From a virus: a stretch of DNA of 36,202 nucleotides. Below, one piece after another: positions 1 through 36,202 of the stretch; position 1 is the first letter of the stretch, and the number at the start of each line of letters is the position of its first letter. The DNA is taken from the IMG/VR virus record IMGVR_UViG_3300030102_004950, positions 1 to 36,202 of that record, one strand, 5' to 3'. The position numbers and the translations under genes were made by a program. The notes beneath the pieces are model-generated. The model was not told the origin of the DNA. It worked only from the letters and a program-made list of their open reading frames with translations, and did no database searches.

Positions 1-67
1 AAGTATCACCGTCTACAATCCTGTCTAGCTCAGCTTGGTAAACAAAAGCGTCTGGTCCGTCACTCAT
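1..67 (-). CDS. Staphylococcal-nuclease-like (thermonuclease) protein, 5' end only
   Basis: Only the first 22 codons are inside the window; the gene runs off the left edge. The ATG (65-67) overlaps the end of the upstream spanin-like gene, so it is translationally coupled. The visible peptide contains AELDRIVDGDT. The RIVDGDT string is the hallmark N-terminal strand of SNase/thermonuclease domains, whose first catalytic Asp lies just after it. In that family the enzyme is a Ca2+-dependent phosphodiesterase that cuts DNA and RNA. Phage copies may act in host DNA breakdown or recombination. The catalytic Arg and Glu would lie outside the window, so activity cannot be judged. The call rests on a short motif and is moderately secure. 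Confidence 0.6.
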   Translation of the reverse strand, partial: MSDGPDAFVYQAELDRIVDGDT

Positions 68-452
68 TATCTTCACCGTTTGTTGTTGTTACGGTTTTAT
101 AGTAAACCACAACCTGTTTCAATTCATTAATATACCTTTTTAACTCTTGCATGTTGTAGGCCATCAATTCGTAATCTGGAACCGACATAGCAAAAAAAAC
201 AACATTGCCCTGGTCCTTTTCAATCCTGGCTAAAAACTCATCTATATTTTTTTCGGACACAACATACCAGTAAGGCTCTTTGAGATCGATTCCCCTAGGC
301 ATGACTGGTTGTATAAATGTTCGCTCAACCGGCTTACTAACAACCTCTACTTGCTGTAAGCTAGGGATTAGACTGCAACTGTAAGCCATCGTTGAGGCTA
401 TCAATATTGCGACTGTCCTCTTCGATGCTTTCAAAAACTTTTTTAGTTCCAT
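60..452 (-). CDS. o-spanin-like lipoprotein (Rz1-like), lysis
   Basis: 130 aa. The N-terminus has basic residues, a hydrophobic stretch and a lipobox-like MAYSC, so the Cys near residue 26 could be lipidated and held in the outer membrane. The rest is soluble, with a conserved-looking LKEPYWYVVSE segment and a helical C-terminus. I recognise this layout from small lysis-region proteins of marine phages. It begins 92 bases inside the preceding i-spanin-like gene in another frame, which is the classical overlapping Rz/Rz1 arrangement. Role by analogy: joins the inner-membrane spanin across the periplasm and fuses the membranes at the last step of lysis. The lipobox is not canonical (Tyr at -2), so a periplasmic protein of other function remains possible. 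Confidence 0.6.
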   Translation of the reverse strand: MELKKFLKASKRTVAILIASTMAYSCSLIPSLQQVEVVSKPVERTFIQPVMPRGIDLKEPYWYVVSEKNIDEFLARIEKDQGNVVFFAMSVPDYELMAYNMQELKRYINELKQVVVYYKTVTTTNGEDNE

Positions 453-753
453 TATTTACTCTCGGTTCTATTAGACCAGGCTTTGCCGCGGCTAATTTAG
501 TTAAATCGTGTCTTTTAAAAATGTCCAGGTACCGATTCATTTCGGCTTGTATCTCTTGATTTTTTGTTTGAAGGGCCAGGAGTCCCTCGGATTGTACTTT
601 AAAATCATTTTGCATGGTTTCTATGGTGGCGAGTTGTTCTTGATTCCGTATTTCAAACGCTTGATTGAGTTGTGAAAGACGAGTATTTTCTACCATTAGG
701 TAATAAAATCCTGCCCCCAGCACTAAAATAATTCCTATAAAAACTTTGCTCAT
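361..753 (-). CDS. i-spanin-like inner-membrane coiled-coil protein (Rz-like)
   Basis: 130 aa. A single N-terminal membrane segment (about residues 4-20, no Cys lipobox) is followed by a long Gln/Glu/Lys-rich coiled coil (about 25-80) and a polar tail. This is the topology of an i-spanin: N-in, C-out, with a periplasmic coiled coil. The ATG overlaps the TAA of the FecR gene by one base (TAATG), so it is coupled to the curli cassette. The o-spanin-like gene starts within its 3' third in another reading frame. The pairing of a TM-coiled-coil protein with an overlapping lipoprotein is the strongest evidence; neither sequence alone would be diagnostic. No endolysin gene was found next to it in the window. 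Confidence 0.65.
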   Translation of the reverse strand: MSKVFIGIILVLGAGFYYLMVENTRLSQLNQAFEIRNQEQLATIETMQNDFKVQSEGLLALQTKNQEIQAEMNRYLDIFKRHDLTKLAAAKPGLIEPRVNNGTKKVFESIEEDSRNIDSLNDGLQLQSNP

Positions 754-1877
754 TAAGATCCTTGCGTAATTTTTATTATAGAGTCGCCACCACCATTTAT
801 TTTTACAGTATTAGAAACTCCGTTCTGTATAAAAATTACAGTATAGCCTTGGCTATTGTTTAAATCTACTTGGACCGATTGCTCTACTTTTCTGCGCAGG
901 CTAATCAAATCACCAGAAACTAAGGTAATAATTTGTGTTTGCGTATCTTGTCCTACTTTTGTACCAGTGATTCTTGTTACGGTTTGTTCTTGTTTTAGAT
1001 CATCTTCTTCTAACTGATCTAGCTCATCAATAATTTTTAATAGATCCTCAAAAAAATTAACATCTAAATAATTTATATCTAGCTCCGTAAATTCGAGCTC
1101 GTCTTTTGCAAAATAATCAACATCTAATTCATCAAACTCTAAAAAATCAACATCTAATACGTTGTTATTTGAGCTGGTTTCTTCTTCTATAAAATTTACG
1201 TCCTTTTTTGGGGGCTGGACAATTAACATATTATCAATGACATCCAGTGTTAGATCTAAAATTACGGGTTTGCTAGGAGTTTGTTCAAAAACCGTAGTCA
1301 CTGTTGATTCGTAGGGTTTATTTAATATTACTGAACCCATAGCAGTAGTTACCTCTATTTCACCGCTGGCAGTGCCGTCTGGGTTTGGCAATAATATTAT
1401 TAGTGACTCACCGATTTCATTTGTGGTGATAGTAAAGTCAGTACCCCTAATACCGATAACCGCGCTATTAGTTCTTATGGTTATATTTTTTTTGTTTATT
1501 TTTTTTAGTTTGCCTGTTACAAACCTGGCCGTCCCTTTTGCAAAGTTTAGGGCCATTTTTGATTTGTCTGGATTTGGATCAAACACAAACTCATCAATTA
1601 ACACTTGAGAGTGTTCGGTTAGTCGTATTAGTGTTTCATCAAGAAAAGTCACAGCCATACGGCCGTTCATGGTTTCGAGTCTATCGTAACTCTTTACGTT
1701 GGAATCAATGGTAGCCTCATATACAGAAGATATTGAGGTGTCTACTCTAACAATCCTGGCACTACCATTAACCTCTGATATGGCCCCTACTTCAACACGA
1801 GGTGCTTGTTCCGCCGTCGTTTTGCTTGACGCAAATAGTACCGTTATTACCGTTAGAATTAATTTGTAGCCAGTCAC
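753..1877 (-). CDS. FecR-domain secreted protein with acidic repeats and curlin-like tail
   Basis: 374 aa. A signal peptide (about 1-22) is followed by a FecR-type domain (about 25-190) with the typical IGIRGTDF motif at 141-148. Residues 241-293 form an acidic, hydrophobic repeat tract (LDVDF, LDVDY, LDINY, LDVNF units). The last 40 residues (about 334-372) resemble curlin repeats, for example FIQNGVSNTVKI and IIKITQ. FecR domains are known as periplasmic sensor or anti-sigma domains, but here there is no cytoplasmic or TM segment beyond the signal peptide, so classical FecR signalling is unlikely. Its start lies 86 bases inside the curlin-like gene, and its stop overlaps the i-spanin start. 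A role as anchor, nucleator or surface adaptor for the curlin-like fibre is an inference. Confidence 0.75.
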   Translation of the reverse strand: MTGYKLILTVITVLFASSKTTAEQAPRVEVGAISEVNGSARIVRVDTSISSVYEATIDSNVKSYDRLETMNGRMAVTFLDETLIRLTEHSQVLIDEFVFDPNPDKSKMALNFAKGTARFVTGKLKKINKKNITIRTNSAVIGIRGTDFTITTNEIGESLIILLPNPDGTASGEIEVTTAMGSVILNKPYESTVTTVFEQTPSKPVILDLTLDVIDNMLIVQPPKKDVNFIEEETSSNNNVLDVDFLEFDELDVDYFAKDELEFTELDINYLDVNFFEDLLKIIDELDQLEEDDLKQEQTVTRITGTKVGQDTQTQIITLVSGDLISLRRKVEQSVQVDLNNSQGYTVIFIQNGVSNTVKINGGGDSIIKITQGS

Positions 1878-2514
1878 TTGCTAATGTACTTTGTTGTTCT
1901 ATATTAAATGTTCGTGAATTACCTGTCTGATCCAAATAGAAATATCCACCACTATCTCCGTCTGCATCAAAATTAATTGTGTTTGAATCTCCATCTACAT
2001 CAACATAATTGGTTGCAAGGTCATAGTCAATATTAAAGGTAAAATCATTTGAGTCTCCCTGGACAATCCAATCTAAGTCTAATGTGCTTGCTAAGTCGGC
2101 AGTGGCAACATTTAACTCAAAGGTATTACTGCCCCCAGTTACGTCAACGTTAAAATTACCGCTATCAGCACCATAAGTGTTCGTTGGATCTACTTGTATA
2201 TCAAAAACGTTGGAGTCTCCATCAAACTCAAAAAAACCAGTGAAAGTGTCGGATGTAATATCACCTAAAAATTTGTTCGAATCACCAATTTGGTTTATAT
2301 CCAAAGTCATGGTCGCACCATCTAAATCTAATGCAGTCATGCCTCCCGCTACAGCGTCCGCTCCGCCAATTATGTTTGAGGATCCTAGCTGTTCAATATC
2401 TAAATTAAATGTAGCACCGACTTGATCTACATAAACCTCGTTATCCGCTAATAAAAATCCGCTAACCGCGAATAGAATCAAGTAGCTCTTGATCCGGTAT
2501 ATTCCAATATCCAT
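1792..2514 (-). CDS. Curlin-like (CsgA/CsgB-type) secreted repeat protein
   Basis: 240 aa with an N-terminal signal-peptide-like stretch (about 1-23). The mature part is made of about eight imperfect repeats of 22-33 residues, each with a turn of the type G-[DSGN]-S-N (at about 44, 77, 99, 127, 153, 175, and variants at 198 and 221) flanked by alternating polar/hydrophobic beta-strand stretches such as LDINQIGDSN. Curlin subunits have repeats with Gln and Asn ladders around a QxGxxN core. Here several Q are replaced by D, making an acidic version. Overlap with csgG (53 bases) and with the FecR gene (86 bases) implies tight co-translation. Likely the fibre or cargo exported by the neighbouring CsgG. 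Amyloid formation is an inference. Confidence 0.65.
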   Translation of the reverse strand: MDIGIYRIKSYLILFAVSGFLLADNEVYVDQVGATFNLDIEQLGSSNIIGGADAVAGGMTALDLDGATMTLDINQIGDSNKFLGDITSDTFTGFFEFDGDSNVFDIQVDPTNTYGADSGNFNVDVTGGSNTFELNVATADLASTLDLDWIVQGDSNDFTFNIDYDLATNYVDVDGDSNTINFDADGDSGGYFYLDQTGNSRTFNIEQQSTLASDWLQINSNGNNGTICVKQNDGGTSTSC

Positions 2515-3292
2515 TTTTTACTCCTAGTTTTATGGTTTCCAAAACAGCTGTTTCAACCGCATTTTGTAAAGCAATATTTACAGATTCGTTTTCAACCATG
2601 CCATTTTCAATCTCTATTAGCTCGGTGCCATTAGAAATAAATCTAAAAGCGTCCTGGCTAATAGCAACACTTAATATAGTTTTTGTTGTTAAAACTTCAA
2701 TGAGCACTTTGCCAGTGCTTACTGAAACGGTCCGAAGTGACACAGTTACGGTATCTTGCCTATATTCTTTTTGGCCACCAATACCTAAATACCTGGCTCC
2801 CAGACCTCCCGATTTAGTATTGCTTTCATATCCTATCACACCGCCTTCCATAATCAATCCAGCGAAGGCCAAGGGTAAAACCTTCTCATCCTCGTTAAAA
2901 TCTTTCCTGGTAGATCTGATAAGTTGTCTTTCTTTCGTTAAGTTGTCCAATCCAACACGCTCTACAACATCAAAAAAATTGCCATTGCCAGCATGTGTTA
3001 GGGCCCTTATTAGGTAAGCGTGTGGTGCTTGAGTGATTGCGGTGGAAAAAGAGGCGTAACTACTATTACTCCTTCTTTGGCCTGTCTGATCGGTGAAACT
3101 TGTCGGGTAAACCGCTATTGTAGGTTTTATAAACGGTTTTCCAATATCTGCTAACTCTTGATTGATAAGATAGCCAACCTCTGATTGTTTTTGAAGTGTT
3201 ACTGGAGGAGCGTAATTATTTAGTATTGACCAGTTTGCGCAACTAGAAAGAAAAATCACCGATAGGCAAAGTAATTTCTGTAGTATTTCCAT
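2462..3292 (-). CDS. csgG: CsgG-like curli secretion lipoprotein (outer-membrane pore)
   Basis: 276 aa, essentially the length of bacterial CsgG. A lipoprotein signal ends in the lipobox LSSC (Cys18). Family motifs are clear along the whole protein: IAVYPTSFTDQTGQ near 60, the ASFSTAITQAP stretch, VVERVGLDNL, LIMEGGVIGYESN, SGGLGARYLGIG near 162-173, TVSVSTGKVL and TKTIL with FRFI. CsgG forms a nonameric outer-membrane channel that exports curlin subunits. All the main segments appear intact, so a functional pore is plausible. The gene overlaps csgF by 50 bases upstream and the curlin-like gene by 53 bases downstream. No csgE chaperone is recognisable nearby. Identity is secure; use as a fibre exporter or as a lysis-time pore is inferred. 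Confidence 0.92.
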   Translation of the reverse strand: MEILQKLLCLSVIFLSSCANWSILNNYAPPVTLQKQSEVGYLINQELADIGKPFIKPTIAVYPTSFTDQTGQRRSNSSYASFSTAITQAPHAYLIRALTHAGNGNFFDVVERVGLDNLTKERQLIRSTRKDFNEDEKVLPLAFAGLIMEGGVIGYESNTKSGGLGARYLGIGGQKEYRQDTVTVSLRTVSVSTGKVLIEVLTTKTILSVAISQDAFRFISNGTELIEIENGMVENESVNIALQNAVETAVLETIKLGVKNGYWNIPDQELLDSIRG

Positions 3293-3707
3293 CTTGGTCC
3301 GTAATAATTAAGGTTATGTAGTCTCCATCCGTTGAGTATTCTATTGTATTGCCTTCAAGCTCTAAAGTTCCAGAAGTGTTAGCAGTTTCTCCAAAAAGGT
3401 TATCCACCAGCTGTCGGGATAACTGTGCGTAAATTCTTGACTCCAGGTTTCTTATAAAACGAGCAAGAGTTGTGTTTTCAGCATCCCTTTCTAGCTCCTC
3501 CTGGTATGCTTTTATTTCATCTTTAATCGCCTGCTTTCTATTAAATTCTTGATTTTCTATGGTTAAATAATGCGATGAAGTTCCAACGCCCGAAAAACTG
3601 GGATTTTTAAAACTATGCGTCATTTCATCGGCCACCAATTTACCGATAAAAAAAATTAATATAAGTATGCAGGTGGCTAATACAACCATTTGATTATGCT
3701 TGCTCAT
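3243..3707 (-). CDS. csgF: CsgF-like curli assembly protein
   Basis: 154 aa from the chosen ATG at 3705-3707. That ATG overlaps the stop of a small upstream ORF as ATGA, which favours it over the upstream in-frame start at 3755. The N-terminal hydrophobic export signal is about residues 7-26. The mature start carries SFKNPSFSG, matching the FRNPNFGG peptide of CsgF that inserts into the CsgG channel. The C-terminal half has the CsgF pattern of a helix (IYAQLSRQLVDNLFG) followed by strands (YITLIITDQDGNTTEITLP). In bacteria CsgF caps the CsgG pore and couples secretion to nucleation. Direct adjacency to csgG supports the call. A longer linker than in enteric CsgF is visible between the pore peptide and the helix. 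Confidence 0.85.
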   Translation of the reverse strand: MSKHNQMVVLATCILILIFFIGKLVADEMTHSFKNPSFSGVGTSSHYLTIENQEFNRKQAIKDEIKAYQEELERDAENTTLARFIRNLESRIYAQLSRQLVDNLFGETANTSGTLELEGNTIEYSTDGDYITLIITDQDGNTTEITLPIGDFSF

Positions 3708-3778
3708 AAATATGGTGGATCTTGAAATAAAGATAAAAGTATTAATAATCCACAAATAATCAAAATTAAATCAATCAT
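3704..3778 (-). CDS. 24-residue membrane micropeptide (candidate)
   Basis: A 24-codon frame encodes MIDLILIICGLLILLSLF plus a short polar tail, so it is nearly all one membrane helix. Its ATG (3776-3778) overlaps the stop of the upstream holin-like gene, and its TGA overlaps the csgF ATG as ATGA, the same coupling used throughout this operon. An AAAGG lies immediately before the ATG, so initiation would depend on re-initiation. The frame explains the spacing between its two neighbours, but its size leaves room for chance. Possible roles are a holin accessory or antiholin peptide; nothing shows which. Confidence 0.4.
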   Translation of the reverse strand: MIDLILIICGLLILLSLFQDPPYL

Positions 3779-4022
3779 CCTTTAGTTTATTTTCTTCCTT
3801 TAATTCTAAAACTGTATTAATTTTTTGTTGCAATCTAATCATGTCTTGATCTAGCAATCTCAACTGATCTGTTAATCTTATAATGGTTTTCTTCATTTCA
3901 CCAACGGCGGGATCTATGGTTTTAGTTATTGTGAACCAAACGTAATAAACAAAATATCCTAGGCCCACAACCATAACCGTTGTAAATCCAAATTCTTCTA
4001 CCAGGGCTACAATGTCCATCAA
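3771..4022 (-). CDS. Small TM/coiled-coil protein, lysis-region type
   Basis: 83 aa. A hydrophobic segment with aromatic ends (about 13-34, including VGLGYFVYYVWF) is followed by a charged amphipathic helix rich in Leu/Arg/Gln (about 44-78). I recognise the general pattern from small proteins near lysis genes of marine phages, but I have no functional assignment. One TM plus a cytoplasmic or periplasmic coiled coil would suit a class III-like holin, an antiholin or a pinholin partner. The gene starts within the last codons of the next gene upstream (4-base overlap) and belongs to a run of five small membrane genes. Confidence 0.6.
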   Translation of the reverse strand: MMDIVALVEEFGFTTVMVVGLGYFVYYVWFTITKTIDPAVGEMKKTIIRLTDQLRLLDQDMIRLQQKINTVLELKEENKLKDD

Positions 4023-4315
4023 TCTCTCCTGGCATCTATTTTCCCATCTTCTACAAAATTTTCCGCTCTAGCTATTCTTGTAAGGTCTGGACTTAAATCT
4101 AAAGCAGAAGAAACACTGGTATCTATTCTAATCATGTCATTATTCATTATGGAGGCCCTGGTGATAAGCATTTTAGTAATAGACTCTACACCCTTGATGT
4201 CATTAACAAGGCCCGTCATAAGCTGTTTCATAATCAAAAAAATGAAGTAACCCATTACTAGGCCGCTGGCTATTGGTACGCCAACTTCTGAGATCAAGCT
4301 GAACGCTTGGTCCAT
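4019..4315 (-). CDS. Small TM protein paralogous in layout to its neighbour
   Basis: 98 aa. It has a TM helix near 10-32 (IASGLVMGYFIFLIM) and then an amphipathic helical region with an IRIDTSVSSALDL segment. The order of elements copies that of the downstream 83-aa protein (GYF at the end of the TM, then a helix with MIR and a closing Leu-rich segment), so the pair may be ancient tandem duplicates. It overlaps both neighbours by one to four bases. Its position in a cluster of short membrane proteins upstream of spanins makes a holin/antiholin role reasonable but unproven. Confidence 0.6.
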   Translation of the reverse strand: MDQAFSLISEVGVPIASGLVMGYFIFLIMKQLMTGLVNDIKGVESITKMLITRASIMNNDMIRIDTSVSSALDLSPDLTRIARAENFVEDGKIDARRD

Positions 4316-4695
4316 TAATCCTCGCCTTTGAAACCTTTAGACGAATTTGAGGTTCCAGCATAGAGCCCGAACCATGCCGCCCCGGCACCAACGATTATTG
4401 ATATAAGTCCGGATTGCTCTAAGCTAGGTTCCTCTAGTCCCATAAACCACATGGTTGAATAGTAGAGTAAAAATATATATACACTTAAAAATACTCTTGG
4501 AAATATTCTCCAAGAATCTACAGCTTTGGCCAGGTGAATCCATTTTTGATGTGGATTTACTTTTGAGTCTGATTCAAGCTCTCTAATTTTATCTTTTAGA
4601 TCTGAAATTTCTCGCACCATATCCATGAATTTATTGAGGTCCATTTCGACCTCATTTTTATCCATGTCGCCGCTAAATTTACTTTGCTCGTTCAT
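4315..4695 (-). CDS. Two-TM holin-like membrane protein
   Basis: 126 aa. An acidic, helical N-terminus (1-45) is followed by a basic patch (NPHQKWIHLAKAVDSWR) and then two membrane segments, about 69-86 (FPRVFLSVYIFLLYYSTMWF) and about 96-115 (LISIIVGAGAAWFGLYAG), ending in a short polar tail. The Gly/Ala-rich second helix and two-TM hairpin are what class II holins look like, although the long N-terminus is unusual. The stop shares one base with the next start. A holin would set lysis timing by making holes in the inner membrane for an endolysin that is not seen in this window. Confidence 0.6.
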   Translation of the reverse strand: MNEQSKFSGDMDKNEVEMDLNKFMDMVREISDLKDKIRELESDSKVNPHQKWIHLAKAVDSWRIFPRVFLSVYIFLLYYSTMWFMGLEEPSLEQSGLISIIVGAGAAWFGLYAGTSNSSKGFKGED

Positions 4696-4874
4696 ACATA
4701 TTTAACCAGAACTACAGCGCCAACAATAAAGGGATATACGGCCCATAGCATAGCCTCGAGCCTATCAAACCTCTTTGAACCCATGTCGAGTCGTTTGTCT
4801 ATGCTTTGATATAATGCTTTACATTCGCGTTCGTGCGATTCAATAGCATTTAAAGCGTCTTTTATTGTTGCCAA
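4692..4874 (-). CDS. Small XhlA-like membrane-anchored helical protein
   Basis: 60 aa. An amphipathic helix (DALNAIESHERECKALYQSI, about 6-25) leads into a second helix with KRFDRLEAMLW, and a single C-terminal membrane segment (about 43-58) ends in VVLVKYV. A soluble coiled N-terminus with a C-terminal TM is the layout of XhlA/haemolysin-XhlA-type lysis helper proteins and of antiholins. The four-base overlap with the next gene ties it to the membrane-protein run. Function is inferred from shape and position only. Confidence 0.55.
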   Translation of the reverse strand: MATIKDALNAIESHERECKALYQSIDKRLDMGSKRFDRLEAMLWAVYPFIVGAVVLVKYV

Positions 4875-4877
4875 TTA

Positions 4878-5039
4878 TTATCCTTTATTAGTTTTTTTTA
4901 CCCTTTTTGTAGTATAGGCCTCATTTACATCGGGTGTAGATTTGTCGTCTGCGACATATCTACCTTTTTTATTTCTGGATCTAACCTTTACTTCTTCTGT
5001 ACCTGTGAAAAAATCCACTACCTTAGTCCACCAACTCAT
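4878..5039 (-). CDS. Short basic protein, unknown
   Basis: 53 aa, starting MSWWTKVVDFF (amphipathic, Trp-rich) and continuing with a Lys/Arg-rich tail (VRSRNKKGRYVADDKS). The start (5037-5039) is preceded by AGGAGAAGTAGC, a good ribosome site. No TM segment is clear; the first eleven residues could be membrane-interfacial. It lies between two small membrane genes with 1-3 base gaps, so it is very likely expressed. No family is recognised. Confidence 0.55.
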   Translation of the reverse strand: MSWWTKVVDFFTGTEEVKVRSRNKKGRYVADDKSTPDVNEAYTTKRVKKTNKG

Positions 5040-5040
5040 G

Positions 5041-5205
5041 CTACTTCTCCTTTGCGCGGCCTATATTTAAAGCGGCCCAATCAACCAATTTGTAAAGTTT
5101 AGCAATCCAAACGTCATCTTTCGGCGTGGGCGTAGAGGCGGCAATTAAAGAGGCCACGGTTACTATAATTGTCACCCATGTCACTGCATCTACTATCATT
5201 TCCAT
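5041..5205 (-). CDS. Short single-TM protein with a TPTPKDD motif
   Basis: 54 aa. The first ATG (5203-5205) is chosen because GGAGGGG lies about six bases upstream; a second Met follows two codons later. A TM segment spans about residues 9-25 (TWVTIIVTVASLIAA) and is followed by TPTPKDDVWIAKLYKLVDW and a short basic end. I have seen this TPTPKDD-plus-helix arrangement in small conserved proteins of marine phages close to lysis genes, without a known role. It heads the run of small membrane proteins and may be a holin component. Confidence 0.6.
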   Translation of the reverse strand: MEMIVDAVTWVTIIVTVASLIAASTPTPKDDVWIAKLYKLVDWAALNIGRAKEK

Positions 5206-5225
5206 TTTTTTCCCCTCCTACAAGG

Positions 5226-5474
5226 TTATTTTTCTAAAATCTTAGTTTCGGTATTTTGTTCCTCTTTATTTTTTTTGTTCGTATCTTCGTATGATTTTGT
5301 TAAAGCATTTTCAAAAACAGTGTAAGACGCGTTGATTTGATCTAGGTCAAATTTTAGTTTCATTTGTTTATTTTTTAAATCAATGCATTGTTGATAATAA
5401 TATTGTTGATCTTGATTAAGGTCATTTACACTAACCTTTTCGTTGTCAATCATAATTACATTTTCTTCAGACAT
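5226..5474 (-). CDS. DUF6447-like small protein
   Basis: 82 aa, acidic N-terminus and basic C-terminus. The pattern IMIDNEKVSVNDLNQDQ (a small beta hairpin) followed by a long helix with KNKQMKLKFDLDQINA resembles the DUF6447 family of short phage and bacterial proteins (a strand, then a predicted coiled coil that may dimerise). Its role is unknown. It sits between the tail-fibre gene and the lysis-type cluster. A purine-rich GGAAAGTGAC lies before the start. The family match is by pattern memory and is moderate. Confidence 0.55.
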   Translation of the reverse strand: MSEENVIMIDNEKVSVNDLNQDQQYYYQQCIDLKNKQMKLKFDLDQINASYTVFENALTKSYEDTNKKNKEEQNTETKILEK

Positions 5475-5514
5475 GTCACTTTCCTATAATTTAAGTTTTT
5501 TTTATTAATTTTTT

Positions 5515-7935
5515 TTATGCGCTCTCCAACGTTGTAATACGAGCCTCAAGCTCTTGTATGGTTTTTACAAGTAAAGGTACGAGTTTAGCTTGATCTATAG
5601 TTTGATAAACATCCCTGGTTAAAGAGGCAGTCCATGTAGAATCATTTTCGTATTGATCGGTTTCTTTACCTGCTATCCACTCAGCCTCAGTAACTCCTTC
5701 AGCCAACACAAGACCACCTGCTGTTCTTACTACATTTTCAAGTGTTTCAGTTGCATCTTTTGCGCCTGTAATTGCCTCGGGGACAATATCTTCAACTTCG
5801 TGAGCTAGGAAACCATCGACTGTTGTATCAGTTTCATCAAGTGTCCAGTTAAATCTTGCAGGTTTTAGTTGTTTTAATCTAGTTGTAGCATCCCAAGTAT
5901 AGTTTACATTTTCTTTAAGTCTGTAATCTGAGCTAGTGTTAAATGCTGTGCCTCCAGCACCACAAACTATACCACCAACTTGAGTGCTACCACCCGAAAT
6001 TGTAAAAGCAAAAATGTCATACGCACCTGTACCAGATTCATTATTAGTCGTTGCGCACAATCCTGCATTGTTAGACGACATATTCAAACATCTTGCCGCA
6101 CCCGTTCCCGCTGTTAATCTTAATCTATGAGTTGTATCGGGTGTACCTCCAATATTCATGTTACCACTTGAATTCATAGTAGCTGTTGCGCTACCACCTG
6201 TGGCTAAAACCAAGTTCAAGTTGTTTTGTGCGGCTACTTGACCAGCAGTATGTGTACTTCCGTTTCCTACATATCCTAGGGTCAAATTGTTTGAGCCAGA
6301 GAATCTTGATTCAAAAGTAAAATTAGTGGTGGCAGTGCCACTATTTTCGGTTAGTATTCCGCCTGCAATATTTACAGCAGTAGTCGAACTGCTGGTGGTG
6401 GTAGGACTTGCAATTCCAACACCTACATTACCATCTTCTTTTACTCTAAATAAAACATCCGTGTCATTAATTGCTGTTTTGTCCTTAGAAATTGTAAAAG
6501 TTTCTGTGGTAGCACCATCATCCGAATCAATATTTATTGAAAGAGAAGCAGGAACATTAATAATTCCATTATGTGTGCCATTATCGTCAAGTTCTAAAAT
6601 ACCATTGTTAGATGTAAGTTTTTGAGCAGTTAAAGCACCCCCAACATCTAGTGTTTGGGCTATATCGACATTTTGAGCGGAATCTATTGATATGGCTGAA
6701 TTTGTGCCAACAGTCGATCCTTCACCTATATCAAAATTTCCCGTAGAAACATCTAAACCTAAATAATAATCATTTGAGCTACCATCAAAAACAACTTTGG
6801 TATCAACCGCCGCACCGTCACCTATGGTTAAAGAATCGTCTGTGATTGTAAGAATATTGTTCGTACCAACAGTCGATCCTTCTCCAATCACTAATTTGTC
6901 TGCTGAATCATCATTAGCTATATAGAAGTCTTTAACGCCATTAAACTTAATTGCTACATCTTCCTCTCCACCGTCACCAAGAGTTAATGTTGGTGTAGTG
7001 CCTAAAAGTGACATGGTTTGTGCTGTGATATCGCCTGTAGTGGATGATGCCGCTTGGCCTACGCCGATTGATTCTGCAAATTTAATATCTAAATTTTCAT
7101 CTATTTCTATAGCGGGAGTGGTTCCAACCGCAGATCCTTTACCGATTACTAAATCGTCTGCTGAATCGTCTAGGCCTATGTAAAAGTCCTGGGCGTTACC
7201 GTCGAATACAATTTTTGTATCTTCCGCCCCAGCGTCTCCAATTGTAAGCGTTGGGGTTGTACCCACTAAAGTTAAACCGCCATGCAAAGTAGTTAAAAGA
7301 TTTTCATCAACAGCTATAGCTGGAGTTGTCCCTACAGCTGAACCTAAACCAATAAGAAGATCATCGGCAGAATCATCTAAGGCTATGTAATAATCTTGAG
7401 CATTACCATCAAAAACTATTTTAGTATCTTCTGCTCCAGCGTCGCCGATTGTTAGGGTTGGTGTGGAACCAGATATGGTAACTGAATCTGTTAAATTTAG
7501 ATCCGTTAGGGCCTCGACCATAGCACCGCCAGATCCAGCACCGTCTGAATAAATCGCTTTAACGTGGCTGTTTGGTACGGTAACGGTGGCCCCGGTTCCC
7601 TGTTTGATAATAATGTTGTAAGGCCCACTAGATCCGCTGTCTGTGGTAGCGTTTTCAATAAACCAAAGTTTAGAAACGGTGTTTGGTCCTATGGTAATCG
7701 TGCAATCAGAATCTAAAGCACCCGTGTATTTTAAAAATATAGATCTACCCGGATCAGTAGATCCATCTGCTATTGTTGTTGTGTGAGTGTTAGCATTAGT
7801 AGTAATGGCCTCCGTGCCAAAACTAAAAGCCTCTGCAATAAGCTCAAGGTTTGTGTTTGTCGATGTTCCCCAGGTTCCGGCCTCGTCACCTGTTGCTATC
7901 TCTTTGAGCCTTAAATCATTTACATAAGTTGCCAT
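5515..7935 (-). CDS. Tail fibre/spike with C-terminal S74 intramolecular chaperone
   Basis: 806 aa. An N-terminal part (1-150) with threonine-rich beta-strand sequence is followed by four tandem repeats of 55-85 residues (about 158-418), each with a [IL]GDxGxED...FDG...DDSADDL...GSAVGTTPAI-like core. A fibre shaft follows, and then a C-terminal peptidase S74 domain from about residue 669: SDYRLKENV, LKQLKPARFNW, DGFLAHEVEDIVPEAI and a final coiled coil KTIQELEARITTLES. S74 domains trimerise the fibre and are then cleaved off at the Ser-Asp near the domain start. Function: receptor-binding fibre or side spike. It lies next to another appendage gene and two genes away from a serine recombinase. 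Confidence 0.85.
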   Translation of the reverse strand: MATYVNDLRLKEIATGDEAGTWGTSTNTNLELIAEAFSFGTEAITTNANTHTTTIADGSTDPGRSIFLKYTGALDSDCTITIGPNTVSKLWFIENATTDSGSSGPYNIIIKQGTGATVTVPNSHVKAIYSDGAGSGGAMVEALTDLNLTDSVTISGSTPTLTIGDAGAEDTKIVFDGNAQDYYIALDDSADDLLIGLGSAVGTTPAIAVDENLLTTLHGGLTLVGTTPTLTIGDAGAEDTKIVFDGNAQDFYIGLDDSADDLVIGKGSAVGTTPAIEIDENLDIKFAESIGVGQAASSTTGDITAQTMSLLGTTPTLTLGDGGEEDVAIKFNGVKDFYIANDDSADKLVIGEGSTVGTNNILTITDDSLTIGDGAAVDTKVVFDGSSNDYYLGLDVSTGNFDIGEGSTVGTNSAISIDSAQNVDIAQTLDVGGALTAQKLTSNNGILELDDNGTHNGIINVPASLSINIDSDDGATTETFTISKDKTAINDTDVLFRVKEDGNVGVGIASPTTTSSSTTAVNIAGGILTENSGTATTNFTFESRFSGSNNLTLGYVGNGSTHTAGQVAAQNNLNLVLATGGSATATMNSSGNMNIGGTPDTTHRLRLTAGTGAARCLNMSSNNAGLCATTNNESGTGAYDIFAFTISGGSTQVGGIVCGAGGTAFNTSSDYRLKENVNYTWDATTRLKQLKPARFNWTLDETDTTVDGFLAHEVEDIVPEAITGAKDATETLENVVRTAGGLVLAEGVTEAEWIAGKETDQYENDSTWTASLTRDVYQTIDQAKLVPLLVKTIQELEARITTLESA
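6682..7464 (-). repeat. Four tandem protein-coding repeats in the tail fibre
   Basis: Repeats begin at about residues 158, 227, 313 and 371 of the fibre. Units 1 and 2 are almost identical in protein. Over a 35-codon stretch I compared by eye there are only two residue changes but more than 20 changed codons, so the DNA copies have drifted apart synonymously. Units 3 and 4 are more divergent. Confidence 0.8.
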
Positions 7936-7966
7936 GTCGTTGGTCCTCTTTTAAATATTCAATACG

Positions 7967-8653
7967 TTAAGCCGCATCACGGCCAGCGTCAATCTCAGTA
8001 TAAGACGGAGTTTGACTTGTTGCAACGGCGGAATACCCAGGAGATTGATCCGTGTCTATTTCACCATATACTAAAATAAATCCTGTTGATGCAGTAAATT
8101 GCACTCCTGTCGGTGATACGTTAGCTTTTGCTTGTGTGGTAACAGCTCCGATACCCGAGGCTACCTGGAATCCAGTTAAATTTATAACCTCATTTTCGTG
8201 GACTATGACAGATCCAAGTGCCGAGGTTGTGACCAGGGTTGTCGGAGTTACGTTTGCTTTTGCTACTTGTGTTGTAGTACCAAGTCCAGAAGTAATCGCA
8301 AGGGTTCCTAGTGTTTGATTTGCATCCGCGGTTTGTGAGGTCGTGCCTTGGCCAGAAGTAACAGCGAAGGTGTTAGTTAAGGTTATGTTTGCATCGGCTG
8401 TCGGTGTTGGTGTGCCTAAACCAGAAGTTACAGCTAGTGTGGTCGGGGTTATGTTTGCTTTACCGCTTTGTGTGGTTGTTCCTAGTCCAGAGGTCAAGCC
8501 AAAGGTTGGTGCCTGGACTACGGCACCAGCCTGGACAGTTACAGTGCCAAGGCCAGAGGTTGTGACTAGGGTTGTACTAAGGGTAACTGGTAATTCTTCA
8601 CTCCAAGCGCCTTCACCCCAGGTGCCTCTACCCCAACCGTTGATTATTGCCAT
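7967..8653 (-). CDS. Repeat-rich virion appendage protein (GLGT repeats)
   Basis: 228 aa. It starts with a Trp-Gly-rich segment (GWGRGTWGEGAWSE) typical of marine phage structural proteins. About seven repeats of 22-24 residues follow, each like TLAVTSGLGTTTQ..ANITPT, predicted to be short beta strands with Gly turns. The C-terminus has QSPGY and QTPSYTEIDAG units and ends in GRDAA. Such proteins are usually annotated as virion structural or tail-fibre accessory. Its ATG overlaps the stop of the small gene upstream (TAATG). It lies directly before the S74 fibre and probably decorates or extends it. It is not enzymatic as far as can be seen. Confidence 0.65.
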   Translation of the reverse strand: MAIINGWGRGTWGEGAWSEELPVTLSTTLVTTSGLGTVTVQAGAVVQAPTFGLTSGLGTTTQSGKANITPTTLAVTSGLGTPTPTADANITLTNTFAVTSGQGTTSQTADANQTLGTLAITSGLGTTTQVAKANVTPTTLVTTSALGSVIVHENEVINLTGFQVASGIGAVTTQAKANVSPTGVQFTASTGFILVYGEIDTDQSPGYSAVATSQTPSYTEIDAGRDAA

Positions 8654-8796
8654 TAGCTAGATAAGCTGTCACGCACTTCTTCTAGGCGTGTTTTAATGTT
8701 GTTAAGATCCGCTCGCACTGGTTCTGTCATAAAATCTAATAGCAACATTGATTCTACAGTTGCTATACACCAGTTGACTTTTTCAAGATCACTCAT
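8653..8796 (-). CDS. Small helical protein, unknown
   Basis: 47 aa, MSDLEKVNWCIATVESMLLL followed by a charged helix ending RLEEVRDSLSS. Two consecutive ATGs are present (8797-8799 and 8794-8796). The second has the better spacing from the GGAG upstream and is used here. The start overlaps the end of the 452-aa gene and the stop overlaps the next ATG, so it is fully embedded in the operon. It may be a small chaperone or connector for fibre assembly; this is a guess from position. Confidence 0.55.
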   Translation of the reverse strand: MSDLEKVNWCIATVESMLLLDFMTEPVRADLNNIKTRLEEVRDSLSS

Positions 8797-10147
8797 CATT
8801 ATCTCCAAAGATATTTATATTGTTAAGGTTGTAATTTTTTGCACTTTTTTGTAAACTATTGTTGATGTCTAAAGAACGCATATATTTTAGTTGGGAAGAT
8901 GGCCCTGCCGTGGTTAATCCTGTGGGCGCAGGATATGACGGGTTTTTCATCTCTCCTGGCAAATCAGATTGGACACTTGCTGAGCCTAGCCAAGTTGCAG
9001 ATTTTTTGGTCGACGGCTTAAAGATGTCTAAAACAGCGTTTGATTCTAAGTTTGGCGTTATTGGTAAAGATTTACCAGAGCTACCCGAAACGTAACCACC
9101 CATAGCAAACTTTTTAACTTCGTCATAAAAACTTGGATCTATTTGTTTTTTAGCGTTTTGGAAAACTTTTTGCATTTTATCTTGTAAAACTTGTCCTTTT
9201 TCTAATATTTCTGCGTTGATGCTTTGCCTTTCTAATGGATCTGTTGGCATGCCTTTTGGAAACATAGCTCTAAAATCTTCATAAATGCGATGGCCCTCGT
9301 TGCTTGCTCTCCACATCGGCTCAGTAATAATACCCACCTCACCAATTAAACGCTCGCCGTTAGCACCTGTAAACTGCAAGTTTATTTTGCGATCAACAAA
9401 ACCCTCTGGTTTAATATCACGGCCTTTATCAAAAACTTTGAATTTGTCTGCAAGAGCTTTCGCCACGGCCTCTTCTTCTGCCGGGGTCTTAACAACAATC
9501 CTGGTTCTAATTGGATCCGTAAGCTGAGTCACGTCGCCAGCGTATTTGTCCCTGGCTTTTTCTACCATTCTAGGGATCTTCTTAGTTGTGCCGACCGGAG
9601 TCCCAGTATAATAATCTACCTTATAGGCTGTTTCTGGTAATGTTGTTTTTAAATCAAACTGATCTGCTATCTCATCAATCTGTTGTTTGAACTCTGGTCC
9701 AATCCTTACAGCTCGATCAAACATTTTATTGGCATCGGCTACAGGATCCCCGCTAAACAAATCTTCTTGATGCCTGGTGATCTCATACCTTGGGTTTTGT
9801 GCTCCTAGATCTGCTATGCCTTGTGATTTTTTAGGTGTAACTAAACCGCGTAAATATGATTTGGGCCCGCGAGCTAGATCACCAATTAAAGGAATAGCGC
9901 CTAATGCAGATAGTCCAGCTATACCAAGGTTAATTGCACCCTCTTTGCCGCGGCCAGCTGTCAAATCTTTAACAGCATCGCGGCCGTATTTAGCTGTCGC
10001 CGCTAGATCCACGGCCATGCCAGGCGGAGTAAAGCCGGCGGCAATCTGTCCTATGAGGGGGACGTTTTCTTCATAAGCAAGGACACCTCTATCGAGGAGA
10101 TCTTGTTGAGGTGTAAAAATATCTATGCTATCGACTTCACTCGCCAT
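8789..10147 (-). CDS. Virion-type protein with a RelA/SpoT-like nucleotidyltransferase segment
   Basis: 452 aa. The first 100 residues are Ala/Gly-rich with two hydrophobic patches (about 29-50 and 70-92), as in injected or virion-associated phage proteins. Residues about 200-300 read like a RelA/SpoT synthetase-fold domain: TDPIRTRIVV (210-219), KVFDKGRDI, GFVDRKINL (249-257, where the family has G-Y-x-S/D-x-H), EVGIIT (270-275, family E-x-Q-I-R-T) and EGHRIYEDFR (284-293, family E-x-G-H-x-x-Y). The last 110 residues are low-complexity with MGGYVSGSSGKSLP, another phage virion trait. Alarmone or tRNA-modifying toxin activity would be a family-based inference; the canonical H and Q are replaced, so a degenerate domain is possible. 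It may act as an ejected effector. Confidence 0.55.
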   Translation of the reverse strand: MASEVDSIDIFTPQQDLLDRGVLAYEENVPLIGQIAAGFTPPGMAVDLAATAKYGRDAVKDLTAGRGKEGAINLGIAGLSALGAIPLIGDLARGPKSYLRGLVTPKKSQGIADLGAQNPRYEITRHQEDLFSGDPVADANKMFDRAVRIGPEFKQQIDEIADQFDLKTTLPETAYKVDYYTGTPVGTTKKIPRMVEKARDKYAGDVTQLTDPIRTRIVVKTPAEEEAVAKALADKFKVFDKGRDIKPEGFVDRKINLQFTGANGERLIGEVGIITEPMWRASNEGHRIYEDFRAMFPKGMPTDPLERQSINAEILEKGQVLQDKMQKVFQNAKKQIDPSFYDEVKKFAMGGYVSGSSGKSLPITPNLESNAVLDIFKPSTKKSATWLGSASVQSDLPGEMKNPSYPAPTGLTTAGPSSQLKYMRSLDINNSLQKSAKNYNLNNINIFGDNDE

Positions 10148-10184
10148 AGCATAGATTATAGATTGAAGATTTAGTTTTTGCTAA

Positions 10185-10976
10185 TCAAACAGCTTGGTTT
10201 AAACCCTGGAACTTTCTGTTTAGGATCTTGTGAACCTTGTGATAAGGAAAGTCCTCATAGCCTGGGTGTAGGTTTTGCACCTGTTTTGCTATCCTTCTAG
10301 CACCTAGGCCACGCTCTTTACAGGCGTAAATCGTTTTTAGAACCTCTTGTTCTTCGGGTATGGGAACCAATTTAGTATGACGTTTGGCTCCGTGATCTTC
10401 GTATTCTTTTTTATAACCAAAAGGAACATGGCCACCGATTGAATAACCTTTTTCGGCCCAGGCAATCTTACCAGCTGATAATCTGGACTTAATCATGTCG
10501 CGCTCAAACTCTGCAAACTGGGCCAGAGTTGCCACCAGGTTACGGTTGTTAATCCTGGCCATGTCTAGTTTAGCCTCTAGGCCTGTGGATTCCTGGTCCT
10601 TCGGTAAGACCACCGGTATGTCACCAAACATTTCACAAAAGTAAAGTGTGATCCCTGTCTCTTCTAGCATCGGAATCATGTTGACCATTTCAACAAAGGA
10701 TCTGGCCAGCCTATCTAGTTTGGTCGTTACTATCACGTCATGCCTGTCCATGACGTCGGTTAGATCTCTGGATCCTGGTCGATCGACTAGATCCTTCATG
10801 CCACTAACGCCAGCGTCAATAAAGAATTTATCAACGGGCCTGTTGAACTTAGCCTGGACAAATTCTTCTATGGTTCTTTTTTGCTCGTCCAGGGAAGATC
10901 CATCTTTGACTTGTTGGTCCGAAGAAACTCGGACGTAGCCATAAATGTTATTGATTTGTTTGCGTGGTTTTATCAT
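10185..10976 (-). CDS. Serine recombinase (resolvase/invertase family)
   Basis: 263 aa. N-terminal resolvase domain: YGYVRVSSDQQ with the catalytic Ser at about 18, the SLDEQ motif, DAGVSGMKD, and TKLDRLARS with the conserved Arg residues (about 89 and 92). The E-helix region includes LVATLAQFAEFERDM. A short recombinase domain (GGHVPFGYKK, then EEQEVLKTIYACKERGLGARRIA and a helix-turn-helix end) binds DNA. It is shorter than large phage integrases (450-700 aa) and lacks their zinc-ribbon/coiled-coil region, so resolution or inversion fits better than classic serine integration. It joins the upstream unknown gene by an ATGA overlap and lies close to the tail-fibre genes. No att or inversion site was identified. 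Confidence 0.9.
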   Translation of the reverse strand: MIKPRKQINNIYGYVRVSSDQQVKDGSSLDEQKRTIEEFVQAKFNRPVDKFFIDAGVSGMKDLVDRPGSRDLTDVMDRHDVIVTTKLDRLARSFVEMVNMIPMLEETGITLYFCEMFGDIPVVLPKDQESTGLEAKLDMARINNRNLVATLAQFAEFERDMIKSRLSAGKIAWAEKGYSIGGHVPFGYKKEYEDHGAKRHTKLVPIPEEQEVLKTIYACKERGLGARRIAKQVQNLHPGYEDFPYHKVHKILNRKFQGLNQAV

Positions 10977-11413
10977 GCGGCCTCCTCAAGCTGATATTCT
11001 TTTTGTAATCTTTTTTTGTGAACCGTTAAATATTCTTCTAAAACTGATTTTGCGTATTCAAGCGATATAAATGAATTAGCGTTAAAGTTGTAGGAACCAT
11101 TACCAAACCAGTTGCCTTCATTTAGGCTTTCATAAAAATCTGGTCGCTCTTTGTTAAACCTATAATATGGACTTGACTTATAGTAGGCAACATAATCCGT
11201 CATAGGTGAGGAGCGGTCGTTTTCGTAAATAGCATATCTTCTAGTATAGGCGTGATCTCCTCCTTTAGTTCCAAGAGAGTAAACTTCTTTTATTTTATAA
11301 ACGTCCTGGCCGTCAACACATTCGTAAAGCACTGGCTCCTCCAGGTTCCAGGACAAGTGAGCAAACATGTCCTGTGGATCTTTTTTTTCTAGCAATAACA
11401 TCGGTTCTTTCAT
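10973..11413 (-). CDS. Unknown protein, early operon
   Basis: 146 aa, soluble, rich in aromatic residues (YTRRYAIYENDRSS, YYKSSPYYRF) with a closing basic helix VHKKRLQKEYQLEEAA. No family recognised. It starts MKEP at an ATGA overlap with the gene upstream, and its own end carries the ribosome site and start of the recombinase. The ending EEAA is shared with neighbours because of the repeated junction sequence. Confidence 0.55.
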   Translation of the reverse strand: MKEPMLLLEKKDPQDMFAHLSWNLEEPVLYECVDGQDVYKIKEVYSLGTKGGDHAYTRRYAIYENDRSSPMTDYVAYYKSSPYYRFNKERPDFYESLNEGNWFGNGSYNFNANSFISLEYAKSVLEEYLTVHKKRLQKEYQLEEAA

Positions 11414-11913
11414 GCGGCCTCCTTCATTTGTTTGATTGCTTTGTTACATTTTCTCACATTTGATTTATTGGCTTGGGCCATAACCCATTTGATCGCCTGT
11501 TTCTTGGTTATGCCTCCATGGAAGAATCCATGTCTATAGCCAGTGGGTGAATAAGGCGTTGGCCACTTAATCGTTGTTCTCCATTTGTTGGATTTGACCG
11601 TAACTTTATCTTGTTTGTCGATTCTACCGCTAACCCACTTGACCCAGGAATAGTTTTTTTGCAAATAAACTTTGACAGTAGCCTTGCCATTTTTATCTTC
11701 GTGAACAAATTGATGAATTAAGTTTTCTGGATCATCGGCATTGTCTAAATAATTATGTTTCATAATCCAAATATCGTCTGCGTGATCGTGAATGAACGTG
11801 TGACCTTTTTTGTAATCATTTACATCTAAGCAATTACTAAAAGTTCTGTAACCCTTTTTGGTTTTGATCGTAACGTTGCTACCTTCAATTCTTGGATAGG
11901 TTGGTTTTTTCAT
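11410..11913 (-). CDS. Unknown basic protein, early operon
   Basis: 167 aa, basic, with many Lys/Trp/His residues (SWVKWVSGRIDKQDKV, WRTTIKWPTPY, GFFHGG) and a C-terminal helix KKQAIKWVMAQANK. Net positive charge suggests nucleic-acid or ribosome contact, but no motif is recognised. Start MKKP is set by the ATGA overlap with the 107-aa gene; the end MKEAA contains the next gene's ribosome site. It probably belongs to the set of small host-takeover genes transcribed leftward from the 12.5 kb promoter. Confidence 0.55.
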   Translation of the reverse strand: MKKPTYPRIEGSNVTIKTKKGYRTFSNCLDVNDYKKGHTFIHDHADDIWIMKHNYLDNADDPENLIHQFVHEDKNGKATVKVYLQKNYSWVKWVSGRIDKQDKVTVKSNKWRTTIKWPTPYSPTGYRHGFFHGGITKKQAIKWVMAQANKSNVRKCNKAIKQMKEAA

Positions 11914-12233
11914 GCGGCCTCCTCATCAACGATGTAATTACCATTTTCATCTTTATCAAAATCCCACCTGCCATAGAAATCTTGTTCGCCTTTGTATTTC
12001 ACTTTGAACATTTCATCCTCCATGATTTCAGCAACAAACTCTTTGGCCTCGCCATAAGTGTCAAAAGCATCAATGGCATAACCCTCGAAGAACCAGCCTT
12101 GGTCTCCATACCAGTAACCCTCATTGACGATAACGTTCCACCAAACCTCGCTTGTATCACGACTTTGAATTTTGGTAATTTTGAATACGTCCCAAACGTA
12201 TTCCCCTGGACAAATTCTTTTTGGTCCCTTCAT
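11910..12233 (-). CDS. Unknown acidic protein, early operon
   Basis: 107 aa, acidic and Trp/Tyr-rich (WWNVIVNEGYWYGDQGWFF). A helix AFDTYGEAKEFVAEIMEDEM follows, and the tail is DENGNYIVDEEAA. Beta-strand-plus-helix layout, no family recognised. Start MKGP is fixed by the ATGA overlap with the gene upstream and its GGGAGG ribosome site. Confidence 0.55.
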   Translation of the reverse strand: MKGPKRICPGEYVWDVFKITKIQSRDTSEVWWNVIVNEGYWYGDQGWFFEGYAIDAFDTYGEAKEFVAEIMEDEMFKVKYKGEQDFYGRWDFDKDENGNYIVDEEAA

Positions 12234-12481
12234 CCTGCCTCCCTTATAACGTAATCAACTCTGTCCTCAATCATGGCTCTTTGAACTGGGTTAAACTTTT
12301 CAAAATTTTCCCAATAGTTCATGCCGCTTATCTTGGTAATGATATCAGCAACACAATGCCTTTTATCACTACCACTAATACCTTGATGATCTGGCCAATC
12401 ACCAAACACCCACTCAGCGTGATCGTCAACAATATTGGCGACGTACGCTGGGCCCTTCTCAAACAAATTTACAAATTCCAT
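12230..12481 (-). CDS. Unknown acidic protein, first gene of the leftward operon
   Basis: 83 aa from the ATG at 12479-12481, which has a strong AGGAGGT five bases upstream. Sequence begins MEFVNLFEKGPAYVANIVDDH, with no recognised domain. An alternative in-frame ATG exactly 14 codons upstream (12521-12523) lies six bases after the promoter -10 and could start a leaderless, longer form (MGNEIKNKNKPGG...). The divergent gene at 12668 has a related 14-codon leader, so the two genes or at least their 5' ends look duplicated. Confidence 0.6.
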   Translation of the reverse strand: MEFVNLFEKGPAYVANIVDDHAEWVFGDWPDHQGISGSDKRHCVADIITKISGMNYWENFEKFNPVQRAMIEDRVDYVIREAG

Positions 12482-12529
12482 ACTACCTCCTGGTTTGTTT
12501 TTGTTTTTAATTTCATTTCCCATATACCT

Positions 12530-12557
12530 ATAATAACAAATATGCACAAAATTGCAA
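12530..12557 (-). promoter_or_regulatory. Leftward sigma70-like promoter
   Basis: Minus strand TTGCAA (12552-12557), 16-base spacer, TATTAT (12530-12535). Start of RNA is predicted near 12523, where an ATG occurs. Its spacer holds one arm of an 11-base inverted repeat. It should drive the genes from 12481 toward the left. Confidence 0.6.
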
Positions 12558-12603
12558 CAACATATACATAAAAATAAATATACATAAATACTTGCATATT
12601 TGT
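12536..12603. repeat. Inverted and direct repeats between divergent promoters
   Basis: ACAAATATGCA (12536-12546) and its exact reverse complement TGCATATTTGT (12593-12603) lie inside the leftward and rightward promoters. Between them ATATACATAAA occurs twice (12562-12572 and 12578-12588). Arms of this type could be operators for one regulator controlling both operons, or remains of an inverted duplication. Confidence 0.65.
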
Positions 12604-12619
12604 ATAAAATACCTATACT
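12592..12619 (+). promoter_or_regulatory. Rightward sigma70-like promoter
   Basis: TTGCAT (12592-12597), 16-base spacer, TATACT (12614-12619). Start of RNA is expected near 12626, which is itself an ATG. A second -10-like TATAAA lies at 12603-12608. It drives the plus-strand cluster of small genes to 16252. Confidence 0.6.
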
Positions 12620-12667
12620 ACAAGTATGGAAATAAAAAATAACAAAAAACCTGGAGGGCAAAATGTT

Positions 12668-13015
12668 ATGGAATATGAAGTAGTGAAGAGAGAAAAGTGT
12701 GTCTTTGCCAACATTATGAGGCATGGAACGCTTGATGATTACATGGCTGAAAAAGCCGAGGAAGGCAAGAGGGTAGCGCTGGTCAATGATCCAGACGTTG
12801 TGGATTCTACTTTCGCGGTGACTGATTACGAGCCTGGTTATATCAAACTTAAAGATGTTGGTTTTTGTAAGGAGCAAGATGGTCCTTACGAGATTGACTT
12901 CTTAAAAATGACCGATGCCGAAGTTGAGGATTTCAACAAGGCCAACGGTATTGATAAAAAAGTCGCTAGACTTATTTACGGTAAATCTTACATGACCATG
13001 GGGGTGGCAATATGA
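12668..13015 (+). CDS. Unknown acidic protein, first gene of the rightward operon
   Basis: 115 aa from the ATG at 12668, chosen for the GGAGGG nine bases upstream. Soluble and acidic (YMAEKAEEGKRVALVNDPDVV, VTDYEPGYIKLKDVG), no family recognised. The frame is open back to an ATG at 12626, exactly 14 codons earlier and six bases after the promoter -10, which would give a leaderless form beginning MEIKNNKKPGGQNV. The end overlaps the next gene as ATGA. First position in the cluster suggests the earliest and strongest expression of the rightward set. Confidence 0.6.
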   Translation: MEYEVVKREKCVFANIMRHGTLDDYMAEKAEEGKRVALVNDPDVVDSTFAVTDYEPGYIKLKDVGFCKEQDGPYEIDFLKMTDAEVEDFNKANGIDKKVARLIYGKSYMTMGVAI

Positions 13016-13431
13016 GTACGAGAGCTTGTTACGTTTTCAAAGGCGATAATGCTTTTGGTGAAAAAGATAATATAACCATTTACAAACACCATGACGGTTA
13101 TCCCGCTGGTGGCATGACCTGGATTAAGTTGGCCAAGGACTTCGCTAAGAAGTTGCCTACAGATGAGTTTGATGAATCTCTTTATCCCAGGGAGGCAATG
13201 GTGACAGGTTTCATGGCTTGTCCAAAGATTACAAATTCTGCTAAAGAATTTACACCTCACTTTGAGTGTCACGGCGATCTTGATTATCACTATGAGATCA
13301 CTGGTATGGATAAGGTTGAGATCTACCAACACAGAAGAGACGCAAACTGTGTTGACAATATCAGTTTAATTTTTGAGGGCACTATTGAAGAGGCCTTTGA
13401 AAAATACACTAAAGACCTGGAGGTGGCTTAA
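13012..13431 (+). CDS. Unknown phage protein with a YKHHDGYP motif
   Basis: 139 aa. It begins MSTRACYVFKG, then ITIYKHHDGYPAGG. Short phage proteins of unknown function often start MSTR followed by a strand and a [YH]xHxDGYP motif, so this looks like a member of that loose group. Several His and Cys residues (H107, H109, C115) could bind metal. The 5' ATGA overlap and a 3' TAATG junction tie it to its neighbours. The C-terminus EVA repeats in other proteins of this operon because it carries the GGAGGTGGC ribosome site. Confidence 0.6.
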   Translation: MSTRACYVFKGDNAFGEKDNITIYKHHDGYPAGGMTWIKLAKDFAKKLPTDEFDESLYPREAMVTGFMACPKITNSAKEFTPHFECHGDLDYHYEITGMDKVEIYQHRRDANCVDNISLIFEGTIEEAFEKYTKDLEVA

Positions 13432-13676
13432 TGATTACCTACGAAGATAAAAAAGTCACTGCAAAGACTTACGCGAAACACAATGTTTCAGATCACTTAA
13501 TGAAACTCTTTGACAACCCAGAAAAATACCTGGGTTGCGAGTTTGAAGATTTTACTGGGAAGGAGAAGGAGGAGGTCCTCAAGCATATTAGTTTGTTTGA
13601 GGACCGCGTTCACAAACTCCTGGGAGTTAAGTTCAAAGAAATAATTAGCACGACTAATTTTAAAAAGGTGATATGA
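13431..13676 (+). CDS. Unknown helical protein
   Basis: 81 aa, lysine- and glutamate-rich, mostly helical (DHLMKLFDNPEKYLGCEF, KEEVLKHISLFEDRVHKLL). The start is fixed by the TAATG junction and the GGAGGTGGC site. No domain recognised. Its stop overlaps the start of the next small gene by four bases. Confidence 0.5.
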   Translation: MITYEDKKVTAKTYAKHNVSDHLMKLFDNPEKYLGCEFEDFTGKEKEEVLKHISLFEDRVHKLLGVKFKEIISTTNFKKVI

Positions 13677-13852
13677 ATAAAAACCAATTTCAAAAAGGTA
13701 GCAAATTGTTTTTTCCAGACGGATATGGAACGGTGTTAGATGGGCCAAAAAAATTGTATGAAGTTAAGATTTGGTTTACCGACGGATCAAACGCGGGTAT
13801 TCACTATCTTTCAGAAAAACAAATAAAAAAACTACAACAGGAGTCGTTATGA
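13673..13852 (+). CDS. Small beta-rich protein, unknown
   Basis: 59 aa, MNKNQFQKGSKLFFPDGYG and later YEVKIWFTDGSNAGIHYLS, ending with a lysine-rich helix. Strand pattern and size recall short SH3-like or tudor-like barrels, but no family is recognised. It starts at an ATGA overlap with the gene before and ends at an ATGA overlap with the gene after, so both ends are supported by the cluster's coupling rule. Confidence 0.5.
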   Translation: MNKNQFQKGSKLFFPDGYGTVLDGPKKLYEVKIWFTDGSNAGIHYLSEKQIKKLQQESL

Positions 13853-14058
13853 AAAAATTTTCTGATACTGCTTATCTGGTCCTTATGGACACGTTTACTA
13901 AATACCTGGAGAAAAAACACAATCTACCTTTTGACCAGATTGAGATAAAAGATATAGATCCAGAAGATCTACGGATCTGGAAAGAGATTGAAAACATGCG
14001 CGGCATTAAGATTGGATTTACAATTAAAGATAGGCCAGAAAAAAAGGTACTTCACTAA
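13849..14058 (+). CDS. Unknown charged protein
   Basis: 69 aa. The ATG at 13849 is chosen because it overlaps the previous stop (ATGA) and has CAGGAG upstream; the frame is open further back but inside another gene. MKKFSDTAYLVLMDTFTKYL begins a helix, followed by an acidic stretch (IEIKDIDPEDLRIWKEIE) and a basic end. No domain recognised. Confidence 0.5.
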   Translation: MKKFSDTAYLVLMDTFTKYLEKKHNLPFDQIEIKDIDPEDLRIWKEIENMRGIKIGFTIKDRPEKKVLH

Positions 14059-14291
14059 TGAACGATAAAGAAAAAGATACAGAGATTAAACAGGTGGCCC
14101 AGCGTTTCAAAGTTATCTGCAACGAGCAGATTGAAGAGATCGAGGATCGTTTGCCTAAAGTTGTGGATCCTCTGGAACGCGATAGCTTGCTCAAAAGGAT
14201 CGACGCCCTGGAACAAATTGCAGACGAGGCAAACGCCAGGGCCGAAGAAATGATTAACGCTTACTATAAGAAAAAGCACAACTTAGATTAA
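14058..14291 (+). CDS. Small coiled-coil protein
   Basis: 77 aa, nearly all charged helix (EEIEDRLPKVVDPLERDSLL, KRIDALEQIADEANARAEEM). Likely forms a coiled-coil dimer or helical hairpin. The ATG shares one base with the previous stop. No family recognised; small helical proteins of this type can be anti-host inhibitors or structural adaptors. Confidence 0.5.
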   Translation: MNDKEKDTEIKQVAQRFKVICNEQIEEIEDRLPKVVDPLERDSLLKRIDALEQIADEANARAEEMINAYYKKKHNLD

Positions 14292-14295
14292 CATT

Positions 14296-14883
14296 ATGAA
14301 GATCTATAAAATTAATTTTACTTTAGCAAAACTTTTTTACCAGGAGTTTCATAGAACCAATAAACCGCCCGTAGGTCATAAAGTAAGTTATGTTGGCCTA
14401 CTTGGCGATAAGTGGACTTTTCTAACTTATGCAGATTTTTTTGATCTTCCAGGTGACTGGGTAGAAGATCTTAATGACGATATTATGATTAGATCAAACG
14501 ATTCTGGGGATCCATGTATTTATACTAGAGGCAAAATTGTTGGCGTCTGCTCAATCGGCAGGCCCGTTGCCAGGTGGAAGGATCCTGCCGTCTATGAGAT
14601 TACAAGGATTTGTTTTAACTTTTGGCCTCAATCTAACAGAGAAAAAAAATACTTTAGCAAATTGATACGAGCGGCGATTGATGATTTCAAATCTTTACAT
14701 CCTGTTTCTAAGTTTGTGACTTACATTCACGAGAATCAAAGTGGACGTTATTTAGAATATGCTGGATTTAAAAAAGATAAGCATATTAGCTATTCAAAAA
14801 ATGATAAGGGTTGGGGATCTAGGAAAAATAGATCCAGCTCAGATCTATCGTCAAAATACAGATTTACAAGGGAGGTAGCTTGA
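14296..14883 (+). CDS. XF1762-type GNAT-fold acyltransferase-like protein
   Basis: 195 aa. It follows the pattern of the XF1762 family of phage/prophage proteins, a GNAT-related group compared by some with the Mu Mom fold: PPVGHKVSYVG (24-34), IVGVCSIGRPVAR (81-93), YEITRICF (100-107), a helix KLIRAAIDDF, FVTYIHENQSGRYLEYAGFK (140-159) and a basic C-terminus. A 40-residue acidic, aromatic insertion (about 37-78) separates the first two motifs. GNAT enzymes transfer acyl groups from acyl-CoA; the Mom protein modifies adenine in DNA. Substrate here is unknown, and a DNA-modifying role is speculative. The end overlaps the next start as TTGA. Confidence 0.7.
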   Translation: MKIYKINFTLAKLFYQEFHRTNKPPVGHKVSYVGLLGDKWTFLTYADFFDLPGDWVEDLNDDIMIRSNDSGDPCIYTRGKIVGVCSIGRPVARWKDPAVYEITRICFNFWPQSNREKKYFSKLIRAAIDDFKSLHPVSKFVTYIHENQSGRYLEYAGFKKDKHISYSKNDKGWGSRKNRSSSDLSSKYRFTREVA

Positions 14884-15131
14884 AACAGATAGAAGAAATA
14901 AAACTGCGTAAGGACATTCAGATCCTTAACGATAAATACAACATAAGTATTTTGGCCATGTCAAAACACTTTAATTTATCTACCGAAAGGACACTAAGAG
15001 AGTTTTTGGTTATGGGAAGAACCTTAAAACCAAGTAACTTTAATTTGATAAAAGCTGGTGTCCAGGACTTAATTCAGCAGGTAGAATCTGCGAATCAATA
15101 CAAAGGTTTTGAGGGAGGTAGCGATGATTGA
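14880..15131 (+). CDS. Small HTH-like protein, TTG start
   Basis: 83 aa. The TTG at 14880 overlaps the previous stop (TTGA) and lies five bases after GGGAGG, so it is the best start. The middle (YNISILAMSKHFNLSTERTL) reads as a helix-turn-helix-like segment, followed by REFLVMGRTLKPSNF and an amphipathic helix. It could be a small DNA-binding regulator of the early operons, but the HTH is not convincing enough to name a family. Confidence 0.5.
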   Translation: MKQIEEIKLRKDIQILNDKYNISILAMSKHFNLSTERTLREFLVMGRTLKPSNFNLIKAGVQDLIQQVESANQYKGFEGGSDD

Positions 15132-15267
15132 TATTTTACTGTGGGGCCTGGCACTGTTTGTGCTATGGAATGTTTTGAGTGTTGTATTTGTCTATTCCAG
15201 GCGTTGGGTGGATAGGAATAAATACAATGAAGATATTATTAAATGCAAATGGAGGAAAAATGGATAA
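15124..15267 (+). CDS. Small membrane protein
   Basis: 47 aa, MIDILLWGLALFVLWNVLSV followed by a basic tail (SRRWVDRNKY, KCKWRKNG): one N-terminal TM helix with positive residues after it, so the C-terminus should face the cytoplasm. The start overlaps the previous gene by eight bases with GGGAGGTAGCG upstream. Function unknown; small inner-membrane proteins in early phage operons sometimes block superinfection. Confidence 0.5.
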   Translation: MIDILLWGLALFVLWNVLSVVFVYSRRWVDRNKYNEDIIKCKWRKNG

Positions 15268-15466
15268 ATACTTTTGGACTTTGGATTTACTGTTTAGATC
15301 TAACTGGCAGGACTGCAAACCTGGACAGCTTAGAAATATGATGAAAAAATATTTAAAACGCGATCACGATGTATTTGATGGCGCTGATTACATAATCGGT
15401 ATTTACAAAACCGATTTCGCGCATCAATATCAAGGTGACGCATTGGAGGCATTAGACGCATTATGA
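15260..15466 (+). CDS. Unknown protein
   Basis: 68 aa from the ATG at 15260, five bases after GGAGGAAA and overlapping the previous stop. MDKYFWTLDLLFRSNWQDC, then KPGQLRNMMKKYLKRDHD and YIIGIYKTDFAHQYQGDA. Helical with no TM segment, no family recognised. An upstream in-frame start exists but would lie inside the preceding membrane gene. Confidence 0.5.
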   Translation: MDKYFWTLDLLFRSNWQDCKPGQLRNMMKKYLKRDHDVFDGADYIIGIYKTDFAHQYQGDALEALDAL

Positions 15467-15570
15467 AACTAAAAATCATTGCTGATAAAATTTTATTTTG
15501 TTTTTTATGGGCCATTATATTAATTTTTTTATATTTTTTTTGGTCTAAATTTTTAGGGTGGATATTATGA
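15463..15570 (+). CDS. 35-residue membrane peptide
   Basis: MKLKIIADKILFCFLWAI continuing into a very hydrophobic, Phe-rich helix that ends WSKFLGWIL. ATGA-type overlaps at both ends (with the 68-aa gene before and the 52-aa gene after) support translation. One TM segment with a basic N-terminus. Role unknown. Very T-rich DNA encodes it. Confidence 0.4.
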   Translation: MKLKIIADKILFCFLWAIILIFLYFFWSKFLGWIL

Positions 15571-15725
15571 GTGAAGTTTACACTGTAGAGGATGAAAAGT
15601 TTTACACCGTCCAGGTTGACGGTATTGAGGTTCCAGAACACCTTAGATATCTGCCAGCTGATACCATAAGGATGTTAAGACAGCTGTGGAGTCACGGCTG
15701 GGGAATACCACCTAAGACCGATTAG
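15567..15725 (+). CDS. Small soluble protein, unknown
   Basis: 52 aa, MSEVYTVEDEKFYTVQVDGI, then VPEHLRYLPADTIRMLRQLW and a Gly/Pro end. It starts at an ATGA overlap, preceded by a weak AGGGTGG. A beta hairpin plus one helix is suggested. No family recognised. Confidence 0.45.
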   Translation: MSEVYTVEDEKFYTVQVDGIEVPEHLRYLPADTIRMLRQLWSHGWGIPPKTD

Positions 15726-15728
15726 TGA

Positions 15729-16076
15729 ATGGACCAGGATCAAAGTTCTCTCTGCAAGACTGTATATATGATCCTGGTCTCATTCCTTGATTTAAAAAGC
15801 GTTAAGTCATTAGAAGATTATTGGCTTTCAAATGTTGAGGCCATTGATATTATTAAAAACAATGATAAAGATTTATACGAAAAACTAATATCTAAATTTA
15901 AGGAAAAAAAAGATGAGATTAACCTTGTTGCTAACGGAAAGACAGAAGGCCTTGATGATAAGAGTGTTGAGCGATTACGCGACGCCCAAGCTAGACTCGA
16001 AAAACAAAGACGACAAAGACGAAGTAGCCGATATTCAGAACATCATCCAAATGCTCGCTTTTGGAAGAAACCATGA
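15729..16076 (+). CDS. Unknown protein with a basic C-terminus
   Basis: 115 aa. An acidic, helical middle (YWLSNVEAIDIIKNNDKDLY, EKLISKFKEKKDEINLV) is followed by a strongly basic end (KQRRQRRSSRYSEHH), which suggests nucleic-acid contact. No clear ribosome site precedes the ATG; translation may be coupled to the gene before, three bases away. An 11-base inverted repeat sits over the first codons and could form an RNA hairpin that controls initiation. No family recognised. Confidence 0.5.
   Translation: MDQDQSSLCKTVYMILVSFLDLKSVKSLEDYWLSNVEAIDIIKNNDKDLYEKLISKFKEKKDEINLVANGKTEGLDDKSVERLRDAQARLEKQRRQRRSSRYSEHHPNARFWKKP
15732..15779 (+). repeat. Perfect 11-base inverted repeat at the 5' end of a gene
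   Basis: GACCAGGATCA (15732-15742) and TGATCCTGGTC (15769-15779) are exact reverse complements with 26 bases between. Each arm contains both a CCWGG and a GATC site. In RNA they would pair just after the ATG at 15729. Confidence 0.65.
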
Positions 16077-16252
16077 ATAAGAAAAGGCCTTACGAGGTGA
16101 AGGCTGTTTTATCAATAGACGATGCACCGAACATAACTCAAGATCAACTCTATCAAATTTTTTTTGAGGCCCTTAGAAACAAAAAGTTAAATCATTTCGA
16201 GATTACGGGTGGTGGTTTTCGTAGTGCTCCAGATCACTGGAGAAAAGACTAA
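16073..16252 (+). CDS. Small unknown protein, last gene of the rightward cluster
   Basis: 59 aa from the ATG at 16073 that overlaps the preceding stop (ATGA). KRPYEVKAVLSIDDAPNITQ, then a helix DQLYQIFFEALRNKKL and FEITGGGFRSAPDHWRKD, a beta-alpha-beta-like order. No family recognised. The stop overlaps by three bases the stop of the convergent gene on the minus strand, leaving no room for an intergenic terminator. Confidence 0.5.
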   Translation: MNKKRPYEVKAVLSIDDAPNITQDQLYQIFFEALRNKKLNHFEITGGGFRSAPDHWRKD

Positions 16253-17805
16253 AGAGATCCTATTCCCTGGTCCTGGCTATCTATCATTGCAGTTGCGCTG
16301 GCGGCCGCCGCTATTGGTGCCGCTGAAAAGAACTGATCTTTGAATTGTTGTCTGATTTTACCTTTGCCATAGTCTTTATCAATATCGTCAAATTTTTGTT
16401 TTATTACTTTAAGGCCTCTTTTTTCTAGGATATCAATAACCTCTTGGCTGGTTGCCTCTGGAACGATGGCCCCAGCAAATTCATCAAAACCAACAGATCT
16501 AATAGGTTTGGCCTCGAAGTATTCCACGGGCCGCATAGCGTTTAGTCTAAGAGACGTGGCTATTTCGCTTGCCGCCTTTTCTAAACTTTTGGCACCAGAT
16601 CTTCCGTCTGCATAAAAGTCTAAAGCATTTTCCACTATAGATTCGATGGTGTCGTCACCCATTTTTAAGCCTTCACCGATATTGTTTATAATATCCCCAG
16701 TGTTTCCACTTAATTCTGGATCCACATCTTCCAGGATTTGTTGGATATCATCAAACAGATCGAAAACCTCATCATCTTTAGCAAGCATTTCTTTTCTGTT
16801 TTTTATGTCGGCCAAACTTTCAAATCTTTCGGACATAAGCGCCCTTAGTCTGTTGGACCCGAACATACCTAAACCGCCCTCTCCACCTCTTTGAGTGTCT
16901 TGAACCATGTTTTCAACTACATTGTCTAGGGTGTAAGGTTTTACAGTTGTATCAAAAGGATCAATAGCAAATCCAGTGTCTTTGTCAATCCTGCCAGCAA
17001 TAAAAACACCGTCCTGGCTTAAATATTTGTCTTTTTCTTTATTTAACCATTGTTGAAATTTTCTCGATGATGTTACTTTATCCTGGCCTGTATCTTTTAA
17101 ATATGCCCTTTTCAAATATTCGGGTGCAATTTGTGAGTCAAAGGTAAGTTCTATAATTTCTGATTTATCTATAACGCTGGAACCTATATCTTTATTTTCT
17201 AAACTTCTGAGTGTTCCTGCTAATTTTTCATCCCCATATTTTTCTAAATATTTATCAGCCGCTCCTGGCTTTGCTAGGCGTAATTTTTTCGGGGCCCTGG
17301 GTGTGTAAGCATCGGCAGAGTAAATTTTGTTCCTGGGATCCACTAGAGGATCGAATTTTTCGGGTTTACCAATCAACTGTATATTTCCAAAACCAGTGAA
17401 GGGTTGATCGCCTTTCATAACTGCAATACTTGGTGACGGGATTCCGTCCATGTTGTCAAAACTTTTAATTGCCTCTTCGGAGGTGTTGTGCACAAAAACC
17501 AGGTCTTTCGGATCCGCCTCTTTGGCTACTGCGGCGATACCTTTACCAGCCGCTACCACAGGTTTTACTGCGCCTAGTCCAGATAACGCATAGTCCACGG
17601 GAGTTTCTACTGCAAATAGGGATCCTATTCCGCGGCCCACCTTTTGTAATTTCCGTATCACTGGATCGGAGCTGAACTGCGATTTTTGCATTTCTAACAC
17701 TTCCGCGGGACTCAAAGGTGCCGCTATGGCCCCAGGGCCAGCCGCCAAGATATCTTTTGGACTTGGTGCTTGGTAATCGAAGATGTTGACCTTGTCTAGC
17801 TCCAT
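16249..17805 (-). CDS. Polyvalent/effector-type protein, possibly virion-associated
   Basis: 518 aa. The N-terminal 100 residues are Ala/Gly-rich with weak hydrophobic patches, and the C-terminus ends in another (PIAAAASATAMIDS). Residues about 102-172 carry LVFVHNTSEEAI, IPSPSIAVMK, TGFGNIQLIG and IYSADAYTPRAP. I recognise this pattern from domains inside very large phage and mobile-element 'polyvalent' proteins, which often accompany ADP-ribosyltransferase or peptidase effectors. The remainder is helical and acidic with no known motif. The ATG lies six bases after a TATACT -10, so it may have its own leaderless transcript. Enzymatic function is not shown. It could be an ejected anti-host protein, like the 452-aa protein at 8789. 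Confidence 0.5.
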   Translation of the reverse strand: MELDKVNIFDYQAPSPKDILAAGPGAIAAPLSPAEVLEMQKSQFSSDPVIRKLQKVGRGIGSLFAVETPVDYALSGLGAVKPVVAAGKGIAAVAKEADPKDLVFVHNTSEEAIKSFDNMDGIPSPSIAVMKGDQPFTGFGNIQLIGKPEKFDPLVDPRNKIYSADAYTPRAPKKLRLAKPGAADKYLEKYGDEKLAGTLRSLENKDIGSSVIDKSEIIELTFDSQIAPEYLKRAYLKDTGQDKVTSSRKFQQWLNKEKDKYLSQDGVFIAGRIDKDTGFAIDPFDTTVKPYTLDNVVENMVQDTQRGGEGGLGMFGSNRLRALMSERFESLADIKNRKEMLAKDDEVFDLFDDIQQILEDVDPELSGNTGDIINNIGEGLKMGDDTIESIVENALDFYADGRSGAKSLEKAASEIATSLRLNAMRPVEYFEAKPIRSVGFDEFAGAIVPEATSQEVIDILEKRGLKVIKQKFDDIDKDYGKGKIRQQFKDQFFSAAPIAAAASATAMIDSQDQGIGSL

Positions 17806-17811
17806 TGAGCT

Positions 17812-17841
17812 AGTATATCAATGAAAAGCGGGACCCGTAAA
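17812..17841 (-). promoter_or_regulatory. Candidate promoter giving a leaderless transcript
   Basis: Minus strand TTTACG (17836-17841), 18-base spacer, TATACT (17812-17817), then six bases and the ATG of the 518-aa gene. No ribosome site precedes that ATG. The elements lie inside the end of the oxygenase gene. Confidence 0.45.
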
Positions 17842-18369
17842 CCAAACAACCAGGACAAAACGGTCGCCTTTGGTGATTGGATTGACTTTATGCGGTAAAA
17901 ACGAGCTGAAAGCGACAACATCGCCCACATTTGGCCGCGTGCAACTACCGACTTCGCCGGTCCTAAAGCAAAATTCGCCGCCTTCGTATTCATCATTTAG
18001 TAGTATAGATGCGCTTATCTTGCGATTTGCGGCCTCTTCGGGCCCTAAGTCGATGTGATACTCATACCCGTTACTCGGAGCCTTATAATGGATGATTTGT
18101 GCGGTTTCTATGCCAGAAATGGCGTAATTAAAGTATTTATTGACCGTGTTGCCGACTTTGTTGAGGATCTTATAGATCCTTTCGGCTTGGTGGTCGATAA
18201 AATAGACGTCGGCATCGCGTGTGGACTTCTCTTCGGTTTGTTCGTTGTTCTTATGAACCAGGCCGGATGTCGGCGTTTGGTCGGTAATGTAGTCCATGAA
18301 AACCGCGACTTCGTCGGGGCCTACTGAGCAACCGGTGACTCCGTGCCGCGGATCCGGTTTCTGGGCCAT
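17818..18369 (-). CDS. 2OG-Fe(II) oxygenase, prolyl-hydroxylase-like
   Basis: 183 aa. The double-stranded beta-helix motifs are complete: H105-x-D107 in YEYHIDLG, a distal His160 in FLPHKV, and Arg170 in GDRFVLVVWF that would bind 2-oxoglutarate. The EGGEFCF and GDVVAFSS stretches are typical of the P4H-like branch. Such enzymes hydroxylate protein or other substrates using Fe(II), O2 and 2-oxoglutarate; phage versions are common in marine viruses, with unknown targets. It lies two bases downstream of the PD-(D/E)XK nuclease gene and 12 bases before the 518-aa gene, all minus strand. It is one of three unrelated-looking 2OG oxygenases in the window. Confidence 0.85.
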   Translation of the reverse strand: MAQKPDPRHGVTGCSVGPDEVAVFMDYITDQTPTSGLVHKNNEQTEEKSTRDADVYFIDHQAERIYKILNKVGNTVNKYFNYAISGIETAQIIHYKAPSNGYEYHIDLGPEEAANRKISASILLNDEYEGGEFCFRTGEVGSCTRPNVGDVVAFSSFLPHKVNPITKGDRFVLVVWFTGPAFH

Positions 18370-18370
18370 A

Positions 18371-18793
18371 CTAATTTTCTTCCTCTAGGATTCTATACTT
18401 ATCCCAGTTATCGGCCAGGATATTGAGCCAATCATCAATTCCGATCACACAAATTTTTTGGTTGTCTGGGTCCCATTCGGTGTTTACTGCGTGTAGGGGT
18501 ATGGCCACTCGGATAGGGGTGCGGTTGAACTTAAAAATCAGAGCAGGAATCTTTCCATTACTGGAACTGCAAACTTGATCCCACCAGGAGGACTTCAGCC
18601 ATTTGCCTTCTTTATATGATTTACATTCAACCGCGTGAAAAGGTATGTCCAGGTCGCAAAGATCTTTTTCCTGGTATTGAACCAGGTTGCGTTTGGTTCG
18701 GAAGTCGATGCCTTGACGCTCGAAAAAGTCGTTGAGAATGTTTGCTACTTGACGCTCAAAACTAGCGCCCTTGTTTCGGCTGTTAATCGGCAT
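18371..18793 (-). CDS. PD-(D/E)XK nuclease, Holliday-junction-resolvase-like
   Basis: 140 aa. NKGASFERQVANIL (helix with the conserved Glu), then RTKRN, the Asp in KDLCDLDIPFHAVECKSYK (active-site D..ECK), and SSWWDQVCSSSNGKIPALIF where a following helix contributes Gln. This order matches small archaeal-type or phage Holliday-junction resolvases and related restriction-like nucleases. It would resolve branched DNA before packaging. It precedes the 2OG oxygenase by one base and follows a 347-base gene-free stretch that separates it from the small terminase. The catalytic set is complete by eye; junction specificity is inferred from length and order. Confidence 0.7.
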   Translation of the reverse strand: MPINSRNKGASFERQVANILNDFFERQGIDFRTKRNLVQYQEKDLCDLDIPFHAVECKSYKEGKWLKSSWWDQVCSSSNGKIPALIFKFNRTPIRVAIPLHAVNTEWDPDNQKICVIGIDDWLNILADNWDKYRILEEEN

Positions 18794-19140
18794 TTATTGA
18801 GTGTATTAAATTCTATAAATTTTTGCAAAATTTTTTTAGAATCATTTTTTGTTGTGATTTTATGTGTCTAACTTAGTTATATTTACCTCGGCCACAGCGC
18901 TGGCCATATTTGGGGTATAGGGGTCCCAAACTTTTGCGGATCCAGCTAAAAAACTGGTTCCCAGGGACTCCAATTTTATGCGCTGTTACTGTTGTGCTCA
19001 CAAGGCTACGATAGATCTACAGAAAGTTATACAGATTTACAGTCGTAAGTCATTGATTTAAGGTTATTTTTTGGCAAAAGATAAATTTTCCAAAATTTTT
19101 TGGTGTCACCGCGAACGCGGGCGAAAACGAAGTTAAATTA
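18794..19140. other. Gene-free stretch with several small inverted repeats (possible packaging or termination region)
   Basis: No credible ORF on either strand and no recognised tRNA. It contains CCAAAATTTTTTGG (19090-19103, palindromic arms with a TT centre), CCGCGAACGCGG (19109-19120, a tight hairpin reading either way), CCAG-8-CTGG near 18951, and the GGCCA-6-TGGCC hairpin near 18888-18903. Two hairpins lie just after the terS stop on the minus strand and might end that transcript. Being next to terS, the region could hold the cos or pac site, but nothing proves it. Confidence 0.5.
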
Positions 19141-19644
19141 CTACTTATCCTTTGGTGAGTAAGTTGAGGTTTCAGCACCGAGTAATTGACCCAGGCGCTC
19201 CTTGATTTGATCCTTGCTCATCTTCTCAAGGTTGGCATTGATGTTTATATTCTGGGATCTATTTATTGATAAACCGCCGAGCTGATTCAGTTCTTTAATA
19301 GCAGATACAGCCGCATTAAATTGGCCAGATTCGTATGCAGTTTCCATAATCTTCCACAACATTGTTCCGGTCTTTTGTGGTGTGATCGCGTACTTTTCTG
19401 CCAGCTCATCTTGCTTAACTCTTATGGCCCGAACCACATTCGGATGATGTTTACCAGATAACAATTTGTTTGCCGAGACAGCAGGGAATTCATAACCAGC
19501 TTTTCTGGCCGCCTCAGTTTGTCCACATGCTCCTTCGGTGTAATGCCAAACGAATGACGCTTGCATTTCAGTCAACCCAAACTCTTCATCTTTCTCAAAT
19601 TGAACCGGTGTTGTTACGACTTTATCCTTTGGTTTCTTCGGCAT
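19141..19644 (-). CDS. terS: Terminase small subunit
   Basis: 167 aa. FGLTEMQASFVWHYTEG, QTEAARKAGYEFPAVSANK and a following VVRAIRVKQDELAEKYAI segment match the Terminase_2-type small subunit: an N-terminal helix-turn-helix that recognises the phage packaging site, then helical oligomerisation region. It forms a ring that brings the DNA to the large terminase motor. The large subunit normally follows directly, but here the next gene downstream is a nuclease after 347 bases. The ATG at 19642-19644 has a GGAATAAC upstream and lies one base after the previous stop. A Ser/Thr/Lys-rich C-terminus (STYSPKDK) is usual for contact with the large subunit. Confidence 0.8.
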   Translation of the reverse strand: MPKKPKDKVVTTPVQFEKDEEFGLTEMQASFVWHYTEGACGQTEAARKAGYEFPAVSANKLLSGKHHPNVVRAIRVKQDELAEKYAITPQKTGTMLWKIMETAYESGQFNAAVSAIKELNQLGGLSINRSQNININANLEKMSKDQIKERLGQLLGAETSTYSPKDK

Positions 19645-19645
19645 G

Positions 19646-19816
19646 TTATTCCTCTACAAATGCTATGTATTCATTGTCGTCTATCTTGAGTATTGCAATC
19701 AAGTCCTGGCCCTTATATTTTCTGGCCACACCTGTAAATGATTTTGCCTGGACGACATCGGTTTTGATTTCATGTTCACCGTAGCTCATAACCAGTTTGA
19801 TTTGTTTTAGATCCAT
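19646..19816 (-). CDS. Small protein upstream of terS, unknown
   Basis: 56 aa. MDLKQIKLVMSYGEHEIKTD, then VVQAKSFTGVARKYKGQDL and a short strand end. Predicted beta-rich with a basic middle. No clear ribosome site precedes either ATG (first or Met10), so the start is uncertain. It ends one base before terS, which argues that it is real and co-expressed. Confidence 0.45.
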   Translation of the reverse strand: MDLKQIKLVMSYGEHEIKTDVVQAKSFTGVARKYKGQDLIAILKIDDNEYIAFVEE

Positions 19817-20046
19817 ATTGATATTGTAAACAGGGTAGAGTAGGTAGTGTATAGCCTCTCAACACTTTCTATAATGCAACCCTTATAAACCCCCTTTTAT
19901 TGCGTTTATAACCGTATAATTAATATTATTATATATAAGTATATACCTAACACTACCTATAGGAATAAACTGCATAAGTAAGCCAAAAACAGACAGGGTA
20001 CAGCTATTTTTACTATACACTGTATGCCACCCTATTCTTGCCTAAG
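19817..20046. other. Origin-like AT-rich region with inverted and direct repeats
   Basis: TAGGTAGTGT (19841-19850) has its exact reverse complement at 19950-19959. AGTGTATAG (19846-19854) has its reverse complement at 20013-20021. ACAGGGTA occurs at 19830-19837 and 19993-20000, and CCTATAGG (19956-19963) is a palindrome. Between them lies an almost pure A/T tract (about 19914-19946). Iteron-like sites around an AT-rich core next to a primase-helicase gene and terS fit a replication origin or a regulatory hub. It could instead be only the promoter region of the terS unit. Confidence 0.45.
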
Positions 20047-20268
20047 TTATACATTCTTATCCTTTTGTGCATCTTTATCTACATCAACAGACAGTGTACC
20101 TTCACTGCTTTTTAGCCTTGCCAACCTAGCCTCATGCGCTTTTAATTTTATCGTGTAACTCTTTGGTATATTTTTTTTCCGTCTATCGCCGAATATTCTT
20201 TCATGGTTCTGCTTATACTCTTGCGAGTAAACTCCTGGCCGAGGTCTGTCGCCCTTTCCTGTCATCAT
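20047..20268 (-). CDS. Small phage protein with GKGDRPRP/ERIFG motif
   Basis: 73 aa. It begins TGKGDRPRPGVYSQEY, followed by NHERIFGDRRKKN and a basic helix (KLKAHEARLARLKSS). Many phages carry a short protein with the pattern GKGDxxRP...Y..N...IFG close to replication genes; the role is unknown. Two Met codons start the frame at 20263-20268, the first overlapping the previous stop and preceded by AAGGAG. Last gene of the primase unit on the minus strand before the origin-like region. Confidence 0.6.
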   Translation of the reverse strand: MMTGKGDRPRPGVYSQEYKQNHERIFGDRRKKNIPKSYTIKLKAHEARLARLKSSEGTLSVDVDKDAQKDKNV

Positions 20269-20450
20269 CCATTCTCCTTCTTTTGCGGATTGATAAGCTC
20301 AAAGTAGAACCGCTTGTCTCTAATTGCCTCCGACACAATCTCCATCAATTCATCTGTCGAGGTCTTGTCATTAAATACATCCTCATCGGTCATAATGCAG
20401 AGTTTCATCACCTGTCGGTGTTTGTACTTCATCTTCGATGACTTACTCAA
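20265..20450 (-). CDS. Small helical protein, unknown
   Basis: 61 aa, MSKSSKMKYKHRQVMKLCIM (basic) followed by an acidic helix (DELMEIVSEAIRDKRFYF). It overlaps the end of the primase-helicase gene by four bases and the next gene by four. No family recognised. Possibly a helicase partner by position. Confidence 0.5.
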   Translation of the reverse strand: MSKSSKMKYKHRQVMKLCIMTDEDVFNDKTSTDELMEIVSEAIRDKRFYFELINPQKKENG

Positions 20451-22624
20451 AACTTACTCCCGTAATCTATGCCATCATCTTCGATGGCCTTGTAATCAAT
20501 GTCATAGACTTTCTTGCCGTTTGTTCTCCGCGCCTCAATGCCCTTTTCGTGTAAGACACGACTGGCCTCTTTGAAGTCTGGCATCCTAGGCGCTTTGATA
20601 CCCAGGTCACGCAATAGCTTTGTCATTTGCACAGGCTCAGTGTGTTCAGACTCGAAGTCGACGTGCTCCAGGAGCAGATCCTCAACGCTCGACTGGGTGC
20701 GGTAGATCTCATTACTCTCTTGCAAGAGCTCACGCTCATCCGGTGAGAGAAACCAATTCTTTTGTCCTGGCACATACATCGTCTCCTTTACTTGGGCCCA
20801 GAGCTGTTGCATGTCTACGCCATGATTGACGTCAATATCCTTAACTGCGAGTACCCAGAATCTTCGATTACCCGACGTGTCCGTCAAGAATTCTCTCGCA
20901 TTAACACTCGCATAAAAGGCAGTACGCCTTTGATAAGTGGTAAAGGCTCGATCATACGGCAGTCTTAGCTCATCGGTCTTAGCCGTAACAAAGGCTTTCA
21001 GTTGGTCAATGTCCGATTTTTTAAACGTCGACTCGATCTCTCCGAGTTCAACGATCCAGTGACTCACCGCGCGCTTAACACTGTCTTTGTCAGACGGATT
21101 GAGAGTAGCACCTTCCAACAGCCAGCCGTTGTCATAGTTACATAGACGTTTGAACCACAATGTTTTACCTAGGCCCTGTGCGCCCTGGAGGACGAGGATC
21201 CCTTCGAGTTCAACGCCATTGACTTCATACGCGGCGGCCACACAACTTATCAGCCACTTCTTCATTAGCATTTCTTTTAACTGGTTTGACTCATGTGTAA
21301 CCAATGAGTCCAGGAATGTCTGCAATCTATCATTGCCGTCCCAGGGTTCGCTGTCGATCCACTCTTTAACAGGATTGTATTCTTTGGCTAACACCTTGAG
21401 GTAGTCTCTAACCTTAGTGTGCGGGATCCCCATGTTGATGCACCGATCTTCGATCTCAATGAGGCTCGCCTCCTCTTTCATGTCAGCGATGAAGTTCATG
21501 TTCGGGATCTCAATCTCCATACGCTTTTTGATTACGTTATAGCGCACATCCACCTCATGTGTTTTCAACACCCCATTAATATTATCCTTGGTGTTTAGAA
21601 ATCTACCGCTTGCATTGCGCTGAAAGTCATACTCGACAGGTAGATCCAGTTTTCTGAGCGCGGGGATAACTTCGCCTTCAACGTGTTCGACCTCTTCGAG
21701 TTCATTCTTGTGATCGTTGTAGTCGCCTTTAGTCTCTGGCATAAGCACTTCTGCTTGGCCCTTATTCTTACGAATATATTGACAAGCCTTAGTCGCCTCC
21801 TTCTCACCTGTTTGACTGTCGTCATTATCGGCGACGAATACATGCTTGCGGTCAGCGAAAAACTCGAACATGACCTCTGCGACCGGCGTTAAGTTATATG
21901 CGTCAAACGCCACGATGACTGGCTGTGAGTAGTCAGCGTATATAGATGCCGCTGTGGCATATCCTTCGGCATAGTTAAGGATGTCTGAGCTTTTGAGGAT
22001 CTCCGATCCAAGAATAAAAAAGCTACCGCTTTTTTTAGAACCAGTAAGAAAACGTTTGCCACCATGCTCATCAATGTACTGGATACCCACGATCGTCATT
22101 TGCTTGTCGTACAGCGGAATCATTAAGTTATTGTGCTCGTCCATTCTAAGGCCATAGGAGAGGACTTTCTTGTTTTCTAAGTAAGGGTGTTTCTCACACG
22201 GTGTGGCTTTCTCCCAGAGGCTCTGAGCGCGTTTGGCAGAGCGTGAATACTTCTCGGCCTGTTTGACCTCCGCCTGTCTTTGGAGTTCAGCGATCTCTTC
22301 TTTTTGTTTCTTGGTTATCCTTCTGCGTTGTGAGTTCTCGGGTTTCCAGATAGCAGTAGGCTGGTCAGCTGAAACGCGATAGTCACCCAATCGGCCAAAC
22401 GGCACAGATTGATCGGTCCACAGTTGATACCAACCTACTAACTTTCGTTGACCGCCTACGTTAATGTAAGCCCGACCAATAGACCCGTCGGCGATCAAAC
22501 CCTTTTTAGGGTCCGGTTCTAAACCATGTTCGGCCAGGAATTGACCAAACTGGTGTAGGTAATCAGTAGTAAATGGCGTGTTAAAATTCTTTGGTTTGCT
22601 GGGTCGGGTTATCTTTAGTGTCAC
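20447..22624 (-). CDS. Primase-helicase: Toprim domain plus VapE-type P-loop domain
   Basis: 725 aa. The N-terminal part (1-160) may bind DNA or nucleotide; it contains GRAYINVGGQRKLVGWYQL and a Lys/Gln-rich linker. A Toprim domain follows (about 195-300) with the catalytic Glu in YAEGYATAASIY (218-229) and the Asp cluster VADNDD (264-269). The C-terminal VapE/D5-like helicase domain has Walker A GAQGLGKT (481-488), Walker B HWIVELGEIE (522-531), SVNAREFL (573-580) and GNRRFWVL (585-592). Role: primes and unwinds DNA at the phage fork or origin. The ATG is 94 bases from the divergent SSB-like gene. VapE-type proteins are common in phages and phage-inducible elements. Confidence 0.85.
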   Translation of the reverse strand: MTLKITRPSKPKNFNTPFTTDYLHQFGQFLAEHGLEPDPKKGLIADGSIGRAYINVGGQRKLVGWYQLWTDQSVPFGRLGDYRVSADQPTAIWKPENSQRRRITKKQKEEIAELQRQAEVKQAEKYSRSAKRAQSLWEKATPCEKHPYLENKKVLSYGLRMDEHNNLMIPLYDKQMTIVGIQYIDEHGGKRFLTGSKKSGSFFILGSEILKSSDILNYAEGYATAASIYADYSQPVIVAFDAYNLTPVAEVMFEFFADRKHVFVADNDDSQTGEKEATKACQYIRKNKGQAEVLMPETKGDYNDHKNELEEVEHVEGEVIPALRKLDLPVEYDFQRNASGRFLNTKDNINGVLKTHEVDVRYNVIKKRMEIEIPNMNFIADMKEEASLIEIEDRCINMGIPHTKVRDYLKVLAKEYNPVKEWIDSEPWDGNDRLQTFLDSLVTHESNQLKEMLMKKWLISCVAAAYEVNGVELEGILVLQGAQGLGKTLWFKRLCNYDNGWLLEGATLNPSDKDSVKRAVSHWIVELGEIESTFKKSDIDQLKAFVTAKTDELRLPYDRAFTTYQRRTAFYASVNAREFLTDTSGNRRFWVLAVKDIDVNHGVDMQQLWAQVKETMYVPGQKNWFLSPDERELLQESNEIYRTQSSVEDLLLEHVDFESEHTEPVQMTKLLRDLGIKAPRMPDFKEASRVLHEKGIEARRTNGKKVYDIDYKAIEDDGIDYGSKF

Positions 22625-22718
22625 AAATTATTTCCTATTGGTCTTGCTTTATTTATTAAAGTGTATAAAATCTTACAAGATAATATCTAAATAAGCAAAC
22701 ACATTATAGGAGATTAAT
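22625..22718. promoter_or_regulatory. Divergent promoter region between primase and SSB genes
   Basis: On the plus strand TTGCTT (about 22642) precedes TATAAAAT (about 22663), a loose -35/-10 pair, and AGGAGATTAAT sits before the SSB-like ATG. On the minus strand candidates are weak. The short spacing suggests that both replication units are started from here. Confidence 0.4.
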
Positions 22719-23435
22719 ATGAGCTTAACTGTAAACGCATCCGGGGGCGGCGAAGATTTTGCTAAGCTAGAGCCGGGTAAATATGAGGGGACTTGTTTCA
22801 GAATCGTAGATCTTGGAACCAGTGAACAAGAATATAAAGGCCAGGTCAGCAAGAAGAAAAGAATACGCCTGGACTTTGAAATAACCAAGGCGGTCGATCC
22901 AGATACCAACGAGATCATCATGCAAGATGGCAGACCTTTTGGTGTGGGTAAAACTTATACCGCATCATTGTTTGAGGCCGCAACGCTAAGAAAAGATTTA
23001 GAAAACTGGAGAGATAAAACTTTTACCGAAGAGGAGCTTGCAGGTTTTGATGTGGGTGTCCTAGTAGGTATGACAGCCAGGATTGAGATTGGTCATACTG
23101 CGCCAAGTGATTATGGTCCAGGTGGTAATCCAAAGATTCTCAAACTATCACGTCCCGACGGCGGCGTACAAAAAGTTCCAACCGTCAATCCACAAAACAC
23201 TTTTGACATGGAAGTTTATTGTGACGAGTTCAACGGCAACATGAGCGATAAGACTAAAGCCATGGTTGATATCTTCGATCAATTACCAACTTACCTACAA
23301 ATGGAAATAGAAAAAAGTTTTGAATACCAAGCGGCTGTAGAAGATGGCCAAAAGGTAGAACCCAAAACAGCGGAACCTGGACTTGCAGACCTAGCAAAGC
23401 CAGACGATAACGAGGAACCAAACATCCCGTTTTAA
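22719..23435 (+). CDS. Single-stranded-DNA-binding-like protein
   Basis: 238 aa. The body is beta-rich with basic and aromatic residues (KYEGTCFRIVDLG, KKKRIRLDFEITKAVD, VLVGMTARIEIGHT). The C-terminus is acidic and ends DNEEPNIPF, the classic SSB tip that recruits replication partners (typical DDDIPF). Length and the extended body fit phage-type SSB or annealing-associated proteins, not the short bacterial SSB. First gene of the plus-strand replication/recombination unit, with the DUF3310, oxygenase and exonuclease genes after it. The tail motif is the strongest evidence; the core fold is inferred. Confidence 0.65.
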   Translation: MSLTVNASGGGEDFAKLEPGKYEGTCFRIVDLGTSEQEYKGQVSKKKRIRLDFEITKAVDPDTNEIIMQDGRPFGVGKTYTASLFEAATLRKDLENWRDKTFTEEELAGFDVGVLVGMTARIEIGHTAPSDYGPGGNPKILKLSRPDGGVQKVPTVNPQNTFDMEVYCDEFNGNMSDKTKAMVDIFDQLPTYLQMEIEKSFEYQAAVEDGQKVEPKTAEPGLADLAKPDDNEEPNIPF

Positions 23436-23442
23436 CAATTTT

Positions 23443-23499
23443 GAGAGCGGCCTAATATTCTCTGGTGAATACTTGCTCCCTTAAAAGCTGGCCGCTCTC
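23443..23499 (+). other. Long RNA hairpin between SSB-like and DUF3310 genes
   Basis: GAGAGCGGCC (23443-23452) pairs perfectly with GGCCGCTCTC (23490-23499), extended by one wobble pair. The 37-base loop holds an inner hairpin, TATTC-6-GAATA. The CCTTTTA after the stem is too short a U-run for a strong terminator. It lies in the 5' leader of the DUF3310 gene, whose AGGAG follows. It may be an attenuator, a processing site or a structured regulatory RNA; no known riboswitch consensus was matched. Confidence 0.55.
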
Positions 23500-23519
23500 G
23501 CCTTTTACCAGGAGATTTT

Positions 23520-23810
23520 ATGCAAGAACAAGACCCAATAAATCCTAGTCATTACAAAGAAGGCGATGTCGAATGTATTGAGGCTATTAAGTCCTCATTA
23601 GATACCAACGCTTTTCATGGCTATCTCAAAGCATCGGTTATGAAATACTTGTGGAGGTATGACAAAAAGGACAACCCTGCATTGTGTTTAGGTAAAGCGC
23701 AGTGGTTTATGAATAGATTAGTTAATGAACATAATCAGAGTGTGGAAGATGATCTATGGACCATGGCTCAAGTAGAGGCCGACGCCGAAAGCAAACCAGT
23801 AGAGTTTTGA
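23520..23810 (+). CDS. DUF3310-family protein (SaV-like)
   Basis: 96 aa. DPINPSHYKEGDVECIEAI and GYLKASVMKYLWRYDKKDN with a closing KAQWFMNRLVNE are the DUF3310 pattern, common in phages and often annotated as a nucleotide-kinase-like or SaV-like protein. Function is not established; association with nucleotide metabolism is usual. AGGAG stands 6 bases before the ATG. Its TGA overlaps the TTG start of the oxygenase gene. Confidence 0.85.
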   Translation: MQEQDPINPSHYKEGDVECIEAIKSSLDTNAFHGYLKASVMKYLWRYDKKDNPALCLGKAQWFMNRLVNEHNQSVEDDLWTMAQVEADAESKPVEF

Positions 23811-24523
23811 CCGACATTCATTACAACGTTTTTTCTCTGCCAGCGGCACTCATGGTCGAACATAATATGTCAGAAGAAATGGTTTCAGATCTAAATACTT
23901 TTTTAGATAGGCTCAGAGAAAACAAAAACAAAGAATCTGCTGGCGATAAATTGATTGGCCAAATACATAATGGTGAACAATTAACCATAGATTTCACATT
24001 ACCAGAAATACTTGAATTCAGAACCGTGGTTGAAAATCTAGGTGTGAGCTACCTTAGACACTTTGTTGAATTTACTAAATCACAGATCCACCCGAAAAGA
24101 GTTGAAATGGATCAGTTGTGGTCAGTGCATAGTTTTGAAGGTGACTACAATCCAATACACGATCATTTAACCAAATCGCCTATGGGTATATCATTTACTT
24201 GTTGGACCAAGATACCGGATCAAATCAGTAAACCAGGAGAAGAAGAAAAATTACATTATGATTTATATAACAGTTCTGGTGCTATTGATGGCTTTATTAA
24301 TTTCACTTATGGCTTGAACCAAACTGGAGACCCAGAACGTTTACGGCCATCGCAATCAAGATACATAAAACCCGAGGTTGGTAAACTTCTTATGTTTCCA
24401 TCCTGGATGCAACATTGCGTATATCCTTTCTTTGGACCAGGAGAACGACGCACCGTTGCTGGTAATCTTAATTGTTTTAACTTAACACCCGAACAAATAC
24501 AGGAGGCTCAGAATGGAGTTTGA
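23807..24523 (+). CDS. 2OG-Fe(II) oxygenase-like protein, TTG start
   Basis: 238 aa from a TTG at 23807 that overlaps the previous stop (TTGA); an upstream ATG in the same frame lies inside the DUF3310 gene and is less likely. Begins IHYNVFSLPAALMVEH. The oxygenase signature is SVHSFEGDYNPIHDHLTK (iron ligands His118 and Asp119/His120 region), KLLMFPSWMQHCVYPF (distal His203) and the Arg pair at 214-215 in ERRTVAGN. This fits the branch of putative 2OG-Fe(II) oxygenases common in marine viruses, distinct from the P4H-like protein at 17818. Substrate unknown. The start of the exonuclease gene overlaps its end by 11 bases. Confidence 0.75.
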   Translation: MTDIHYNVFSLPAALMVEHNMSEEMVSDLNTFLDRLRENKNKESAGDKLIGQIHNGEQLTIDFTLPEILEFRTVVENLGVSYLRHFVEFTKSQIHPKRVEMDQLWSVHSFEGDYNPIHDHLTKSPMGISFTCWTKIPDQISKPGEEEKLHYDLYNSSGAIDGFINFTYGLNQTGDPERLRPSQSRYIKPEVGKLLMFPSWMQHCVYPFFGPGERRTVAGNLNCFNLTPEQIQEAQNGV

Positions 24524-25286
24524 AATAGGAATATACGACGATTTAACTTACGAAGAGTATGCAAGCATACCAGCTTATAGATCTCACGATCTAACCTCGG
24601 CCATAAAATGTCCGTACAGCTGGAAAAATGCAAAGCCAATGCAACAGACTCCAGCGTTGCTGGAAGGTCGAGTACAACACACCGTGTTCCTGGAATATCA
24701 TAAGTTCGATGATGAGTTCGTAATTCAACCCCAGATTGATCGTAGAACAAAAGCAGGTAAAGAAATGTGGGAAGATTTCCAGGGAACCGTCGGCAATCGC
24801 ACGGTCATTAGCCAGGATCTATTTGATCTTTGTATGGAGCGCAGACGTATCATTCGAGATTACATCCCTAGACCCGAACACAAAGTAGAAAGGTCCTTGG
24901 TGTTTATGTGGCACGATCAACAGTTTAAATGCAGAATGGACTGGTACGACGGTAAAGATGTTTGGGATCTTAAAACATGCCGTGACGCATCACCCAGAGG
25001 TTTCAAACAAGCGATTAATAATTTTAAATATCACATGCAGGCCGCTTTATATTTGGATGCTTGTAAGGCCTTAGATCTACCAGCGGATAAGTTTAACTTC
25101 CTGGCTCAAGCAAAGACAGATCCATATCCTTATGCGGTTTACTCTATGTCCACCGAGGCTATCGGATATGCAAGGGCCAAGAACGAACAGGCCCTAGCCA
25201 TGATATTAGAATGTGAAAAGTCTGGTAAATTTACACCGTTTAATTTAGATGGCCCGCAAACCGTGGAGCTTGGTGATCTTTACTAA
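24513..25286 (+). CDS. RecE/exonuclease VIII-like PD-(D/E)XK exonuclease
   Basis: 257 aa. LTYEEYASIPAYRSHDLTSA, then LEGRVQHTVFLE with His56, Glu126 in the KVERSL stretch, RMDWYDGKDVWDLKT giving Asp143 and the D152-x-K154 pair, and YHMQAALYLDA with Gln176 and Tyr180: the order of PDDEXK exonucleases related to the C-terminal domain of RecE. These digest one strand 5'-3' to give 3' overhangs for annealing or recombination, usually beside an SSB or annealing protein. An SSB-like gene is upstream; no RecT or Erf is evident. It ends 4 bases inside a convergent gene. Confidence 0.85.
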   Translation: MEFEIGIYDDLTYEEYASIPAYRSHDLTSAIKCPYSWKNAKPMQQTPALLEGRVQHTVFLEYHKFDDEFVIQPQIDRRTKAGKEMWEDFQGTVGNRTVISQDLFDLCMERRRIIRDYIPRPEHKVERSLVFMWHDQQFKCRMDWYDGKDVWDLKTCRDASPRGFKQAINNFKYHMQAALYLDACKALDLPADKFNFLAQAKTDPYPYAVYSMSTEAIGYARAKNEQALAMILECEKSGKFTPFNLDGPQTVELGDLY

Positions 25287-25996
25287 AAAAGATCTTGATA
25301 CAAATTAAATATTCGGTTTTTGTTACATAACCAAAAGACTAATAAATATCTATCGCCAGATCCTACTGGCAAGCCTTTATGTAAATGCGTAAAGCTGGGA
25401 AAGATTAAGGCGTGGCCTGTTGGCAAAGGTTTGATGGCCCCGTGATTATGAAACTCGGTTCCACCGCCCTCATAATCTCCTGTGTTTAAAGGAACCACAA
25501 CACTAATATCTGCGCTTTCGTCGTGGTGCCAGGCTCCTTGTTTCTTATCTTTGAGGTTGTAGTTTGCTATTTGTATGCTTGCTGGATCCCCACAACTCCT
25601 TTGCCAAATCGCCATAAAGATTGGATTCAACACTGTTTGGGCCACAAACCACATGTTGCGATAAAGGTCTGGACATTGTTGTTGTAATACGATCTCTGGG
25701 ATCTGCCGCAAAGTATCTTCATCTTTATTCCCTTCGAACCCTATCTCTTTTCGCATGCTCTCAATCTCTTTGACCAAGAGCTTACAAAACTGTCTGCGGA
25801 ATAACGGTATTTTATAAACGTCTGGATATATTTTTTTGGCCATACGATGCACTGGTGTCTTTGCCATCTTTTCTGTTCCAGCATCGGCATGATACTTGGC
25901 TACAATCGGCACCGTTTCTTGAATCGCATCATAAGTCGCCTGGTTAATCATCCAGTGAGATTGCATGCTTAAAAGGTAGTTTTTTAGCTTATACAT
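25283..25996 (-). CDS. 2OG-Fe(II) oxygenase, third copy
   Basis: 237 aa. A helical N-terminal half (1-135) is followed by the oxygenase core: QGAWHHDESADISVVVPL (His157-x-Asp159), EGGGTEFHNHG, LPTGHALIFPSFTHLHKG with His206, and GDRYLLVFWL with Arg216. The GxxTxF and THLHKG patterns match viral prolyl-hydroxylase-like proteins. No ribosome site is visible before the ATG at 25994-25996; a -10-like TAAAAT lies about 11 bases upstream on the minus strand. It stands alone on this strand, between a convergent exonuclease and a divergent regulator, which suggests independent acquisition or control. Confidence 0.8.
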   Translation of the reverse strand: MYKLKNYLLSMQSHWMINQATYDAIQETVPIVAKYHADAGTEKMAKTPVHRMAKKIYPDVYKIPLFRRQFCKLLVKEIESMRKEIGFEGNKDEDTLRQIPEIVLQQQCPDLYRNMWFVAQTVLNPIFMAIWQRSCGDPASIQIANYNLKDKKQGAWHHDESADISVVVPLNTGDYEGGGTEFHNHGAIKPLPTGHALIFPSFTHLHKGLPVGSGDRYLLVFWLCNKNRIFNLYQDLF

Positions 25997-26007
25997 TGGA
26001 AATTATT

Positions 26008-26028
26008 TTATCATACATTTTTTGATAA
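26008..26028. promoter_or_regulatory. Candidate operator: TTATCA-9-TGATAA
   Basis: A six-base inverted repeat with a nine-base spacer lies in the 72-base gap between the oxygenase gene and the divergent ribbon-helix-helix gene. It is close upstream of the -35 of the rightward promoter. RHH dimers bind such short palindromes, so self-regulation is plausible. Confidence 0.4.
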
Positions 26029-26032
26029 TTAA

Positions 26033-26061
26033 TTGTATATATGTGCAAAAGAGTATAAAAT
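26033..26061 (+). promoter_or_regulatory. Promoter giving a leaderless or nearly leaderless mRNA
   Basis: TTGTAT (26033-26038), 17-base spacer, TAAAAT (26056-26061). Seven bases later comes the ATG of the RHH gene (26069), preceded by ACCCCC and no ribosome site, so the RNA probably starts at or within a base of the ATG. Confidence 0.5.
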
Positions 26062-26068
26062 TACCCCC

Positions 26069-26248
26069 ATGGAAACTATAATTGACAACACAAAAACGAG
26101 GAAAAGTTTAGCAGTAGATGTAAAAACCTATGAGCTCTTACAAGATATTTGCTCAATGGAACGAAGATCCAAGATAGATCAATTAAAAGTTCTTATTGAA
26201 AAAGAACACAAAAGATTGAACGCTCCTGGTGTCGAGTCCAATGTTTAA
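26069..26248 (+). CDS. Ribbon-helix-helix (Arc/CopG-like) regulator
   Basis: 59 aa. RKSLAVDVKTYELLQDI forms the strand and first helix, SMERRSKIDQLKVLIEK the second, which is the usual length and polarity of ribbon-helix-helix repressors that dimerise and insert a beta ribbon in the major groove. The ATG at 26069 is chosen because it sits at the predicted RNA start; an upstream TTG frame (26033) would overlap the -35 and is rejected. Leaderless translation is known for phage repressors such as lambda cI, so a regulatory or lysogeny role fits, but targets are not shown. Coupled to the next small gene by an 8-base overlap. Confidence 0.65.
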   Translation: METIIDNTKTRKSLAVDVKTYELLQDICSMERRSKIDQLKVLIEKEHKRLNAPGVESNV

Positions 26249-26474
26249 AAACATCATGTCTAAAAAATCTACTCCGCAATCTTATAAGCCGGTGCTAGAG
26301 GCCCCGGAAGTTATTGAATTGTTTAGTCGATTAACATTGCACCAACAGGCCGCTTTGTTAAGACTTATTTCTCGCAACTTAGAAATGAAACTTAACGGAG
26401 AAACTTACATGGGTTATGAGCTTGACTACGAAGTCGTTGGAGCCATGATCCAGGCAACCGAAACAGAACAATAG
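26241..26474 (+). CDS. Small helical protein, unknown
   Basis: 77 aa from the ATG at 26241 inside the end of the RHH gene. Basic N-terminus, then EVIELFSRLTLHQQAALLRL and an amphipathic end (YELDYEVVGAMIQATETEQ). No domain recognised. There is no clear ribosome site, so it is probably translated by coupling. A bidirectional terminator follows 45 bases after the stop. It may be a partner or antagonist of the regulator. Confidence 0.5.
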   Translation: MFKNIMSKKSTPQSYKPVLEAPEVIELFSRLTLHQQAALLRLISRNLEMKLNGETYMGYELDYEVVGAMIQATETEQ

Positions 26475-26519
26475 CCGCGGTTAGGCAACAATCATTTCCA
26501 GCCTATCCTCCTAGACTTC

Positions 26520-26546
26520 GGAGCGTAGTTTGCGGCAAAACGCTCC
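26520..26546. terminator. Bidirectional hairpin terminator
   Basis: GGAGCGT (26520-26526) pairs with ACGCTCC (26540-26546), and inside it TTTG-3-CAAA extends the stem. It lies exactly between the plus-strand regulator unit and the end of the leftward virion genes; the last base of the hairpin touches the HNH stop. U-runs are weak on both sides. Confidence 0.5.
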
Positions 26547-26800
26547 TACTTTGATCTACTCTTTCTAGCTGTCTTAGTTCTAGCGAAAGATCTATTCTTG
26601 CTTTTATGCACTGCTCTCAAGTTGCCTGGAGAGTTATCCATAGGATTTCCGTTCCTATGGTGGACGTCTAAACTGTCGCCCTTTTTTACTTTACCAGATT
26701 TTAAAGCCATACGCCTAGCGGCGTTTCTGGATGCTCGTTTCTTTTTTTGTTCGGGCCTGGAGTGATAGTTTGCATACTCCTTTTTATAATCCCTGGCCAT
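26546..26800 (-). CDS. HNH-type endonuclease, small
   Basis: 84 aa. A very basic N-terminus (RPEQKKKRASRNAARRM) is followed by the HNH core VHHRNGNPMDNSPGNLRAV (residues about 46-64) with paired His, Asn, Asp and Asn. Single-domain HNH proteins of this size are common in phage structural regions, either as homing-type nickases or packaging helpers. Its ATG overlaps the TAA of the 806-aa gene by one base, so it is co-translated at the end of the virion operon, not inserted within a gene. Confidence 0.75.
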   Translation of the reverse strand: MARDYKKEYANYHSRPEQKKKRASRNAARRMALKSGKVKKGDSLDVHHRNGNPMDNSPGNLRAVHKSKNRSFARTKTARKSRSK

Positions 26801-29220
26801 TAGACAAGATCTGTTATGCCAGCTTGCCTCATAGCAATCTCACGATCTCTTGGATCTGGGATCACGGTTGGAGAAACTGCCATATCCGATTCTTGCGTAA
26901 ATAAATTACCCTCGACTTGTGGCACATCAAAACTACGCAATCTATTTTCGAGATCCAGGTTGTTCGGCATAAGTTTATTTGAAACTTCGTCTCCAGATAC
27001 TTCTCTAAATGCTTGTTCGTTTGCGTTTGGTTTTGCCATTGGTAAACCAGATTCAGACGCCTCCCAGTCAACAGGCTCAACGCTATCTCCTGTTAATCCT
27101 TCGGTAACAGCTCTAACCTCTTCTCTAATATCTGGATTAGCCTCATAAATTTGATACAACCTTCTAACATGTTGGCCCCAGGACATTGGATCGTAGGCGG
27201 CTTTTTCTGCGCCTTCGGCTAACCAGTTTACGAATTGTTTATTGGTTAGTAATTTAGCAGAGGCATAAGGAGCTACTAATGCGCCTAAACCGTATTCAAA
27301 TCCTTCGGATCCAAATAGTCTGCCTAACCCCACATCGGCACCCATAACACCGAGTGTTCCCATGGCAAAAGCCACTCTGGCCGTGCCAGAAGGGTTTGCC
27401 ATTTGATCGGCAGATTTACCTATTCTGTCGATTGTAAACACTAAATTATCTAATGCTGGCACAAGTTCTTCGTGCTCAGTTCCCTTAAATAAAGCCTCTT
27501 TGGCCTCTTTACTTAAACCGTTCCAGTTAGTGATAAACCTTTTTGGAGAAAAACCTTGCTCAGAAATATATTCACTTCCCTCTTTTGCAACTTGTTCACC
27601 TAGCTCTGCCGCACTTGCCATACCGGGAGTTGGTAATCCCATCCTGCCAAGCATGTAACCAGATATAACATTAAATTCATCGGCATTAAGTTCGTTTCTT
27701 AGTTTTAATAGATCCTCACCGCCGTCTTTTGCGCCGCGTAAAACATATTTGAGAGCGTCGGTAGCTCTTACTTCACCTTTTTTTATTATGTCGTCTATGT
27801 ATTTCATGCCACCAACTTTACTTGAACCTTCTTTAACAAAAGCGTTAGCGGCTTTGTAGGTTTTAAAAGCATCGGCGTTATCTGATTGTTTAACCAAGGC
27901 ATCTAAGTCTTTGGTTATGTAGCCAACCAGTTCTTTTATTTTTCTGTTTTGCGCACTCAAAGCACCCCTAGACTCAGCGGACCTCAAGTTATACATAAGA
28001 CTGGATCTAAAATCTTTTAAGGTGTTGTAATTTAAAACCCCGTTATCTGCATCTTTTAATAATTTTTCTGCTTGTCTCAAAGCTGGATCCAACTCTGGTT
28101 TACCTGTTGCTGTCTTAGATCTGGCTAAATAATTTTCTACAAACTCCGCTGTGTTTTTGCCATCTGAAACCAAATTAGCTGGCATAAATTTATTTACAGC
28201 TGAATACATTTCATTTACTTGGTTATCGTAATCAAGCCTTGCTCTACGAGCACCTTTAACTAATTCTTCCGCGGCCTCGGCTGTAGTTCTTATCCCACCA
28301 TATTTTTCTGCTAGATCTTTCGCAAAGTTATCTATTTGATTGATTGTTTGTGCGGCATTTTCTTGCATAATTTTTGTGGACGCCGGAGCACCAGCTAACG
28401 CTTGTTCTGCTAGGTTTAATACTGGGTTAGCTGTTACTTGGCCAGCGCTTGGATCTGTTACGCCAACACTAGCCATTTTATCTTTTGCTACTTTAGCCTC
28501 TTTTGACATGGCTCCCGTAACAAAGCGTATAGGCTGTCCAGCCACATACTTAACACCTTGAACCACTTTATTAATTACAGGGCCACCAGCGGCGTTTATG
28601 CCAGCTGTAGTACCATAATCAAACAATCTTTCCATACCTGTTCGGCTATCTTCGGTTTCACCAAAAAAATCTAAAATTCCGATGTAGGCCTCTCTTGCTG
28701 TAGCGCTACCAACGCCCTCACCAAGAACCACACCAGCGCCAACTCCCATCGGTCCTGCTGGTGCGCCTAAAATACCACCACCAATAGCTCCGCCAATAGC
28801 TCCTGCTGTTTCTGCTATTTCTGGGCCCACATCTACAAAATCTCTTAGTCCTGGGACTGGCATACCAAATAATCTTAGATCTTCATCAAATAAAGTAAGC
28901 TGTCCTGTTTCGGGATTTGTAAAAACAAAGTTGCCGCGACCATACTTAACTGCTCCATAATCTGGATCCAAAACTTCAACAGGCACGGCGTCTGGATAAA
29001 AGTTTTTAAGGGTTGCTAATTTATCATTTGGTTTTTGAGCGGCACTAACACTAGCTCGGACATTTGCTGGAGCTCCTGTTTTAGTATCTATCGAGTTTAA
29101 TATTTTTTCTTGTGCTAACTTTCCTATTAAAGCATCTTGATAAGACTCATCATCGTCTTGTTCGGGTGAGACCATGGCCAAAAGAGTTTCGTCATCTAGT
29201 GATTTAAAACCGTCATTCAT
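26800..29220 (-). CDS. Large internal virion / DNA-ejection-like protein
   Basis: 806 aa. A central Gly/Ala hydrophobic stretch (about 133-178, AIGGAIGGGILGAPAGP) is flanked by long helical regions rich in Asn/Lys/Leu (ARRARLDYDNQVNEMYSAV, RSSLMYNLRSAESRGALSA) and a conserved-looking LPTPGM. The C-terminus is polar. This composition, with a membrane-active glycine patch in a giant helical protein, is that of podovirus ejection proteins that cross the envelope ahead of the DNA. No catalytic motif is visible. It follows the 209-aa gene with an ATGA overlap. Function is inferred from composition and order. Confidence 0.6.
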   Translation of the reverse strand: MNDGFKSLDDETLLAMVSPEQDDDESYQDALIGKLAQEKILNSIDTKTGAPANVRASVSAAQKPNDKLATLKNFYPDAVPVEVLDPDYGAVKYGRGNFVFTNPETGQLTLFDEDLRLFGMPVPGLRDFVDVGPEIAETAGAIGGAIGGGILGAPAGPMGVGAGVVLGEGVGSATAREAYIGILDFFGETEDSRTGMERLFDYGTTAGINAAGGPVINKVVQGVKYVAGQPIRFVTGAMSKEAKVAKDKMASVGVTDPSAGQVTANPVLNLAEQALAGAPASTKIMQENAAQTINQIDNFAKDLAEKYGGIRTTAEAAEELVKGARRARLDYDNQVNEMYSAVNKFMPANLVSDGKNTAEFVENYLARSKTATGKPELDPALRQAEKLLKDADNGVLNYNTLKDFRSSLMYNLRSAESRGALSAQNRKIKELVGYITKDLDALVKQSDNADAFKTYKAANAFVKEGSSKVGGMKYIDDIIKKGEVRATDALKYVLRGAKDGGEDLLKLRNELNADEFNVISGYMLGRMGLPTPGMASAAELGEQVAKEGSEYISEQGFSPKRFITNWNGLSKEAKEALFKGTEHEELVPALDNLVFTIDRIGKSADQMANPSGTARVAFAMGTLGVMGADVGLGRLFGSEGFEYGLGALVAPYASAKLLTNKQFVNWLAEGAEKAAYDPMSWGQHVRRLYQIYEANPDIREEVRAVTEGLTGDSVEPVDWEASESGLPMAKPNANEQAFREVSGDEVSNKLMPNNLDLENRLRSFDVPQVEGNLFTQESDMAVSPTVIPDPRDREIAMRQAGITDLV

Positions 29221-29846
29221 AATAGACCAGCCTCCTGTAGTTTAGCTTGCAACTCTGGATTGTTTTTTGCTCTTTCTTTTAATTCTTCTAAAGCATCCTC
29301 ATTTGGGGCAGAGCCACCAAAACTTTGTACCTCTTTCTTTGTTCTGTCATAGGCTTTTCCTGCTTGGCCTTTCATTCCAGCATAAGCATCCCTTCGGGCC
29401 TGTCTTTTAGCTAACATGGTGCCAGGATCATCGCCAAATTCCGGGAAGTAAGTTTTATTGATCCACACGATTTCACTATCATTAATTACCGCACCTGTTT
29501 CTTGTCTAAGCTGTGCTGTAGAAAAGTCTAGTTTTGCTCTTTCGTATTGTTTGTACTTTGGTGAGGATAACAATCTTTCTACGGCGTCGGGAACAAAAGG
29601 TAAATTATTTACCGCTATGTCATATAAATTTACAGGATTAAAACCGCTGTCCTCTAAATCTTCTAGTTGACGTAACGCGTTTTCCATCCTTATTGCAAAG
29701 TTTGCTTGTCTTTTTTGGCCCTCGGTCAATGGGTCCTTAACTTTCTCGGTTCCTGGTATAACCCCACCAACAGTTACATTGCCAGCCATTTCACCCATAG
29801 TGGCTTGATTTTTTTCGTCTTGCGTTAATATTCTTGGCGTTGGCAT
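29217..29846 (-). CDS. Virion/ejection-associated helical protein
   Basis: 209 aa, without TM segments. The middle has RLLSSPKYKQYERAKLDFST and LRQETGAVINDSEIVWINKT followed by FPEFGDDPG. The phrase around [AS]GAxIxDSE...YFPxxGD is common at the C-terminal side of phage DNA-transfer or internal virion proteins, so this is likely one such protein, here as a separate gene. Start overlaps the previous gene by one base and the end overlaps the next start (ATGA). Role: part of the ejection machinery, by analogy. Confidence 0.6.
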   Translation of the reverse strand: MPTPRILTQDEKNQATMGEMAGNVTVGGVIPGTEKVKDPLTEGQKRQANFAIRMENALRQLEDLEDSGFNPVNLYDIAVNNLPFVPDAVERLLSSPKYKQYERAKLDFSTAQLRQETGAVINDSEIVWINKTYFPEFGDDPGTMLAKRQARRDAYAGMKGQAGKAYDRTKKEVQSFGGSAPNEDALEELKERAKNNPELQAKLQEAGLL

Positions 29847-30574
29847 TAAAACACCGCCTCGTTAGTTCCGTCTGAGTAAACTGGCTTGCCCTGGAAAGTC
29901 TTACCTGTCGGTGTCCATGTAACCCCATTATCATCGGTAATTGTATTTCCTTGGTTTTTTCTGTAACTACTAAGGATGCCCTCAACATCTATTCCTGGTT
30001 GCTCTACAGGTATGGTTCCTGTCTCTGTTTGTTGCAACGTCACCTTCGGTTGTTTTGCAACTGCTACAGCTAAAGCATACTCTGGAGTATCCTTCAAAGC
30101 AGGGTTTTTTTCAGCTCTCACTACATAATTTAAAGCAGACGCTAAAGAGCTAGTGCCTTCCATAAAACCGCCCTGCTCTAATGCTAAATCAAATTGTTGT
30201 TCTAAATATTCTTTTGAAAGCTCTAACTGTTGCGCTCTTTTGGCCTCAACTTGCTGATATGCCATCAAAGCCGCCTGTTGTCTAATTTTATCAGCCTCGA
30301 TTCGTCTTAGCTCCGCTCCTTCACTAAAAGCGTTAAATCCTGCGGCTAAACCATAACCAATGGACGGTGCTTGGCCACTAGCCGCCTGGGCCGCTAATCC
30401 TGCTGATAAATCGGAGGCTAAATCAAATATGGTTTGTCGTCTAGGCGATGGAAACAACATAGACATTTGTGACATTTCAGCCTGGACATCGGACGCAGTG
30501 ATTGGATCTGGTTGCAGACTAACGTACTGCTCAGAAATATCTGCTGGACTAAGGCTGGCTATACCAGTAGACAT
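29846..30574 (-). CDS. Virion-associated protein, Gln/Ala-rich
   Basis: 242 aa. IFDLASDLSAGLAAQAASGQ and GLAAGFNAFSEGAELRRIEAD give an Ala-rich, helical N-terminal half. Next comes a Gln/Glu helix (QLELSKEYLEQQFDLALEQ), and the C-terminal GNTITDDNGVTWTPTGKTF reads as a small beta module. The mix of amphipathic helices and position between ejection-type genes suggests an internal head or ejection protein. No family recognised. It shares one base with both neighbours. Confidence 0.55.
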   Translation of the reverse strand: MSTGIASLSPADISEQYVSLQPDPITASDVQAEMSQMSMLFPSPRRQTIFDLASDLSAGLAAQAASGQAPSIGYGLAAGFNAFSEGAELRRIEADKIRQQAALMAYQQVEAKRAQQLELSKEYLEQQFDLALEQGGFMEGTSSLASALNYVVRAEKNPALKDTPEYALAVAVAKQPKVTLQQTETGTIPVEQPGIDVEGILSSYRKNQGNTITDDNGVTWTPTGKTFQGKPVYSDGTNEAVF

Positions 30575-31989
30575 TAGACCGCCCTCTGGCCCGGATTCAT
30601 AAAGTTACCGAAAGCACCAAACGCCCCTAAACCAGTAGATAGACCTGCTTGTAAAGGACTAGGTGCCGGAGCAAAATCTGTGGTTGTCTGGAATTGTCCA
30701 GCTGGCGCCATGCTTACGAACGGTTGCAACGCTTGATATTGAAGTAATGGTGCCTGCTGTCTTTGTAATTGATTACGTCTTTGTGCATCAAGTCTTTGTT
30801 GTTCTAAGGCTTGTTGTTGCAGGCCAAAACCAGCTAATTGTTGCACGTCGGCGGCTCTAGCGGCCTGTGCTTGAGTGCCAAGTCCAGATAAGTTACCCGC
30901 CAAGCCAAACTGTGATTGTTGTCTTTGTTGACCGATTTGCGACTCTAATCCACCTAAACCACTTAATGCGCCAGCTAATTGTTGAGCACCGGCCATTCTT
31001 GAACCTGCTAGATTAGCTAAACTACCTGCCGCTGTTCTTGCGGCTTGTTGTTGTCTAGCAAACTCTCCTAAACCTAGTCTCTGAGCCTCAGAGAACCCGC
31101 CTGCGCGTATTCCGCTGATAGCCTCACCTAAACCTCTACCAAGCGCCTCACGACGTTCTGCGGCGCCTAATCTTGCTCTGGATCCAAACGCAGACTCACC
31201 GCCTGTGGAGATATCTCTAGCTCTCGCTAATATATCTTGTTTGTCGCCTTGCTCCATGATGTCACTTATGGTTTGTTGCACGACTTGTTGTTCAAACGGA
31301 TTGTAAAATTGACCTGTCATTCTTGGATCGTAAGCACCGAGTGTGCCCCGAATAAGTCCTTCGGACTCACCGATTCCAGATAATAAGCTACCTAATCCTG
31401 CTCGAGTTGCACCTAATCCAGCAAACCCAAGTCCTCTTGCTCTTTCTAAACCAGTGTCTAAAGCGCCAACACCTGTTCTAAACGCTTGTTCTGCGTCACT
31501 AATAAACCTATCTTGTATGCCAACACCTTGTCTTGCCAGTTCTTGCGCTCTGAGTTGGTCTGGGGTTAATCCTGCGACTTGTTCTTCTATAACGACAGGT
31601 TGGCCCTGCTCATCAAAAAATACCTTTTCAGCGGCTCTCATGGCTCCAGGTATAAATCCACCTCTACCATCTAAACCAAATAATAATTGTTTAGTTAAAG
31701 GATCTAGTCCTGTTTCTATTCTTCTTATGCCGGACGCAAAAGGCGCATCATTAGCAACTTGTCTTACAGGTTGTGTCGTTGGTCCTGTTGTAGCCGGGAC
31801 TGTGCTTACAGGGGGAGCAACAGGTTCAGAGGTACGTTGCACTGGCATGGCCTGTGCCGGTAATTTTGTTTGCACCGGTGCCTCCGGCATAATCGGTGCT
31901 TTAGGTAATTTAGCAAAGTCTAAATTAAATCTTGGTATCTTGCCGATACCCTCTAAAATATTTATTGGTAATGTAAATCTTGGTTCCAT
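30574..31989 (-). CDS. Gln-rich virion protein (ejection or tail region)
   Basis: 471 aa. A proline-rich N-terminus (1-80, APVQTKLPAQAMPVQ) is followed by an Ala/Gly/Arg helical middle (ARGLGFAGLGATRAGLG, SRARLGAAERREALGRG) and a Gln-rich coiled region (LEQQRLDAQRRNQLQRQQA) before a short Gly/Phe tail. Low complexity and strong helix tendency are usual for internal virion proteins of podoviruses. It is separated from the 540-aa gene by one base. No enzymatic motif found. Confidence 0.55.
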   Translation of the reverse strand: MEPRFTLPINILEGIGKIPRFNLDFAKLPKAPIMPEAPVQTKLPAQAMPVQRTSEPVAPPVSTVPATTGPTTQPVRQVANDAPFASGIRRIETGLDPLTKQLLFGLDGRGGFIPGAMRAAEKVFFDEQGQPVVIEEQVAGLTPDQLRAQELARQGVGIQDRFISDAEQAFRTGVGALDTGLERARGLGFAGLGATRAGLGSLLSGIGESEGLIRGTLGAYDPRMTGQFYNPFEQQVVQQTISDIMEQGDKQDILARARDISTGGESAFGSRARLGAAERREALGRGLGEAISGIRAGGFSEAQRLGLGEFARQQQAARTAAGSLANLAGSRMAGAQQLAGALSGLGGLESQIGQQRQQSQFGLAGNLSGLGTQAQAARAADVQQLAGFGLQQQALEQQRLDAQRRNQLQRQQAPLLQYQALQPFVSMAPAGQFQTTTDFAPAPSPLQAGLSTGLGAFGAFGNFMNPGQRAV

Positions 31990-31990
31990 G

Positions 31991-33613
31991 TTATGCCGAC
32001 GGACGCGCTTGCCCGCTGAATACCTCCATGAGTTGATACATTAAATCAGTGCCGCTTTCTCTATTAGGTGAGCCATTTGGGGTCAATGTAACTATGCCGC
32101 CATCGTTTTGCATGTCAAAACTTCCCGCGCCTCGTACAGCTCGGCCTGTCATTACAAACTCGCCGTCACTTAGCATGGCGGGTATATCGTCGCTGGTTTC
32201 TGTTCCAGGCCCATCTATACGGCCATTCATTCTTTCAAAATCTTCCATGGCCACGTTACCGCCCTCGGCGTAAGCCATTGGCATAACCATGCCGCCGCCA
32301 TACATACCTCTTGGTTTACCTCCAGATAGCTCTGGTAAAGTCCCTTCGGGTAATAAACCAAACTCAACAGGATTCGGTGCTGGTTGGCCCGTTCTTCTTG
32401 CTATCTCGGCCTCTATGTTGTATCTGCCTGTAGCGTCCATAGTTGTAAGCGGAGTTAAAGGCACACCTTTTTGGTCTTTGGCCTCATCGTAAGCTAATTT
32501 GCCAAGTCCTGCGGCCAGTGCTCCGATACCGCCCATTTTTAACATGTCTCCAAAACTGCCGCCAGATCCTCCACCAGATCCGCCAACACCCAGAATACCT
32601 CTTTGACCACCTGCGGCCATAGACCTTAATTGTTGTAATTGTGTTGGATCCATTGAGGCTAATTCGTCTGGGGTCAGTGAATTCAAGACCGATTGTGCTT
32701 GTTCTGCTTGCTGTGCGGCTTGCACTTGTGACATTGTTCCACTACCCAAACCGAATCTGTTCGCTAAACCTTTGCCTGCCTCTGGACCGCCTAAAAATTT
32801 AGAGCCAGTTTCCCCGAACATACCGCCACCGAGTAATCCAGATTTAGTGGTCAGCGCATCCATAATCCCGCCGAAACCACCGCTAGTCCCACCTGCTATA
32901 GATGAGATTCCTGGAATACCAGCTTTTGCTATACCGCCAGCTATAGTGCTACCAACTTTACCCAAAGCACCACCGATGCCAGGTATTTTAGTAGCTAATC
33001 CACCGATGCCACCCAAAACACCGCCTAAAGCGGTTCCGACTCCTGGAATAAAAGCCGCGATTGGCGCTACTTTTTTAACTACTTTGCCTAGTTTTTTTCC
33101 TATCTTTTTAAAGAAACCAAATTGCTCTAGTCCTGTGTTTGGGTTTAGACTTGCTATACCGACACCAACTACAGCCTCTTCGGGGTTGATCCCCATTTGG
33201 TTAAACTTGCTTTCTAATAAACTTTCTACTTCTGGGTCTTGCACGATTTCTGGAGGAACAACAACTTCCCCTGGTCTAACGTGAGCCAAGGCAGTATCTT
33301 CTCCGCCACCCATGGCCGCAAGCTCTTGCGCTACTGAACCCAAAGGGGCCATAGCTTGAGCCTGCAATTTTTCTATCATCGCCATTAGACCTTCCCTTTC
33401 TTCGGGGTCTGTGGATGTTTCAGCCTCTTTAGCAATCTCCATAATTGCAGTTTCTTGATTAGTCATTTGACCTTGAGGCATAACTGAAAATCTTTCTTGA
33501 AGTATAGGGGCCACTCTCTCTGCGGCTTTAGCTACTGGTTGAGGGGTCATTGCTTGTGCAAGAGCTCCCATTGGTAGTTTGTAAACTTTTTCTAATGATT
33601 CTGCTAATGCCAT
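31991..33613 (-). CDS. Virion protein with Gly-rich hydrophobic core and SDGEFVM tail motif
   Basis: 540 aa. Features in order: an N-terminal Gln/Glu helical part; ALAHVRPGEVVVPPEIVQD near 109-127, recurrent in marine phage structural proteins; a Lys-rich stretch (FFKKIGKKLGKVVKK); a long Gly/Ala/Pro hydrophobic region (about 190-300); a Met/Gly-rich part (RGMYGGGMVMPMAY); and a C-terminus with DDIPAMLSDGEFVMTGRA. The last motif appears in many phage tail or ejection proteins. The hydrophobic Gly repeats suggest membrane insertion on ejection. Exact role unknown. Confidence 0.6.
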   Translation of the reverse strand: MALAESLEKVYKLPMGALAQAMTPQPVAKAAERVAPILQERFSVMPQGQMTNQETAIMEIAKEAETSTDPEEREGLMAMIEKLQAQAMAPLGSVAQELAAMGGGEDTALAHVRPGEVVVPPEIVQDPEVESLLESKFNQMGINPEEAVVGVGIASLNPNTGLEQFGFFKKIGKKLGKVVKKVAPIAAFIPGVGTALGGVLGGIGGLATKIPGIGGALGKVGSTIAGGIAKAGIPGISSIAGGTSGGFGGIMDALTTKSGLLGGGMFGETGSKFLGGPEAGKGLANRFGLGSGTMSQVQAAQQAEQAQSVLNSLTPDELASMDPTQLQQLRSMAAGGQRGILGVGGSGGGSGGSFGDMLKMGGIGALAAGLGKLAYDEAKDQKGVPLTPLTTMDATGRYNIEAEIARRTGQPAPNPVEFGLLPEGTLPELSGGKPRGMYGGGMVMPMAYAEGGNVAMEDFERMNGRIDGPGTETSDDIPAMLSDGEFVMTGRAVRGAGSFDMQNDGGIVTLTPNGSPNRESGTDLMYQLMEVFSGQARPSA

Positions 33614-33615
33614 AT

Positions 33616-33927
33616 CTATCCTATCGTTACTGTTACAGCTCCTATACTCGCTGTTGCAGACACCCCGGTAGGGTATGTCTGGTGCTCGTAGAGATTCCTA
33701 AAGTTAGTGCCATCAAAGCCTTGATGAACCTCTGTCGTACTGTTAAATATAATAGAGCCGGTAGCGAATTGCAATTCGCCGAGCTCTGTATTTGTGTAGC
33801 TCCTAGTAACATCTGGATCCTCCGAGGCCAGGTTTAACTCTAGTATTCTAACAAGCCTATTGAATGTATCAATTGAAACTTCCGCTCCTTGTGCTTGTGG
33901 CAGTCTTGTCTGTAGTAATTTACCCAT
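33616..33927 (-). CDS. Small virion protein, unknown
   Basis: 103 aa. QAQGAEVSIDTFNRLVRILE (helix) and GELQFATGSIIFNSTTEVHQ (strands) with an Asn/Thr-rich end. It lies between the stabilisation protein and the 540-aa protein with one- to three-base spacing. Similar small proteins in this position are usually annotated as virion structural of unknown role; no motif is diagnostic. Confidence 0.55.
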   Translation of the reverse strand: MGKLLQTRLPQAQGAEVSIDTFNRLVRILELNLASEDPDVTRSYTNTELGELQFATGSIIFNSTTEVHQGFDGTNFRNLYEHQTYPTGVSATASIGAVTVTIG

Positions 33928-35825
33928 TACCTACGCCCAGATTGCTGTATATCTACTCGGGTATTACCCAATCTCCATTTAAAATTTTTGCGATCTGGTT
34001 CTGTATTGTCGTCGTCTGATTCAAAACGTAAGACAAACTGCCGAGTTCGTGTTCTTAAACTTGAAAACGTAGATGAATTTTTTATTTGTGTGGTTGAGTC
34101 GGTTGTTAAAGTTTGATTGTTAAAATCTCTTCTTTTTACAACGACATTGATAGCTGGATCTGGACTTGTGCCTACATCATTTTGAAAAAGTATATCGGGT
34201 ATAATTTTCTTCAAAAACACAAAGCTATCGCCGTCTGTAATGTCAATGTCTGCGGATTCTACAAACACACCATCCATAGAACTAGTGTCATCATCCGAAC
34301 CGGTTTCATGTTGAAACAAATATTTTTCAGAGGATGACTCTCCTGCGGCCAATGGTTTTTCATTAATACCAGGAGGTAGCCAAGCATATCTTTCTAAAGA
34401 TCCAATACTCCAGGAGTCCTCTTCGTAGTTATATATAACATACCTAGATATTTCGTCGGTATTATCGGTAATACTAGGGTAAAAAAACCAAATCTCTGAA
34501 AACTCTTCATTCAAACCTGTAAAACACTTAAACGACTGGTCAACGTCAAGATCTGAAAAAACATAATCTTGGACGCTACAATTAAGTTTTTTTATTGAAC
34601 CGTTATAGAAGTAAAAAGCGTTTTTTGACATAAAAAAAACACCGTTTGGTGCATTTGCAAACGCTTTCGGTCCTATTAGTCCGGCACCCTCATTAATTAA
34701 ATTAATCGCAAAAGTAAGTGGTGGGCCAATAAAAGACATGCTGTATAAGGAAGTATCTGTCCAAATTAAAACCTCTTGTCTTGATTTTATGCCACCAATT
34801 ATTGATGAACCGCTGGAGAGACGCAAAGATCCTGCTGTATTTGTATTCAAGGGTTCAAACTCTAGTTCATTTTCTTGGTCTGAAAAGGCAACTAACATAG
34901 GATCTATAGATCCTGTTCTTGATCCGCCACTCAATGGATCGGCTCCTAAAACAATCAAATGTCTGTCAGTTTCGGAAGTTATTACTTGCAGAGCTTTTGT
35001 TGGTACTTTATTGGCCCCACTTACGGTAGAAAGTTCTACCGCTCTAGTAGAAAGACCATCGCCTTCAACCCACCTGTAGATACCTCCGTTTCTTGGGTTA
35101 ATAATTAGATTTTCGCCAAAATTATCGTGTGTCCATTGTCTTAACTGGTTTGTGTCACTCAACGCTGTTGCGGCTCCCCAACCTCCAGCGCCCCATGTGC
35201 TAACACCCCAACCTGTGCTTGGTACAAATACATCAAGCCCAGAATTTATTTGATAGACTGCGTCTGTTGCTGATCCTCCGTTACCCGAGTCACTTGAATT
35301 TGCTGTGACTGTAGCACCTGTCGTATCTTTTGCTGTAATTTCGTAAGTATTGGTGCCAGTTACTAAATTTATTTGATATTCTTGATTTAATACGGTTGCT
35401 GTTATGTTGCCACCCAAAGAAACCGCGCTTGAGAAAGTTACAAAATCACCATTGACTGCTCCGTGACCTGTTTCAGTTACGGTTATTGTTGAAGATCCGT
35501 TTGTAGCGGCAAATGTTGTAGAATTTGTGGAGGATCTTCGTATTGGAGTAACGTCATAATATACATCACCATTTTCAATGTAATACTTATTGGTTGTGCC
35601 GATACCTAGATATTGAGAGCCGTCAAGTGCCGTCCATGCGTGCAAAGCTCTCGGAGATCCAATAATTTCATTATCGGAATACTTTTGCCAACCTCCTATT
35701 TTTTCGACACGACCTTTTCTGAACCGTATAAAATTACCGTCAACCCAACCACCTTCATTTGAGTAATCGGTTTCCTCTTTATTGATTCCAGGTCTGAAAT
35801 TAACTTTTGTTAGTGGCATAAACAA
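33927..35825 (-). CDS. P22 gp10-like DNA-stabilisation / tail needle-hub protein
   Basis: 632 aa, beta-rich. The opening NFRPGINKEETDYSNEGGW and WVDGNFIRFRKGRVEKIGGW, together with LHAWTALDGSQYLGIGTTNK, is the standard start of the P22 gp10 type (packaged-DNA stabilisation protein) found in podoviruses. A W-G motif (GWGVSTWGAGGWG) and an Ig-like Thr-rich insert (about 90-195) follow. In P22 gp10 closes the portal vertex after packaging and carries the needle. The C-terminal half retains FMSKNAFYFYNGSIKKL and WFFYPSITD. The ATG is preceded by a weak AATTTGTTT rather than a strong ribosome site. Confidence 0.8.
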   Translation of the reverse strand: MFMPLTKVNFRPGINKEETDYSNEGGWVDGNFIRFRKGRVEKIGGWQKYSDNEIIGSPRALHAWTALDGSQYLGIGTTNKYYIENGDVYYDVTPIRRSSTNSTTFAATNGSSTITVTETGHGAVNGDFVTFSSAVSLGGNITATVLNQEYQINLVTGTNTYEITAKDTTGATVTANSSDSGNGGSATDAVYQINSGLDVFVPSTGWGVSTWGAGGWGAATALSDTNQLRQWTHDNFGENLIINPRNGGIYRWVEGDGLSTRAVELSTVSGANKVPTKALQVITSETDRHLIVLGADPLSGGSRTGSIDPMLVAFSDQENELEFEPLNTNTAGSLRLSSGSSIIGGIKSRQEVLIWTDTSLYSMSFIGPPLTFAINLINEGAGLIGPKAFANAPNGVFFMSKNAFYFYNGSIKKLNCSVQDYVFSDLDVDQSFKCFTGLNEEFSEIWFFYPSITDNTDEISRYVIYNYEEDSWSIGSLERYAWLPPGINEKPLAAGESSSEKYLFQHETGSDDDTSSMDGVFVESADIDITDGDSFVFLKKIIPDILFQNDVGTSPDPAINVVVKRRDFNNQTLTTDSTTQIKNSSTFSSLRTRTRQFVLRFESDDDNTEPDRKNFKWRLGNTRVDIQQSGRR

Positions 35826-35848
35826 ATTCTACCATTGAGACAATAGAA

Positions 35849-36202
35849 TTAAGCCAATCTAATAATAGCACCCGTAGCTGTTGCACTCGGGAATACGATT
35901 GTAAAATCACCCGCGGTGCTTGTCTTGTCTCCACCAAAGTCTATAGCACATACAGCTTTGTCGGAGTTAGTGTCGTTATAAATTAAACAACCTCTCGCAG
36001 TTACAGTAGCATTACTAAAAGTTAAATCAGCAAAATCACAAACCGCAGTAGTTCCAGACGCAACTGGAGTTACATTTGTCAAAGCAGATCCACCAGAAGT
36101 GTAATTGGTTCCACTTGCTTGACCTGTAGTTGTGAACGCAGTAGTGCCAGCACCCAAAGTAGCGGATGATGTATAAAGCGCTAATTTAAAAGAATTACCA
36201 CT
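35849..36202 (-). CDS. Virion structural protein, 5' end outside window
   Basis: At least 118 residues; the frame is open to the right edge with no start inside, so the gene begins beyond it. The visible part has NSFKLALYTSSATLGA, TSGGSALTNVTPVASGT and CDFADLTFSNATVTARG, then DFGGDKTSTAGDFTIVFP. I know this arrangement from small virion proteins of marine and other phages placed just before a gp10-like gene. Ser/Thr/Gly composition and beta-strand pattern suggest a decoration or tail-tube component. A TTG at 36155-36157 could be mistaken for the start, but coding clearly continues upstream. Confidence 0.65.
   Translation of the reverse strand, partial: SGNSFKLALYTSSATLGAGTTAFTTTGQASGTNYTSGGSALTNVTPVASGTTAVCDFADLTFSNATVTARGCLIYNDTNSDKAVCAIDFGGDKTSTAGDFTIVFPSATATGAIIRLA

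Follow-up and report, generated by a model that had tools for sequence, protein, structure and literature searches.

The window, by which we mean the whole stretch of DNA analysed here, is a linear virus record of 36,202 bases. Its minus strand carries, in this order, a primase-helicase gene, two small ORFs, a gap (19818-20046), a 56-aa ORF, terS and the gene for a RusA-like resolvase (Table 1). According to the ORF map the gap holds no gene, a GTG-started 45-aa ORF inside it (19883-20020) not being counted as one. The helicase region of the primase-helicase matches PDB chain 7pds_A ('Similar to D. nodosus vapE') at 1.9e-23, and tRNA and Rfam searches returned no matches. For one structural protein the best matches among cultured phages are aquatic ones (e.g. 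Pelagibacter and Roseobacter phages) at 30-37% identity, the best cultured primase matches are less than 40% identical, and no cultured TerS match was found. A search of genome contigs with two peptide patterns from the primase profile yielded no prophage relatives, and no close relative of this phage group, cultured or prophage, was found. The large terminase subunit was sought with phrog_2, which matched none of 12 records (G000-G011) though 11 of 14 control genomes were positive; TerL of these phages may be divergent, belong to another family or lie outside the records.

The interval between primase and terS is an insertion hot spot for genes in relatives, measuring 344 to 2250 bp. Beyond terS, a PBECR5 nuclease-like domain (16249-17805, minus strand; PF18814, 8.9e-23) is matched next to terS and rusA in some of the relatives but not in all. 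The phage has three separate genes of the 2OG-Fe(II) oxygenase type, at 17818-18369, 23756-24523 and 25283-25996, and among the relatives in long records the first is found in six of six and the third in five of six. The recombinase-like protein encoded at 10185-10976 (minus strand) matches phrog_95 (integrase, 6.2e-41) and phrog_125 (DNA invertase, 1.2e-30); its gene, about 2 kb from a tail-fibre gene (5515-7935), has counterparts at 73-76% in five of six long relatives, and the protein could be a fibre-switching invertase. There is also a weak match to a Mom-like DNA modification protein (14296-14883, plus strand; phrog_1384, 4.4e-08).

Table 1. Features at and around the gap, in window coordinates.
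Feature	Position	Strand	Evidence or remark
Putative replication origin: non-coding block, iteron arms and A/T core	19818-20046		Between minus-strand ORFs; block conserved in relatives
Primase-helicase (Toprim_3 and VapE-like domain), proposed initiator	20447-22624	-	Pfam PF05272 1.1e-52, PF13362 9.8e-10; phrog_2249 1.3e-97
C-terminal winged helix, residues about 646-711, proposed iteron reader	20492-20689	-	AlphaFold, pLDDT about 90; co-variation in cultured phages
73-aa ORF	20047-20268	-	ORF map; stop borders gap
56-aa ORF separating block from terS, without family match	19646-19816	-	ATG borders gap
terS (terminase small subunit), second gene from the block, outside the origin	19141-19644	-	PF03592 3.2e-06; phrog_51 2.1e-10
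Degenerate iteron AGGGTAGAG, terS-side arm	19832-19840	+	One mismatch to AGKGTAYAG; read off sequence
Iteron AGTGTATAG, exact, terS-side arm	19846-19854	+	Motif scan
A/T core, candidate unwinding element	19905-19944		Least stable 40-mer of the window, nearest-neighbour energies
Iteron AGGGTACAG, exact, primase-side arm, faces next copy 18 bp away	19995-20003	+	Motif scan
Iteron AGTGTATAG, exact, primase-side arm	20013-20021	-	Motif scan

Repeats and A/T core in the window

The first-pass annotation had described inverted repeats, a direct repeat and a palindrome around an A/T core in the gap, and had likened the arrangement to an origin. Recomputed from the sequence, the repeats are where they were said to be: inverted pairs of 10 bp (19841-19850 / 19950-19959) and 9 bp (19846-19854 / 20013-20021), to which an 8-bp pair (19883-19890 / 19904-19911) can be joined, a direct repeat ACAGGGTA at 19830 and 19993, and, read off the sequence, an imperfect palindrome ATACAcTGTAT near 20015-20025, all in a 230-base piece of 33% G+C. 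In 2000 dinucleotide shuffles of these 230 bases, however, an inverted arm of at least 10 arose in 9.7%, the observed inverted-repeat combination in 4.5% and an 8-base direct repeat in 67%, and an arm of at least 10 also occurs in 3.8% of 1564 real pieces of the same length cut from the record. Because of these frequencies the repeats as first described are unconvincing alone, and the 10-bp pair is kept as a pair in none of seven aligned relatives. It is comparison with relatives that makes the repeats significant and redefines their unit, the functional repeat probably being AGKGTAYAG and not the quoted pairs.

Exact AGKGTAYAG occurs three times in the whole window, always within 19846-20021, on both strands and around the core; three sites anywhere are reached in 5 of 100 shuffles. 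With up to one mismatch the block holds four sites, against two in the runner-up 420-base stretches, counting those that include at most part of the block. In an unbiased k-mer scan other repeats outrank the iterons in the window and in most uncultured records, because the iterons of this group are degenerate; it takes the motif derived from the relatives to make the block conspicuous.

The A/T core ranks first in the window for low stability with 40-mers and with 60-mers, and outside the first four with 80-mers. Across seven records it holds the least stable 40-mer in four and the second in three, ranks between first and third with 60-mers and falls lower with 80-mers. GC skew, which the first-pass annotation had put forward as a check, proved uninformative: it follows the coding strand almost monotonically and has no turning point at the block. 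One further candidate, a hairpin beside the core (TTATAAAC / GTTTATAA) that seemed to covary by eye, was rejected, its stems being no longer than those of shuffles in 46 representative sequences.

Conservation of the block in uncultured relatives

Protein searches found a related primase at 252 viral loci, the best 80 of which are 78-99% identical. Among these 80, 67 have both primase and terS matches and gave 46 representatives including the window; the other 13 were excluded from the densities below. Alignment of the gaps reveals a conserved block that comprises, in order on the terS strand, AGGGTATAG-like sites in direct orientation, often at a spacing of 12 bp, an inverted copy 18 bp further, an A/T core with GTGTATA repeats and, ahead of terS, inverted copies 7 or 14 bp apart. 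The facing arrangement with a spacing of 18 was seen 21 times among the 46 representatives.

The first-pass annotation had tied its reading to conservation of the repeats in relatives, and the AGKGTAYAG unit is strongly conserved. In the 45 distinct relatives, 420-base stretches covering the block contain 155 exact sites in 18.6 kb (8.3 per kb), against 27 in 359 kb outside it (0.075 per kb), a density about 110 times higher, whereas the reversed pattern is flat (1 in the block, 15 outside). At least two exact sites are present in 37 of the 45; with one mismatch allowed the block has a median of six and a minimum of one, compared with 0.22 on average and three at most in 806 random stretches. 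Exact sites number 58 in the 12 longer records, where the reversed control gives 8, and are concentrated in a single main cluster per record, which in G002 and G007 consists of two sites only; isolated copies lie outside the main cluster in eight of the 12.

The same group is recovered without any gene bias. When the tandem arm alone was used as a DNA pattern against 2.9 million viral contigs, 75 loci were found, and at every one of them a primase or a terS of this group was matched. Upstream, a primase match is present in 66 and ends 127-2143 bp before the array, a wide range because other genes have been inserted. Downstream, a terS match is present in 73 and starts 208-405 bp after the first base of the array, and at the other two loci the available DNA ends within 360 bp; so narrow a distance made a packaging site a serious rival, to which we return below. 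With a second, looser pattern 62 stretches were found; of the 27 loci that were new, 11 belong to this group and 16 have none of the eight query genes, some chance matches being expected of a pattern this loose. In four of the 11 (L241, L250, L256 and L261) the small terminase subunit is only 64-66% identical, and in L241 and L256, whose sequences were read, small genes lie between the block and terS and the block is kept. The closeness to terS remarked on in the first-pass annotation thus holds in this group but is not general, as these two loci and the cultured phages, with terS about 2 kb away, make clear.

L256 has a second, partial iteron-like set (590-660) slightly more than 100 bp ahead of its main array. 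Four other viral records (L240:4814-4840, L244:12761-12787, L262:11730-11756 and L264:3756-3782), in which neither primase nor terS of this group is matched, share an identical inverted pair AGGGTATAG...CTATACCCT that is perhaps a conserved operator of unrelated prophages.

Iteron arrays and primase C-termini in cultured phages

Among 60 matches listed, we examined 14 cultured phages, including FoX1, with primases 32-39% identical to that of the window; duplicate records, the FoX1-like phages M29, Murka, FoX2, FoX3 and FoX5, phages below 30% identity, ET-SD-TH (without annotation) and other partial matches were left out. The gaps were delimited manually with the annotation as guide, following an unannotated ORF in ep3; two small annotated ORFs overlap the array of Alexa, and for PT1 only the DNA downstream of two annotated primase ORFs was used. 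After the primase gene, 11 of the 14 have clear arrays of other iterons, two have weak arrays and one has none. Eight phages (ep3, Bas97, Arya, KA2-1, Mica, Alux-21, PT1 and ECOO78) carry 8-13 copies of GGTGAC before a gene for a Mor-like late activator, ECO1230-10 has 11 copies of GGGAC, Persinger 10 of TGACCA and Alexa six of GTGCAA. The weak arrays are those of PPpW-3 (four GGGAC) and Mano (three AGTGTA), and a k-mer scan of FoX1 found no 8-mer array, only weak 7-mers of 4-5 copies elsewhere. In an unbiased repeat scan the gap ranked first in eight of ten genome pieces (the whole genome in the case of Alexa and KA2-1), the exceptions being PPpW-3 and Mano. All ten scanned phages have copies in both orientations, and in nine, ep3 being the exception, these copies flank or surround the 40-mer of the gap that is richest in A/T. 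Where both are seen in a cultured phage, terS is about 2 kb beyond the array, with lysis genes between.

These phages indicate which protein is likely to read the iterons. In the GGTGAC phages ep3, Bas97, KA2-1 and Arya the primase C-termini are 84-98% identical and the rest of the protein 79-98%. Mica, which has the same iterons, resembles these four at 37-40% in the rest of the primase and at 53-57% in the C-terminus, whereas ECO1230-10, with other iterons, is 84-86% identical to ep3, Bas97 and KA2-1 in the rest and 66-70% in the C-terminus. The pair ep3 (eight GGTGAC, no GGGAC) and ECO1230-10 (no GGTGAC, 11 GGGAC) is 97.7% identical in TerS, 92% in Mor, 96.6% in ParB and 66% in the winged helix, a contrast that amounts to a single evolutionary event. 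In ep3 and KA2-1, which share their iterons, Mor is 59% identical and ParB 50%. Partial Mantel tests on ten phages associate the iterons with the primase C-terminus (r 0.72, P 0.0036) and not with the rest of the primase (P 0.75) or with Mor (P 0.94). With Alux-21, PT1 and ECOO78, near-duplicates of ep3 that were added as a check after the result had been seen, the 13 phages give r 0.80 and P 0.0008 for the C-terminus, with P of 0.87 for the rest of the primase and 0.96 for Mor. FoX1 was kept outside these tests because it has no array, and the P values are optimistic because several of the phages are near-duplicates and not independent.

Not every pair follows the trend. Persinger and PPpW-3 are 70% identical in the C-terminus (77-78% in the rest), Mica and ECO1230-10 51%, and in both pairs the iterons differ; Alexa and Mano, at 57-58%, have no repeated 6-mer in common. 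ECO1230-10 and PPpW-3 both have GGGAC repeats with C-termini only 49% identical, and share the stretch ARKSGSxRLF, which is probably the wing of the winged helix.

In the window protein this C-terminal domain is predicted to run helix-strand-helix-helix-strand-strand, that is, as a winged helix, in an AlphaFold model of the domain alone (pLDDT about 90), which was used since the full-length model is poor (mean pLDDT 40.7). Foldseek returned no match for the domain at E 0.001. The best VIA matches among those listed are AsfvPrimPol C-terminal domains, whose Z of 6.8 is barely above that of unrelated winged helices. One of these, 8iqi_A (rmsd 3.1 over 71 aligned residues), is likewise a winged helix that ends a primase-helicase, but it is 8% identical to the window domain, and the tool itself cautions that similarity scored below Z 8 may reflect no more than a common arrangement. 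Among the structural matches listed there is no domain of SaPI Rep or P4 alpha, which excludes nothing. The window C-terminus is 19-27% identical to those of the cultured phages, and the rest of the protein 30-37%. Co-variation was measured in the cultured phages, and in the uncultured group the iterons change little; there, we infer that AGKGTAYAG is read by the phage's own primase-helicase. The VapE-type protein that the first-pass annotation had named as a possible binder is backed in this role by the co-variation of iterons and C-terminal winged helix in its cultured relatives.

A candidate origin and its rivals

Taken with the clustering of a conserved motif, the unstable core and the predicted winged helix, all of them computed, the co-variation of arrays and winged helices leads us to consider 19818-20046 a candidate origin, and the origin-like reading of the first-pass annotation gains support from the same observations. 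From sequence, we think it probable that the block is an iteron-type origin like those of P4 and the SaPIs, with the primase-helicase of the phage itself as its reader. At such an origin, the C-terminal winged helix would bind AGKGTAYAG on both arms, hexamers would assemble on the two arms, and the A/T core would then melt; the primase-helicase would itself unwind the DNA and prime it for a polymerase, replication starting at the block.

The repeats might instead be operators, bound by a phage regulator of the late operon that starts at the block, and position is in keeping with this: the block is directly upstream of the terS operon here, and a Mor-like late activator gene is directly downstream of the array in 12 of the 13 cultured phages that have one, Mano having another gene between. 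We nevertheless regard a regulatory region as unlikely, given that the iterons do not track Mor in either set of phages and that ep3 and ECO1230-10, in spite of their similar Mor proteins, have different iterons. Since these two phages also have the same sequence just ahead of the Mor gene, the array is separable from the Mor promoter region. Moreover, promoter-like matches in 19600-20300 amount to one, on the other strand, against a shuffle mean of 2.2. The primase-helicase itself could repress or control late genes through the same sites.

It is still harder to see in the block a cos or pac site bound by the small terminase subunit, a reading to which we give very little credence. The narrow range of distances to terS at 73 of 75 loci speaks for it, but L241 and L256 keep the block despite TerS proteins only 64-65% identical and the small genes between, ep3 and ECO1230-10 differ in iterons with nearly the same TerS, and in cultured phages terS is far from the array. 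Where contigs end less than 1 kb from the array (14 left and 12 right over 75 loci), the ends are scattered. Partition by a ParB-like protein, genes for which occur in several cultured phages, is scarcely credible, as ParB is nearly the same in ep3 and ECO1230-10, which differ in iterons, and only half identical in ep3 and KA2-1, which share them, and Alexa has no annotated ParB gene. An origin dependent on host DnaA seems similarly remote: the complement of the iteron agrees with the DnaA box consensus at up to 7 of 9 positions, but an exact-box scan led us to reject DnaA boxes, TTWTNCACA being absent from the window block and from the blocks of 63 of 68 loci (present in five), and the iterons of the cultured phages are unlike the box.

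An iteron origin next to its helicase gene has precedents in satellites. PICI origins are described as two iteron sets flanking an AT-rich region (PMC6092414), and SaPI origins as lying directly downstream of the rep gene and being bound by the C-terminal domain of Rep (PMC7581432). The pri-rep-ori modules so described resemble the present locus, the iteron arms here flanking an A/T core, the block lying downstream of the proposed initiator helicase gene, with two small ORFs between in the window, and the same reader being proposed here from co-variation. They differ in that the putative origin here belongs to a tailed-phage genome, has packaging genes adjacent and uses another iteron sequence. 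Primase and helicase are here in one protein, as is reported for SaPI5 Rep (PMC7581432). Phage P4 alpha protein combines primase, helicase and origin recognition in one protein, to go by the title of a paper in EMBO J (1993), but P4 is a satellite, unlike this phage, and the likeness is one of description. Also comparable are the Jilinvirus-type phages ep3, ECO1230-10, Arya and KA2-1 together with Alexa, Mica and Persinger, in which an array follows the primase cluster as it does here, although their iterons are GGTGAC, GGGAC, TGACCA or AGTGCAAC in place of AGKGTAYAG and the next gene encodes a Mor-like activator where the window has the terS operon. No paper on this origin was among the literature matches listed, subscription papers being mostly outside the reach of the search. 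The use of an iteron origin by full phages from several genera, with iteron class and winged helix changing together, may be the new element.

These results assign a putative origin and a likely reader to a phage group whose records, as far as seen here, all derive from metagenomes. They also indicate that the layout is shared, with other iterons, by cultured phages of E. coli and Klebsiella, which bring the proposal within reach of laboratory tests, ep3 and ECO1230-10 being a natural swap pair. We suggest, tentatively and with the odds slightly against it, that the winged helix and the iteron array act together as an exchangeable origin code in tailed phages whose primase-helicases are P4/SaPI-like; members of a genus would switch class by replacing these two parts only, and iteron classes would amount to replication compatibility groups of phages.
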